A DNA stretch of 64,000 nucleotides from Flavobacteriaceae bacterium (GTDB taxonomy: Bacteria; Bacteroidota; Bacteroidia; Flavobacteriales; Flavobacteriaceae), in the NCBI GenBank assembly GCA_016764435.1, contig JAESRX010000013.1, positions 1 through 64,000 on the forward strand, given 5' to 3'. A program made the translations under genes and the position numbers. The notes beneath the pieces were generated by a model. The model was not told the origin of the DNA, ran no database searches, and worked only from the letters and a program-made list of their open reading frames with translations. Below are positions 1 through 64,000 of the stretch, piece by piece (position 1 is the stretch's first letter; each line of letters starts with the position of its first letter).

Positions 1-1752
1 CCCTGGACCTGTCCATGTCATTTCTGTAATCCCTGAAGGAAAATTATCCGACACCAATACTTCTGAAGCATCGCTCGGTCCTGCATTAGAAACCGTAATC
101 GTATAGGTTACATCTTCTCCTGGTGTATAGGTTGTATTATCTGCAGCTTCTTTAAGTACATCAATATCCGCAATCGCACCTCCTGACGAAATCGTTTCAC
201 TACAATCGGTACAAGGTATTGGGTCTGGTATGTCTGGATCTACCGCACTTGCAACATTTATCAAATCGCCCGTAAAATCACTAGGAACCTGAACTTCGAC
301 AGAATAACTAATTATTTCACCCGCTATTAATGATATATTTTCATTTAAGGAACCCGTCCCAAAAGTCCCATCTGAAGCACTCCAAGACATTTCTGTAATT
401 CCGACAGGAAACCCATCAGTTACCTGAATATTTGAAGCATCTAAAGGACCATTATTGGTTACTTCTATTAGATAATTTACTGTTTCCCCTGGAGTATACG
501 AAATTTGTGTTGCTATTTTCTCAATATCTATATCCGCGACACAATCCGGTGCTTCCACTTTTAATACATGATCCAAACAGCGACCTTCACGAACAGTAAT
601 CGTTACCGCTCCTTCTAAACTAGGAACTGTAATTGTACCTGCCACTAAATCTACCACTCCTTTATCTGTTGTCACTATTACATCATCAGATCGTATAAAA
701 TGAATCACATAATTTCCAGACATTGTAGTATCACATGCTACGCCAGCCACACTAAACACAGCTTCTGCACATGCCGCATCACAATCTGTAGGAGCTAAAA
801 CCGTCACTGATTGTTCACAATCTCCATGAACAGCTTTTATAATTACTTCTTCTATGTTACTAGGTACGGTCAAAACGTTTCCGGCTATAGTTCCTGCACT
901 CGCAGTAACTGTAGCCCCCGTAGTTTCACTTAGAATAACCTCATAAAAACTCGACCCAGCCGGACCACAAATAGGTTGACCAACCATTAGATTTGGTTGT
1001 TCACAGGTATCAGGACAACTCAACGGTCCATTAATTTTCACTTCATCAGAACACCCCGTTTCGTTTGTCCCTACAATTGTTATATCCTCTCCAAAAGGAA
1101 TATTCGTAATCGTTCCTTCTTCAAAATTTACGGTTCCAACTCCTTCAAGCACTTCAATAGAAACAGCATCCGTTATAAAACTAACACTATAACCAGTTGC
1201 AGTACATGCGATATCTCCAACAGAAATTAGTACGGGTTTACATAAAGTATAGGTCCATGCTTCCACGTAGCCACCAACGATATCAACATCACCTCGGGCT
1301 TGAATATTCCCTATAAAACCATTCAGTGGTTTCCTTTTTACAGAGTTCTTAGTCACGGAAACCGGAATCTCAAACGCTCCTGAAGCTCCTGCTGGAATCT
1401 CTTTATTTTGGTAAAAAATCACTTTAACATGCCCTGGAAACACTTCATATACAGGCGTGAAATAATCCAATCCTGTTCCAGTGATTAAATCAACATCTTT
1501 CTGTTTTAAATCTATATAACTCAATTGTACACTAAAAGTAACGTTAGGTCCTCCAAAAACCGTTGCCTCAATAGGATTGACACCTCCTAACTCAGTCCAA
1601 TTAAATTGAAGAGTCCCAACACCTCCGATTTCTACAGGATGCAAGGGATCAGGAATAATTTCTCCTCCTTCAAATGAAATACGAGACTGTGCAAATACAC
1701 TACTAACAATTAGTGTAAATAATAAAACTGTAATTACTACTATATTTTTCAT
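1..1752 (-). CDS. DUF11/conserved-repeat-domain surface protein with signal peptide (partial, C-terminus beyond the left edge)
   Basis: Open minus-strand frame from ATG at 1752 to base 1 (not in ORF track because no stop in window); translation begins MKNIVVITVLLFTLIVSSVFAQSRISFEGG and contains repeated DIDxxKxxxxxxYTPGExVxYxIxVxNxGPxDAS units typical of DUF11. Confidence 0.85.
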   Translation of the reverse strand, partial: MKNIVVITVLLFTLIVSSVFAQSRISFEGGEIIPDPLHPVEIGGVGTLQFNWTELGGVNPIEATVFGGPNVTFSVQLSYIDLKQKDVDLITGTGLDYFTPVYEVFPGHVKVIFYQNKEIPAGASGAFEIPVSVTKNSVKRKPLNGFIGNIQARGDVDIVGGYVEAWTYTLCKPVLISVGDIACTATGYSVSFITDAVSIEVLEGVGTVNFEEGTITNIPFGEDITIVGTNETGCSDEVKINGPLSCPDTCEQPNLMVGQPICGPAGSSFYEVILSETTGATVTASAGTIAGNVLTVPSNIEEVIIKAVHGDCEQSVTVLAPTDCDAACAEAVFSVAGVACDTTMSGNYVIHFIRSDDVIVTTDKGVVDLVAGTITVPSLEGAVTITVREGRCLDHVLKVEAPDCVADIDIEKIATQISYTPGETVNYLIEVTNNGPLDASNIQVTDGFPVGITEMSWSASDGTFGTGSLNENISLIAGEIISYSVEVQVPSDFTGDLINVASAVDPDIPDPIPCTDCSETISSGGAIADIDVLKEAADNTTYTPGEDVTYTITVSNAGPSDASEVLVSDNFPSGITEMTWTGPG

Positions 1753-1759
1753 ACTATTG

Positions 1760-2188
1760 TTATTTCGTGTATTTAATAAACCTTAGATTGATTCCTTTCA
1801 TTATTCTTCCTTTTCCTAACAAGGCATACTTTTTGGCAACATCTCCTTGAGTATCCAGAAATGCAACAACACAGCCACTACTAGCCGTTCGCCTGTTTAT
1901 AAAAAAAAGTGTTGTAAAATTTAAGACTTCAGCCACCGCCTTACAGTTTCCTGCCATGCGTTCCTGCTTAATTAGCCTAAAAGGAGTTGTAATCAACTCT
2001 TTTGAAATAGAATTTGAAGTAAATTGTGACGTGATTTCAGCGCCTAAAGAATCCATTGAGACTGCTCCTACATTCACAGTAAAAGCAATAAACAAATACA
2101 GTGTTAACCGTCGTAAATAAATGTTCAGACAAGCTACATTGATTTTTAAGATACTCTCCGACATTTTTGAATTGTAATTTTTCTCCAT
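1760..2188 (-). CDS. hypothetical small protein, probably co-transcribed with the downstream DUF11 protein
   Basis: 142-aa ORF ending 7 nt before the DUF11 start codon on the same strand; no recognised domain. Confidence 0.45.
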   Translation of the reverse strand: MEKNYNSKMSESILKINVACLNIYLRRLTLYLFIAFTVNVGAVSMDSLGAEITSQFTSNSISKELITTPFRLIKQERMAGNCKAVAEVLNFTTLFFINRRTASSGCVVAFLDTQGDVAKKYALLGKGRIMKGINLRFIKYTK

Positions 2189-2963
2189 AGTACATATTTA
2201 AATAAATGCATACCTAAACATGTAAGTCAACAGTGACTGACAATAGAGAAAATATAGAATTTGAGGAAAACTATATGCCTACGTTTTTAAAAACGCAGTG
2301 ATACTTTATAGCAATGTAAAATTTAGGGGAAATATCATATCGTAAACATGATAAAAATAATTTAATAACAGTAAAAATCACCGTAAAACCGATATAATAT
2401 TTGGCAAAAGTACAAAAAAAAACCATTTTCTTAAGTTTAGTCAATAAAAAAAACTTTTAAAACAACAAAATACATATAACTTAAAACAAATGGTGTATTT
2501 TTCTTTATTTAAATGAAGTATCCTGAATTTAAATTTGAATTATTTAATAAAAACCCTGAACAGTAATTCTCATCACAAGCAACTTTTTAGAGTTAAATCT
2601 CAGAAAACATATTCCGGAAAAACCAGGAACCTTTAAGAGTTAAAAATTAAGACATTAACTCTTTTATATAGCACTTAAAATGGAATTTTACACTAGCTGT
2701 TATTTCACTTATAAAAATGCCTATCACGGATATTCAACTAGCACAAACCTGAAGAACACTTTAACTAATTGGCCCCTCTCTTTTCAATTTAAAAACAGCA
2801 AGGTCTACAGTAAATAACTACTATTCCGCTTCGTAAGAATCTATTTGATTTTATCACATCAAAATAATTCTTGATCCCAACGCTTCGGAAAACAAGACTT
2901 ATGAAAAGTTAAGAGTTCTACATTTTTTTATTGAGACAAAGACCACGAAACAAAACTTCATAA

Positions 2964-2993
2964 AAAAAGCACCTCATAAATGAGATGCTTTTT
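2964..2993 (-). terminator. intrinsic terminator downstream of tRNA-Asp
   Basis: Minus strand reads GCATCTCATTTATGAGGTGC followed by a T-run. Confidence 0.7.
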
Positions 2994-2994
2994 G

Positions 2995-3068
2995 CGGTCT
3001 GGACGGGACTCGAACCCGCGACCCCCTGCGTGACAGGCAGGTATTCTAACCAGCTGAACTACCAGACC
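2995..3068 (-). tRNA. tRNA-Asp (GTC)
   Basis: Reverse complement GGTCTGGTAGTTCAGCTGGTTAGAATACCTGCCTGTCACGCAGGGGGTCGCGGGTTCGAGTCCCGTCCAGACCG folds as a cloverleaf; anticodon loop CTGTCAC gives anticodon GTC. Confidence 0.96.
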
Positions 3069-3132
3069 GTTGCTCTTAGCGGTTGCAAACATACGGGGCT
3101 TTCCCCTATCTACAAAGCTTTTTGCCATAAAA

Positions 3133-4056
3133 TTATAAAAATAATTTCCTGCGTTTTAAATAGGTCATGAGTACTTTTTCAAAACCTTTATGAATGTCTA
3201 CCGGCACATAATCTATCTTGTATTGCATACACTTCAATCTCAAAGCCTTAAAGCGCGCTTCCATTGCTTTCTTATAATTATCTTTAATCGTATCGGCATA
3301 TAAATTAATTTCCTCTCCTGTTTCTACGTCCCTGAATTTCTTAGGGCTATTGTCAAAATCAAAATTCAATTCGTACTTTCCATCATAGGTATGGAACAAT
3401 ACCAACTCATGTTTGTTGTATTTTAAATGACGTAAGGCTTCAAAAAGAGCGTCCTCATCCACATCCGTTTGAAACATGTCTGTAAACAGAAATAATAACG
3501 ATCGCTTGTGTACTTTTTCTGCTATTTGATGCAACACCTTATAAGTATTAGTGGTCTCCGAATTTTTCATCTGAAGCACCTCTTCCAAATAACTGAGTAA
3601 CATCCTACGGTGGCGGTTACTTCCCTTTGCGGGTGCATAAAAATTACTTTGACTGCTATACACACTTAGGCCTACGGCGTCCCGCTGTCGTTTTAAAATC
3701 TCCATCAATGCCGCTGTGGCATATACAGAAAAAGAGATTTTATTTAATTCTTGTAAACTTGGTCGTTGCAGCACTGGAAAATACATAGATGCCGAATTAT
3801 CTATAATTATATGACACCGTAAATTGGTTTCTTCCTCGTAGCGTTTTACAAATAATTTCTTTGTTTTCGCATATAATTTCCAGTCTATATGACGGGTGCT
3901 CTCCCCTTTATTGTAGATGCGATGTTCTGCAAATTCTACAGAAAACCCATGAAAGGGACTTTTGTGCATCCCAGTGATAAATCCCTCTACTACTTGGCGT
4001 GCCATCAGCTCCAAATTCTGAAGTTCTCCTAAATGTTTTACATTAATTTCTGACAT
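3133..4056 (-). CDS. DUF58 domain-containing protein (vWA-like, MoxR-associated family)
   Basis: Sequence MSEINVKHLGELQNLELMARQVVEGF...GESTRHIDWKLYAKTKKLFVKRYEEE...IIIDNSASM is characteristic of DUF58; internal ATG at 4056 preferred. Confidence 0.88.
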   Translation of the reverse strand: MSEINVKHLGELQNLELMARQVVEGFITGMHKSPFHGFSVEFAEHRIYNKGESTRHIDWKLYAKTKKLFVKRYEEETNLRCHIIIDNSASMYFPVLQRPSLQELNKISFSVYATAALMEILKRQRDAVGLSVYSSQSNFYAPAKGSNRHRRMLLSYLEEVLQMKNSETTNTYKVLHQIAEKVHKRSLLFLFTDMFQTDVDEDALFEALRHLKYNKHELVLFHTYDGKYELNFDFDNSPKKFRDVETGEEINLYADTIKDNYKKAMEARFKALRLKCMQYKIDYVPVDIHKGFEKVLMTYLKRRKLFL

Positions 4057-4254
4057 GAGGTTCTTTTTCAATACCCAATTAATGGCATCTATCTGTAAAT
4101 ATAATAAATTAATCAGCGCCGCCTAAGTATTGAGAAATTAGAAGTTTGATTTGAGGACCGTTACGTGGGTTTAAAATAAAAAACAGAAGCATCTATGGAA
4201 GGAGCATTCGCAAGTGAAAACAGTAGCGAGATATAAGTAAAGGAAAAACAAGGC

Positions 4255-4290
4255 ACAAAAAAAAGGGTCCGACCTATGCCGCACCCTTTT
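4255..4290 (-). terminator. intrinsic terminator downstream of trxA
   Basis: Minus strand AAAAGGGTGCGGCATAGGTCGGACCCTTTTTTTT. Confidence 0.75.
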
Positions 4291-4310
4291 GTAATTTATA
4301 CCATTTATTT

Positions 4311-4628
4311 TTATAAATGTGAGTCAATTTTACCAGCATACGTAGCTTTAGGAGCTACACCTACTTGTTTATCAACTACTTCTCCGTTTTTGAAAATAAT
4401 CACTGTAGGGATATTTCTCACTCCATATTTAGCTGCAAAATCTTGATTTGCATCTACATCTAATTTTCCTACTACTGCTTTCCCTTCGTATTCTACTGCT
4501 AATTCTTCAACAATTGGTCCAACCATTCTACAAGGTCCACACCATGCTGCCCAAAAATCAACCAATACTGGCTTGTCTGATTTTAAAACTACTTCTTCAA
4601 AATTAGCGTCTGTTATTTCTATTGCCAT
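4311..4628 (-). CDS. trxA: thioredoxin
   Basis: 105 aa with [13 protein letters not shown] active site and NIPT cis-Pro motif. Confidence 0.97.
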
Positions 4629-4807
4629 GTTTTCTTCTATTTATATTATTCTTAAGGACAAATATACTCTTTTATTTTGCTACTTATGCATCCCTTTTAA
4701 TCAGTTTATTTTATACAATCATCAAATGGATTTATAAAACCGATAGCGCCCATATCCTCCCTCTATTTTCCAGCCCACCCTAAAATCAACTTATTACAAT
4801 AGCGAGG

Positions 4808-5764
4808 CTAGAAAATTTCTTTTGCAACAGCATATACATTACTAGATTTTCCCATCGAATAAAAATGAACCACAGGAACCCCTGCTTGTATGAGTTCCTT
4901 AGACTGTTCTATCGCCCAGTCTATTCCCACTTGACGAATCTCTTTGTTATTTTTACACCATTCTATTTCTCGAACCAACACGTCTGGCAAATCCAATTTA
5001 AACACCTGTGGTAACACGTGTAAATGACGCGCTATGGCAATGGGCTTTACCCCAGGAATAATAGGTACTTTAATCCCTATTTCCCGTGCTTTTTCAACAA
5101 AATCAAAATACTTTTGATTGTCAAAAAACATCTGAGTAACCACATAGTCTGCACCTGCATCCACTTTTTGTTTTAAGCGTCTTAAATCCGCATCCATGCT
5201 CGGTGATTCTATATGTTTTTCTGGATATCCGGCTACGCCAATGCAAAAATTAGCCTTATGAGGCGTTTCTATGATTTCATGTAAATACTTTCCTTGGTTC
5301 AGGTCATTAATTTGACGTACCAAGTCTGTAGCATATTGATTCCCTCCATGTACGGGGTTAAAATACTGTTCGTGTTTCATGGCATCCCCACGCAAGGCCA
5401 TTACATTCTCCAAGCCTAAATAATGACAATCCACCAACACATATTCTGTTTCTTCCTTCGTAAATCCTCCACACAACACATGCGGAATGGCATCCACATT
5501 GTATTTGTATTTTAATGCGGCACATATACCTACGGTCCCTGGGCGCATTCTAGTGATTTTCTGTTCTAAAAGTCCATTGCCTCTGTCTATATAAATATGT
5601 TCCTCTCTAGAGGTGGTTACATCTATAAACGGAGGTTTAAATTCCATCAAGGGATCTATATTTGCATACAAATCATTGATGTTTTGTCCTTTTTGTGGTG
5701 GTATTATCTCAAAAGAAAACAATGTTTTTCCTTTTGCTAGTTCTATATGTTCTGTTACTTTCAT
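4808..5764 (-). CDS. metF: methylenetetrahydrofolate reductase
   Basis: 318 aa; FSFEIIPPQKG, DVTTSREEHIYIDRGNGLLEQ, PGVKPIA; adjacent to metH. Confidence 0.95.
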   Translation of the reverse strand: MKVTEHIELAKGKTLFSFEIIPPQKGQNINDLYANIDPLMEFKPPFIDVTTSREEHIYIDRGNGLLEQKITRMRPGTVGICAALKYKYNVDAIPHVLCGGFTKEETEYVLVDCHYLGLENVMALRGDAMKHEQYFNPVHGGNQYATDLVRQINDLNQGKYLHEIIETPHKANFCIGVAGYPEKHIESPSMDADLRRLKQKVDAGADYVVTQMFFDNQKYFDFVEKAREIGIKVPIIPGVKPIAIARHLHVLPQVFKLDLPDVLVREIEWCKNNKEIRQVGIDWAIEQSKELIQAGVPVVHFYSMGKSSNVYAVAKEIF

Positions 5765-5849
5765 TGTTGTAATCGTATTAAGTATTGAGCTATGAGTACT
5801 GAGTCTTCACCTATAAAAGGGTGCCGTCAATACCTATTTATTAGGTGTA

Positions 5850-8648
5850 TTAATCTTGATTTGCTATATTCGGAAACAACCATTTTGTTGCTTTTTCTAG
5901 AGAAATATCTTTACGCAGTGCATAATCCTTCACTTGATCAGCTGTTATTTTCCCCAAACCAAAATAGCTGGATTGTTCATTCGAAAAATAATACCCAGAC
6001 ACGGAAGATGCCGGCCACATAGCCAGACTTTCGGTAAGTTTCACCCCTATTATTTTTTCTACTTGCAATAATTCCCAAATAGTTTCTTTTTCTAAATGAT
6101 CTGGACAGGCTGGATATCCTGGAGCAGGTCTTATTCCACTGTATTTTTCTTTAATCAGCTCCTCGTTATTTAATAATTCATCCTGAGAATAGCCCCAATG
6201 TTTAGTTCGGATTCTCTTGTGTAAATATTCTGCAAAAGCTTCTGCAAAACGATCTCCTATGGACTGCACCATAATGGCCGAATAATCGTCCTCATTTTCC
6301 TTGTGCTTTTTCGCCAATTCTTCTACCCCAAAAATAGACACGCAAAAACTCCCCATATAATCCTGAATTCCTGATGAGTTCGGGGCTATAAAGTCTGACA
6401 AAGCAATAGTAGGAACCCCGTCTTTTTTCTTTAACTGCTGACGTAAAGTTCTAAATCTAACCAGTTCTTTTCCTTTTTTAGAAAGTATGATATCGTCCTT
6501 CTCATTACTAGTTGCTTCAAACAATCCAAAAACAGCCTTGGGTGTAAATAATTGCTTTGCTATTACTTCTTTTATTACTGTATGCGCATCCGTAAATAAT
6601 TGACTTGCCTGCTCTCCAACAACGGCATCGGTTAAGATGGCTGGATATTTACCATGTAAATCCCACGTCTTAAAAAACGGTTGCCAATCTATAAAAGGTA
6701 ACAATTCCTTTAAGCTCAATTGCTTTAGCATTTGCACCCCCAATTCATTAGGTTTTTTAATAACGGATGTTTCCCAGTCTATCTTAAATTTATTACTTCT
6801 AGCCTCCTGAAGACTTACATAGTTCTTTGTTTTTCCTCTATTTAAAAAAGTTTCTCTAAATTTTTTATAGTCATTTTTTAATACTGACACATACGCTTTA
6901 GAAGTCGACTTATTTAACAAACTCCCCACTACAGTAACCGCTCTAGATGCATCATTTACATGAACCACCGCATTAGAATACAACGGATTTATCTTGACTG
7001 CGGTATGCGCCTTAGAAGTAGTTGCTCCTCCAATTAACAAGGGAACTTTAAAATTTTGACGCTCCATTTCTTTGGCTAAATACACCATTTCGTCCAAGGA
7101 TGGCGTTATCAATCCAGACAATCCAATAATATCAACGTTTTCTTTTTTAGCTACTTCAATTATTTTTTCAGGTGGAACCATCACTCCTAAATCAATAATT
7201 TCATAATTATTACAGCCCAACACAACGCTCACTATATTTTTACCAATATCATGTACATCTCCTTTTACAGTGGCCATTAGAATACGACCTAAACTATGGA
7301 TAGTTCCTCCCTTATCTTCTTCAATAAAAGGATTCAAATAAGCCACGGCCTTTTTCATAACCCGCGCCGATTTTACCACCTGAGGTAAGAACATTTTCCC
7401 TGCTCCGAATAAATCACCGACTACATTCATCCCTGTCATCAGATTTATCTCAATCACTTCTATAGGTTTTGAACTTTGCAAGCGGGCTTCTTCTACATCC
7501 GCCACTATAAATTCGTCCACGCCTTTTACCAAGGCATGTGTAATCCTTTCTTGGAGGGAATTTTCTCGCCACGATAAATCTGCTACACGTTCTTTTTTAC
7601 TTCCTTTTACTGTAGATGCAAAATCAAGTAAGCGCTCCGTAGCATCCTCTCTTCTGTTCAATATCACATCTTCTACATGAACTAATAAATCCTTGGAAAT
7701 ATCATCATACACCTCCAACATTGCTGGATTTACAATGCCAATATTCATCCCTGCTTGAATGGCGTGGTATAAGAATACGGAATGCATAGCTTCCCGAACT
7801 CCATTATTTCCACGAAAGGAAAAAGACACATTACTCACGCCACCACTCACACTTACATTGGGTAAATTCTTCCGAACCCAACGCGTGGCTTCTATAAAAT
7901 CAATGGCATTCTTCTTATGCTCATCCATTCCTGTAGCCACCGGAAAAATATTTAAATCAAAGATGATATCTTCGGATGCAAAACCTACTTTATCCACCAA
8001 CACACGGTAAGAACGTTTGGCTATTTCAATACGTCTATCATAAGTGTCCGCTTGTCCAAGCTCATCAAAAGCCATTACGATAACGGCGGCTCCATACATT
8101 TTAATCTTAGTTGCTTGGGCGATAAAACTAGCCTCTCCTTCTTTCAATGAAATAGAATTTACGACACACTTTCCTTGTACGACTTGTAAGCCTGCTTCTA
8201 TAATTTCCCACTTAGAACTATCTATCATCAAGGGAACTTTACATATATCTGGTTCGGCAGCGATTAAATTTAAGAACCGCACCATGGACTCTTTTCCGTC
8301 TATTAAACCATCATCCATATTTATATCGATGATTTGCGCACCGCCATCCACTTGATGACGTGCGATGGCCAAAGCCTCGTCAAATCGCTCTTCTTTTATC
8401 AATCGTAAAAACCGACGTGATCCTGCCACATTGGTTCGTTCTCCAACGTTGATAAAATTGGAGTGTTCATTTAAAACTAAGGGCTCAAGGCCAGAAAGTT
8501 TTAAGTATTTTTTAGCGATTCCTTCCTCCGTTTTTTCGAGGCTAACTGTTGATTTTTTCTTGCTCATCGTCCGTGGGTATTGATGGATGATTTCTCTGTT
8601 TTCACGAGAGTAACCATTCGTAGTTCTCTTATTCATAATTGATGACAA
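5850..8648 (-). CDS. metH: methionine synthase, pterin-binding / B12-binding / reactivation part (MetH C-terminal portion of split enzyme)
   Basis: Contains [29 protein letters not shown]12 motif [13 protein letters not shown], and reactivation domain [11 protein letters not shown]; lacks the N-terminal homocysteine-binding module. Start may be an internal Met. Confidence 0.95.
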
Positions 8649-8696
8649 CTAATTAATAATCTATCTTAAGTTCTGTCTTCCAGCTCAAAAAGACTT

Positions 8697-9692
8697 TTAA
8701 ACATGTCGCTTTCTTGGTTTATAGCTACTTGCTAGTATCGCGATTGCTTTAATATGTGCTGGAGTTGTGCCACAACATCCACCGATAATATTGATCAAAT
8801 CTTTTTTCAGATACTCTTCTATTTGGAGTGCCATATCTTCGGCTGTTTCATCATATTCTCCAAAGGCATTTGGCAAACCTGCATTCGGGTGGGCAGAAAT
8901 CCCAAAGGAGGTTTTGTGAGCAATCGCTTCTAAATGAGGTTGGAGTAAATTAGCTCCTAATGCACAATTAAAACCAACAGTCAATAATGGAATATGACTC
9001 ACAGATATTAAAAAAGCTTCGGCGGTTTGTCCAGACAAGGTCCGTCCACTGGCATCCGTAATGGTCCCACTGAGCATGATAGGAATGTCTATATTTCGTT
9101 CGGTTTTCACCTCTTCAATGGCAAATAAGGCGGCCTTGGCATTTAAGGTATCAAATACTGTTTCTACTAATAACACATCTACGCCTCCGTCTATTAAAGC
9201 TTCCACTTGCTGTTTATACGCCTTCCTTAATTCTTCAAAAGTCACGGCTCTAAACCCTGGATCATCCACATCTGGAGACATGCTGGCTGTTCTATTCGTT
9301 GGTCCAACAGCGCCCGCGACAAAACGAGGTTTCTGTGGTTCCTTCTTCGTAAACGCATCGGCTACTTCTCTGGCTATTTTTGCCGATTCATAGTTCAAAT
9401 CATACACTATATGTTCCAAATTATAATCGGCCATCGCGATGGTTGTTGCCGAAAAAGTATTGGTCTCTACAATGTCCGCACCTGCCTCGAAATAGGCACT
9501 ATGAATTTCTTTTATAGCCGCTGGCTGGGTGATGGATAACAAATCATTATTTCCTTTTAAAGGCGATGGATGCTTGATAAATCGTTGCCCTCTAAAATCC
9601 TTTTCTGAAAACTTATACGCCTGTAACATGGTTCCCATAGCGCCGTCTAATATTAATATGCGACGGTTCATTTCTTCTCTAATCTTTGACAT
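8697..9692 (-). CDS. homocysteine S-methyltransferase module of split cobalamin-dependent methionine synthase
   Basis: 331 aa; RILILDGAMGTMLQ, ETNTFSATT, and zinc-ligand GGCCGTTPAHI. Confidence 0.94.
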   Translation of the reverse strand: MSKIREEMNRRILILDGAMGTMLQAYKFSEKDFRGQRFIKHPSPLKGNNDLLSITQPAAIKEIHSAYFEAGADIVETNTFSATTIAMADYNLEHIVYDLNYESAKIAREVADAFTKKEPQKPRFVAGAVGPTNRTASMSPDVDDPGFRAVTFEELRKAYKQQVEALIDGGVDVLLVETVFDTLNAKAALFAIEEVKTERNIDIPIMLSGTITDASGRTLSGQTAEAFLISVSHIPLLTVGFNCALGANLLQPHLEAIAHKTSFGISAHPNAGLPNAFGEYDETAEDMALQIEEYLKKDLINIIGGCCGTTPAHIKAIAILASSYKPRKRHV

Positions 9693-9883
9693 TTAAAATC
9701 TACTTTTATGGTTGTACCAACACCGTTCCTAATGACCGATCTAACTAATTTATTTCACTCCTTTGGTCGTCAAAAAACCGAACAACAGCTATTGCAATTG
9801 GTTGATTTTTCACCTAGAAATAATAAAATTAAGTGGATCTCTAAACAGTTATTTAGAAATTTAGTTGGTATTATTATATCGTT

Positions 9884-9970
9884 TTACGCTTGCGTTAGGG
9901 ATCACAGCGGCATCCTTTTTTTTCTTCAAAAAAAGATACAGCGGAGAGCCCGACCCTTGCGGGAACGCCT
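9884..9970. repeat. GC-rich structured intergenic element (two hairpins) inside the metH 5' region
   Basis: ACGCTTGCGT... CATCCTTTTTTTTTCTTCAAAAAAAGATACAGCGGAGAGCCCGACCCTTGCGGGAACGCC: an atccttttttt/aaaaaaagat hairpin and a GC-rich segment in otherwise AT-rich sequence, lying between the SAM-I aptamer and the metH ORF. Confidence 0.45.
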
Positions 9971-10021
9971 AAAAAAATGGTATCAAAAATGGTGTGGGTT
10001 GATTTTTAAAAAATCGATTGA

Positions 10022-10120
10022 GCTATCTATCCAAAATGGTAGAATGTAGCACCTTCTTTATAAGATAAAGGGTTGCTAAGGCTTCATCGGGTCTAATCCC
10101 TCTGCCTTTCTTGATAACAT
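10022..10120 (-). ncRNA. SAM-I (S-box) riboswitch upstream of the metH operon
   Basis: Minus strand TTATCAAGAAAGGCAGAGGGATTAGACCCGATGAAGCCTTAGCAACCCTTTATCTTATAAAGAAGGTGCTACATTCTACC...GATAGATAG matches the conserved SAM-I core (AGAGGGA, GAUGAAxCCUxxGCAACC, AAGGUGCUAxxUUCUACC). Confidence 0.95.
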
Positions 10121-10195
10121 ATTCAGTATTTTAATGAACTATATTGCAAATTAACACAATATTCTTTTGAATTTACTACTTATTACTGGTTTTTG

Positions 10196-11089
10196 TTACG
10201 CATCGAATAAATTGGAGGACAAGTAACGATCTCCGCGATCACAAATAATAGCAACGACAATTCCTTTCTCAATTTTTTGTATTAATTTTAAGGCACTTGC
10301 CACCGCACCACCACTACTCATTCCTGCAAATATTCCTTCTTCCTTTGCAAGGCGAATGGTCATTTCTTTTGCTTCTTTTTCAGTAACCTCAATAACCTCA
10401 TCTACTTTTGATTTATCAAAAATGGTAGGCACATAGGCTTTGGACCATTTTCGTATTCCTGGAATACTGGCACCATCCGTTGGTTGTGCTCCTACAATAT
10501 AAATGTCCTTCTTTTTCTCTTTTAAAAACGTAGCGACCCCCGTAATGGTCCCTGTGGTTCCCATCGCGGAGACAAAATGGGTGATTTCTCCATTTGTATC
10601 CTTCCATATTTCCGGGCCTGTAGTTTTATAATGCGCCTTCCAATTGTCTGGGTTACCGAATTGATTTAAGATAAAATATCCCTTGGTTTTATGCATTTCT
10701 ACTGCCAAATCTCTCGAACCTTCAATCCCTATTTCCTGTGGTGTCAAAATAACTTCAGCACCGTAGGCACGCATCGTTTTTACACGTTCTATTGTGGAGT
10801 TTTCTGGCATAATTAATATCATTTTTAAACCTAAAAGCTGGGCGATAAATGCCATGGCTATTCCGGTATTTCCACTGGTAGACTCCACCAATGTATCTCC
10901 TTTTTTAATTTCATTTCGCGCTAATGCTTGTTGCATCATATTGTACGCAGCACGATCTTTTACACTTGCTCCGGGGTTATCCCCTTCTAGTTTCACAAAC
11001 AGACGCACGCCTTTTTTCTGAAATATATTTTTTAATTCCACCAATGGTGTATTTCCTATTTGATCTAAAATTGATTGTGATTTTATCAT
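10196..11089 (-). CDS. cysM: cysteine synthase (CysM-like O-acetylserine sulfhydrylase)
   Basis: 297 aa; NTPLVEL, GASVKDRAAYNMM, ESTSGNTGIAMAFIA; PLP-binding lysine motif. Confidence 0.93.
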   Translation of the reverse strand: MIKSQSILDQIGNTPLVELKNIFQKKGVRLFVKLEGDNPGASVKDRAAYNMMQQALARNEIKKGDTLVESTSGNTGIAMAFIAQLLGLKMILIMPENSTIERVKTMRAYGAEVILTPQEIGIEGSRDLAVEMHKTKGYFILNQFGNPDNWKAHYKTTGPEIWKDTNGEITHFVSAMGTTGTITGVATFLKEKKKDIYIVGAQPTDGASIPGIRKWSKAYVPTIFDKSKVDEVIEVTEKEAKEMTIRLAKEEGIFAGMSSGGAVASALKLIQKIEKGIVVAIICDRGDRYLSSNLFDA

Positions 11090-11105
11090 CGTTTATCTGT
11101 GTTTA

Positions 11106-11846
11106 TTAGGACTGTTTAGGTTTTATATTTATCGCTGATTTATAGGTGACTAAGGAATCTGCTGGAATGCTTTTTGTAATCCATACGTTGGCTCCAATAA
11201 TACTATTTTCTCCGATACTAATAGCTCCTCCTAAAATGGTGGCATTCGCATAAATAGTGACATTATTTTCTATCGTAGGATGCCTTTTAGTAGCTGCGAA
11301 ACTCTTTTTTACCTCAATCCCTCCAAGGGTAACTCCTTGGTAAATTTTTACATTGTTTTTTATGATTGACGTCTCTCCTATTACTATTCCTGTCGCGTGA
11401 TCTATAAAAAAAGACTCGCCAATTACTGCTCCAGGATGTATATCTGTTCCCGTAAGACCATGGGCGAATTCACTCATCATCCGAGGAATAATGGGCACAT
11501 TCTGCTTTAATAATTGATGACTTAACCGGTACATGGAAATGGCATAAAACCCTGGATATGCTAAATAAATTTCCCGTAAACTATTTGCGGCAGGGTCGTT
11601 TTTCTCAAAAGCAATGGCGTCTAAGTCTAGCTGTTTTCTGATGCCTGGAAATTTCTTAAAAAAGAGATCCCATTGTTTTTTAGCGTCTCTAATTTCTAGG
11701 GCCGTACAAATTTCTAAAAAAGCAGCTTCTAAAGTTTCCATGGCTTCTTTCTCCTGCTTACAGGCATCGAATAAGGAATAAAACAATTGTTTTGAAAACT
11801 GCTCTACGTTATCTTTAAGGCAAACTTTATAGTTTTTTGAGTTCAT
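11106..11846 (-). CDS. cysE: serine O-acetyltransferase
   Basis: 246 aa; left-handed beta-helix hexapeptides, TDIHPGAVIGESFFIDHATGIVIGETSIIKNNVKIYQGVTLGG. Confidence 0.93.
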   Translation of the reverse strand: MNSKNYKVCLKDNVEQFSKQLFYSLFDACKQEKEAMETLEAAFLEICTALEIRDAKKQWDLFFKKFPGIRKQLDLDAIAFEKNDPAANSLREIYLAYPGFYAISMYRLSHQLLKQNVPIIPRMMSEFAHGLTGTDIHPGAVIGESFFIDHATGIVIGETSIIKNNVKIYQGVTLGGIEVKKSFAATKRHPTIENNVTIYANATILGGAISIGENSIIGANVWITKSIPADSLVTYKSAINIKPKQS

Positions 11847-12090
11847 TTTTTGATTTAAATATATTGTTAATTTTTGATTTATAGTGTATTATATGGTGTT
11901 CAGTTTTATTCTCAATACATTTTTCTGATGATTTTTTCTTTGAAAACCAATGGAAATCACTCAATTTAACGAGAATACACCGTCATTATGTCCTCTTGTT
12001 TTTTTGAGGAAAAAACACCCCTTTTAAAAGGAGGAATGTGTATCAAAACAGCATTGGGATGCCCTCCTCAAAAAGCCTATTTTCAAACTT

Positions 12091-12669
12091 TTAATTCTCA
12101 ATCAAACTCTTCGTAATTCGATTTAAATTGGACACTTTTCTAGAGAAATCTCCTGAAATCCGGTCTCGAACTACATTTAAATTAACCACTACATCATCTA
12201 GGTTTTCTGGCAATACTTTTTCGAAGAACTGACGAAGTCGTTTGGCCATGGTGGGTGATTTTCCATTGGTAGAGATGGCAATTTTTACATTTCCTTTAGT
12301 GACAATTCCTCCCAAATAAAAATCACACAAGTCCGGAGTATCTGCTACATTTATCAAGATATTAAACGATTTTGCGTCAAAATATATCTGTTCGTTCAAT
12401 TTTACATCGTTCGTCGCTGCAATTACTATTTGTTGTTTGTACATCAGGTTTCGTCCATATTCCCCAAATACTAAGGGGGTTTTATGTTTTACTGCCAATG
12501 CTTTAATTTCGTCTGAAAAATAAGTCGCGACTACTTTCACCTTGGCATTTGGACTAGATTTGAGCAAGAAACTCAACTTTTCACACGCCACATATCCACC
12601 TCCTACTATTAAGATGTTTAATTCTGATACTTTCAGAAAAACAGGGTATAATTCATTTCTACTCATCAC
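12091..12669 (-). CDS. precorrin-2 dehydrogenase / sirohydrochlorin ferrochelatase family (siroheme synthase N-terminal type)
   Basis: 192 aa; LNILIVGGGYVACEKLSFLL Rossmann motif, NVADTPDLCDFYLGGIVTKGNVKIAISTNGKSPTMAKRLR. Confidence 0.92.
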   Translation of the reverse strand: MMSRNELYPVFLKVSELNILIVGGGYVACEKLSFLLKSSPNAKVKVVATYFSDEIKALAVKHKTPLVFGEYGRNLMYKQQIVIAATNDVKLNEQIYFDAKSFNILINVADTPDLCDFYLGGIVTKGNVKIAISTNGKSPTMAKRLRQFFEKVLPENLDDVVVNLNVVRDRISGDFSRKVSNLNRITKSLIEN

Positions 12670-12676
12670 TTATTTT

Positions 12677-13483
12677 TTATTTGTTAGTAATAGCTCTCTT
12701 ATCTATTGCGGCATGTTTCAACACGTGTTGGTTAATTTCCTCAAAAAAGGAACGAAATTTAACACTCTCTTTCACTACTTCTCCAATCACAATAATCGCT
12801 GGAGATGACAGTCCTTTTTCAGTGGCAACGTCCACTATTGTTTCTATGGTTCCAAGGCCCACTTGTTGATTTTCCGTACATCCATTTTGAATGATAACCG
12901 TAGGTGTATGACTTTTTCCAGACTCCTTAAATAAGGCGGTAATTTCAGTAAGTTTACTCATCCCCATTAAAATCACCACAGTTGCAGAAGACTGAGCTGC
13001 CAACTTAATATCTTCTGACAGTTGCCTTTCCGAAGTAGTTCCTGTGAGTATCCACAGGCTTTCTGAAACCCTTCTTTTCGTCAACGATATTCCTAAATTT
13101 GCAGGGACAGATACTGAAGAAGAAATCCCAGAAACCACTTCGGTTTCTATCCCGAAAGAAGCTACATAATCTATCTCTTCTCCCCCGCGACCAAAAATAA
13201 ATGGATCGCCTCCTTTTAAACGTACTACGTGCCCATGCTCGAAGGCGTTTTTTACAATAATCTCATTAATTTCGTCTTGAGAATACCTGTGAAATCCTTT
13301 GCGTTTTCCTACAAATATTTTTATTGCATTGGGCGCATACGCTAGCAGTTCTCTATTTATTAAGGCGTCGTATAATACCACTGCGGCAGTTCCTAAGGCT
13401 TTCACCCCTTTTACAGTAATCAAATCTACATCACCAGGCCCTGCACCGACTAAGGTTACTTTTGCGTTCTTTTTATTGATCAT
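12677..13483 (-). CDS. cobA: uroporphyrinogen-III C-methyltransferase
   Basis: 268 aa; VTLVGAGPGDVDLITVKGVKAL, VRLKGGDPFIFGRGGEE. Confidence 0.95.
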   Translation of the reverse strand: MINKKNAKVTLVGAGPGDVDLITVKGVKALGTAAVVLYDALINRELLAYAPNAIKIFVGKRKGFHRYSQDEINEIIVKNAFEHGHVVRLKGGDPFIFGRGGEEIDYVASFGIETEVVSGISSSVSVPANLGISLTKRRVSESLWILTGTTSERQLSEDIKLAAQSSATVVILMGMSKLTEITALFKESGKSHTPTVIIQNGCTENQQVGLGTIETIVDVATEKGLSSPAIIVIGEVVKESVKFRSFFEEINQHVLKHAAIDKRAITNK

Positions 13484-15563
13484 CTTGTACTATTTTAGCA
13501 CGATACTCCGTGGCCATTTTATAAAATTCCACCGCATCTTTCACGTATTTACTTGCAAATTCCTGACTCGGCTCGTTGGTTCTAATTTGATATACAAAAT
13601 CCGAGAAGGAAGTAGGTAAACTAATTTTAGAGGTAAATAAACGATCAAACTGCGTAATAATACTGGCTTGAGTATTTGTTTTTTCTTGTTCAGAAATCAA
13701 CAATGCTTTGGCTGTATTTACGATAGTCGCATAGGCGTAATAAATAGCATCTGCATATTGCTTTAACTCTAATGCTTCTTTAGCATGCGCTATTTTCTCT
13801 TCGTTTTCGAAAAGTATCGTCGCCACTAAATCAATCACAACACCTGCACATTCTCCAACACCCACCGCCACTTTATAAGCTTCTTCCGTTCCCCAATCCA
13901 CAAAATCACTGGGCTGTAAATTAGTAGTATCCGCCAATGGCTTTAACATTTCATAAAAATAAGCTTCCTGTTTTCTATCGTAATAGTCTAAAAAAGATTC
14001 CTTTGTTTGTTGATTTTTCTCAAAGTCGTTCAGCACAAAACGCAAGGCGTCTGGCCCTCTTTTACTTGGTATTTTGATTACTTTAGCTGCAAATCGCCCA
14101 TTTCCATCGCCTAAAATACCTCCACCTAATAATACTTGTAATGCAGGAGCTACTAACTTTCCTGATTTTATAGACATCCCTTGAAAACCAATATTAGCTA
14201 TGGAATGCTGCCCACAAGAATTCATACATCCACTTATTTTAATAGTGATGTCTCTATTTTGTACAAACTGAGGATATTCCGATTCCAACACACGCTCTAA
14301 CTCCGTAGAAATCCCGGTACTACTTGCAATCCCTAAATTACAGGTATCCGTTCCTGGACAAGAAGTAATATCAAAAATACTATTAAACCCTATAGCGGTA
14401 TAGCCTAATTTAGAAAGTTCAACATAAAAAAACGGCAAGGATGCTTCCGGAACATGACGCAATAATATGTTCTGACGGATGCTTAATCGCAATTCATTTC
14501 CTGCATATTTTTTAATTAAGTCTGCTAAAACCCGGGCATTCTTGGTATAAAAATCACCCAAGTGTACCTTAATTCCAATCGCATACAATCCTGCTTGTTT
14601 TTGAGCACTTACATTGGAGTTTTTCCACAAGTTAAACAATTCCTTGTCTTTGATTTCTACGGAAGGAACGGCCATGGTATTTGCGACAACAGGAACATCA
14701 TAGGCCGTGGTGTCAATAAGAACTAGCTGTTCTGACAAGGCTTTTTGTTCTTCATCTACCAATGTTCTAAATCCATCTACCCCTATTTGTTTTACTAAAA
14801 ATTTCATGCGTGCTTTGGCTCTTTTTGCACGTTCTCCATGACGGTCAAACACACGTAAAATAGCCTCCGTTACTGGAATTATTTTATCGCCTTCTAAAAA
14901 CTCATACAACACATCTGCGTGTCTTGGTTGCGAACCAATTCCTCCCGCTAATAATACTTTAAACCCATGTACGCCGTCTTTTATTTTGGCAATAAATCCA
15001 ACGTCATGGATAAAACTAATCGCAGTATCCGCATCAGTACCCGAAAAAGAAATCTTTACTTTCCTTCCCATTTCTTGACAAATAGGGTTTCTCAAAAAGA
15101 ATTCAAACAAGGCCTGTGCATACGGCGACACATCAAACGGCTCGTTTGGATCTATCCCCGCAGTTTCAGAAGCGGTGACATTCCTCACCGTATTTCCACA
15201 AGCTTCACGTAAAGTAATAGCGTCCTTTTCTAATTCCGCCCACAACTCAGGAGTCCTGTCTAAGCTAACATGGTGAATTTGAATATCCTGACGCGTAGTA
15301 ATATGCAAACGTCCTCGAGAATACTCATCTGAAACATCAGAAATACGGTGTAACTGCTCACTGGTCATTTTCCCAAAAGGCAATTTAATACGAATCATCT
15401 GTACTCCTAACTGACGCTGTCCATACACTCCACGAGCCAATCGTAAGCTACGGAAACGTTCTGCGTCTATTTCTCCTTTATAAAATTGATGTATTTTTTT
15501 TTCTAAATCAATGATATCCTTCTCCACTACCGGATTTTCAATTTCGGTTCTAAAACTTTGCAT
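13473..15563 (-). CDS. sulfite/nitrite reductase hemoprotein with C-terminal helical (HEPN-like) extension
   Basis: 696 aa; siroheme/4Fe-4S motifs TSCPGTDTCNLGIASS and KISGCMNSCGQHSIANIGF; extra ~130-aa helical tail. Confidence 0.92.
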   Translation of the reverse strand: MQSFRTEIENPVVEKDIIDLEKKIHQFYKGEIDAERFRSLRLARGVYGQRQLGVQMIRIKLPFGKMTSEQLHRISDVSDEYSRGRLHITTRQDIQIHHVSLDRTPELWAELEKDAITLREACGNTVRNVTASETAGIDPNEPFDVSPYAQALFEFFLRNPICQEMGRKVKISFSGTDADTAISFIHDVGFIAKIKDGVHGFKVLLAGGIGSQPRHADVLYEFLEGDKIIPVTEAILRVFDRHGERAKRAKARMKFLVKQIGVDGFRTLVDEEQKALSEQLVLIDTTAYDVPVVANTMAVPSVEIKDKELFNLWKNSNVSAQKQAGLYAIGIKVHLGDFYTKNARVLADLIKKYAGNELRLSIRQNILLRHVPEASLPFFYVELSKLGYTAIGFNSIFDITSCPGTDTCNLGIASSTGISTELERVLESEYPQFVQNRDITIKISGCMNSCGQHSIANIGFQGMSIKSGKLVAPALQVLLGGGILGDGNGRFAAKVIKIPSKRGPDALRFVLNDFEKNQQTKESFLDYYDRKQEAYFYEMLKPLADTTNLQPSDFVDWGTEEAYKVAVGVGECAGVVIDLVATILFENEEKIAHAKEALELKQYADAIYYAYATIVNTAKALLISEQEKTNTQASIITQFDRLFTSKISLPTSFSDFVYQIRTNEPSQEFASKYVKDAVEFYKMATEYRAKIVQDDQ

Positions 15564-15605
15564 GATCTGTCGTATTTGTTAGTTTTTGAGTGTTGAGCTC
15601 CTATC

Positions 15606-15647
15606 CTCTATTACTCCTGTAGGAATCCCACAGGAATAATAGAAGAG
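15606..15647 (-). repeat. intraoperonic stem-loop between cysN and sulfite reductase
   Basis: CTCTATTACTCCTGT / ACAGGAATAATAGAAGAG imperfect inverted repeat; no U-tract on the operon strand. Confidence 0.5.
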
Positions 15648-15683
15648 TTAAAACCCTTGTAATCTTATTGTTATTTTATATAA

Positions 15684-16934
15684 TTAAGCTTCTATAAACC
15701 CAACGCCTGCGGTATTATTCGACTGCTGATCGATTAAAATAAAAGCACCATTGGTTCTATTTTCCTCGAAGGTATCAAAGAAAATAGGCTTGTTTAATTG
15801 GAAAGTAACACGTGAAATATCATTCATTGCGACTTCAGTAACATCTTCTTGAACTCCCGAAAAATCGGTATTTATTTTATGATGTATGGTCTTCACTTTT
15901 GCCAATACTTTATGTACACCATGTTGTAATAAATACTTGGCGCCTGGCACTAATTGTTTAGCATCCATCCAAGAAACTGTAGCGGTTACTTGTTTTGCAA
16001 TATGTGGAATTTCATCCACCTTTACAATCATATCACCTCTACTCACATTTACATTATCGGTTAAGGTTACCGTCACCGAGCTTTGATGTCCTGCTTTTCC
16101 GTACTTTTTATCGTAAAAATAAATATCTTTTACGGTAGATCGTGTTTTCGAAGGCAATACTAATACATCATCTCCTACGGCTAAATCTGCTCCGTACACT
16201 TTTCCTGCGTAGCCTCTAAAATCGTGAAAATCTTCTGTTTTTGGGCGAATCACAAACTGTACAGGCAAACGCATTTTACCATTATTATACACATCTTCTG
16301 CATCCAAACTCTCCAAGTGATCCATTAATGTAGCTCCTTTATACCAATCAAAATTGGTAGATTTATGCACCACATTATCTCCTTTTAAAGCACTTACTGG
16401 AATGTAAGAAATTTGACGTCCTTCAAAATTACTTTTCTCTACTAATTTCTCGAATTCTGATTTGATCTCGTTGAACCTTTCCTCTGAAAAATCAACTAAA
16501 TCCATTTTATTTACTGCCACTACCACGTCTTTTACACGCAATAAATTATTGATAAAAAAGTGACGATATGTCTGCTCTATCACACCGTGACGTGCATCGA
16601 TTAAAATAATGGCTGCTTGAGAAGTAGAGGCTCCTGTCACCATATTTCTAGTATATTCAATATGCCCTGGTGTATCGGCAATAATATAACTACGTTTTGC
16701 TGTAGAGAAATAAATATGCGCTACATCTATCGTAATTCCTTGTTCACGTTCAGCAACTAAACCATCGGTGGCCAACGAAAAATCAAGGTAATCATACCCT
16801 TTTAATTTACTACTGCGTTCTATGGCTTCCAACTTATCGTCGGTCATTGATTTTGTGTCGTATAAAATACGTCCAATCAAGGTGCTTTTCCCATCATCTA
16901 CACTTCCTGCCGTTGCTATTTTTAATACTTCCAT
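15684..16934 (-). CDS. cysN: sulfate adenylyltransferase subunit 1 (GTPase)
   Basis: 416 aa; AGSVDDGKSTLIGRILYDTKS, REQGITIDVAHIYF, DTPGH, NKMD. Confidence 0.96.
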   Translation of the reverse strand: MEVLKIATAGSVDDGKSTLIGRILYDTKSMTDDKLEAIERSSKLKGYDYLDFSLATDGLVAEREQGITIDVAHIYFSTAKRSYIIADTPGHIEYTRNMVTGASTSQAAIILIDARHGVIEQTYRHFFINNLLRVKDVVVAVNKMDLVDFSEERFNEIKSEFEKLVEKSNFEGRQISYIPVSALKGDNVVHKSTNFDWYKGATLMDHLESLDAEDVYNNGKMRLPVQFVIRPKTEDFHDFRGYAGKVYGADLAVGDDVLVLPSKTRSTVKDIYFYDKKYGKAGHQSSVTVTLTDNVNVSRGDMIVKVDEIPHIAKQVTATVSWMDAKQLVPGAKYLLQHGVHKVLAKVKTIHHKINTDFSGVQEDVTEVAMNDISRVTFQLNKPIFFDTFEENRTNGAFILIDQQSNNTAGVGFIEA

Positions 16935-17119
16935 ATTCTATTGGTTGTTGGTTTTTAGTTCGTGATTGTAAGTGTTACGTTTTATCAAAAACTAATACCA
17001 TTTTACTTATTCGTTGTTGTAAATTTCAAGCTCCAAGTTATAAACTGGTAGTATATTCACTCCCCTTTTCACTCTTTGCTTTTTACTAATTCCTTTATTA
17101 TAATTCTAAGTGACACCCT

Positions 17120-17545
17120 TTAAGTTCTAAAAACAAAAGCTCAATACAAACATCAAACTCCCCTTTTCGCTTTTCACTTATCACTAATCCCTCTAGCATA
17201 GTTCTAAAAACAAAAGCTCAATACAAACATTAAACTCCCCTTTTCGCTTTTCGCTTATCACTTATCACTAATCCCTCTAGCATAGTTCTAAAAACAAAAG
17301 CTCAATACAAACATTAAACTCCCCTTTTCGCTTTTCGCTTTTCACTTTTCGCTTGTCACTAATCCCTCTAGCATAGTTCTAAAAACAAAAGCTCAATACA
17401 AACATTAAACTCCCCTTTTCGCTTTTCGCTTGTCACTAATCCCTCTAGCATAGTTCTAAAAACAAAAGCTCAATACTAACATCAAACTCCCCTTTTCGCT
17501 TTTCGCTTATCACTTTTCGCTTTTCACTTATCACTTATCACTCTT
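17120..17545. repeat. nested tandem repeat (about 5 copies of a 76-91 bp unit) between cysD and cysN
   Basis: Unit AGTTCTAAAAACAAAAGCTCAATACAAACATYAAACTCCCCTTTTCGCTTTTCGC(n)TTATCACTAATCCCTCTAGCAT recurs with starts near 17123, 17199, 17283, 17374 and 17451; units differ in number of internal CTTTTCGC/TTATCAC blocks. Confidence 0.9.
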
Positions 17546-17546
17546 T

Positions 17547-18446
17547 TTAAAAATACCCTTGTTGCTTGCGTTTTTCCATCGCCGCTTCTGATCTTTTATC
17601 ATCAATACGCGCTCCACGTTCTGAGATACTAGAATCTCTAATTTCCGCCACTACTTGACTGATGGTTTCAGCATGAGAAGCTACGGCTGCAGTACAACTC
17701 ATATCTCCAACAGTTCTAAATCTAACCACACGTTCTTCCACCACTTCTTCTGCATCTCTATACACACAGTCTGCGGCAGACCAAATCATACCATCACGTA
17801 CAAATGTTGGACGTTTATGAGAAAAATAAATTGATGGAATTTCCAACGCTTCATTTTCTATATAACTCCACACATCTAATTCTGTCCAGTTTGAAATAGG
17901 AAAAACACGTACATTTTGTCCCAAATCAATTTCTCCATTTAACATATCGAACAATTCTGGTCGTTGGTTTTTTTCGTCCCACTGTCCAAAATCATCCCGT
18001 ACAGAAAAGATACGTTCCTTAGCTCTTGCCTTTTCTTCATCTCTACGAGCGCCTCCGATACATGCATCAAATTTAAACTCCTCAATAGCATCTAATAAGG
18101 TGGTTGTTTGCAACATATTTCGACTCGAATAGCGTCCTGATTCTTCTTTCACTTTACCTTGATCGATAGAATCCTGTACATTACGTACTATTAATTCTAA
18201 GCCCAATTCTTCCACTAATTTATCACGAAAGGCTATGGTTTCCGGAAAGTTATGTCCAGTATCTATATGCATTAATGGAAAAGGAATCTTTGCTGGATAA
18301 AAGGCTTTTTGTGCCAATCGCACCAAGGTGATCGAATCTTTTCCTCCAGAAAATAACAACACAGGTTTGTCAAACTGTGCCGCAACTTCGCGCATGATAA
18401 ATATGGCTTCGTTTTCTAGATCATTTAATTGTAAAACATCTGTCAT
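17547..18446 (-). CDS. cysD: sulfate adenylyltransferase subunit 2
   Basis: 299 aa; LLFSGGKDSITLVRLAQKAF, GGARRDEEKARAKERIFS. Confidence 0.96.
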   Translation of the reverse strand: MTDVLQLNDLENEAIFIMREVAAQFDKPVLLFSGGKDSITLVRLAQKAFYPAKIPFPLMHIDTGHNFPETIAFRDKLVEELGLELIVRNVQDSIDQGKVKEESGRYSSRNMLQTTTLLDAIEEFKFDACIGGARRDEEKARAKERIFSVRDDFGQWDEKNQRPELFDMLNGEIDLGQNVRVFPISNWTELDVWSYIENEALEIPSIYFSHKRPTFVRDGMIWSAADCVYRDAEEVVEERVVRFRTVGDMSCTAAVASHAETISQVVAEIRDSSISERGARIDDKRSEAAMEKRKQQGYF

Positions 18447-18458
18447 CTTCTCTTCTTT

Positions 18459-19067
18459 TTATGAATGCAATCCACATTCTCTATTACCCAACACTTTAGT
18501 GGGGTCAAAATATTTAAATTCGTTTGGCAAGTTGTTCTCTTCTAAATAAACATCTAACTGCTCATCTGTCCAGTGATAAAACGGACTTACTTTAACCAAG
18601 CCATTTTTACTGACTGATACTATGTCAATTCCATCCCTAAACGCTGTTTGCCCTTTTCTAATATTAGTAAACCAGACATCAGGCGCATGTTCCGCCATCG
18701 CTCTACCAAAAGGTTCCATTTTCACTTGCTCCGTAAAGACCTCGTGTAATGGATCTTCTATTTGAGGAATCCCCATGGTGGCATCTCTATGCGCAGCCGT
18801 TTGTTGAGGCACATATAAAAACACATTTAAATCCAATGTTTCTATCAGTTCATTCGCGTGCTTATAGGTGTTAGGTGTATTGTATCCTGTGTCGCACCAA
18901 ATTACTTTTAGGTCTTTATCTACCTGTATACAAGCATGTAAAATAGCCACTTCATACGGTCTAAAGTTGGTCGTTACTAATGGTTTTTTTGCAAAATCAA
19001 TTGCCCATTTGATAATTTCCTGTGGAGTTTTTCCCTTTAGTTGCTCATTTATTTTTAGTATATCCAT
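18459..19067 (-). CDS. cysH: phosphoadenylyl-sulfate (PAPS-type) reductase
   Basis: 202 aa; PAPS reductase fold, C-terminal ECGLHS; lacks the CC...CxxC 4Fe-4S cysteines of APS reductases. Confidence 0.9.
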   Translation of the reverse strand: MDILKINEQLKGKTPQEIIKWAIDFAKKPLVTTNFRPYEVAILHACIQVDKDLKVIWCDTGYNTPNTYKHANELIETLDLNVFLYVPQQTAAHRDATMGIPQIEDPLHEVFTEQVKMEPFGRAMAEHAPDVWFTNIRKGQTAFRDGIDIVSVSKNGLVKVSPFYHWTDEQLDVYLEENNLPNEFKYFDPTKVLGNRECGLHS

Positions 19068-19333
19068 TATTTACCCCATTTTATTTTGTTCCATGCTCTT
19101 TCATGAAAAAAGTACAAAACCATTTTTGTTACCAACTCTACAGATCCAATTGAAAGTGCCATTTTTGTGTCGCCCGTTATATACCAAGAAATCAGAATTG
19201 TATCAAAGGTTCCAACGATTCGCCAACTAATCGACTTGACAATACTACGCAGTGGTTTCTCCGATTTTCTATCCTCTTCAAAAACTCCCGACACAGCGAT
19301 TTTATCACGATCTATAAATTGCTCAACAATCAT
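19067..19333 (-). CDS. DUF2061 domain-containing membrane protein
   Basis: 88 aa; KSISWRIVGTFDTILISWYITGDTKMALSIGSVELVTKMVLYFFHERAWNKIKWG. Confidence 0.88.
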   Translation of the reverse strand: MIVEQFIDRDKIAVSGVFEEDRKSEKPLRSIVKSISWRIVGTFDTILISWYITGDTKMALSIGSVELVTKMVLYFFHERAWNKIKWGK

Positions 19334-19357
19334 TATTTTTATTTATTTATTCCGAGG

Positions 19358-19399
19358 CAAACTTACTCTAATTTTATTACCCTACCAAGTCTATAGGGT
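19358..19399 (-). promoter_or_regulatory. promoter of the DUF2061-cysHDN operon with overlapping inverted-repeat operator candidate
   Basis: Minus strand TTG (19386-19388) - N20 - TAAGTTTG (19358-19365), matching the Bacteroidota -33 TTG / -7 TAnnTTTG consensus; perfect ACCCTA-N9-TAGGGT inverted repeat at 19379-19399 covers the -33 element. Confidence 0.6.
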
Positions 19400-19482
19400 T
19401 TAAGGTTTTGTAAACTATTCATATTTAACAAATCCTTATTATCATACTTGATTTACAACGAATTAGACATTTAAAAACCGCT

Positions 19483-20652
19483 TTACATCACCAATGCCTG
19501 CTCTAAATCTTTGATGATATCGTCCACATGCTCCAATCCGACAGAAATCCGAATCAATCCATCAGTAATCCCGACTTTTAAACGTTCGTTTTTAGACAAT
19601 TTACTATGCGTAGTAGAAGCTGGATGGGTGATAATAGTCCGAGTATCTCCTAAATTAGCAGTCAAAGTACACAGCTGAATTGCATCTAAAAAATCACGTC
19701 CAGAAGCAAGCCCACCTCGGAGGCTAAAAGCGATGATATTCCCCCCTAATTTCATTTGTTTTTTAGCGATATGATACTGGGGATGCGAGGCTAAAAACGG
19801 GTATTTGACCGTACTTATATTCTCCTGAGTCTCTAAAAATAGTGCCACTTTTAATGCGTTCTCACAATGACGGTCTAAACGAACTGCCAATGTTTCCAAA
19901 CTCTTCGATAACACCCAAGCATTAAATGGCGACATGGTAGGTCCCGTATTGCGAGAAAACAGATAGATATCCCGAATCAATTCTTTTTTTCCTACAACCA
20001 CTCCCCCCAAAACACGTCCCTGTCCGTCCATTAATTTAGTCGCAGAATGAATCACCAAATGTGCTCCAAATTTAATTGGATTTTGAATATAGGGTGTTGC
20101 AAAACAATTATCTATCACCAGTAGTATTTCGTGTTTTTTAGCAATTTCTCCGAGGCGTTCCAAGTCTAAAATATCAATTCCTGGATTGGTTGGAGACTCC
20201 GCATACAGAATTTTTGTAGCCGGTGTAATCAACCTTTCGATCCCCTCCAAATTATCACTTTCAAAATAAGAAGTCGTAATATTCCACTTGGGTAAATAGG
20301 TTGTAAACAAGGTATGAGTAGCCCCAAAAACCGAACTTGCAGACACTATATGATCGCCACTATTTAATAAAGAAGCAAAGGTTGAAAACACGGCAGCCAT
20401 TCCAGTTGCAAAGGCATAGCCGTCTTCTGCCCCTTCCATCGCTACGACTTTATTAATGAATTCTGTAGTGTTTGGATTCGTAAAACGAGAATAAATATTG
20501 GTCTCTTTTTCTTCAGAAAATGAAGCGCGCATATCCTCAGCATCCTCAAAAACAAAGCTTGAAGTTAAGTACATAGGCACGGAATGCTCCGCATACTGTG
20601 AACGTTCCAATTGATTGCGAATTGCGTGTGTTTCAAAATGATCAAATTCCAT
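19483..20652 (-). CDS. trans-sulfuration PLP enzyme (O-succinyl/O-acetylhomoserine sulfhydrylase or cystathionine gamma-synthase-like)
   Basis: 389 aa Cys/Met metabolism PLP family; YSRFTNPNTTEF, VIHSATKLMDGQGRVLGG (PLP lysine), THPASTTHSKL. Confidence 0.9.
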   Translation of the reverse strand: MEFDHFETHAIRNQLERSQYAEHSVPMYLTSSFVFEDAEDMRASFSEEKETNIYSRFTNPNTTEFINKVVAMEGAEDGYAFATGMAAVFSTFASLLNSGDHIVSASSVFGATHTLFTTYLPKWNITTSYFESDNLEGIERLITPATKILYAESPTNPGIDILDLERLGEIAKKHEILLVIDNCFATPYIQNPIKFGAHLVIHSATKLMDGQGRVLGGVVVGKKELIRDIYLFSRNTGPTMSPFNAWVLSKSLETLAVRLDRHCENALKVALFLETQENISTVKYPFLASHPQYHIAKKQMKLGGNIIAFSLRGGLASGRDFLDAIQLCTLTANLGDTRTIITHPASTTHSKLSKNERLKVGITDGLIRISVGLEHVDDIIKDLEQALVM

Positions 20653-20663
20653 TGTCTGTATTT

Positions 20664-23081
20664 TTAATGTCTATCTGCTAACCTAATAATATCTCCAAAA
20701 ACACCTCTAGCAGTTACAGATGCTCCCGCTCCGGCTCCTTGAATTACAATGGGATTATCACCATACGATTCTGTGAAAATCTCAAAAATAGCATCTGCTC
20801 CTTTAATTTGCCCTAAAGGACTACTTGCAGGAACGGAAACTAATTCTACTTTTAAATGGCCTTTTTCTTGTTGTAAATCCCCCGACAAATCACCGATATA
20901 GCGTAACACATGCCCTTTTTTCTGCTCTTTTTTAAGCGGTTTGTAAACGGGATCCAAGGCCTTTAAATTTGACAAGAAATCCAGGGAAGACCCCCTTCTC
21001 AAATGCTCAGGAATAAGATTTTCTACCACGACATCCTCTAATTCATTTTTCAAGTCCAACTCTCTGGCTAAAATCAATAATTTTCTTGCCACATCATTCC
21101 CACATAAATCTTCTCTCGGATCAGGCTCCGTAAAACCACCATCTATTGCCTCTTGTAACACCTCTGAAAAAGGGCGATCTTCTGTAGAAAACGTATTGAA
21201 TAAATAACTTAAAGAGCCCGAGAACACCCCTCTAATTCTGGTGATATTTTCTCCTGAGTCATGCAGTAATTTAAGCGTGCCTATGAGCGGTAGTCCTGCT
21301 CCTACATTGGTCTCATACAAATATGATTTTTTATGACGGTGTAATTTCTCCCTTAGTTCTTTATAAAAATCATACCCGAGTGTATTGGCTACTTTATTAG
21401 AAGACACCAAATCAAAACCATTTTCTACAAAAGAAACATAGTTAGATGTAACGTCTAAACTCGCGGTATTATCTACTAAAATTAAATTTTCTAAATGGTG
21501 TTTCTCTGCGTAGGCAATCACCTCTTTTACGGAATCCTTTTCACCTGAAGATCTTTGTATCTCTTCTTTCCAATTTTCAGAGACTCCTTCTTTCTCTAAA
21601 ATCAAATTAGTCGCACCTGCTACCGCAAAAATATTCAAATGGATACGCTTACGTTTTAAGATATTCGCCTTGCTTTCAATAATTTGATCAATTAAAGTTC
21701 CTCCGACTAAACCCTTTCCAAAAATGGCAATATTTACGTTTTTAGCAACTCCAAATATCTCCCCATGAATCACATTCACAGCCTTATTCAATTCTGACTT
21801 TTTCACTACCAAGCACACATTTTCACCCGTCACCGTATTGTTAATTAAAATAGGAGTAACCCTGTTTTTTATCAAGGCACTATACGGCTGATAAAAAGAA
21901 TGCAAGCTCTGTCCAATAATAGAAATTACCGATACGTTCTCCGTGATGTACACCTTGCTAATATCCTTACGCTTAAACTCGTTTAAAAACTCCTCTTCCA
22001 ATACTTTTTTTGCTTTATAACCCTGCTTGGCATCCACTATAAATCCAATGCCACGTTCTGAAGATCCTTGAGAGATAATACTCACACTGATATTCGCCTT
22101 ACCCAAGCAAGTAAAAATACGACCATCAATCCCTGTTTCTCCTAACAACCCTCTTCCCACCAGGTTTACAAGTGCTACATTCTCCTGAACAGACAGTGAT
22201 TTAATTCCTCCTCGTTCCGAGAATTCACCTATTAAAGTCCCTTCATTGTCTGCATTAAACGTATTTAAAATACGCAATGGGATATTTTTTTCTATCAGTG
22301 GAATAATCGTTTTTGCATGCAAAATAGTCGTTCCAAAATTGGCCATTTCATTCGCTTCCTGGTACGATAGTTTTTTAATTTTTTTAGAATTAGCAACAAG
22401 GTCCGGGTTTGCGGTATAAATCCCATTGACGTGGGTATAGTTCTGTAGTTCGGATGCATTTAAATAATTAGCAAACAGCGACGCTGAATAATTACTTCCA
22501 TTACGTCCCAAAGTAGTGGTTTCTCCTTGTTGATTAGAAGCTATAAAACCCGTAATTACTTTTACTTCCTCTGAATTATTTTGTTTAAAAAAGGCAACAA
22601 CCTTTTTTTCTGAAATGCTAGTATACGGTTGTGCATTCCCAAATTCATCATCTGTAACAATTAATTTTCTCGCATCTATAAAAGTAGCTTTCACTCCTTT
22701 CACTGACAGCTGGTGTGCTAAAAACTTTGCTGCAATCAATTCGCCTTGTGCCAGCACTTGATCTTTAATTTTAGGGCTGTAATCATTTAACAAACTCACC
22801 CCTCTAAAAATCTCATCTAACAGGGTAAACTCACTTGAAAACTCGATGGAAGTATCTGGGGCATTTTGATAAACCTTAAACGTTTCAAACTCTTCTTCAA
22901 AGGGAATATTACGCCTTGCTTTTTCCAATATAGACTCCAAATGATCCGTAGATTTTCCACGTGCAGAAACCACCACTGCTACTTTTTCTTGACGCGCTAA
23001 TTTTGACACTATAATTGCTAAAGCATTCTCTAAACCTTTTCCATTGGCCAATGACTTCCCTCCAAATTTCACTATTTTCAT
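20664..23081 (-). CDS. thrA: bifunctional aspartokinase / homoserine dehydrogenase
   Basis: 805 aa; N-terminal KFGGKSLANG and ACT domains, C-terminal homoserine dehydrogenase IFGKGLVGGTLIDQI ... ETNVGAGLPLIGTL. Confidence 0.94.
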   Translation of the reverse strand: MKIVKFGGKSLANGKGLENALAIIVSKLARQEKVAVVVSARGKSTDHLESILEKARRNIPFEEEFETFKVYQNAPDTSIEFSSEFTLLDEIFRGVSLLNDYSPKIKDQVLAQGELIAAKFLAHQLSVKGVKATFIDARKLIVTDDEFGNAQPYTSISEKKVVAFFKQNNSEEVKVITGFIASNQQGETTTLGRNGSNYSASLFANYLNASELQNYTHVNGIYTANPDLVANSKKIKKLSYQEANEMANFGTTILHAKTIIPLIEKNIPLRILNTFNADNEGTLIGEFSERGGIKSLSVQENVALVNLVGRGLLGETGIDGRIFTCLGKANISVSIISQGSSERGIGFIVDAKQGYKAKKVLEEEFLNEFKRKDISKVYITENVSVISIIGQSLHSFYQPYSALIKNRVTPILINNTVTGENVCLVVKKSELNKAVNVIHGEIFGVAKNVNIAIFGKGLVGGTLIDQIIESKANILKRKRIHLNIFAVAGATNLILEKEGVSENWKEEIQRSSGEKDSVKEVIAYAEKHHLENLILVDNTASLDVTSNYVSFVENGFDLVSSNKVANTLGYDFYKELREKLHRHKKSYLYETNVGAGLPLIGTLKLLHDSGENITRIRGVFSGSLSYLFNTFSTEDRPFSEVLQEAIDGGFTEPDPREDLCGNDVARKLLILARELDLKNELEDVVVENLIPEHLRRGSSLDFLSNLKALDPVYKPLKKEQKKGHVLRYIGDLSGDLQQEKGHLKVELVSVPASSPLGQIKGADAIFEIFTESYGDNPIVIQGAGAGASVTARGVFGDIIRLADRH

Positions 23082-23090
23082 ACTCCTATT

Positions 23091-24056
23091 TTATTTAAAA
23101 ATGTCTTTTAATATCCTCACTAACTGTTCAAATTCTATCAAAAATGCATCATGTCCATGAACAGAATTTATTTCTGAATAGCTTCCTTTTATTCCATTAT
23201 TTTGTAAAATACTTAAGGTCCTTTTATTCTGTGTTGGTACAAAAAACAAATCAGAATCTACCCCCACCATGTGTACATTGGCTTTTATCCTTTCTAATAC
23301 AACCGCTTCTGACGTCGCTCCTTTAAAAATATTAAAAGAACTTAATAAATGTGTCATGGTCTTATAGGCATGTAAACTAAAGCGTTGTTCCAGTTTTTCT
23401 CCGTGGTGTAATAACCAACTTTCCACATTGTACATTCCCATTTCCCAATTTTCCGACCCCTTAAATTTCTGTTCAAAAGAAGCAGGAGTTCGGTAAAAAA
23501 GCATGGCCATCATTCTCGCATCCTGTAATGGTTTGGAAGAATTTTTTAAAATTTGTTGCTGTACTTTGTTATGCCCCAGCACCCAATCTGACGCTTTCCA
23601 ATCAGAGGCTACAGGAATTAAATGCTGTATTAAATCAGGAAACAACACCGTCATCTCCCAGGCAATTCCACCGCCTAAAGAACTCCCTATAGCTACAAAA
23701 AGCGAGGGAATTTTTAATTGCTCTAGCCCCAATCCAAACAAATTAGCCACATCTTTTGCCGTGAACTCATCATAAGAAAAAAGCAGTTCTTTAAGCGCAT
23801 ATCCATTCCCTGGAATATCAAAACACAGGACCGTATACCTTTCCGTATCAATTAATTTTTTGTTGCCTACTAATGATTTCCACCAACCTTGTTCCCCGGC
23901 CACATCAGAATTCCCCGTCAATGCGTGATTAATTAACACCACAGGAGCTTGGTGCAATTTTTCTCCAAATAACTGATATGACAATTGAAAATCACGGTAA
24001 GTAATTCCCTTTTCAGAAACAAACCTTGGAATGGATATGTATTTAATTGAACGCAT
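23091..24056 (-). CDS. metX: homoserine O-acetyltransferase (alpha/beta hydrolase fold)
   Basis: 321 aa; VLINHALTGNSDVAG, IGSSLGGGIAWEM, C-terminal GHDAFLIE. Confidence 0.9.
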   Translation of the reverse strand: MRSIKYISIPRFVSEKGITYRDFQLSYQLFGEKLHQAPVVLINHALTGNSDVAGEQGWWKSLVGNKKLIDTERYTVLCFDIPGNGYALKELLFSYDEFTAKDVANLFGLGLEQLKIPSLFVAIGSSLGGGIAWEMTVLFPDLIQHLIPVASDWKASDWVLGHNKVQQQILKNSSKPLQDARMMAMLFYRTPASFEQKFKGSENWEMGMYNVESWLLHHGEKLEQRFSLHAYKTMTHLLSSFNIFKGATSEAVVLERIKANVHMVGVDSDLFFVPTQNKRTLSILQNNGIKGSYSEINSVHGHDAFLIEFEQLVRILKDIFK

Positions 24057-24082
24057 ATAAAAAAACCTAAATACTAATTAAT

Positions 24083-25378
24083 TTAATCTACTGACACTCC
24101 TATTTTAGAGAAAGCTTCTTTTAAATCCTGTTTTAAATCAGAGATATCCTCCAGTCCTACAGACAACCTAATCAAACCTTTAGTCACTCCAGACTGTACT
24201 TGTTGTTGCTCCGTTAACTGCTGATGGGTAGTACTTGATGGATGAATAATTAAAGATTTTGTATCTCCAATATTTGCTAATAAGGAGAATATTTTTACAG
24301 AATCGACTGTTATTTTAGCAGCTTCAAAACCTCCCTTTACACCAAATGATAAGACACCACTCTGACCATTCGGCAAGTATTTTTTAGTGTTTTTATAAGA
24401 GGCATGACTCTCCAACCCTGGATAACTCACCCAGTCCACTACTTCCTGATCCTCCAACCAATGCGCCAATTCTAAGGCATTTGAGCTGTGTTTCTCTAAA
24501 CGAATTGCCAGTGTTTCCAATCCTTGAATAATCTGAAACGCATTAAAAGGACTCAGCGCTCCACCAAAATCACGCAAGCCCTCCAAACGAACTTTCGCTA
24601 TAAAAGCAGCATCTCCTAAAGCCTCGCTATAAATTAATCCGTGATAGCCCGCAGACGGCTCCGTAAATTCCGGAAATTTACCACTGGTCCAATCAAAATT
24701 CCCACCATCTACAATGGCTCCTCCTAAAGAATTCCCATGTCCTCCAATAAATTTCGTCAAGGAATAAATCACCAGATTTGCCCCGTGTTCTATCGGATTT
24801 AATAAATACGGTGTGGCCACAGTATTGTCTACTAATAATGGAATGTTATTGGTTTTAGAAACACGGGCAATTGCTTCAATATCCAAGACATCCAATGTAG
24901 GATTCCCTATCGATTCAATAAACACTGCCCTGGTATTTTCTTGGATTGCTTTTTGGAAGTTTTCAGGATCAGAGGCATCTACAAAAGTGGTTGTGATCCC
25001 GAATCTGGGTAAGGTAACGTTGAGCAAATTAAAAGTACCTCCGTATAAGGTACGAGAAGCAACAATATGATCCCCTGCTCTTAACAAGGTTAATAAAGCA
25101 GCGGAAATAGCTGCTGTTCCAGAAGCAAAAACCGCGGCTCCTATACCGCCATCCAAGGCCGCTAAACGTTTTTCTAAAATATCATTGGTTGGATTGTTTA
25201 ATCTGGTGTAAATAAAACCCGGTTCTGACAAGCTGAATAAGTCCGCAGCATGCTGGGTATCATTAAAAACATAAGAAGTAGTTTGGTAAATAGGCACGGC
25301 TCTTGTCCCTGCTGTTTCTGAAGTGTCGTGTCCGGCGTGCAATGCTGTTGTTGAAAATTTTTTAGTACTCATAATCAC
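24083..25378 (-). CDS. metY: O-acetylhomoserine aminocarboxypropyltransferase/sulfhydrylase
   Basis: 431 aa; FSTTALHAGHDTSETAGTRAVPIYQTTSYVF, YSLTKFIGGHGNSLGGAIVDGG; likely start MSTKKF at 25372. Confidence 0.94.
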   Translation of the reverse strand: MIMSTKKFSTTALHAGHDTSETAGTRAVPIYQTTSYVFNDTQHAADLFSLSEPGFIYTRLNNPTNDILEKRLAALDGGIGAAVFASGTAAISAALLTLLRAGDHIVASRTLYGGTFNLLNVTLPRFGITTTFVDASDPENFQKAIQENTRAVFIESIGNPTLDVLDIEAIARVSKTNNIPLLVDNTVATPYLLNPIEHGANLVIYSLTKFIGGHGNSLGGAIVDGGNFDWTSGKFPEFTEPSAGYHGLIYSEALGDAAFIAKVRLEGLRDFGGALSPFNAFQIIQGLETLAIRLEKHSSNALELAHWLEDQEVVDWVSYPGLESHASYKNTKKYLPNGQSGVLSFGVKGGFEAAKITVDSVKIFSLLANIGDTKSLIIHPSSTTHQQLTEQQQVQSGVTKGLIRLSVGLEDISDLKQDLKEAFSKIGVSVD

Positions 25379-25403
25379 TATTTTTTAGTATAAAACTGTT
25401 GGT

Positions 25404-25444
25404 AAAAAAAAGTCCCTTTGGATGCAGACATTACCAAAGGGACT
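25404..25444 (-). terminator. attenuator terminator 2 (metY-proximal)
   Basis: Minus strand AGTCCCTTTGG-ATAATG..GCAT region-CCAAAGGGACT followed by TTTTTTT: perfect 11-bp stem (25434-25444 / 25411-25421) with U-tract, about 25-30 nt before the metY start. Confidence 0.85.
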
Positions 25445-25467
25445 TTTTAAGTTTTAACTAATAAAAA

Positions 25468-25557
25468 CTAAGTTTGGCAATATCTTATCATGTAACAACA
25501 CATCATACGCATACAGCACATCATCATAAAAGTTAAAAAGTTAAAAATAGTATTCAT
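25468..25557 (-). CDS. putative leader peptide 2: MNTIFNFLTFMMMCCMRMMCCYMIRYCQT
   Basis: 29-codon ORF immediately upstream of terminator 2; core MMMCCMRMMCC has 10 of 11 residues Met or Cys. Confidence 0.75.
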   Translation of the reverse strand: MNTIFNFLTFMMMCCMRMMCCYMIRYCQT

Positions 25558-25569
25558 TGTTTTTTGAGT

Positions 25570-25597
25570 AAAAAAAAGCCTCTGATTTCTCAGAGGC
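25570..25597 (-). terminator. attenuator terminator 1
   Basis: Minus strand GCCTCTGA-GAAA-TCAGAGGC followed by TTTTTTTT: perfect 8-bp stem, GNRA loop, U-tract. Confidence 0.85.
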
Positions 25598-25622
25598 TCT
25601 TGTTATATATTTTAGTTTAAAT

Positions 25623-25694
25623 TTATACAATAGTGTCCCCTGCGTAATTAATACACATCATACAGCGACACATTATGTTTAAATTTTTATTCAT
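25623..25694 (-). CDS. putative leader peptide 1: MNKNLNIMCRCMMCINYAGDTIV
   Basis: 23-codon ORF upstream of terminator 1; core MCRCMMC has 6 of 7 residues Met or Cys. Confidence 0.7.
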   Translation of the reverse strand: MNKNLNIMCRCMMCINYAGDTIV

Positions 25695-25714
25695 TTCGAT
25701 TCTTTATCTGTTGG

Positions 25715-25744
25715 CAAATATAGAAACATTTCCCTTTTCTCCAA
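25715..25744 (-). promoter_or_regulatory. promoter of the leader-metY-metX-thrA operon
   Basis: Minus strand TTG (25742-25744) - N19 - TATATTTG (25715-25722); exact match to TTG/TAnnTTTG consensus, about 20 nt upstream of leader ORF 1. Confidence 0.75.
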
Positions 25745-25776
25745 GTTTTTTTTCAACAAAACTTAAATTACACTGA

Positions 25777-26598
25777 TTATTTCGCATCTACATTCCCTAA
25801 TTCTACCGCTCTTTCAAAAGCTCCAGTTACGGCTTGAATGATAGATTCTTTTACATGTCCCTTATCTAAAATATCAATAGCAGCACGGGTAGTTCCTCCT
25901 TTAGACGCCACCATTTCTATCCACTCGTTTGGAGTTTCTTTATGCTTTTCATACAACTTCACCGCTCCGTTAAATGTTTGGATGGTCATTTGTTTTGCTT
26001 CGGCTTCTGTAAATCCTAGGTTCATACTTTTTTCTACAATGGCTTGCATAAAATAAAACACATAAGCAGGTCCACTTCCAGAAATCCCTGTAGAGGCATC
26101 AATCATATTTTCGTTAGCAACCTCAACAGTAACTCCAGTAGTTTCCATCAATTCGTTGACTAAAAAAGCTTCTGATTTAGACACGGCCTTAGAAATAGTA
26201 AAACTCGTCATTCCTTCCCCAATTTTAGCAGGTAAATTAGGCATACTACGGATTACTTTATTTACTTCTAAACTTTCTTGAATCGTTTTTATCTTGACCC
26301 CAGCCATGATAGACACAAAAATCTGATTTGGATTTGTAAACGATTTCATATTTTCAAACAGTTCCTCAATATTATATGGTTTTACAGCTAAAAACACAAT
26401 ATCTGCTTGTGGCAAACACAGCTCTAAAGAAGTACATACATTAAAAATACCCATTTTTTTAATTTCCTCTATCCGCTGTTTGGAAACATCATAAATATTA
26501 ATTTTATTCCCCTTTAATATGGAAGAACGGCTCATCCCTTCCGCAAAGGTAAGTCCCATATTACCAGCACCTATCACTAAAATATTAATTGATTTCAT
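25777..26598 (-). CDS. proC: pyrroline-5-carboxylate reductase
   Basis: 273 aa; VIGAGNMGLTFAEGM, VIRSMPNLPAKIGEG, GISGSGPAYVFYFMQA. Confidence 0.94.
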   Translation of the reverse strand: MKSINILVIGAGNMGLTFAEGMSRSSILKGNKINIYDVSKQRIEEIKKMGIFNVCTSLELCLPQADIVFLAVKPYNIEELFENMKSFTNPNQIFVSIMAGVKIKTIQESLEVNKVIRSMPNLPAKIGEGMTSFTISKAVSKSEAFLVNELMETTGVTVEVANENMIDASTGISGSGPAYVFYFMQAIVEKSMNLGFTEAEAKQMTIQTFNGAVKLYEKHKETPNEWIEMVASKGGTTRAAIDILDKGHVKESIIQAVTGAFERAVELGNVDAK

Positions 26599-26622
26599 AA
26601 TGTTCTTTTTTGTTAAATTAGA

Positions 26623-26650
26623 TTGCTATCCATTGTTTAAACAATAGCAA
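26623..26650. promoter_or_regulatory. near-perfect palindrome in the proC 5' region (operator candidate)
   Basis: TTGCTATCCATTGTTTAAACAATAGCAA; core ATTGTTTAAACAAT is a perfect 14-bp palindrome. Confidence 0.4.
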
Positions 26651-27096
26651 CACGCACATTTTCATATATATTTTATGAGATAAAAGTACATTTTTATAAC
26701 AAATACACCCCACATTTTAGAAATATTAAGCCCCCAATAAATTACTTTGAATTCACCTGAAACAAGTAAGTTTTCGCTTCTTTTTCTGAACAATTCTAGT
26801 AGAACATTAACAGCCTTATGGCAATTTTAACATTTCTTACAATTATTCACAATCAAATTTCTTGACTATTTTACAAAAAGAATAAAAAAACGCAATTTCT
26901 GCTTCTTTTTCTTCTTAAAAATCACCTTTTAACTTACAAAATCAAAAAAACAAGTCCAATTCATAAACGACGAAGTAACACCTATCTATTTACTTCTCCT
27001 AGACTTCCAATCAAATACATCCTCTAAATCTCTATTTTTAACCATTTTATTATATCAGTTTCTATAAATGTTATATCTTTGCATCATCAAATTAAG

Positions 27097-27185
27097 AAGA
27101 GGAAGAATTTGAACTGATTGCAACCTCGTAAAAAAATGCTAAAGCAGTAATTCATTACTCCCTTTAGCCTTTCCTGTACAATCAG
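27097..27185 (+). ncRNA. SAM-II-like riboswitch upstream of metK plus putative expression platform
   Basis: GAGGAAGAATTTGAACTGATTGCAACCTCGTAAAAAAATGCTAAAGC matches the SAM-II pattern (P1 GAGG/CCTC, TGATTGCAACC, AATGCTAAAG); followed by a GCTAAAG...CTTTAGC hairpin. Confidence 0.8.
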
Positions 27186-27222
27186 CTTACATTCTTTATA
27201 TCATTAAATATATAGAATAATT

Positions 27223-28476
27223 ATGTCATATTTATTTACTTCTGAATCCGTTTCAGAAGGACACCCAGATAAAGTAGCCGATCAAATTTCAGATGCTTTA
27301 GTCGATAATTTTTTAGCCTTTGACAAAAACTCAAAAGTAGCCTGTGAAACATTGGTTACTACAGGGCAAGTAGTCTTAGCAGGTGAAGTAAAAACCACCA
27401 CCTATTTAGACGTTCAAAAAATAGCACGTGATACCATTAATAAAATTGGATATACCAAAAGTGAATACCTTTTTGACGGTAATTCTTGTGGTGTATTTTC
27501 TTCTATTCATGAACAATCTCAAGACATTAACCAAGGTGTAGACCGTGCCGAAGGCGAAGAGCAAGGAGCTGGTGACCAAGGAATGATGTTTGGATATGCT
27601 ACCAAAGAAACTGAAAATTTTATGCCATTGGCATTGGATTTAAGTCACCGTATCTTAATTGAAATGGCGGCTATGCGTCGTGAAAATTCAGACGTTACTT
27701 ATTTACGCCCTGATTCTAAAAGTCAGGTAACTATTGAGTATTCTGATGATAATGTTCCACAGCGTATCGACACCATTGTCGTTTCTACTCAACATGACGA
27801 TTTTGACGAAGATAACACCATGTTGGCGAAAATAAAAAGCGATGTTATTGAATTGTTAATCCCTAGAGTGATTGCAAAATTACCTGCGAACATTCAAGTA
27901 TTATTCGATGATAAAATCACTTACCACGTAAACCCAACAGGGAAATTTGTGATTGGAGGACCTCATGGAGATACTGGATTAACAGGTCGTAAGATTATTG
28001 TGGATACTTACGGAGGAAAAGGAGCACACGGAGGTGGCGCATTTTCAGGAAAAGACCCTAGTAAAGTAGATAGATCTGCAGCGTATGCAGCAAGACATAT
28101 TGCAAAAAACATGGTTGCAGCAGGAATTTGTGATGAAATATTAGTCCAAGTTTCTTATGCTATTGGAGTTGCTGAACCTACTTCTATTAACGTGGACACT
28201 TACCGTACTTCGAAGATAGACTTGAATGATGGCCAAATCTCTAAAATTGTTGAAAAATTGTTTGACATGCGCCCAGCGGCGATTGAAAAACGTTTGAAAC
28301 TAAGAAATCCTATTTATTCTGAAACAGCTGCTTATGGACACATGGGACGTACACCTGAAATTAAAACTGTAAAATTTGTTTCTGGTAGCGGTGAAATTTT
28401 CGAAAAAGAAGTGGAAACATTTACTTGGGAAAAACTAGATTATGTTGCAAAAATAAAAGAGGCTTTTAAACTTTAA
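27223..28476 (+). CDS. metK: S-adenosylmethionine synthetase
   Basis: 417 aa; [58 protein letters not shown]. Confidence 0.98.
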
Positions 28477-28503
28477 AACACCCTCTTATTAACCTATAAA
28501 AAC

Positions 28504-28538
28504 CCCGTAAAACATCCGTTTTACGGGCTTTTGTTTTT
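28504..28538 (+). terminator. intrinsic terminator downstream of metK
   Basis: CCCGTAAAACATCCGTTTTACGGGCTTTTGTTTTTT. Confidence 0.8.
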
Positions 28539-28785
28539 TAGAACTATAAGTCGGTTCAATACAATTACTCCTCCCCTTATACTCTCTACCATAGAAATTC
28601 CATCCACTCAACTGATAATAACTAATTAACATCGCTTTATTATCACCATTGGTTTTAATTTTTTAAAATGCAATTCTTGATGTCCCGCTACGTGAGTGAA
28701 CAATAACAAAACGTCAATGGTAATGGTTTTTCTGAACTGTTAACACATTTTATAAAAATTGAATTGAGAAGCCCTTTTTAGTAAA

Positions 28786-31479
28786 TTACAAATTAAACTT
28801 CACCGTCAACACCATATATCTCGGTTGCACAAAATACTGAGAAGACATGCTGTATAATTCAGAAAAACGATCTTCGTTAATGGTTTTTGTACCCAATAAA
28901 TTACTAGCAGTTATTTTAAACTCCCAATTACTATCTCCTTGTTGATAATACAAATTACTACTTAAAAAGGAATAGGTATTATCTATAGAACCTGTTTTGT
29001 TTGTATATTGATAATAACTATAATCTACCGTTAAGGTAACATCTTTTAAAAAGATGATTTCTAGATTTACAAAAGGTCTGTGTGTTTTATACGAATCCAA
29101 ACTTTTATCACTTTCAAAGGTATTAAAGGTCTGTTGATATCCAATTTCTAAATTTGGCCATTCTTTAAAATTAGTTCCTAATCTCGCTTTGTAACTTTGG
29201 GTTTTAGAAGTGGTTTTACGGATAACATCATTTTGAATATTGTTGTAATTATTTAAGCTGTAACGAGCATCCATAGACACTTTTAAAGTATTAAAACGAC
29301 GACCATAACGTGCACTTGCTGAAAATGAATCTTCAGGGGTGTCTATATTTACTCCCGTGTTTACACGGTCAATACCAGTAATAATCGAACTATATTTAAT
29401 GCCATTTTTCTTTTTTGTATAATTAAATCTCGCAAAAATATTCGTAAAATTAAACATACTAAAACTAGTATAATTCAAGGAATAATCTTCATACAAAGCA
29501 TGGTGTAAGTTTCTATTTCCAGAGAATAAGGTACTATAATTTGAATAAACAGTTCCTTCAGCCAATTTATTCAACGCTGGAAAAGAGGTAGAAACATGGT
29601 ATCTTAAACGGATACTTTCTGATTTTTTCAACTCTATTTTCGCATAAAAATCAGGTAATAATTTAGTAAACGAACCTTTATCTTCCACACCTAGTTGTGT
29701 GTTTTTAACTGAATAATGATGTAAAATGGCGCCTGGTGTGAAGGTAAATATCCCTGTTATAAACTTATAATAAAGTCCCAAATAGCTGTCCGAAAAATCA
29801 TAGTTTACATCGTTTTTCAAAAAAGAATCCTCATAATTAAGTTGACTTCCATCTTCTAATGTTTGATGAATAGCTGTGGTTAATTTTTGCGTATTCCACA
29901 AGGTTCCGATAGTTAGATTCACATTACTCTTATTATTTATCACATAGTAATAATCCAAATTAGCCGTAAATTTTTTACTTGTTTGTTTTTTAACTTGCTC
30001 TATATTAAACGGATTTCCTCCTTCTTCCAAGTCCGGAATCACGGAAAAACGTTGCGCTTCAGAAATAGAATTATAAACGGGCTTGTCTTTATCATACTCC
30101 ATTTGTAAAACCAGAGCAAAAATATTTTTATCATTTAAAGTATAATACATAGTAGCATTCTGATTGAAAGAAAATGGATCTGAACGTTGATTTAAATCCA
30201 ATAGCGTTTTATTTAAAACACCCTCTATATCCGTCAAAGAAATGATTGCATTCAATTCATCGGTAGTTGATTTTTTCACAAAAAGATCATAATCCAACTG
30301 GAAATTAGCACGAGGTTTGTATTTTAAAGCGCCTTTAAACATGGCTAATTCACTTCCTTGATTGGTCCTTGTCGTTTTATTTTCAATAGGCTGCTTAGCC
30401 CCTACATAATTAATGGTCTGCTTATTCGTCAACAACTGCGTATCCGTATTTGAATAAATTCCAAAAGCAGCTACATCCATCTTATCGTTAAGCTCATAAC
30501 TATAATTAACTGCTGTAAATATGGTCTCGATTTCTTGGGCTTTTTTATTTTTTAACATGGACAAACCGATACTTCCAGACGAGCTTCCTAAAACAGTTCC
30601 TGAATTCCTAAGACGCATCCCACCCGTAAAATTCATGTAATCACGAAAAGTAAAAGGTACTTCTCCCGTGTTATTTATGTCTGTGATACAATTAATACTT
30701 TGCTTAGGACTGTAATAAAATAATTTTGGATGGACTAAATATCGGTTATTTGGCCCAGCACCTGCCGTAACGTCCCCAAACCAAAAATTCTTTTTCCCTT
30801 CTTTCAAACGAATATTTATGGCCACACTCTCTTCGTCACTCCCTAACCCTCGTAATTGCCCCACTTCATTATAATTTTTCAACACTTCAATTTTATCCAC
30901 CGCATCCGCTGGGATATTTTTTAAGGCCAATTTAGTGTCGCCATCAAAAAAGGTCTTCCCTTCCACCATCACTTTACGCACCACTTTCCCTTCTATTTCT
31001 ATTTGACCTTCATCATTAATCTCGACGCCCGGCAACTTTTCCATAATATCTTCTAACTTTTTCTCTGTACCATTGGTAAACGAATCAGAATTATACACAA
31101 TGGTATCTCCTTTTATTGTCACCGGCATTTCGTACGTCAACTCCACCGTCCCTAAGGTATTATCTTGCGCATATAAGGTGATGTTTTTTTTCCAGTTTTT
31201 TTCTGGTTTATTCGTATCTACAATAAACGTAGTGGATTTAAAACCTACATAACTTACTTTTACTTTAAAAATCCCATTCACTCCTAAACTCATCCGATAT
31301 TTCCCTTTCGCATCTGTTATCGAATAATCCTCCATACCATTACCTACTTTATTTAAAGCAATTACATTGGCCATTTCTAAGGGATTTCCAATACTGTCCT
31401 TAATAAAACCCATTACTTTTACTTGGGCAGACGTACTTTTTAGGCATAACAATACAATGATAAAAATTATTTTTTTCAT
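28786..31479 (-). CDS. outer membrane beta-barrel protein with carboxypeptidase-like regulatory domain (TonB-dependent-receptor-like)
   Basis: Signal peptide MKKIIFIIVLLCLKSTSAQ, CarboxypepD_reg-like N-terminus, plug-like GVEINDEGQIEIEGKVVRKVMVEGKTFFDGD and beta-barrel repeats. Confidence 0.87.
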   Translation of the reverse strand: MKKIIFIIVLLCLKSTSAQVKVMGFIKDSIGNPLEMANVIALNKVGNGMEDYSITDAKGKYRMSLGVNGIFKVKVSYVGFKSTTFIVDTNKPEKNWKKNITLYAQDNTLGTVELTYEMPVTIKGDTIVYNSDSFTNGTEKKLEDIMEKLPGVEINDEGQIEIEGKVVRKVMVEGKTFFDGDTKLALKNIPADAVDKIEVLKNYNEVGQLRGLGSDEESVAINIRLKEGKKNFWFGDVTAGAGPNNRYLVHPKLFYYSPKQSINCITDINNTGEVPFTFRDYMNFTGGMRLRNSGTVLGSSSGSIGLSMLKNKKAQEIETIFTAVNYSYELNDKMDVAAFGIYSNTDTQLLTNKQTINYVGAKQPIENKTTRTNQGSELAMFKGALKYKPRANFQLDYDLFVKKSTTDELNAIISLTDIEGVLNKTLLDLNQRSDPFSFNQNATMYYTLNDKNIFALVLQMEYDKDKPVYNSISEAQRFSVIPDLEEGGNPFNIEQVKKQTSKKFTANLDYYYVINNKSNVNLTIGTLWNTQKLTTAIHQTLEDGSQLNYEDSFLKNDVNYDFSDSYLGLYYKFITGIFTFTPGAILHHYSVKNTQLGVEDKGSFTKLLPDFYAKIELKKSESIRLRYHVSTSFPALNKLAEGTVYSNYSTLFSGNRNLHHALYEDYSLNYTSFSMFNFTNIFARFNYTKKKNGIKYSSIITGIDRVNTGVNIDTPEDSFSASARYGRRFNTLKVSMDARYSLNNYNNIQNDVIRKTTSKTQSYKARLGTNFKEWPNLEIGYQQTFNTFESDKSLDSYKTHRPFVNLEIIFLKDVTLTVDYSYYQYTNKTGSIDNTYSFLSSNLYYQQGDSNWEFKITASNLLGTKTINEDRFSELYSMSSQYFVQPRYMVLTVKFNL

Positions 31480-31596
31480 GAGTGTAATTCTATTTAAATT
31501 ATGATAGTATTCTTTCATGCATGCGGTGACAGAAGGTTGCACACCCCTTCACATAAAACAGAAACAACCTTGTTTTACAGCACACTAAACACTCTC

Positions 31597-32410
31597 CTAT
31601 CCCTTTATTTCAATTGTTATTTGGTTTCCTTTTCCCTTTTTTCTACTTCCACTAAACCGCTTGAGCATCTCTTTTGTTTTTTTATATTGAATGGCGTCGT
31701 ATTTTTTTTGAGTCACTTTTTTTCCCTTATGTGGTTTTTCAATTGTCACTGCCTTTTTTGGATTTAGGACTATTTTAGTACACAAAAGCAAATGCTTCCC
31801 TTTTGCCACTTCCAAGATAAGGCCAGGCAATCCATATAACTTTTCAGGACCATGACTTACAGGAATTTCAGGTGTATACCAGGCAATTATTTTTCTGGTT
31901 TTAAGGGTGACACTATCAGTTTTAAAATCCCTATCTTCATATACTTCCATAGCCACGGCTTTAAAACAAGCATAACTCCCTATTTTTTTCGTATCTTTTT
32001 CTAATTTCCAATCTAATTTCTCTAACTCATCTTGTATCAAAAATAATTTCCCCATCATATTTCTTTTTTCTACATAGCGTTCTTCCTTCGTGTCTTTATA
32101 CAATTTAGTATCGCTTCCTCCACCTCCAAGCATGACCTGAAAACCTCCCTTCATTTTTAGAACAGGCGTTTCTAATTTTACTTGTTGATAATACAAGGAT
32201 GTCGTTTTATCAAAATGCAATTCATAGACTTTCTCAAATTGTTTTTTTTAGAATTTCCTGAAGTTGTGCTTGTTGCATTCCTCCCATCCCTTTGGATTCT
32301 ATTTTAAGGTCTACAATTTGCTTACTTTGGTAAATTGCCTTTCCACTAAATGACTGTGCCGAAACAGCAAAAGATAAGAACAAGACTAGAATGATCTGGA
32401 TTTTTTTCAT
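31597..32410 (-). pseudogene. GLPGLI family protein, frameshifted at an A8 homopolymer
   Basis: MKKIQIILVLFLSFAVSAQSFSGKAIYQSKQIVDLKIESKGMGGMQQAQLQEILKK (start 32410) continues in the 31597..32220 ORF (...GLPGLILEV...) only if one A is removed from the run at 32242-32249. Confidence 0.85.
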
Positions 32411-32545
32411 GGTATAAATATATTATTTCAGCAAACTTAGAACAGATTTGCGTATAACTTAGTTAATAAGTGTTAACGACTGTTAAGCAGGTGTTTTTTA
32501 TAAATTAACTTCCTATATTTGAATACCAGAAATAAAACAACCACT

Positions 32546-32905
32546 ATGAAATCTCTATTATTTTTAGTAATACTTTGCATTAGCATTACAAGTTTCTCCC
32601 AAGAAATTACAGACACTGAAAAGGAAATCAGCATTACTACCTATGCTCTAACTTTCAGTGATTTGGAGGATTTTAAGACAATTAATTGGGATCTAATTCC
32701 AGAAATACTGCAACATAACCAACCGGAAACAATAGTTAGATTAGAGTTTTCTATAAAAACAGCTCCGAACGAGATTCAAGATGTCGGTTTTATTGATTTT
32801 AAATTAGTTGTTCAAGGTAAAAGTAAAGAAGTAAAATCATTAGTAAAACGTGCAAAAAGAATACTTACAAAAACAATGTCCTTACTCCGTAAAAAACACA
32901 ATTAA
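32546..32905 (+). CDS. secreted hypothetical protein
   Basis: MKSLLFLVILCISITSFSQ signal peptide; no recognised domain. Confidence 0.6.
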   Translation: MKSLLFLVILCISITSFSQEITDTEKEISITTYALTFSDLEDFKTINWDLIPEILQHNQPETIVRLEFSIKTAPNEIQDVGFIDFKLVVQGKSKEVKSLVKRAKRILTKTMSLLRKKHN

Positions 32906-32946
32906 TTTAATAGCTATAGCGCTATCTTGACCCTTATATAGAAACA

Positions 32947-34485
32947 ATGAAACCGTCCAAATTCACCTATTTATTGCTTTTAATCAGCCTAACAATTATC
33001 CTTACTATAGGTGCTCAATTGTATTGGAATTATAATAATTACGTGCAAAATAAGCAACAAATAACCAATGAAATTCAATTGAGTTTAGACAATTCCTTGG
33101 AAGAATATTATGCCGATTTAGCAAAGAATAATTACTTCTCTATTATAGAAAAAGATCCTTATAAATCAAGTAATTTTTTAAAAGACATTCCATTTAACTC
33201 TATTTTATCAGAAATCAACCCCAAATTTATACCACAAAAAAAGGATTCATTAGCTGCTATTAATGCATACACCTTTAGTTTTAAGGACAGCAGCATGCAC
33301 AATGCTGTTTCCTTAAACTTAAGTAAAACCATTCCTCAAAAAAAAGAAAGGAAGTTTCTTAAAATAAAGGAACTCAACAAAATAAAACCAAAAAATATTT
33401 CCAATATCACCATTATTAGAGGAAAGAAATCGGCAGACAGTCTTCATTTAATAAATGGGTTAAATAAAATAATTATTTCTTTTCAGCAGGATACTATCTC
33501 CTACTCTCAAGTAGATTCATTATTAAATATTCAGTTAAACCAACGTAATATTAAAATTTCAAAACAACTCTGTCATTATAAAAAAGACAGCTTATACTAC
33601 CCAAAACTATATTCGTCTAAACAAGCATACCTTTCCGTAGACTCAAAATCCACTTTTTTAAAAAAGGATGAAAGCATCCGGTTGTATTTTAGCAACCCAT
33701 TTACGGATACGCTTAGAAGAAGTGCTACTGGAATATTGCTCTCCTTATTATTATCCTGTTGCATTATCGCCTGTCTGTTTTACCTATTATATATCATAAA
33801 GAACCAAAAGCAATTATCAGAAATTAAAAACGACTTAATCAGTAATATAACCCACGAGTTTAAAACCCCTATTGCTACCATTTCCGTAGCCTTGGAAAGT
33901 TTACAGAATTTTGGAGGTTTAAAAGACCCCAAAAAGACCAAATTATATTTAGATACTTCTACACAACAATTAACCAAGCTTCAATTAATGGTAGAAAAAC
34001 TATTAGAAACTGCGGCCTTAAACAACAGTGAATACAAACTAGATCTACAAGATATAAACTTGAGTAATCTCTTAGAAAAAACAGTACAAAGACAGGAAAA
34101 CTTACATACAAATCATCAATTTCACCTCAACATTTCTGAAACTAATATCCATTATAAAGTAGATGAATTTCATTTTGAAAATTCCCTAAATAATTTACTA
34201 GACAATGCTGTAAAATATGGAAACTCACACGTATTTATTGATTTAAAACAAGAAAAAAACGGAGTTACAATTGCCATTTCAGATGATGGAACTGGTATGA
34301 AAAAACAGCATAAAAATAAGGTTTTTGATCAATTCTACCGCATCCCTACAGGAAATACTCATACGATAAAAGGTTTTGGAATTGGACTGTATTATTGTAA
34401 AAGTATCATCGAAAAAACTGGAGGAACCATTCAAATAGAAGGGATTAAAAACAATACATTCATCATAAAACTACCTCATGAGTAA
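32947..34485 (+). CDS. two-component sensor histidine kinase
   Basis: 512 aa; TM segments, H-box SNITHEFKTPIATISVALE, N-box NSLNNLLDNAVKYG, G-box GIGLYYCKSIIEKTGG. Confidence 0.95.
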   Translation: MKPSKFTYLLLLISLTIILTIGAQLYWNYNNYVQNKQQITNEIQLSLDNSLEEYYADLAKNNYFSIIEKDPYKSSNFLKDIPFNSILSEINPKFIPQKKDSLAAINAYTFSFKDSSMHNAVSLNLSKTIPQKKERKFLKIKELNKIKPKNISNITIIRGKKSADSLHLINGLNKIIISFQQDTISYSQVDSLLNIQLNQRNIKISKQLCHYKKDSLYYPKLYSSKQAYLSVDSKSTFLKKDESIRLYFSNPFTDTLRRSATGILLSLLLSCCIIACLFYLLYIIKNQKQLSEIKNDLISNITHEFKTPIATISVALESLQNFGGLKDPKKTKLYLDTSTQQLTKLQLMVEKLLETAALNNSEYKLDLQDINLSNLLEKTVQRQENLHTNHQFHLNISETNIHYKVDEFHFENSLNNLLDNAVKYGNSHVFIDLKQEKNGVTIAISDDGTGMKKQHKNKVFDQFYRIPTGNTHTIKGFGIGLYYCKSIIEKTGGTIQIEGIKNNTFIIKLPHE

Positions 34486-35152
34486 TCCCATTAAAATATT
34501 ATTAGCAGAGGACGAACCCTCTTTAGGTCAGATTATAAAAGAGAGCTTAGAAACACGTAATTTTAAAGTTGACCTTTGCATAAACGGACAACTTGCCTTG
34601 GATCAATACCATCGCAACTTACCAGACATTTTAGTATTGGATGTAATGATGCCTTTAAAAGATGGTTTTACCGTAGCCAAAGAAATAAGAAAAATAGACG
34701 CTCAAATTCCAATCATTTTTTTAACTGCAAAATCACAGGTAAAAGATGTGGTACACGGCTTTAATATTGGAGGCAATGACTATTTAAAAAAACCCTTCTC
34801 TATGGAGGAGTTAATCGTGAGAATCCAAGCACTTTTAACCAGAAAACCATCGATAGAAAAAACCTTACAACTAGGGGAATATCAATTTGACAACACCAAA
34901 CAAACCCTAACGTACAATCATATATCTCAAGAATTAACACACCGGGAATCCGATTTATTATATCATTTATACCAATCTAAAAACAAGGTATTAGAACGGG
35001 GGTATATTTTAAATAAATTATGGGGAAATGACGATTTTTTCAATGCCCGAAGCATGGACGTATTTATAAGTAAATTACGAAAAAAATTACAAAAAGACGA
35101 AAAAATTAAAATACTAAACATCCGAGGTGTAGGCTATAAACTGATTATTTAG
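34478..35152 (+). CDS. OmpR-family response regulator
   Basis: 224 aa receiver (ILLAEDE, VLDVMMPLKDG, K in FLTAKSQ) plus winged-helix DNA-binding domain; overlaps the kinase gene by 8 nt. Confidence 0.95.
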   Translation: MSNPIKILLAEDEPSLGQIIKESLETRNFKVDLCINGQLALDQYHRNLPDILVLDVMMPLKDGFTVAKEIRKIDAQIPIIFLTAKSQVKDVVHGFNIGGNDYLKKPFSMEELIVRIQALLTRKPSIEKTLQLGEYQFDNTKQTLTYNHISQELTHRESDLLYHLYQSKNKVLERGYILNKLWGNDDFFNARSMDVFISKLRKKLQKDEKIKILNIRGVGYKLII

Positions 35153-35225
35153 GTGACTAAATACACCGTATTATTGTAAAAATTTAATTACTTTTATTTT
35201 TTATAAATTCTGAACGCTAAATCGT

Positions 35226-35840
35226 ATGCACGTAGCCATTGCCGGAAACATTGGAGCAGGTAAAACAACGCTAACCAAACTCTTATCTAAACATTACAAC
35301 TGGGAACCTCATTATGAATCTGTGGATGAAAACCCCTATTTAGATGACTTTTACGGTGAAATGGAGCGCTGGTCGTTCAATTTACAAGTTTATTTCTTAA
35401 ACAGTCGATTTAGACAAATTTTAGAAATCAGAGAAAGTGGCAAAGAAATTATACAGGACCGAACTATTTACGAAGATGCCCGTATTTTTGCACCTAACTT
35501 ACATGCGATGGGCTTAATGACCAACCGTGATTTTAAAAACTATTCTTCATTATTTGAATTGATGGAGCAATTAGTTTCTCCTCCAGATCTGTTGATTTAT
35601 TTACGTGGCTCTATCTCTACCTTAGTTGGTCAAATCCACAAACGTGGACGTGATTATGAAAACTCCATAAGTATTGATTATTTAAGTAGATTAAATGAGC
35701 GCTACGAAGCATGGATTACGGACTACAGTAAAGGGAAATTACTAATTATTGATATTGACAATTTAGATTTCGTAGGTAACCCTGAAGATTTAGGAAGTAT
35801 TATTGACAAAATAGATGCTCAAATAAACGGATTATTTTAA
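35226..35840 (+). CDS. deoxynucleoside kinase
   Basis: 204 aa; AIAGNIGAGKTTLTKLLSKHY P-loop, ERWSFNLQVYFLNSRF, DRTIYEDA. Confidence 0.92.
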   Translation: MHVAIAGNIGAGKTTLTKLLSKHYNWEPHYESVDENPYLDDFYGEMERWSFNLQVYFLNSRFRQILEIRESGKEIIQDRTIYEDARIFAPNLHAMGLMTNRDFKNYSSLFELMEQLVSPPDLLIYLRGSISTLVGQIHKRGRDYENSISIDYLSRLNERYEAWITDYSKGKLLIIDIDNLDFVGNPEDLGSIIDKIDAQINGLF

Positions 35841-35867
35841 AGAACAACACCACATCATATTTATAAA

Positions 35868-35895
35868 AAACGTGCACCTTGCACGTTTTTTTTTA
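35868..35895 (+). terminator. intrinsic terminator
   Basis: ACGTGCACCTTGCACGTTTTTTTTT. Confidence 0.8.
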
Positions 35896-36013
35896 TCTAA
35901 ACCCCTTCAACTACAGGGTGATAATTAGCGTAATTTTAACATTTATTCACTAAAAGTCCAATCACTATTTAGTAATTTCACTTCATATCTAAATAATAAC
36001 CATTCACCCCATT

Positions 36014-38530
36014 ATGAAACATCTTTACATGATGCTAGTACTCATTTTAAGTACTAGTCTATTGTTCGCTCAGGCGGAACAATCCTCAAAGGAGCCGACT
36101 CCTAATTATAGATTAGCTTCTAAATTCTCTCCTACAAACTTAGGAAAACTAGTACATTCAACGAGCGTAAGACCTCATTGGTTAAAAAAAGGAAACCGGT
36201 TTTGGTATCAATACAAAACCACCAATGGTTCTAACTACTATCTAGTAGATGCAGATAAGCGTACTAAAAAAGCCTTATTTGACAATGATGATATGGCATC
36301 TTGGTTGACACAAATAACCAAAGACCCTTATGATGGGCAACACTTACCTAAATTTGATTTTAAGTTTGTGAAAAACGAAACTGCCATTCAGTTTTACATC
36401 ACAGCAACAGAAAAAGTCCCCGTAAAGGAAACCAAAGAGGACCTTGTTAAAAAAGACAGCACCGATACGAAAGAAACCAAAAAGAAAACTCCAAAACTTG
36501 AGAAAAAAATCTATCACTTAGAATATAGACTTGGAGGTAATGGTTTAACGATACTCGACAACATAAAAAAAGAAGAACAAGACTGGAAAAAATGGGCGAA
36601 TATCTCTCCTGACAGTACCATCGTTCTTTTTTCTAAAAACTTCAATCTTTTTTGGATGGACAAAGAGAACTTCCTAAAAGCGGTAAAAGATGAAAAAGAC
36701 AGTACTATTGTACAACATCAATGGACCAAAGATGGAGTTGAAAATCACAATTTTGGAGGTGGTACTTACGGACAAAACAACGAAAGTAAAGAAGAGAAAA
36801 AAGACGACAGAAAAAGGATCGGAGGAATTTGGTCTCACGATTCTAAAAAATTCATTTACCACCGTACTGACGAGCGTATGTTAAAGGATTTATGGGTAAT
36901 AAACTCCGTCGCTAAAAAACGCCCTACTTTAGAAACCTATAAATACCACATGCCAGGAGAACAAGAATACGCAAAAGAAACCTTGCTTATATTTGACATT
37001 GACTCCAAAGAAATCACTAATGTAGTATTAGACAGTACGGCACAACAAGGGGTTTCTGCCTATAGAGCTCCTCGTAAAAAATCAAATACTAGGGACGATT
37101 TCAACCCCTCTTTATTACTTTCTAAAAAAGGAAAAATCTATTACAGCACCATCAGTAGAGACCGTAAAAGCTTAGATATCTGCGTAGCGGACATTAATAC
37201 TGGCGAAAGTAAAGTGTTAATAAAAGAACGTTTTAATACGTATATCGAACAACGAAATTTAGTACTGTTTAATAACGAAACCGAACTCTTACATTGGGCG
37301 GAACGCGATGGATGGGCGCATTTTTACTTGTATGATACTAAAGGGAATTTAAAAAACCAAGTTACTTCCGGTGCCTTCCATGTAGATGCGTTTAAAAATA
37401 TAGATGTAAAAAACCGCATCTTATATTTCACCGCAAACGGTGTTACAAAAGGACAAAATCCTTACTACGAACATCTTTACAAAATAAATTTAAACGGGAC
37501 GGGATTAAAAAACCTAAACCCTGGTAATTTTACTAGTCGCACAAGCATGGCAGATTCCAATCGCTATTTTGTAACGAACTACTCGAGAGTTGACACAGCT
37601 CCTATTGCAGCATTGCACACTAATAAAGGCGGACTTATCATGCAATTAGAAGAAGCGGATTTATCACAGTTATTCGCTACTGGATATCAGTTCCCAACAC
37701 CTTTTAAAATGAAAGCAGCTGACGGAATTACGGACATATTTGGAGTTATGTACAAGCCTTTTGACTTTGACCAAACCAAGAGCTACCCTTTACTAGAGTA
37801 TGTATACCCTGGACCACAAACCGAAGCAGTTAACGCATCCTTTTCATTACGAATGGACAGAATAGACCGTATGGCACAGGTTGGTTTTATAGTCGTGACA
37901 CTTGGAAACAGAGGAGGACATCCAGACCGTTCTAAATGGTATCACAATTATGGTTACGGAAACCTAAGAGACTATGGATTGGCAGATAAAAAATATGTAG
38001 CAGAACAATTGGCAGACAAACATCCGTATATCAATATTAATAAAGTAGGTATTTTTGGACATTCTGGAGGTGGATTCATGTCTACAGCCGCCATGTTACA
38101 ATATCCTGATTTCTTTAAGGCAGCAGTTTCTTCTGCTGGAAATCATGACAATAGCATGTACAATAGTTGGTGGAGTGAAACCCATCACGGAGTCTTAGCA
38201 GAAAAAGATGCTGCTGGAAAAACAACCTACAAATACACCATTGACAAAAACCAATCATTAGCCAAAAACTTAAAAGGAAGGTTGATGTTAATTACTGGAG
38301 ACGTAGATAACAATGTACATCCTGGAGCAACCATCAGAATGGCAAACGCCTTAATTAAAGCCCACAAACGCTTCGACTTTATGATCATGCCAGGACAGCG
38401 CCACAGTTTTGGAAAGATGTCAGAGTATTCTTTCTGGTTGCGTGCAGACCATTTCAGTAAACACTTTCTAGGAAATACATTTAACACTGTGGATATTACA
38501 GAAATGAACAGAGACAAGGCAAAAAATTAA
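36014..38530 (+). CDS. S9 family peptidase (dipeptidyl-peptidase IV-like)
   Basis: 838 aa; beta-propeller plus catalytic domain with GIFGHSGGGFMSTAAML nucleophile motif and C-terminal PGQRHSFG. Confidence 0.92.
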   Translation: MKHLYMMLVLILSTSLLFAQAEQSSKEPTPNYRLASKFSPTNLGKLVHSTSVRPHWLKKGNRFWYQYKTTNGSNYYLVDADKRTKKALFDNDDMASWLTQITKDPYDGQHLPKFDFKFVKNETAIQFYITATEKVPVKETKEDLVKKDSTDTKETKKKTPKLEKKIYHLEYRLGGNGLTILDNIKKEEQDWKKWANISPDSTIVLFSKNFNLFWMDKENFLKAVKDEKDSTIVQHQWTKDGVENHNFGGGTYGQNNESKEEKKDDRKRIGGIWSHDSKKFIYHRTDERMLKDLWVINSVAKKRPTLETYKYHMPGEQEYAKETLLIFDIDSKEITNVVLDSTAQQGVSAYRAPRKKSNTRDDFNPSLLLSKKGKIYYSTISRDRKSLDICVADINTGESKVLIKERFNTYIEQRNLVLFNNETELLHWAERDGWAHFYLYDTKGNLKNQVTSGAFHVDAFKNIDVKNRILYFTANGVTKGQNPYYEHLYKINLNGTGLKNLNPGNFTSRTSMADSNRYFVTNYSRVDTAPIAALHTNKGGLIMQLEEADLSQLFATGYQFPTPFKMKAADGITDIFGVMYKPFDFDQTKSYPLLEYVYPGPQTEAVNASFSLRMDRIDRMAQVGFIVVTLGNRGGHPDRSKWYHNYGYGNLRDYGLADKKYVAEQLADKHPYININKVGIFGHSGGGFMSTAAMLQYPDFFKAAVSSAGNHDNSMYNSWWSETHHGVLAEKDAAGKTTYKYTIDKNQSLAKNLKGRLMLITGDVDNNVHPGATIRMANALIKAHKRFDFMIMPGQRHSFGKMSEYSFWLRADHFSKHFLGNTFNTVDITEMNRDKAKN

Positions 38531-38775
38531 GACCTTGCCTTTGGCATCTCTCCTTTGGGGGAGAATTAAGGAATAGGACTGGGAAAAATTATTGATTACT
38601 CGTTGAAATGAACAGAAATTCAATTACACTACCCTATTAATTCTTCAAAACTATGTTCTTTTGATGATTGGTGATTGGTGACTGAAACGAACAACAACCT
38701 CCAAAGGACTCCGGTTTGTTATTCACAACAATGCTCAATTCTCCCCTTTAGGGAGATGTCGTAGACAAAGGGGAT
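38531..38775. repeat. intergenic element bounded by ~27-bp imperfect inverted repeats (MITE-like?)
   Basis: Left GCATCTCTCCTTTGGGGGAGAATTAAG (38544-38570); right CTCAATTCTCCCCTTTAGGGAGATGTC (38734-38760) is its near reverse complement. Confidence 0.5.
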
Positions 38776-38829
38776 TTCACAATATTTCTTCTCAATACTC
38801 TAATCTAAAACCTCAATACTACAAATAAA

Positions 38830-38862
38830 AAATGCTCGCAAATTGCGAGCATTTTTTTATTC
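38830..38862. terminator. bidirectional intrinsic terminator
   Basis: AAAAAATGCTCGCAAATTGCGAGCATTTTTTT. Confidence 0.8.
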
Positions 38863-38877
38863 TATATCCCTCGAAAA

Positions 38878-41280
38878 TTATTCCTTTCGAATTTCTTTTT
38901 GTTTGTTTTGAAAGACCTTCACTAAAGCTTTAAGTTCGGCATCAGTTCCTTCAAATTCTTCAGTTACCACATTTTCAATACCGTTTTTCGTAACGGTAGA
39001 TGTAACAATTGCTTTTACAGCATCTGTAGAAGTAGTCTCTATATATTCTATGGTGATCAAATGATCTTTTTGAATGGTCGTATCTTCTATAAACTCAACA
39101 CTATCCACTGCAAATTTAACCTCATTTTTATCTAAATCCATAGCTATACTCGGTGCAATCACTAAGGCCACTACAGACATTAGTTTTAATAAGATATTCA
39201 AAGAAGGTCCTGAAGTATCTTTAAAAGGATCTCCAACTGTGTCACCCACTACAGATGCTTTATGGGCTTCCGTTCCTTTCCCTCCATTTTCTTCGATAGT
39301 TTTCTTTGCATTGTCCCATGCACCACCAGCATTAGATTGGAAAATAGCCATTACCACACCACAGGTAGTTACCCCGGCTAATAAGCCTCCTAACATTTCA
39401 GCGCCACCAATAAAACCAACGGCTACAGGAACTGTCACTGCTAATAAACCAGGCAATACCATTTCTCTTAATGATGCTTTCGTAGAAATATCTATACATT
39501 TTCCATAATCTGCTACACCATCTGCTTTGTCAAAAATAGCTCTGTCCTCTGGACTTGCTTTAGACATATCAGAATCGTATTTACGCATTACAGCCAAGGC
39601 TGCTTTTAATTCAGGAATTTCTTTAAACTGACGTCTTACTTCTTCAATCATAGCCATTGCAGCACGCCCTACAGCATTCATAGACAAGGCAGAAAAAACA
39701 AACGGTAACATTCCACCCACTAACAATCCTGCCATAATATTTGGCTTAGAAACATCAATTGAGCTCACGTTAGCAGTTTTCATAAAGGCGGCAAATAAAG
39801 CCAAGGCCGTTAAGGCTGCTGAAGCAATTGCAAATCCTTTTCCAATAGCAGCTGTGGTATTTCCAACAGCATCTAATTTATCTGTACGTTCACGTACTTC
39901 TTTAGGTAATTCAGCCATTTCTGCAATACCACCGGCATTGTCACAAATAGGTCCATAAGCATCTACTGCCAATTGAATTCCTGTATTTGCTAACATTCCT
40001 ACGGCTGCAATAGCTATTCCGTATAAACCAGCAAAATGATGTGATACCATAATCGCTGCGGCAATCAATAAGATAGGAATCATGGTAGACATCATACCCA
40101 CTCCTAAACCTGCGATGATGGTAGTCGCCGCACCTGTTTCTGATTGTTTTACAATAGACAAAACAGGAGGCTTTCCTGTTGCAGTATAATACTCTGTAAC
40201 TTTCCCTACTAATAATCCAGCGACAAGTCCAGCGATGGTTGCCCAGAAAACGCCCATAGAAGTATAGGTAATCCCTGCTTCTATCCAAGATTCCGGAAGC
40301 ATTTGTTGAATGATAAAATAAGAAGCTACCAACATTAATCCAGCGGCTCCAAATTCTCCCATATTTAATGCAGATTGTGGATCTCCTCCATCTTTTACAC
40401 GAACAAAAAAGGTTCCGATAATAGACATGATAATTCCGACAGCCGCTAATACTAATGGTAAATAAACCGCTCCTAAACCATCAAACTGTTCCGCAAACTC
40501 AGGTAAGGTTGCATAGACAGCTCCCAAAACCATAGTTGCGATGATAGAACCTACATAAGATTCGAATAAATCTGCTCCCATTCCTGCGACATCTCCTACG
40601 TTATCTCCTACATTATCTGCGATAGTGGCAGGATTTAAAGGGTGATCTTCAGGAATCCCTGCTTCTACTTTTCCTACTAAATCAGCACCGACATCGGCTG
40701 CTTTCGTATAAATACCTCCACCTACACGTGCAAACAGTGCGATAGATGATGCTCCTAAAGAGAACCCAGACAATACGTTCAATACTAAAGATAAGTTTTC
40801 AGTACCAGACCACATGCCTTGATAGATCATAAATAAACCACTCAGTCCTAATACTCCAAGTCCTACAACTCCAAGTCCCATGACAGCACCTCCGGCAAAA
40901 GCAACTTCTAAAGCTCTTCCTAAAGAAGTTCGAGCCGCTTGGGTTGTTCTTACATTTGCTTTTGTAGCCACTTTCATCCCGATCAATCCGGCCAATCCAG
41001 AACAGATAGCTCCGACGATAAACGACACGGCTATCATCCCACTAGATCCTACTTCGTAGTGTCCTTTTAAAAATAATAAAACTGCCACGGCAGCTACAAA
41101 AATCGCTAATACTCTATACTCAGCTTTCAAAAATGACATTGCTCCTTCGGCAATACTTTTGGCAATTCGAGACATTTTTGCGTCTCCAGCATCTTGTTTA
41201 GACACCCATTTGTTCTTCATAAATACGAACAGGAGCGCAAACGCTCCGAACGCAGGTAATAATTTAATAATTAATTCCAT
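38878..41280 (-). CDS. hppA: membrane-bound ion-translocating pyrophosphatase
   Basis: 800 aa; [20 protein letters not shown]-like motif ([44 protein letters not shown]), multiple TM helices. Confidence 0.96.
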
Positions 41281-41348
41281 TTCTGTTGTTGAGTTAAATT
41301 AAATTGTCTTTTGATTCTTCGCTAAAGTACTAAAATAGTTTATAACAA

Positions 41349-41383
41349 AAAAAACCACCTAAATTTAATTAGGTGGTTTTTTG
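41349..41383 (-). terminator. intrinsic terminator between ppa and hppA
   Basis: AAAAAACCACCTAAATTTAATTAGGTGGTTTTTT, bidirectional. Confidence 0.75.
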
Positions 41384-41401
41384 AAAAATATTTCACAGTC
41401 G

Positions 41402-41941
41402 TTAAATTGTGAAATTTCTATTCTTTTTATGTTCGCTTTTCTCGTAACGCTCTATAGACTCGTCGATTAAACTATATGCTTCATCGGAATTACCCCATCC
41501 ACCTACGGCTACTTTTTTATCTTCTAAGTCTTTATACACTTGAAAAAAGTGTTCAATTTCTTTTACTTGGTGCTGATTCATGTCAGATAGGTTCTCTAAA
41601 CGGTTCCAAATTGGATCAGAAACAGGTACACAAATAATTTTTTCATCAGGTCCTTTCTCATCTGCCATGTGGAAAACTCCAATAGGCTTCACTTCCATTA
41701 CACACATTGGGAATGTAGGCTCATGTCCTAATACCAACACATCCAAAGGATCTTTGTCCAGTGCCAATGTTTCAGGAATAAACCCATAATCTCCAGGATA
41801 CATCATAGAGGAGAATAACATACGGTCGAAACGAATTTTATTCAACACAAAATCGTATTCATATTTATTTCTACTTCCCTTTGGGATTTCAATTAGAACA
41901 TCAAATGTTCTTCTAGGCGTGGCACTCATTTTTTTCGTCAT
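41402..41941 (-). CDS. ppa: inorganic pyrophosphatase
   Basis: 179 aa; VLIEIPKGSRNKYEYD, MMYPGDYGFIPETLALDKDPLDVLVL. Confidence 0.97.
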   Translation of the reverse strand: MTKKMSATPRRTFDVLIEIPKGSRNKYEYDFVLNKIRFDRMLFSSMMYPGDYGFIPETLALDKDPLDVLVLGHEPTFPMCVMEVKPIGVFHMADEKGPDEKIICVPVSDPIWNRLENLSDMNQHQVKEIEHFFQVYKDLEDKKVAVGGWGNSDEAYSLIDESIERYEKSEHKKNRNFTI

Positions 41942-41998
41942 TAGCTTCGTATAAAGTTATTACAAATAACTTAGTAATTATAATTTGTTAGTTTTTTT

Positions 41999-44497
41999 TT
42001 AGAAATAGAAACCAAACGCTCCTTTGATAGCAAATTTGTTAGCATTGGGAGTATTCATATAGCTTCCTCTCCAAGAAAAGTCGATTCTGAATACTTTAAA
42101 TATATTTCCTATTCCTAGGCTATACTCATAATATCCTTTATCGGGTGCAATATAGTTAATATTTGACGCATTCAATGCAATATTTTCATCAGAAATAGTT
42201 CCGTACAGTGCTTTCACCCCGACTATCTCCCTTAAATTCAACTTTCTAAGCAAGGGGATCCGTGATAATATCCGTCCATTAAAATTATGCTCCAAATGTA
42301 AAGAAGCATAGCTGTCGGTTACAAACTCGTAATAATCCAATAGTGCATAGGTGTTTGCTATGGTAAAATAGGATTGATTTCCTGGAACTACATTTAACAA
42401 CCCTAAAGGGACCTCCCCAAAGGTTTTCCCTACTTCCACCGTCGTTGTAGTTCTTCCAAATCCTCCTATTTGAAATGGCTGATTGTAATACAATTGCACT
42501 TTTTGATACTCAAAATCACTATCAATCACTCCTTTTAATCCTTTCGAATAACTCGCGTAAAAGGTGGGATATTCTGAATTCACCTTGGTGCGTTCCACCC
42601 CTTTTCCGATTGTTTTTTTATGAGGCGTGTATTTTACAGAAAAATCGAGTTCCGATTGTACAATCTCATTTTGAGTACTTGTATAAGTAGCATCCGTATA
42701 GTAATCCAATTTAAAGGTATCGGGTGAGGCGGTTTTTAAGGTACGATACGAAGCACCTAAACGGAATACTAAATTCTTCCTAGGCTCCATGCTTAAATAG
42801 GCCGTAGACAAATTAATAGACGTTAACTTACTATTATCTCCACTGGCAAATACGGCAGAAGACGCAAAACTACGTCCCAACACATCATTTGTAGTGGTTA
42901 AACTAACCGCTATTTGTTCCACATCTCTACGATTCCCTCCTCCGATGATAAATCTATTTTTAGGATTGAACATCCATTTTCCAGAAACACCATATTTAAA
43001 TTGATCGTCTTTAAATCCATACGCCAAGTAGGTCTGTAAACGCCACCTATCATTCTGACTAAAATACGTTCTTCCCCCAACTCGAAGGCGAATTCCCTCC
43101 ACGTCATTCTTTCCAAAAGTGGAGAATATAGGTCCGAAATCAAAATGATTCATCTCTATATAACCTGAGCCTAAAATAGAGACTAAATTATACATGCGTT
43201 TAAACTTAGGCACCGTTTTAAGCGTGTCTAACATTTTATATATCCCTTGCTCATTTTTACTTAAAACCTCTTGTCTATTGGCTTCCCAAAAATCTTTATC
43301 TTGTGCGTAAATTTGATCCTCATAAATATCTATTTCGGTTGCGTAAAACTTATTCGTTTTTTTAGCATCAAATTTATAGTTCTTATACATGGTGGTCCGT
43401 TTTCCGTACACACCTTTAGCCTTGTCTTTTTTATTAAAACTAAAGTTAGACATCATATAATCCTTCTTTAACAGAAAAACAGAGTCACTTAACACCTCGT
43501 ACTCTTGTTCTATATAAATATCTTTTACCCAGTTAATATTAGCACTACGGGAAGCTTGCATATTAATTTCCTTCACTGCAAAAGTGGTATCGTTCACCCA
43601 AAAATCACCTTTAAAGGTCAATTCATTTTTACGCCTTGGATAATACACAATGTTATAACACCATTTACTCTCTATATATGCGCTATCTGTCAATACGTAG
43701 TTATACGTAGAAACACCAGCTCTGGAAATAGGACTGGTAAAACTTTTGTCAAAGATCTTAATATAGTTGTCGTAAATATTATAATCTACATACAAGTCTT
43801 TTATAAAGGAAATGATATTTTGATTGGCGCTAAAGCCAGAATTAAGATTCCCTACAATGTCTTCTCGAACTCTGTTGGTTTTATTATTCCCATACACATC
43901 ATATACCGACTCATTGATAAAAATAGGCAAGAATGCTTTTCCTGTAATGCGAGAGGTATCGATACCTTTAAAGATAAATTCCATGTTTTTAAACAATTTA
44001 CTACGCATCATAGCGCTGTCAATATTGTTTAAATCAAATTCTAGTTTTTCGTATTTTTTGAATTCATATTGATCAAATAAGTAGATTCCGTTTTGGCGTT
44101 TTTTAGCCCAAACTTTTTTCAATATGGCGATGGCAGGATTGCCTTTCTTTTTTACTTTCCCACTGTAAAGTACTATTTCGTGTAACCTAGCAGCGGCTTC
44201 TTTCAATACAATTCGCAATTGTAGATCTCTAGGTTTAATGGTGATTTTTTTTGTTTCATAGCCTAAAAAACTAACTTCTATAGTTTTATAGGTACTTTTA
44301 GATTGCATGTAAAATTTCCCGTTCTCATCAGAGACGGTTCCTTCATACGAATTTGTGAAAATCACATTTGCAAAGGGGATTGGTTCATTGTTTTGATCTA
44401 CCACTAAGCCACCTATTTTAACTTGACTTAGCATACTGCTCATTCCTATTAACAATAAAAACAACGTACTCTTATATTTTTTCCCCATAGTTTTCAA
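41999..44497 (-). CDS. DUF5686 / carboxypeptidase-like regulatory domain outer membrane protein
   Basis: 832 aa; N-terminal GGLVVDQNNEPIPFANVIFTNSYEGTVSDENGKFYM followed by long beta-barrel. Confidence 0.88.
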   Translation of the reverse strand: MKTMGKKYKSTLFLLLIGMSSMLSQVKIGGLVVDQNNEPIPFANVIFTNSYEGTVSDENGKFYMQSKSTYKTIEVSFLGYETKKITIKPRDLQLRIVLKEAAARLHEIVLYSGKVKKKGNPAIAILKKVWAKKRQNGIYLFDQYEFKKYEKLEFDLNNIDSAMMRSKLFKNMEFIFKGIDTSRITGKAFLPIFINESVYDVYGNNKTNRVREDIVGNLNSGFSANQNIISFIKDLYVDYNIYDNYIKIFDKSFTSPISRAGVSTYNYVLTDSAYIESKWCYNIVYYPRRKNELTFKGDFWVNDTTFAVKEINMQASRSANINWVKDIYIEQEYEVLSDSVFLLKKDYMMSNFSFNKKDKAKGVYGKRTTMYKNYKFDAKKTNKFYATEIDIYEDQIYAQDKDFWEANRQEVLSKNEQGIYKMLDTLKTVPKFKRMYNLVSILGSGYIEMNHFDFGPIFSTFGKNDVEGIRLRVGGRTYFSQNDRWRLQTYLAYGFKDDQFKYGVSGKWMFNPKNRFIIGGGNRRDVEQIAVSLTTTNDVLGRSFASSAVFASGDNSKLTSINLSTAYLSMEPRKNLVFRLGASYRTLKTASPDTFKLDYYTDATYTSTQNEIVQSELDFSVKYTPHKKTIGKGVERTKVNSEYPTFYASYSKGLKGVIDSDFEYQKVQLYYNQPFQIGGFGRTTTTVEVGKTFGEVPLGLLNVVPGNQSYFTIANTYALLDYYEFVTDSYASLHLEHNFNGRILSRIPLLRKLNLREIVGVKALYGTISDENIALNASNINYIAPDKGYYEYSLGIGNIFKVFRIDFSWRGSYMNTPNANKFAIKGAFGFYF

Positions 44498-44564
44498 TCT
44501 TTTTCTAACTAAAAAATTCCTTCCAGGTTTACCTGAAAGGAACTTTAACGCAAAAATTATGCCT

Positions 44565-45545
44565 TTATTTTATATACATAAGCTCTTTTACAGCTTTTAC
44601 TACATCGTTTGCATTAGGCATCCATTCTGCTAATAACACAGGAGAATACGGAGCAGGAGTATCTGCTGTAGTAATTCTCTTAATTGGAGCATCTAAATGA
44701 TCGAATGCTTTTTGTTGAACTTGATATGTAATTTCAGAAGCAACACTAGCAAAAGGCCATGCTTCTTCTAAAATAATCAATCTATTTGTTTTTCTTACAG
44801 ATTCTAAAATGGTCTCGTGATCCATCGGACGCACGGTCATCAAATCAATAATTTCTAAAGAAATCCCTTCTTTTTCAAGAGTGTCAGCCGCTTTAAAAGC
44901 TTCTTTAATTATTTTACCGAAAGTAACAAGTGTTACATCAGATCCCACACGTTTAATATCGGCTTTACCAATAGGCAATACATAATCTCCTTCTGGCACT
45001 TCTCCTTTATCACCGTATAATTGTTCAGATTCCATAAAGATTACAGGGTCATTATCACGGATCGCCGCTTTTAATAATCCTTTTGCATCATATACAGTAG
45101 AAGGAACAATCACTTTTAAACCAGGAGTATTTGCAAACCAGTTTTCGAAAGACTGAGAGTGTGTAGCTCCTAATTGTCCAGCAGCACCAGTAGGTCCACG
45201 GAAAACGATTGGACAATTTAACTGCCCACCAGACATTTGTCTAATTTTAGCAGCGTTATTTATAATTTGGTCAATACCAACTAGAGCAAAGTTAAAAGTC
45301 ATAAACTCAACAATTGGTCGTGTACCATTCATTGCAGATCCAACAGAGATTCCAGCAAAACCAAGTTCAGCAATTGGTGAATCTATTACGCGGCGTTCAC
45401 CAAATTCGGCTAACATTCCTTTCGAAGCTTTATAAGCACCGTTATATTCAGCAACTTCTTCTCCAATTAAAAAAATGGAATCGTCCTTACGCATTTCCTC
45501 ACTCATGGCTTCACATATAGCCTCTCTAAATTGAATAGTCTTCAT
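44565..45545 (-). CDS. pdhB: pyruvate dehydrogenase E1 component, beta subunit
   Basis: MKTIQFREAICEAMSEEMRKDDSIFLIGEEVAEYNGAYKASKGM, RVIDSPIAELGFAGISVG; start moved to ATG at 45545. Confidence 0.94.
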   Translation of the reverse strand: MKTIQFREAICEAMSEEMRKDDSIFLIGEEVAEYNGAYKASKGMLAEFGERRVIDSPIAELGFAGISVGSAMNGTRPIVEFMTFNFALVGIDQIINNAAKIRQMSGGQLNCPIVFRGPTGAAGQLGATHSQSFENWFANTPGLKVIVPSTVYDAKGLLKAAIRDNDPVIFMESEQLYGDKGEVPEGDYVLPIGKADIKRVGSDVTLVTFGKIIKEAFKAADTLEKEGISLEIIDLMTVRPMDHETILESVRKTNRLIILEEAWPFASVASEITYQVQQKAFDHLDAPIKRITTADTPAPYSPVLLAEWMPNANDVVKAVKELMYIK

Positions 45546-45615
45546 ATATTTCGTTTTGAATTTGCAAAAATACAAAATTCCTGATTATTACAAATACAAT
45601 GCTAGGAATTATTTT

Positions 45616-45648
45616 ACTATGCGTGCATAGTATTTTTAATTATTTTTG
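45616..45648 (+). promoter_or_regulatory. etfBA promoter region with perfect palindrome
   Basis: ACTATGC-GT-GCATAGT (45616-45631) upstream of TATTTTTG (45641-45648, TAnnTTTG match) in the pdhB/etfB divergent intergenic region. Confidence 0.5.
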
Positions 45649-45706
45649 TTTAACTTCGTAGCCATAAAAAGAAAAATCCTATTAACTAATTTTCAAAACA
45701 CACCAT

Positions 45707-46453
45707 ATGAAGGTATTAGTATGTATCAGTCATGTACCTGACACGACATCAAAAATAAATTTTAAAGACGACAACACGCAATTTGACACCAATGGTGTAC
45801 AATTTGTAATCAATCCATACGATGAGTTTGCATTGACACGTGCCATGTGGTTCAAAGAAAAACAAGGAGCCACGGTAACCGTAGTAACTGTTGGAAATAG
45901 CTCCACAGAACCTACGTTGCGTAAAGCCCTTGCTATTGGTGCAGATGCGGCCATTCGTGTAGATACAGAAGCAACAGATGGATTTTCAGTTGCGAAACAA
46001 TTAGCCGAAGTTGTAAAATCAGGAGAATTTGACGTGGTATTGGCAGGAAAAGAATCCATTGATTTTAATGGAGGAATGGTTCCAGGAATGTTGGCTTCAT
46101 TTTTAGATTTCAACTTTGTGAATGCGTGTATTGGATTAGAAATAGAAGGTACTACTGCTACTGCAGCTCGCGAAATAGATGGAGGTAAAGAAATTATCAA
46201 AGCTTCGCTACCTATAGTTATTGCTGGACAGAAAGGTTTGGTAGAAGAAAAAGACCTACGCATTCCGAACATGAGAGGTATTATGATGGCACGTAAAAAA
46301 CCATTAACTGTAGCCACAGCAATAGACGTAACAAGCGCCACCGCAAGTACTTCTTTTGAAAAACCAACAGCTAAAGGTGCCGTAAAATTAGTGGACGCCG
46401 CCAATATTGATGAATTAATCTCATTATTGCACAACGAAGCTAAGGTAATCTAA
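45707..46453 (+). CDS. etfB: electron transfer flavoprotein beta subunit
   Basis: 248 aa; KVLVCISHVPDTTSKI, AGKESIDFNGGMVPGMLA. Confidence 0.96.
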   Translation: MKVLVCISHVPDTTSKINFKDDNTQFDTNGVQFVINPYDEFALTRAMWFKEKQGATVTVVTVGNSSTEPTLRKALAIGADAAIRVDTEATDGFSVAKQLAEVVKSGEFDVVLAGKESIDFNGGMVPGMLASFLDFNFVNACIGLEIEGTTATAAREIDGGKEIIKASLPIVIAGQKGLVEEKDLRIPNMRGIMMARKKPLTVATAIDVTSATASTSFEKPTAKGAVKLVDAANIDELISLLHNEAKVI

Positions 46454-46513
46454 TCATTCACTCATCACCGCTGTTTTTTTTTTTAAAAAAGAGCCGGTAA
46501 AAACACAAAATTT

Positions 46514-47476
46514 ATGTCAGTATTAATAATAGCCGATTCATCGGAAGGAATATTTAAAAAAGTCGCTTTTGAACTTGTTAGTTACGGTAAAAAAGTCGCT
46601 GAATTATTAGGAACCAATACCGTTGCCTTAACCATAAACGCCGCAGATAACGATCAGTTATTCAAGTATGGAGCAGAAAAAGTGCTGTGCGTAAGTAACG
46701 ATGCTCTAAAAGACTTTAATGCAAAGTCGTATGCCGCTGTCATCCAGCAAGCAGCTGAAGCTGTCGATGCAACCGTGGTCCTCATAGATTCTGGAAACAA
46801 TGGATTATATATGGGACCCATGGTGGCCGTTAATTTAAATGCAGGGTATACCACTAATGTAGTTTCTCTACCAAACTTAGACAATGGTTTTATAGTAAAA
46901 CGCAATGCATTCTCTACCAAAGCATATAATCACACGTCTATTACCACCGATATAAAAGTAATAGCTCTCGCTAAAAACTCTTACGGTATTGTAGAAAATG
47001 AAGTGGCTGGTGTTGTCGAAGATTTCAATCCAACAATTGCGGAAACCACCTTATCGGTAAGTGCCGTAGAAAAAATAACAGGAAAAGTAACGATCGGAGA
47101 TGCAGAGATTGTTGTTTCTGGTGGACGTGGTCTTAAAGGACCTGAAAACTGGGGAATGATTGAGGAATTAGCCCAAGTTTTAGGCGCAGCGACTGCCTGT
47201 TCTAAGCCTGTTTCCGATTTAGGATGGAGACCTCATAGTGAACACGTAGGGCAAACAGGAAAACCTGTTGCCGCCAATTTATACATCGCTATTGGAATTT
47301 CTGGTGCGATCCAACACTTAGCAGGAATTAACGCATCCAAAGTAAAAGTAGTCATTAATACAGACCCTGAAGCACCGTTCTTTAAAGCAGCAGATTACGG
47401 GATTGTAGGCGATGCTTTTGAAGTAGTTCCTAAATTAATTGAAAAGTTAAAAGAATTTAAAGCACAAAACGCATAA
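46514..47476 (+). CDS. etfA: electron transfer flavoprotein alpha subunit
   Basis: 320 aa; VVSGGRGLKGPENWGMIEELA, VGQTGKPVAANLYIAIGISGAIQH. Confidence 0.97.
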   Translation: MSVLIIADSSEGIFKKVAFELVSYGKKVAELLGTNTVALTINAADNDQLFKYGAEKVLCVSNDALKDFNAKSYAAVIQQAAEAVDATVVLIDSGNNGLYMGPMVAVNLNAGYTTNVVSLPNLDNGFIVKRNAFSTKAYNHTSITTDIKVIALAKNSYGIVENEVAGVVEDFNPTIAETTLSVSAVEKITGKVTIGDAEIVVSGGRGLKGPENWGMIEELAQVLGAATACSKPVSDLGWRPHSEHVGQTGKPVAANLYIAIGISGAIQHLAGINASKVKVVINTDPEAPFFKAADYGIVGDAFEVVPKLIEKLKEFKAQNA

Positions 47477-47497
47477 TTTTTAGTAAATTGGCCCTCT

Positions 47498-47551
47498 AAA
47501 AGGCGCTCCATTTACGGGTACACTAACCTTTAAATGAAGCGCCTTTTTTTT
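47498..47551 (+). terminator. intrinsic terminator downstream of etfA
   Basis: AAAAGGCGCTCCATTTA ... TAAATGAAGCGCCTTTTTTTT. Confidence 0.8.
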
Positions 47552-47575
47552 GACTTTAACACCGAATCAATTTTA

Positions 47576-48190
47576 ATGAGTTTAGTTCGATTAAATATAA
47601 AAGGGATTTCTTATAGCCAAACACACACTGGAGCTTACGCACTCGTATTAAGCGAAGTGAATGGCACCAGGACACTTCCTATTGTTATTGGCGCTTTCGA
47701 AGCACAGTCCATTGCCATTTCCCTAGAAAAGGAAATAAAACCACCTAGACCGCTGACACATGATCTCTTTAAAAATTTTGCAGATCGCTTTCACATTGTC
47801 ATTACGCAAGTTATTATCCATAAACTAGTCGATGGTATTTTTTACTCGAGTATTATTTGTAAAAGAGACGGAATCGAAGAAATTATAGATACCAGAACTT
47901 CAGATGCCATTGCTTTAGCAACACGGTTTAAAGCCCCTATTTTTACCTATGAAAACATCTTAGATAAAGCGGGAGTACAACTCAAGGATAAAGAAGAAAA
48001 AGACCGACAATTGGAGGCCGAAGAATTCGAATTACCACAGGTGATAGAAGAACAAAAACCTGTAGAAAAAAAATCAAGTTTCCACCAATACACTCTGGAC
48101 GATTTACAACTAAAACTTAATGAAGCCGTGGCCAATGAAGACTATGAGCTGGCCGCTCAATTAAGGGATGAAATCGAACAACGCAGTTAA
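47576..48190 (+). CDS. bifunctional nuclease (DUF151) with C-terminal UVR motif
   Basis: SLVRLNIKGISYSQTHTGAYALVLSEVNGTRTLPIVIGAFEAQSIA; UVR-like LQLKLNEAVANEDYELAAQLRDEIEQ. Start corrected because the 47534 ATG lies in the terminator. Confidence 0.92.
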   Translation: MSLVRLNIKGISYSQTHTGAYALVLSEVNGTRTLPIVIGAFEAQSIAISLEKEIKPPRPLTHDLFKNFADRFHIVITQVIIHKLVDGIFYSSIICKRDGIEEIIDTRTSDAIALATRFKAPIFTYENILDKAGVQLKDKEEKDRQLEAEEFELPQVIEEQKPVEKKSSFHQYTLDDLQLKLNEAVANEDYELAAQLRDEIEQRS

Positions 48191-48201
48191 AAAAACACCT
48201 C

Positions 48202-49638
48202 ATGATTAAAAAGTTATCTATCGCCCTGCTTTTTCTAAGCAGTGTCGCTACACAAGCACAAACTTCAGAAATAGTTCCAAGTCAAGGACTTTCCATAACT
48301 TCAGTTTGGAAAGGAGTTTTAGGAATGTTTGTATTAATAATTATAGCCATTGCCTTGAGTAATAACCGTAAGGCTATTAATTGGAAAACTGTTGGTGCTG
48401 GATTGTCTGCACAATTAATCATTGCTTTTGGAGTCTTAAAAGTCCCTTTTATACAAACTATCTTTGAATTTGTAGGAAGTGGTTTTGTAGAAATATTAGA
48501 CTATACAAGAGCCGGAAGTGAATTTCTATTTGGAGGAATGATGAACATAGAATCTTTTGGTTTTATCTTTGCCTTTCAAGTATTACCAACCATTATTTTC
48601 TTCTCTGCCTTAACCTCCTTATTATTCTATTTGGGAATAATCCAGTATTTGGTAAAGATAATGGCCCTGCTATTGTCTAAAATACTTCACATTTCGGGCG
48701 CTGAAAGTTTATCAGTTGCTGGAAATATATTTTTAGGTCAGACCGAAGCTCCATTATTGATAAAAGCCTACTTAGAGCGCATGACTAGATCTGAAATGCT
48801 CTTAGTAATGATTGGAGGAATGGCCACCGTGGCTGGAGCTGTACTCGCTGCTTATATCGGATTCTTAGGAGGAAACGATCCTGTTTTACGTTTGAAATTC
48901 GCGAAACACCTACTCGCTGCCTCTGTAATGGCCGCACCTGGAGCCATTGTAATCTCAAAAATATTATATCCACAAACAGAAAAAATTGATACGGATGTAA
49001 AAGTATCATCAGAAAAAATAGGTTCTAACATACTAGATGCGATTGCCAACGGAACTACGGAAGGCTTAAAATTAGCTGTAAACGTTGGAGCTATGCTATT
49101 AGTATTTGTTGCTTTTATTGCAATGATGAATGGTATTTTAGGAGCATTAGCAAGTTTTGATGGCTTTGCAATTGAAATTACTAATCTTAATATAGACTGG
49201 AACTGGCATTTTACTTCATTGAATGAAGTTATTGCAATTTACACACCTTATGATAGACTGTCACTAGAATTTATTTTAGGAACCGTATTTTCTCCTTTAA
49301 TGTGGTTGATAGGTGTTGCTAAGGAAGACATGATGCTTATGGGACAACTATTAGGAATCAAATTAGCTGCCAGTGAATTTATTGGATACATTCAGTTAGC
49401 TGAACTTAAAGACATGGCAAATGCAACCCATTTCACTTATAATAAATCTGTGATTATGGCCACCTATATGTTATGTGGATTTGCTAACTTTGCATCCATC
49501 GGAATTCAAATTGGAGGTATTGGATCCTTGGCTCCTGGCCAACGAAAAACACTCTCTGAATTTGGAATTAAAGCCTTAATCGGGGGGTCTATTGCCTCTT
49601 TATTATCTGCAACTATTGCAGGGATGATTATTGGCTAA
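48202..49638 (+). CDS. NupC-type nucleoside transporter
   Basis: 478 aa; FLGQTEAPLLIKAYLERMTRSEM, MLCGFANFASIGIQIGGIGSLAPGQR. Confidence 0.94.
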   Translation: MIKKLSIALLFLSSVATQAQTSEIVPSQGLSITSVWKGVLGMFVLIIIAIALSNNRKAINWKTVGAGLSAQLIIAFGVLKVPFIQTIFEFVGSGFVEILDYTRAGSEFLFGGMMNIESFGFIFAFQVLPTIIFFSALTSLLFYLGIIQYLVKIMALLLSKILHISGAESLSVAGNIFLGQTEAPLLIKAYLERMTRSEMLLVMIGGMATVAGAVLAAYIGFLGGNDPVLRLKFAKHLLAASVMAAPGAIVISKILYPQTEKIDTDVKVSSEKIGSNILDAIANGTTEGLKLAVNVGAMLLVFVAFIAMMNGILGALASFDGFAIEITNLNIDWNWHFTSLNEVIAIYTPYDRLSLEFILGTVFSPLMWLIGVAKEDMMLMGQLLGIKLAASEFIGYIQLAELKDMANATHFTYNKSVIMATYMLCGFANFASIGIQIGGIGSLAPGQRKTLSEFGIKALIGGSIASLLSATIAGMIIG

Positions 49639-49659
49639 ATATTATAAAACTACATTGCT

Positions 49660-50484
49660 ATGCAACAATACTTAGATCTAATTCGCCATGTAAGCGAAAA
49701 AGGAATAGAAAAAGGAGATAGAACAGGCACCGGAACTAAAAGTGTTTTCGGTTACCAAATGCGCTTTGATTTAAGTGAAGGTTTCCCAATGTTAACCACT
49801 AAGAAATTACATTTAAAATCCATTATTCACGAGTTGTTATGGTTTTTAAAAGGAGACACCAATATTAATTACCTCAAGGAAAACAAGGTCAATATTTGGA
49901 ATGCTTGGGCAGATGAAAATGGAGACCTAGGGCCTGTTTATGGTCATCAATGGAGAAACTGGAACAGTGAAGGTATCGATCAAATAGCCGAACTCATCCA
50001 TACCATAAAAACAAATCCAGACAGCAGGCGCATGTTAATTTCTGCTTGGAATCCAAGTGTCTTACCTGACACTAGTGTTTCGTTTTCAGAAAATGTGGCC
50101 CATGGAAAAGCAGCATTGCCTCCGTGTCATGCATTTTTTCAATTTTATGTTAGCAATGGAAAATTGTCGTGTCAATTATACCAACGCAGTGCAGATATAT
50201 TTTTAGGAGTGCCTTTTAACATTGCCTCCTATGCCCTATTTACCATGATGGTCGCACAAGTTTGCGACTTAGAATACGGGGATTTTATCCACACTTTTGG
50301 CGACGCACATATCTATAACAATCACTCAGAACAAATAGCTTTGCAACTTTCTAGAACTCCTAAAACGTTGCCTACTATGATTCTAAATCCAACAGTGAAA
50401 AATATTTTTGAATTTACTTTTGAAGACTTTACCTTGGAAAATTACGAACCGCATCCACATATTAAAGGAAAGGTGAGTATTTAA
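49660..50484 (+). CDS. thyA: thymidylate synthase
   Basis: 274 aa; [60 protein letters not shown]. Confidence 0.98.
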
Positions 50485-50556
50485 AATAAATAGTGAATAT
50501 TGAAAGACCGTCGTGAAAACCACGGTATCAAATGATAACTTGGATTACTTTAGAAT

Positions 50557-50607
50557 GAAATAGCAGGATCTCGAAACCTCATAAACGGTAAGAAACCTCG
50601 CTATTTC
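50557..50607. repeat. short structured intergenic element downstream of thyA
   Basis: GAAATAGC ... GCTATTTC arms enclosing two direct copies of GAAACCTC. Confidence 0.35.
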
Positions 50608-50685
50608 CTAAATCCAATAGTTGTTTTTAACTGATTGACTCGCTTAAATCAATTTCTTTTGTTATTTTTATCAAAAAGAAGTGTG

Positions 50686-50847
50686 ATGATCAACGAGATC
50701 CTTAAGCAACAAATCATTCGACAAATTATTGACATTGACGACGAGAAAACTCTCAGAAAAATCCTGTATCGTTTATCCGAAGACACGTTAAATGACGTAT
50801 CAGAAGAGATGAACAAGCCCACAAAAACAGCCACCTTAAACGATTGA
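50686..50847 (+). CDS. small hypothetical protein
   Basis: MINEILKQQIIRQIIDIDDEKTLRKILYRLSEDTLNDVSEEMNKPTKTATLND; plausible acidic small ORF between thyA and a 2TM gene. Confidence 0.4.
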   Translation: MINEILKQQIIRQIIDIDDEKTLRKILYRLSEDTLNDVSEEMNKPTKTATLND

Positions 50848-50877
50848 TAGATGGCGTGGTTTAAAAACACCTAAATT

Positions 50878-51291
50878 ATGGACACTAAAGAGCAACACGA
50901 ACGCTACGAGAATGCCAGAAAAAGAGTGAAGCAAAAAAAACGTCTTTATTACCACTTTGTTTTATTCCTCGTAGGATCCGTATTTTTAATTGTAATAAAT
51001 AAAGTCCTTAATTTTGGCGAAAGTTTTTTAAAAGACTGGTTTGTATGGGCCATTTTTGCTGGGGCTTTCTTTTGGGTATTGCATTTCATCAATGTATTTG
51101 TCACCAACCGCTTTATGGGTAAAGATTGGGAACGGACACAAACCGAAAAATTAATTCTTAAACAAGAAGTTAAAATTGCCCAATTAGAAAAAAAAGTGGC
51201 CAAGGAACATCCATTAAAACCCGAAAGCAGCCCACATACACCCGCATTAAAAAACAAGGAAAACCCACCACTAGAACAAGCTTCAGAATGA
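50878..51291 (+). CDS. 2TM domain-containing protein
   Basis: 137 aa; AR-K-rich N-terminus RVKQKKRLYYHFVLFLVGSVFLIVINKVLNF...WFVWAIFAGAFFWVLHFINVF; overlaps folA start. Confidence 0.85.
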   Translation: MDTKEQHERYENARKRVKQKKRLYYHFVLFLVGSVFLIVINKVLNFGESFLKDWFVWAIFAGAFFWVLHFINVFVTNRFMGKDWERTQTEKLILKQEVKIAQLEKKVAKEHPLKPESSPHTPALKNKENPPLEQASE

Positions 51292-51770
51292 TCACAATTA
51301 TAGCCGCCATAGCAACAGATAACGCCTTAGGGAAAGACAATCAATTGATTTGGCATTTACCGAATGACCTCAAACGATTTAAAAAAGTAACCTCTGGACA
51401 CCATGTCATTATGGGGAGAAAAACCTTTGAATCACTCGGGAGACCACTGCCAAATAGAGTCAATATAATCATCACGAGAAACAGCGACTATACCGCCGAT
51501 GGCTGTGTGGTAGTACATTCTCTTCAAGAAGCCGTAAATGCTGCTAAGGATGATTCAAATCCATTTATTTTAGGGGGTGCGCAGATATACAAACAAGCCA
51601 TCGAAATGGCAGATGTACTAGACCTTACATTTGTACATCACAGCTTTGAGGCCGATGCCTTTTTCCCTACCATAAATATGGAAATTTGGAAAGAAGACAC
51701 TAGAGAAGATTTTAAATCCGATGAAAAAAACAAGTTTGACTACAGCTTTGTGAAATTTGTAAGAAGGTAA
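51288..51770 (+). CDS. folA: dihydrofolate reductase
   Basis: 160 aa; IAAIATDNALGKDNQLIWHLPNDLKRFKKVTSGHHVIMGRKTFES. Confidence 0.97.
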   Translation: MITIIAAIATDNALGKDNQLIWHLPNDLKRFKKVTSGHHVIMGRKTFESLGRPLPNRVNIIITRNSDYTADGCVVVHSLQEAVNAAKDDSNPFILGGAQIYKQAIEMADVLDLTFVHHSFEADAFFPTINMEIWKEDTREDFKSDEKNKFDYSFVKFVRR

Positions 51771-51943
51771 TTTAATGACTGTTGAGGGGAAATTCGTCGT
51801 TAGCGACTAAATGGCACCTAATTTCAGAAGGACTAGCAAACTCGCTACCGAGAAGTCATTAGCATCCTATCCCCATTACTACGCGATGTTATCGCGTTCC
51901 AAAATGATTCGCTATAAATAATTAAGACAAAGTGGCGCCGCTA

Positions 51944-52534
51944 TTATTCGTGTTTTTTCTTCAAGCTCTTAAATTTAGACTGTAGTGTCTCGCCTATCTT
52001 TTTAGCTTCCTTTCCTATTTTTTTGGTTCCTTTGTTGATTTCTTTTTCTAACTTCTTTAGATCTTTTTGTAGCAAACGTACCCATTTTTTATGCTGGAAT
52101 TCCGCCTTTCCAATCTTAAAAGATGCATCCACCTCTTTAAACAATGCACGCTGTCCTTTCTTTATTTTTTTTACTAATTTATGCACTCGTAATTCCACTG
52201 ATCCTTTTTCGACTTCCACTTCCAATCCATCCTTATTAGCTTTCACATTGAACTCCGTTCCCAATACACGTACTTCCCCCATTTCCGTAGTAATAACAAA
52301 AGGAACCGCTCCTTTTTTTACCGAATAAAACACCTCTCCAGTTTGCTTTACACTTCTTTTTTCAAAAGTCTCCGTGTAGGTTATTGAACTGTTTTTATTT
52401 AGAAAAGCAGTAGATCCATCGGGAAATTCTGCGAACTGTCTCTGGTCTTTACTACTTATTGTAAGCGTAGTCTCTGCACACGAGAATAAGGTAAATAAAG
52501 TAAGGGCAACTAAAAATCTGAAGGTAATTTTCAT
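51944..52534 (-). CDS. FecR-domain lipoprotein
   Basis: 196 aa; lipobox LFSCAE, FecR-like PDGSTAFLNKNSSITYTETFEKRSVKQTGEVFYSVKKGAVPFVITTEMGEVRVLGTEFNVKA. Confidence 0.82.
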   Translation of the reverse strand: MKITFRFLVALTLFTLFSCAETTLTISSKDQRQFAEFPDGSTAFLNKNSSITYTETFEKRSVKQTGEVFYSVKKGAVPFVITTEMGEVRVLGTEFNVKANKDGLEVEVEKGSVELRVHKLVKKIKKGQRALFKEVDASFKIGKAEFQHKKWVRLLQKDLKKLEKEINKGTKKIGKEAKKIGETLQSKFKSLKKKHE

Positions 52535-52743
52535 GGATGTTTTATTGATTAAATAGGGAATGAAACCCGTAATTATTAAAGGGTGATTTCTTGGGGCATA
52601 AGGTAGTTAAAACTTGCCCCCCATTTTAGACCTTTAGTCTAGATGGCATGATTTAAATTAAAAAGCCCCTAATGATGAAGTAACAGGATCAACTCTTTTA
52701 GCGTACTTGCTTTCTTAGTTCCCTGTTCTGTGTCGATGAAACA

Positions 52744-52834
52744 TTAAAAAAGAGAAAACGACGTATAAATAAATATACGCCGCTTTAAATGTTTTCACAA
52801 CGGAATAATCCTTATTGTGAATTGGTTTCAAATT
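52744..52834 (-). ncRNA. tracrRNA
   Basis: Minus strand ACAATTTGAAACCAATTCACAAT (anti-repeat, complementary to the 5' half of the minus-strand repeat GTTGTGAATTGGTTTCAAAATTGT) - AAGGATTATTCC hairpin - AAAGCGGCGTATA/TATACGTCGTTTT stem - CTCTTTTTT. Confidence 0.9.
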
Positions 52835-52839
52835 GTACT

Positions 52840-52847
52840 CAAATATA
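52840..52847 (-). promoter_or_regulatory. -7 box of the tracrRNA promoter
   Basis: TATATTTG on the minus strand, 5 nt before the predicted tracrRNA 5' end. Confidence 0.55.
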
Positions 52848-52925
52848 TAAAACTTATCTGATATATGCACGTTAGTATGCTGATAATTTGTAAATTAGTT
52901 GCTCAATTACTCTAAAACCTTAGGC

Positions 52926-55900
52926 ATGAAAACGATATTAGGACTTGATTTGGGAACAAATTCAATTGGCTGGGCCAATATAAAAATAAACTTCGAAAAA
53001 AAAGAAGGTGAAATAATCAATATCGGAAGTAGGATAATCCCCATGGGTGACTACGCAACATCAAAAACAGGTGGTAGTTCCAAAGACCCTTTAGCCGATT
53101 TCTCAAGAGGTGTTGGGCTCTCCAAAACTAAAATAAAGACACAACATCGTAGTACTAGAAATCTTTATCAAAAAGACAATTTAAGAAGAGAACGCCTACA
53201 TCGCGTGTTAAATATTCTCGATTTTTTACCAAAGCATTATGCAGAATCTATCGATTTCACAAAAAAACTGGGACAATTTAAAAAAGGAAAAGAGATAAAA
53301 TTAAACTACCGTCCAGTAGAGAACGGAAAAGACCAATTCATTTTTATGGATTCTTTTTTAGAAATGGTTGCAGAATTTAAAATAGCACAACCACAACTAT
53401 TCTATCAAAAGGCAAATGGCAACGAAACAAAAATCCCCTACGACTGGACTCTTTATTATTTACGTAAAAAATCCTTAACTCAAAAAATAAGTAAAGAAGA
53501 GTTGGCATGGCTACTCTTAAATTTTAACCAAAAAAGAGGGTATTACCAACTTAGAGGAGAAGAACAGGAGAACGACACAAAACAAGAAGAATTTCATTCC
53601 CTCAAAGTAATTAATGTTGAGGCCACTGAAGACAAAAACGCAAAAGGTATTTGGTACAACGTTATCCTAGAAAATAATTTAATCTACAGAAGACAAAGTA
53701 AAGAACCATTAAGTAGTTGGATAGGACAACAAAAGGAATTTATAATAACTACTAACTTAGAAAAAGATGGATTTCCTAAAAAAGACAAAGAAGGAAACAT
53801 AAAACGTAGTTTCAGAGCTGTTGATTCCGAAAAGGATTGGATTGCAATTAAGAAAAAAACAGAGCAAGACATCGCACAATCAAAAAAAACAGTAGGCACC
53901 TTTATCTATGACACTTTACTGCAAAATCCTAGTCAAAAAATAAACGGGAAACTAGTAAAAACAATTGAGCGTAAATTATACAAAAAGGAATTAAATCTAA
54001 TTTTAGAAACACAATTAGCAAAACATAACGAGTTAACTGACAGTAATAGCTACAACGCTTGTATTGAGGAATTATACCCAAGAAATGAAGCACACCTAAA
54101 TACGCTTAAAGAAAAAAGTTTTCTTCATCTTTTTATGGAAGACATCATCTTCTATCAAAGACCATTAAAAAGTAAAAAATCTACAATCTCCAATTGTGCA
54201 TATGAGAGCAGGACCTATTATTTAAAAAATAAAGAAACCAAGGTTCGTGAAAAGATTACGGAAGGCTTAAAGGTTATTTCTAAATCAAACCCGCTTTTTA
54301 ACGAATTTAGATTGTGGCAGTTTCTAAAAAATTTAAAAATATATCAACTTCAAGATGAAAAGGATATTGAAATTACTTCACAGTGTATAGGAAATGACGA
54401 AGACTGGTGTAATTTGTTTGACTTTTTAAACAAGAGAAAAGAAGTAGAACAAAAACATATTATTGATTTTTTGATAAAAGAAGGTAAACTCAGTAAAAAA
54501 GAAAAACCAAATTACCGTTGGAATTACCCTGAGGATAAAAAGTATCCAATTAATGAAACCCGCTCACAATTTTTAAGACGACTCGCAAAAGTTGAGCAGA
54601 TAGACCCTTTACAGTTCTTAACGAAAGAAAAGGAATATGCTTTATGGCATCTCATCTATTCTGTTAAAGACAAAAAGGAATATGAACAAGCGTTGCATAC
54701 TTTTGCTAGAAAAAACAACCTTGACATAGTATCTTTCGTAACTGCGTTTTTAAAACATCCACCATACAGTGCTGACTATGGTTCTTATTCAGAAAAAGCA
54801 ATAAAAAAACTACTCCCACTTATGCGAATGGGTAAGTATTGGGAAGAAAAGGAACTTGATACAGTAGTTAAAAACAGAATATTATCAATTTTTGAACGCA
54901 TCGAACATATTAATTTAGACAAAACACCAAGTTCAAGAGACGAAGAAACTGCTTTAAAAGAGGCTATCATTGCAGTTGCAGATGACGACATTCCTAAACA
55001 ATTAATTAAAAGTTTTTTAAACCTAAGTAAAAGTGATGCATTAAAAGGATTGAACACCTACCAAGCCTGCTATGCAGTTTATGAAAGACATGCAGAAGTG
55101 AGTGAAATTACACAATGGAAAACACCTAAAGATATAGATTTTTACCTCAGTAACTTTAAACAACATAGTTTAAGAAACCCAATAGTGGAACAAGTAGTTA
55201 CAGAAACCCTACGTACCGTACGTGATATCTGGCAACAATCGTTAGAGAAGGACCCTCGTTTTAAATTTGACGAGATTCATGTGGAATTAGGGCGTGATAT
55301 GAAAAACTCCGCAGAAAAACGAAAAAGGATAAGCGAACGTCAAACCAGTAATGAAAACACAAACGCACGTATTAAGTTACTCTTAGAAGAATTAAAGAAT
55401 GATTATACATCCGTAGACATACGCCCCTACTCTCCAAGTCACCAAGAAATACTTAAAATATACGAAGAAGGTGTCGCACAGAACCCACTTGTATCCTATG
55501 CGAAACTAAATGAAGACGAAATATTAAAAATCAGGAAAAATGCAAAACCTACAAGTAACGAAATTAAAAAATACAAGCTTTGGCTGGAGCAAAATTACAT
55601 TTCACCATATACAGGAAACCCCATCCCTTTAAGTAAGCTGTTTACCCATGCCTACGAAATTGAACACATTATACCTCAATCTCGTTTCTTTGATGATTCC
55701 TTAAATAATAAAATTATATGTGAATCTGATATTAACCGAGATAAAAGTAATAGAACCGCATACGAATACCTCAAAGACAAAGGAGGAAGTAAGATAGAAG
55801 GTTTTGATCTATTAACACTCTCAGCATACGAAAACCACTGTAATAAATACTTTAAAAAAAATAGGACAAAGCTTAAAAATCTATTAAGTGAAGAGGTTCC

Positions 55901-57661
55901 GGAAGGGTTTATTCAACGTCAAATGAACGATAGTCGCTATATTAGTAAATTAATAAAAGGGCTCTTGAGTAATATTGTACGTGAAGAAGGGGAAAAGGAA
56001 GCAACCGCTAAAAACTTATTACCCGTTAATGGTGCGGTTACCTCTAGACTTAAACAAGATTGGGGATTAAATGAACAATGGAACGAAATTATTAGACCGC
56101 GTTTCGAACGTATGAACGAAATTTCCAATTCTCAAGATTACGGGTATATGGACTCCGTAAAAGATGTAGACGGAAAGCCTACTGGTAAAAAATTCTTTCG
56201 ATTGATAGCCCCAGAAGGCCTTAACAAAAAACGTATTGACCATAGACACCATACATTGGATGCCATAATTATTGCATGTTGTACCAGAAAACACATCCAA
56301 TATTTAAATGCTTTAAATAACGATAAGGTAAAGTATGCTTTACAAGACTCTTTAAGAAATAGCAAAGAAATTCAAGCTAAAAACAAAAAAGGTGTTCTCG
56401 TAACAAAAACCGTCGCTACAGACTATAAAAAACCTTGGGCCAATTTCCCTGTTGTGGTTAAAAATGCTCTTGAAAAAGTAATAGTTAGTTTTAAACAAAA
56501 CACGCGTGTTATAAACAAAACTAACAACAAAACATGGCAATGGGTAAGCGATAAAGACGGAAAACTACAAAAGAAACGCGTAAAACAAACCAAAGGTGAT
56601 AACTGGGCCATTCGTAAGCCTTTACATAAAGAAACAGTCTATGGTAGTGTGCGTATAAAAAAAGAAAAAAAAGGAGTCTCTAGTTTAACATTATATTTAG
56701 ACAAACCTGAACTTATTATAGACAAGAAAATTCGCAAGAAAGTAAAGGCGCTGAACAGCCTATTTGACAAAGATAAGAAGAAAATAGCCTCCTATTTAAA
56801 GAATAACACCTTCGAAATTAACGGTGAAAAAATTGACAAAATAAAAGTTTGGGAATGGACTAAAAACGCGACGGCAACACGTACCGTTTTGAGCGAAAAA
56901 TTAACACGCAAACAACTAGATGCAATCACAGACAGCGGCATTCAACAAATTTTAGAACAACACCTTAAAAATTACCATGACGAAAACAATAAAGAACGCT
57001 TAGATTTAGCCTTTAACATAGAAGGACTTGATGTTATGAATAAAAACATAACACAATTAAATAACGGAAAAAAACACCAACCTATTAAATCCGTACGTAT
57101 TTATGAAGATGGTAGTAGATTTACCGTTTCCCAGAAAGAAAATAAAGGGAACAAAACCACAAAATATGTTGAAGCTGCTACAGGCACCAACTTATTCTTT
57201 GCTATCTATTGGAACATAGAAAAGAAACAACGTGTCTATGAAACCATTCCACTTCATGAAGTAATTGAATGGCAGAAACAACGTGCTGAGAACAAAGAAT
57301 ACCAACTCCCTTTAATTCCAATTAACCACAGTAAAGGTGAATTCTTATTTTACCTTTCTCCAAATGATTTGGTGTATGTACCAACAGAAGAAGAAATTAA
57401 TAACCCTACGCTAGTAAATATAAAAAACATATCTAAAGAACAAGCAGGGAGGATTTATAAAATGGTGAGTAGTACAGGAAACGAATGTCACTTTATCAAT
57501 GACAGAGTTTCATCATTAATTAAGAAATATGATACTAAATCAAAAACAGGTGAATATGGTAGTTTAAATAAATCCGAAAAAACAATAAACAAAATACTAA
57601 TTAAAAAAACATGCTGGAAATTACAACTAGATAGAATAGGAAATATTAAAAACGCCATCAC

Positions 57662-57686
<25 letters not shown>
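52926..57686 (+). CDS. cas9: CRISPR-associated endonuclease Cas9 (type II-C)
   Basis: About 1586 aa from ATG at 52926 (track uses an upstream TTG); RuvC-I ILGLDLGTNSIGWA, RuvC-II IHVELGRD, HNH YEIEHIIPQSRFFDDSLNNKIICESDINRDKSNRTAYEY, RuvC-III DHRHHTLDAIIIACC. Confidence 0.98.
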
Positions 57687-58895
<1,209 letters not shown>

Positions 58896-58954
58896 GATCG
58901 AAAAAAAGCATCTTAAAGGGAGAAAAACTTCGTTTATCCCTGTATTTTATACTT

Positions 58955-59003
58955 TCTAAAAAACAATCCCGAAGCCTTAGTATCACTAAGAATTCGGGAT
59001 TGA
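58955..59003 (-). terminator. intrinsic terminator at the cas2-side end of the CRISPR array (minus-strand transcript)
   Basis: Minus strand AATCCCGAATTCTTAG-TGATA-CTAAGGCTTCGGGATT followed by GTTTTTT; no T-run on the plus strand. Confidence 0.75.
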
Positions 59004-59004
59004 C

Positions 59005-61284
59005 CCTGTGATTGCTCACATAAAAATACAATTTTGAAACCAATTCACAACCGTCGTTGCCTGTGCAAATATCATATACTTCCTGTGATTGCTCACATAA
59101 AAATACAATTTTGAAACCAATTCACAACTTACCTGACTTAGTGAATATCTCGTATTCCCCTGTGATTGCTCACATAAAAATACAATTTTGAAACCAATTC
59201 ACAACTCTTGCCTCTCTAGGTACTAATACTCCTTGCCTGTGATTGCTCACATAAAAATACAATTTTGAAACCAATTCACAACGAATTTATCAACATCAAA
59301 CATTAATGTCTCCCTGTGATTGCTCACATAAAAATACAATTTTGAAACCAATTCACAACTGGAGAGAGAATGTTTCTCAATCTCGTTATCCTGTGATTGC
59401 TCACATAAAAATACAATTTTGAAACCAATTCACAACTATAACACAAGTCACCTTTCAAAGCAACCTCCTGTGATTGCTCACATAAAAATACAATTTTGAA
59501 ACCAATTCACAACTTGCTGGGGTTGTTGGTTCTTCCAACAATTCCTGTGATTGCTCACATAAAAATACAATTTTGAAACCAATTCACAACTGAAAACAAT
59601 GACAATAAAACTTCGACAATCCTGTGATTGCTCACATAAAAATACAATTTTGAAACCAATTCACAACTGACATGTGGCTAGAGATGGAAATAATCAACCT
59701 GTGATTGCTCACATAAAAATACAATTTTGAAACCAATTCACAACTCTAAGCCTTCGTTTTCATCAGTTAGATTACCTGTGATTGCTCACATAAAAATACA
59801 ATTTTGAAACCAATTCACAACCATCCATCAGATCAAATGTACGATCAAAATCCTGTGATTGCTCACATAAAAATACAATTTTGAAACCAATTCACAACAG
59901 TATTTAAACTAATAGCCGTATTCTGAACCCTGTGATTGCTCACATAAAAATACAATTTTGAAACCAATTCACAACAGATCACACATTCAGGTACGGGGGC
60001 TGGGGCCTGTGATTGCTCACATAAAAATACAATTTTGAAACCAATTCACAACCGAGCGGAGGTCGTTACATTGTTATTGTTGCCTGTGATTGCTCACATA
60101 AAAATACAATTTTGAAACCAATTCACAACTGCCAAATGACAGCGATATAACAGATGTCACCTGTGATTGCTCACATAAAAATACAATTTTGAAACCAATT
60201 CACAACTTTCCGTCAACGCTAAATAGTTGTCCCAAACCTGTGATTGCTCACATAAAAATACAATTTTGAAACCAATTCACAACTAGAATGATTACCTCTA
60301 GCTCTATTATGCCCCTGTGATTGCTCACATAAAAATACAATTTTGAAACCAATTCACAACGTGGCGTTGTTGTTAAAATAATCAAATGGGCCTGTGATTG
60401 CTCACATAAAAATACAATTTTGAAACCAATTCACAACCCAAGGTCGGTTCAATAGATAATACCGATGCCTGTGATTGCTCACATAAAAATACAATTTTGA
60501 AACCAATTCACAACTATTCTTAATATAAGCGTATGTCTTTCTTGCCTGTGATTGCTCACATAAAAATACAATTTTGAAACCAATTCACAACGAACACCTA
60601 CTTGTCCACCCGCGTCGAAGCCCTGTGATTGCTCACATAAAAATACAATTTTGAAACCAATTCACAACCAATATCCAAGCACTTATCCAATGTGCTTCCC
60701 TGTGATTGCTCACATAAAAATACAATTTTGAAACCAATTCACAACTATCTTTCGGCTGTTCCGGCTGTTCCATATCCTGTGATTGCTCACATAAAAATAC
60801 AATTTTGAAACCAATTCACAACCGTCAGCATCCCACATTGTGGTGTTTACGTCCTGTGATTGCTCACATAAAAATACAATTTTGAAACCAATTCACAACA
60901 TACTTCTCTTTATGGTTAAACTGACATTACCTGTGATTGCTCACATAAAAATACAATTTTGAAACCAATTCACAACCCTATTGACTTCTTGTAATGCCTT
61001 ACATCACCTGTGATTGCTCACATAAAAATACAATTTTGAAACCAATTCACAACCATATTATAGTAAGGTTTAATTCATCCCTTCCTGTGATTGCTCACAT
61101 AAAAATACAATTTTGAAACCAATTCACAACCCAACAACGATTTTACCAGAACGCACATCACCTGTGATTGCTCACATAAAAATACAATTTTGAAACCAAT
61201 TCACAACAAGTTCCGTTACACTTTTGATTAAACATTTCCTGTGATTGCTCACATAAAAATACAATTTTGAAACCAATTCACAAC
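59005..61284 (-). CRISPR. CRISPR array, type II-C: 30 repeats of 47 bp, 29 spacers of 30 bp
   Basis: Plus-strand repeat CCTGTGATTGCTCACATAAAAATACAATTTTGAAACCAATTCACAAC repeats with an exact 77-bp period from 59005 to 61238; first and last copies are identical to consensus. Orientation assigned from tracrRNA complementarity and terminator. Confidence 0.99.
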
Positions 61285-61368
61285 TGCAGTTAATGACGAC
61301 AGCTAAAAACTTTCACTTCAGGGGTTTCTAAAACCCTACAAAACAACACCCCGTATCAGCACTATTAT

Positions 61369-61818
61369 CTATGTTGTTTTTAGCCACTCATCGTAAGAGA
61401 TGATTCCTTTTTCTGGTTTGGATTCTCCTTTTAAAATCCCAATAAACTCGAGTGAATGTCCATCTGGATCATCAAAATATATAGAGATAGCCGGCATCCA
61501 AGCAAAAACCATAGGCCTCTCCGTTCCATCTTTCAGAAAGTTTCGGCATTTAATTTTCCTTTTGTTTAGGTAATTGACGGATTCATGTAGCACCCATTTA
61601 GGTTCGCATTCAAATGCAAAATGCCTTATGTCAATATCTTTTTTAGGTTTCTCCCATAGACCAAGCATTGCCTGTTTTTCTTTACCAATCCAAAAAAATG
61701 CAGCGCTTCTTTTTTCTTCCGAATAGCATTGCTGTAAATTAAGAGTTTTACCGTAGAACTCAACAGACCTTTCTAGGTTTTCAACAAATAGATGTGTTTC
61801 AAATAACCCTTTAATCAT
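61369..61818 (-). CDS. VOC family (glyoxalase/bleomycin-resistance-like) protein
   Basis: 149 aa; ETHLFVENLERSVEFYGKTLNLQ ... AISIYFDDPDGHSLEFIG. Confidence 0.9.
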   Translation of the reverse strand: MIKGLFETHLFVENLERSVEFYGKTLNLQQCYSEEKRSAAFFWIGKEKQAMLGLWEKPKKDIDIRHFAFECEPKWVLHESVNYLNKRKIKCRNFLKDGTERPMVFAWMPAISIYFDDPDGHSLEFIGILKGESKPEKGIISYDEWLKTT

Positions 61819-62127
61819 ATCCTTATTTTTTTTATAAACAATTTGTACGTTCTAGTTCTTATCCACTAACGAAATCATCAATGCTTTTATTACTAGATAT
61901 TTACCATTCTATTATTAGAACACCTTATTTCTTCCGCACACCTAAATCCCCAATAATTGAGAATACTTTGTTTTTACATTTACAGTATAGCTCATTTCGA
62001 AAAACCATCAGCATAAATAGCATCTCGTATTATTTTTCATGTACTATATTCTCCTAATTCCGGACACCTAATTATTTAAATTTCATCATATTTCCCATAA
62101 GCTGAACTCAAGTAATAAATCATTGAA

Positions 62128-62532
62128 CTATTTTTTTGATTTTGATTTGTCATTCCCCCAATTAAACCCTTGGTATGCTCTTAAATAGACTCCTTTTCTC
62201 ACTTGTATTACCTCTCCATTTTTACTATTCACCCAAACTCCACTAGTATTCACTTCGGGTACTTTAGGATGGATATAACTGGTAAAAACATAATACCCGT
62301 CTATGATAAAATAGAATAAATGAGGTTGCATTATATTATTATCTTTTGAATAGTTACGCATTAAATCCCACGCTGCCTCCGGTTTCACTTTTGTTTTTTC
62401 TATAAAAACATCAAAGGATTTTGTTTTACAAAACAAAACATGGTGTTTCTCTAAAAATTTTTCTTCGTTGCTTTTACATCCAAAAACGCATAGAATTGAA
62501 GCTAATATTCCCAAATATATTATTGTTTTCAT
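62128..62532 (-). CDS. hypothetical lipoprotein
   Basis: MKTIIYLGILASILCVFGCKSNEE lipobox; 134 aa. Confidence 0.6.
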   Translation of the reverse strand: MKTIIYLGILASILCVFGCKSNEEKFLEKHHVLFCKTKSFDVFIEKTKVKPEAAWDLMRNYSKDNNIMQPHLFYFIIDGYYVFTSYIHPKVPEVNTSGVWVNSKNGEVIQVRKGVYLRAYQGFNWGNDKSKSKK

Positions 62533-62683
62533 TTTAATTTAGTCTAAATCATTAGAAATAAATAGGGATTTACAGTTTTCATACTAATTGTGTTATTGTT
62601 TTTAAAAACTTCTGAAATTACATTATGGTCCATACTTAGTCTAATTTAACCTTTTTTTTGAGTCTCTATAAAGAAGGGGCAAC

Positions 62684-63643
62684 TTACTCCAGAATATCTA
62701 ATTGCTGGCTATAAATCTCTCTTTCTATTAATTCACCTTCACTATTATAGATTTCTGTTATTAAAAGCTTAGCTGTTTTTTTTGATTCTCTATAATTAAT
62801 ATCTCCTTCTTTATCGTATACTAATTCTAGTTTATAAAAATCCCACTTTCCTATAGGAACTCCTTTGTTATAATTTGCTTCAACGTAAGTTTCTTCAAAA
62901 ACAAGATAATTATATTTTTTTTCAATCCAAAGCCCTGATTTAGTGTGATTTTTCACCTTACCTTTCTCGGTTTTAGTTTCATTAAAAAACTGTTCTTTAT
63001 TATAATAAGGAACTAAATGTCCTTTATCTGTTATTATATATTTGTATAGTCTATCTATATAAATATTTTCGTGCTCTTCATCTTCTTCAACAACTCCTCC
63101 TATAATTCTTGTATGGATTATATAATCTTTGTCTATATACCAATATTTTGTATATGTTGAAAGGTCATTATAATCGATATAACCTATATTGTATCGTCGT
63201 AATATTTCTGAATTTTCATAAATTGATATACAATATTGAGTGTCTAAATATTTATTCTTATTACATTTATTAGAAATCTTATCAATATAAATTTCAAATT
63301 TATAGATATTCGGAAGCCTTAGTAGGTGTTCAATATTTTCAACTTCAGAATCTTCAAGAATCTCTTCAATTTCATAATATTGATACTCTGTATTCTTTTT
63401 TGATATAAAACAAACGGTTGTTTTTTTGTCATCAATTTGCAGACCTATTTTATATATTGAATCTAATAACTGACTTTTTATAAGCCTGTTCTCTGGAACA
63501 TCATAATTTATGAATTTTATTCCAACAGGAAGAGTAACTAAAAGAGTATCTTTTTCTACAAATGACATTCTATAATTTTTATTCCGGGTAATACAAGAAC
63601 TTAACACTATAAGTTGTATCAATAATAAATAAATAATTTTCAT
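62684..63643 (-). CDS. hypothetical lipoprotein, candidate immunity protein
   Basis: MKIIYLLLIQLIVLSSCITRNKN lipobox; MORN-like NHTKSGLWIEKKYN...GVPIGKWDFYK segment; start codon overlaps the stop of the upstream minus-strand frame (TAATG). Confidence 0.65.
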   Translation of the reverse strand: MKIIYLLLIQLIVLSSCITRNKNYRMSFVEKDTLLVTLPVGIKFINYDVPENRLIKSQLLDSIYKIGLQIDDKKTTVCFISKKNTEYQYYEIEEILEDSEVENIEHLLRLPNIYKFEIYIDKISNKCNKNKYLDTQYCISIYENSEILRRYNIGYIDYNDLSTYTKYWYIDKDYIIHTRIIGGVVEEDEEHENIYIDRLYKYIITDKGHLVPYYNKEQFFNETKTEKGKVKNHTKSGLWIEKKYNYLVFEETYVEANYNKGVPIGKWDFYKLELVYDKEGDINYRESKKTAKLLITEIYNSEGELIEREIYSQQLDILE

Positions 63644-64000
63644 TAGTTTTTATAATTAGGGATGAATTTTTTTACGCTTTTTTTAGGCGATCCTCCCGAG
63701 TGAAGGTGATGATTATGTAATGAACCTCCGTTTGAGGTATGTAAGAATTTCTTTTTATTTGCCCCTCTTAATTGAGAAATAAAACCGAATTTATAAATTG
63801 TTGTTCTCTAGTATTATCTATATAACCTGTATCAATTGCGTAGCCATTATTATGAGTTAAACTTGGATAACTACTTCCATCTTTATATGATGAACCTCCG
63901 CTAGTTATATCTAAAAACCCACATTCAGCCAATGCTCCTATAAATACCGCGAAAATTTCAGGTTGACTATACTTTCTCAATGTTTTATGCCATTTATACT
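63643..64000 (-). pseudogene. frameshifted C-terminal fragment of a putative peptidase/toxin domain (continues past the right edge)
   Basis: Frame A ...YKWHKTLRKYSQPEIFAVFIGALAECGFLDITSGGSSYKDGSSYPSLTHNNGYAIDTGYIDNTREQQFIN then frame B KFGFISQLRGANKKKFLHTSNGGSLHNHHLHSGGSPKKSVKKFIPNYKN*, needing a +1 shift near 63800-63815. Confidence 0.5.

Follow-up and report, generated by a model that had tools for sequence, protein, structure and literature searches.

A putative promoter in each 47-bp repeat of a Flavobacteriaceae type II-C CRISPR array

We found that each repeat of a type II-C CRISPR array from a Flavobacteriaceae bacterium is likely to act as a promoter for the housekeeping sigma factor of Bacteroidota, a reading to which we assign a probability of roughly 85% from sequence comparison. 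The array lies in a window of 64,000 nt (GenBank assembly GCA_016764435.1, contig JAESRX010000013.1, positions 1–64,000), and a promoter in each repeat had been suggested by an earlier, sequence-only reading of it. That suggestion is very probably right, given that the Bacteroidota -7 box ranked first among 4096 patterns, favors the crRNA strand, recurs in held-out arrays and is kept in decayed first repeats. The box, its place and conservation, the polarity of the array, the tracrRNA gene with its own -7 box and the terminator can all be read directly from the DNA.

The locus and the candidate box

The locus is a type II-C CRISPR-Cas system, with only cas9, cas1 and cas2 plus a tracrRNA near cas9; neither csn2 nor cas4 was found in the operon (Table 1). 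The tracrRNA gene is divergent and lies before cas9, running from about 52835 to 52742, with a strong hairpin and a run of T at its end. A crRNA of a type II system retains the 5′ portion of its repeat. Because the anti-repeat pairs with this portion, the crRNA sense of the array is the minus strand, toward cas2. The array has a period of 77 bp, every one of the 29 spacers is exactly 30 bp long, and the genome encodes RNase III.

Table 1. Features of the CRISPR-Cas locus, with positions in the 64,000-nt window.
Feature	Position	Strand	Remarks
tracrRNA anti-repeat	52815–52837	-	pairs with repeat positions 2–25
tracrRNA promoter -7 box, TATATTTG	52840–52847	-	8/8 match
cas9	52926–57686	+	type II, 1586 aa; locus 5′ of array
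cas1	57662–58552	+	type II, NMENI model
cas2	58554–58895	+	
cas2-array intergenic region, putative AT-rich leader and spacer-acquisition end	58896–59004		analogy to Riemerella anatipestifer (PMC6008519); intact last and decayed first repeats
Intrinsic terminator of crRNA-sense transcripts	58958–59002	-	six T behind a 39-nt hairpin; immediately follows last repeat
CRISPR array	59005–61284	- (crRNA sense)	30 identical 47-bp repeats, 29 spacers of 30 bp
Predicted transcription start, first repeat	61248–61249	-	repeat position 36–37 (A or G); from 4–5 nt spacing (PMC6847099); recurs every 77 bp
-7 box TATTTTTA, first repeat (61238–61284)	61254–61261	-	place conserved across Bacteroidota repeats
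TTG, proposed -33 element	61281–61283	-	repeat positions 2–4; recurs every 77 bp; weak evidence

Read in the crRNA sense, the repeat is GTTGTGAATTGGTTTCAAAATTGTATTTTTATGTGAGCAATCACAGG. As the sequence-only reading had stated, all 30 copies have TTG at positions 2–4, then N19 and TATTTTTA at 24–31, with the box recurring each 77 bp down to its furthest copy at 59021–59028. Against the Bacteroidota consensus TAnnTTTG, this is a 7/8 match if the two free positions are counted, or 5/6 of the specified letters, the exception being the final letter (A). The same N19 spacing had been claimed for the metY promoter, and we confirmed it: the metY-like ORF at 24083–25378 (minus strand) is preceded by TTG-N19-TATATTTG at 25715–25744 (minus strand). 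A tRNA at 2995–3068 (minus strand) likewise has TTG-N19-TATGTTTG at 3086–3115. Other RNA elements in the window are a Flavo-1 RNA (9882–9959), a SAM (S-box) riboswitch (10020–10120) and a SAM-II riboswitch before metK (27093–27152).

Equally good matches occur outside the array at 0.14 per kb per strand of the window, and among shuffled copies of the repeat their rate is 1.3% at N19 and 7.8% at N17–23. With all 30 copies identical, the array counts as a single observation; the motif by itself is thus only moderately improbable, and it is comparison with other repeats that gives it significance. Sigma-70 promoters inside the array were at chance level (11 found, 11.3 expected). The repeats of 46–47 bp (e.g., 61238–61284) also have terminal inverted repeats, with 6.6 of 10 end bases complementary versus 2.8 when shuffled; these are weaker in short 36-bp repeats (4.3 of 10), and the extra 11 bp of the long repeats may have a role in Cas1-Cas2 symmetry. 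Elsewhere in the window, 17104–17482 holds five 50-bp direct repeats with loose, irregular spacing.

Conservation across Bacteroidota and other phyla

Arrays were extracted from about 120 Bacteroidota cas9 loci (two genome samples plus four relatives), which after script detection and orientation gave 99 arrays with 85 distinct repeats. All 4096 patterns of the form XXnnXXXX were scored at N16–N23 after TTG, with similar repeats down-weighted and dinucleotide shuffles as the expectation. Of the long-repeat arrays, all 61 for which a cas9 was recognised (the window's included) run opposite to their cas genes; 14 short-repeat arrays, all from a single family, run in the same orientation.

TAnnTTTG ranked 1 of 4096. 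At least 5/6 letters were present in 75% (weighted) of the opposite-sense repeats versus 17% of dinucleotide shuffles and, counting long repeats only, in 81% versus an expected 19±8%; the full 6/6 was found in 29% of long repeats (2% expected). The box is also strand-specific, with 84% (at least 5/6) and 24% (6/6) in the sense orientation versus 32% and 0% in antisense. Its most frequent distance from TTG was N19, followed by N21. The same-sense arrays showed no box enrichment (11% versus 5% expected), a control that is weak by itself as these repeats form one sequence cluster with an effective number of 1. In Sediminicola luteus, a cultured member of the Flavobacteriaceae with repeats of 46–47 bp, the box is TAATTTTA. 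Six same-sense Flavobacteriaceae arrays that lack the repeat box (L052, L087, L092, L093, L143, L154) have a conserved leader, GTTCTTTGACAT...CAAACCACAAC..., before repeat 1, the final part of which is complementary to the repeat start; it looks like a leader promoter with a leader-repeat hairpin, as in type II-A.

The last letters of the box vary. Among 55 TAnnTT matches in repeats, 31 ended in TTTA, 11 in TTTG and 10 in TTAG. Promoters of Flavobacterium johnsoniae almost always have G at -5 (PMC6847099), so the strength of a promoter whose box ends in A, as here, is uncertain. The tracrRNA promoters, which must work, provide a reference: at a fixed place before the anti-repeat in 62 loci we counted TAnnTTTG 23 times, TAnnTTTA 14, TAnnTTAG 4 and TAnnTTCG 3, with 0–1 of these variants on the other strand. 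These lineages thus seem to use a TTTA box. One possible reason for its dominance in repeats is that a promoter occurring 30 times over has been weakened.

Further type II-C arrays, from Bacteroidota and from other phyla, were taken from plasmid records fetched after the patterns had been ranked. All three held-out Bacteroidota arrays have the box: TATCTTTG exactly at 24–31 in Phocaeicola massiliensis and Prevotella nigrescens, and TACCTTTC in Persicobacter. The published repeat of Prevotella intermedia (PMC5608340), read in the crRNA sense, also has TTG at 2–4 and TATCTTTG at 24–31. All six non-Bacteroidota repeats (Ilyobacter, Tistrella, Azospirillum, Limnohabitans, Pigmentibacter, Subdoligranulum) have TAnnnT at 31–36, where Campylobacter has its -10 box; the Bacteroidota box reaches 5/6 letters in just one of the six. 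TAnnnT was found in only 6% of long Bacteroidota repeats, and in most short Bacteroidota repeats without the -7 box, positions 31–36 read TACATT or TAGATT. About 16% (weighted) of long repeats have neither box type. On these sequences, we lean slightly toward the view that type II-C repeats are rewritten to suit the housekeeping sigma factor of each phylum, with TAnnTTTR mid-repeat in Bacteroidota and TAnnnT at the repeat end elsewhere.

Array ends and alternative readings

Opposite-sense long-repeat arrays often have a decayed first repeat (at the crRNA 5′ end, distal to cas2), and their last repeat is nearly always intact. At least two changes in positions 1–18 were found in 30 of 48 first repeats; 27 of these 30 keep the full box score, and TTG at 2–4 survives in a single one. 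This agrees with a report that extra repeats in II-C arrays decay in their first 15 nt (Feussner 2025, PMC12080349), and it fits a promoter that still serves the first spacer once the tracrRNA-pairing half is dispensable. Positions 37–46, which a promoter does not need, are retained too, so retention in first repeats is not box-specific. The window's own first repeat is intact and hence uninformative on decay. The TTG, which the sequence-only reading had counted as promoter evidence, fares worse: as it is lost in 29/30 decayed first repeats and conserved at 2–4 in same-sense arrays without the box, it is not diagnostic of a promoter, and its presence near -33 is confounded by tracrRNA pairing.

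We searched for the box upstream of the first repeats in 65 opposite-sense arrays and found no enrichment (9% versus 9% antisense), so a leader promoter as the array start was rejected; the 200 nt upstream of the window's array likewise lack a 6/6 -7 box. The repeat promoter had been offered as an explanation for a missing leader, but position, array polarity and the analogy to Riemerella anatipestifer, where new spacers join beside cas2 (PMC6008519), place an AT-rich leader in the gap that separates the array from cas2, where transcripts would have their 3′ ends. This region holds the terminator, whose predicted fold has a free energy of -21.8 kcal/mol (z -5.7). In the wider array set, terminator-like hairpins were found in 49% of sense versus 29% of antisense flanks.

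If the repeats were not promoters, the array could be transcribed from a single outside promoter at its cas2-distal end; RNase III and tracrRNA would then process all crRNAs out of one long precursor, and the box would be incidental. The parts for this are present, as RNase III and a tracrRNA with an anti-repeat are both encoded, and the repeat box is imperfect (7/8). We nevertheless consider it unlikely, given the upstream results above and that it leaves the conservation of the box, its switch between phyla and its retention in first repeats unexplained. A coincidental match in an AT-rich repeat is hardly credible: shuffled copies match equally well at N17–23 often enough to allow it for one repeat, but the top rank over many distinct repeats and the 3/3 held-out arrays strongly disfavor it.

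It is also very improbable that letters 24–31 are conserved as a DNA or RNA palindrome, for Cas1-Cas2 or as a hairpin, and not as a promoter. Inverted arms do flank the box in some Flavobacteriaceae repeats, such as ATACTA-TCT-TAGTAT in L111; arms of 5–6 nt were seen in L111, L138, L151, L152 and L162, and were absent in most others. Overall, arms of at least 4 nt were no more frequent than in shuffles (13% versus 16%), and 70% of arm-less repeats still have the box. A palindrome would also not predict fixed letters at 28–29 with variable letters at 26–27, nor an element that switches with the sigma factor of the phylum. Pairing with tracrRNA was rejected as the cause of box conservation, as it ends near position 17–27 in most long repeats and so is mostly over before position 28.

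Proposed transcription and relation to known systems

Under the repeat-promoter reading, RNA polymerase carrying sigma-A, the housekeeping sigma factor, would bind TAnnTTTR, the -7 box at positions 24–31 of the repeat. In F. johnsoniae promoters, 4–5 nt separate the box from the start (Baez 2019, PMC6847099), so the expected start is at 36–37, 11–12 nt ahead of the spacer, and not near 38–40 as had been proposed. Each transcript would begin with a short 5′ tag from the repeat, continue through the spacer and include the 5′ half of the following repeat, where positions 2–25 would pair with tracrRNA. As the repeat itself contains no terminator, transcripts would continue past it toward cas2, against the cas genes, until the hairpin at 58958–59002 stops them before cas2. 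RNase III acting on the tracrRNA duplex probably cuts the 3′ ends, and the 5′ ends would be trimmed. Initiation, the start position, cutting and trimming are what we infer from the elements described above.

Promoters embedded in repeats are established for Neisseria and Campylobacter, and to our knowledge RNase III is dispensable only in Neisseria. The sequence-only reading had attributed RNase III-independent crRNAs to both; this is correct for Neisseria but not for Campylobacter, where crRNA 3′ ends depend on RNase III (PMC3656092). Nor does such independence follow for the present array, as RNase III is encoded and the repeat has no terminator. The locus resembles that of Neisseria meningitidis in its cas9-cas1-cas2 operon, an array opposite to the cas genes and, on our reading, a promoter per repeat. 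The N. meningitidis repeats are 36 bp long and have a sigma-70 extended -10 promoter at their 3′ end, whereas the window has a Bacteroidota -7 box mid-repeat and a predicted start inside a 47-bp repeat. Campylobacter jejuni (Dugar 2013, PMC3656092) shares the gene set, the tracrRNA and, again on our reading, promoters in individual repeats, but its -10 box, GGTAAAAT, lies where the repeat ends, and transcription starts at spacer position 5. The arrangement here is a phylum-specific variant of a known one.

The idea of repeat promoters in Bacteroidota is not new. For Flavobacterium columnare, one was proposed from TTG plus only eight RNA-seq reads (Hoikkala 2021, PMC8092290), and a 2023 paper on F. 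psychrophilum proposed one again from TTG (PMC10309648). These type II-C systems share the phylum and transcripts directed toward the variable end with ours, but F. columnare has 36-bp repeats (PMC8092290), and neither paper described a -7 box in the repeat. CRISPR1 of R. anatipestifer is alike in form, with 47-bp repeats, 30-bp spacers and an anti-repeat upstream of cas9 (PMC5006608, PMC6008519); there a promoter in the repeats was denied using the BDGP tool, which was not made for this sigma factor (PMC5006608). In the literature searched, with most subscription journals outside the search, we found no report of the -7 box in Bacteroidota repeats or of a phylum-wide pattern, and no transcription start map of a Bacteroidota type II-C array.

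The result provides a concrete and testable rule for guide RNA production in Bacteroidota Cas9 loci, with a diagnostic -7 box in place of the weak published TTG cue, and it speaks against the view, published for Riemerella-type repeats of 47 bp, that they are promoter-less. If this is true, primary crRNAs from 47-bp Bacteroidota repeats would carry an 11–12 nt repeat-derived 5′ tag. It also suggests that the sigma factor preference of the host shapes CRISPR repeats and may restrict their spread across phyla; should repeats indeed be rewritten for each phylum, promoter compatibility would limit the transfer of type II-C immune loci between them.
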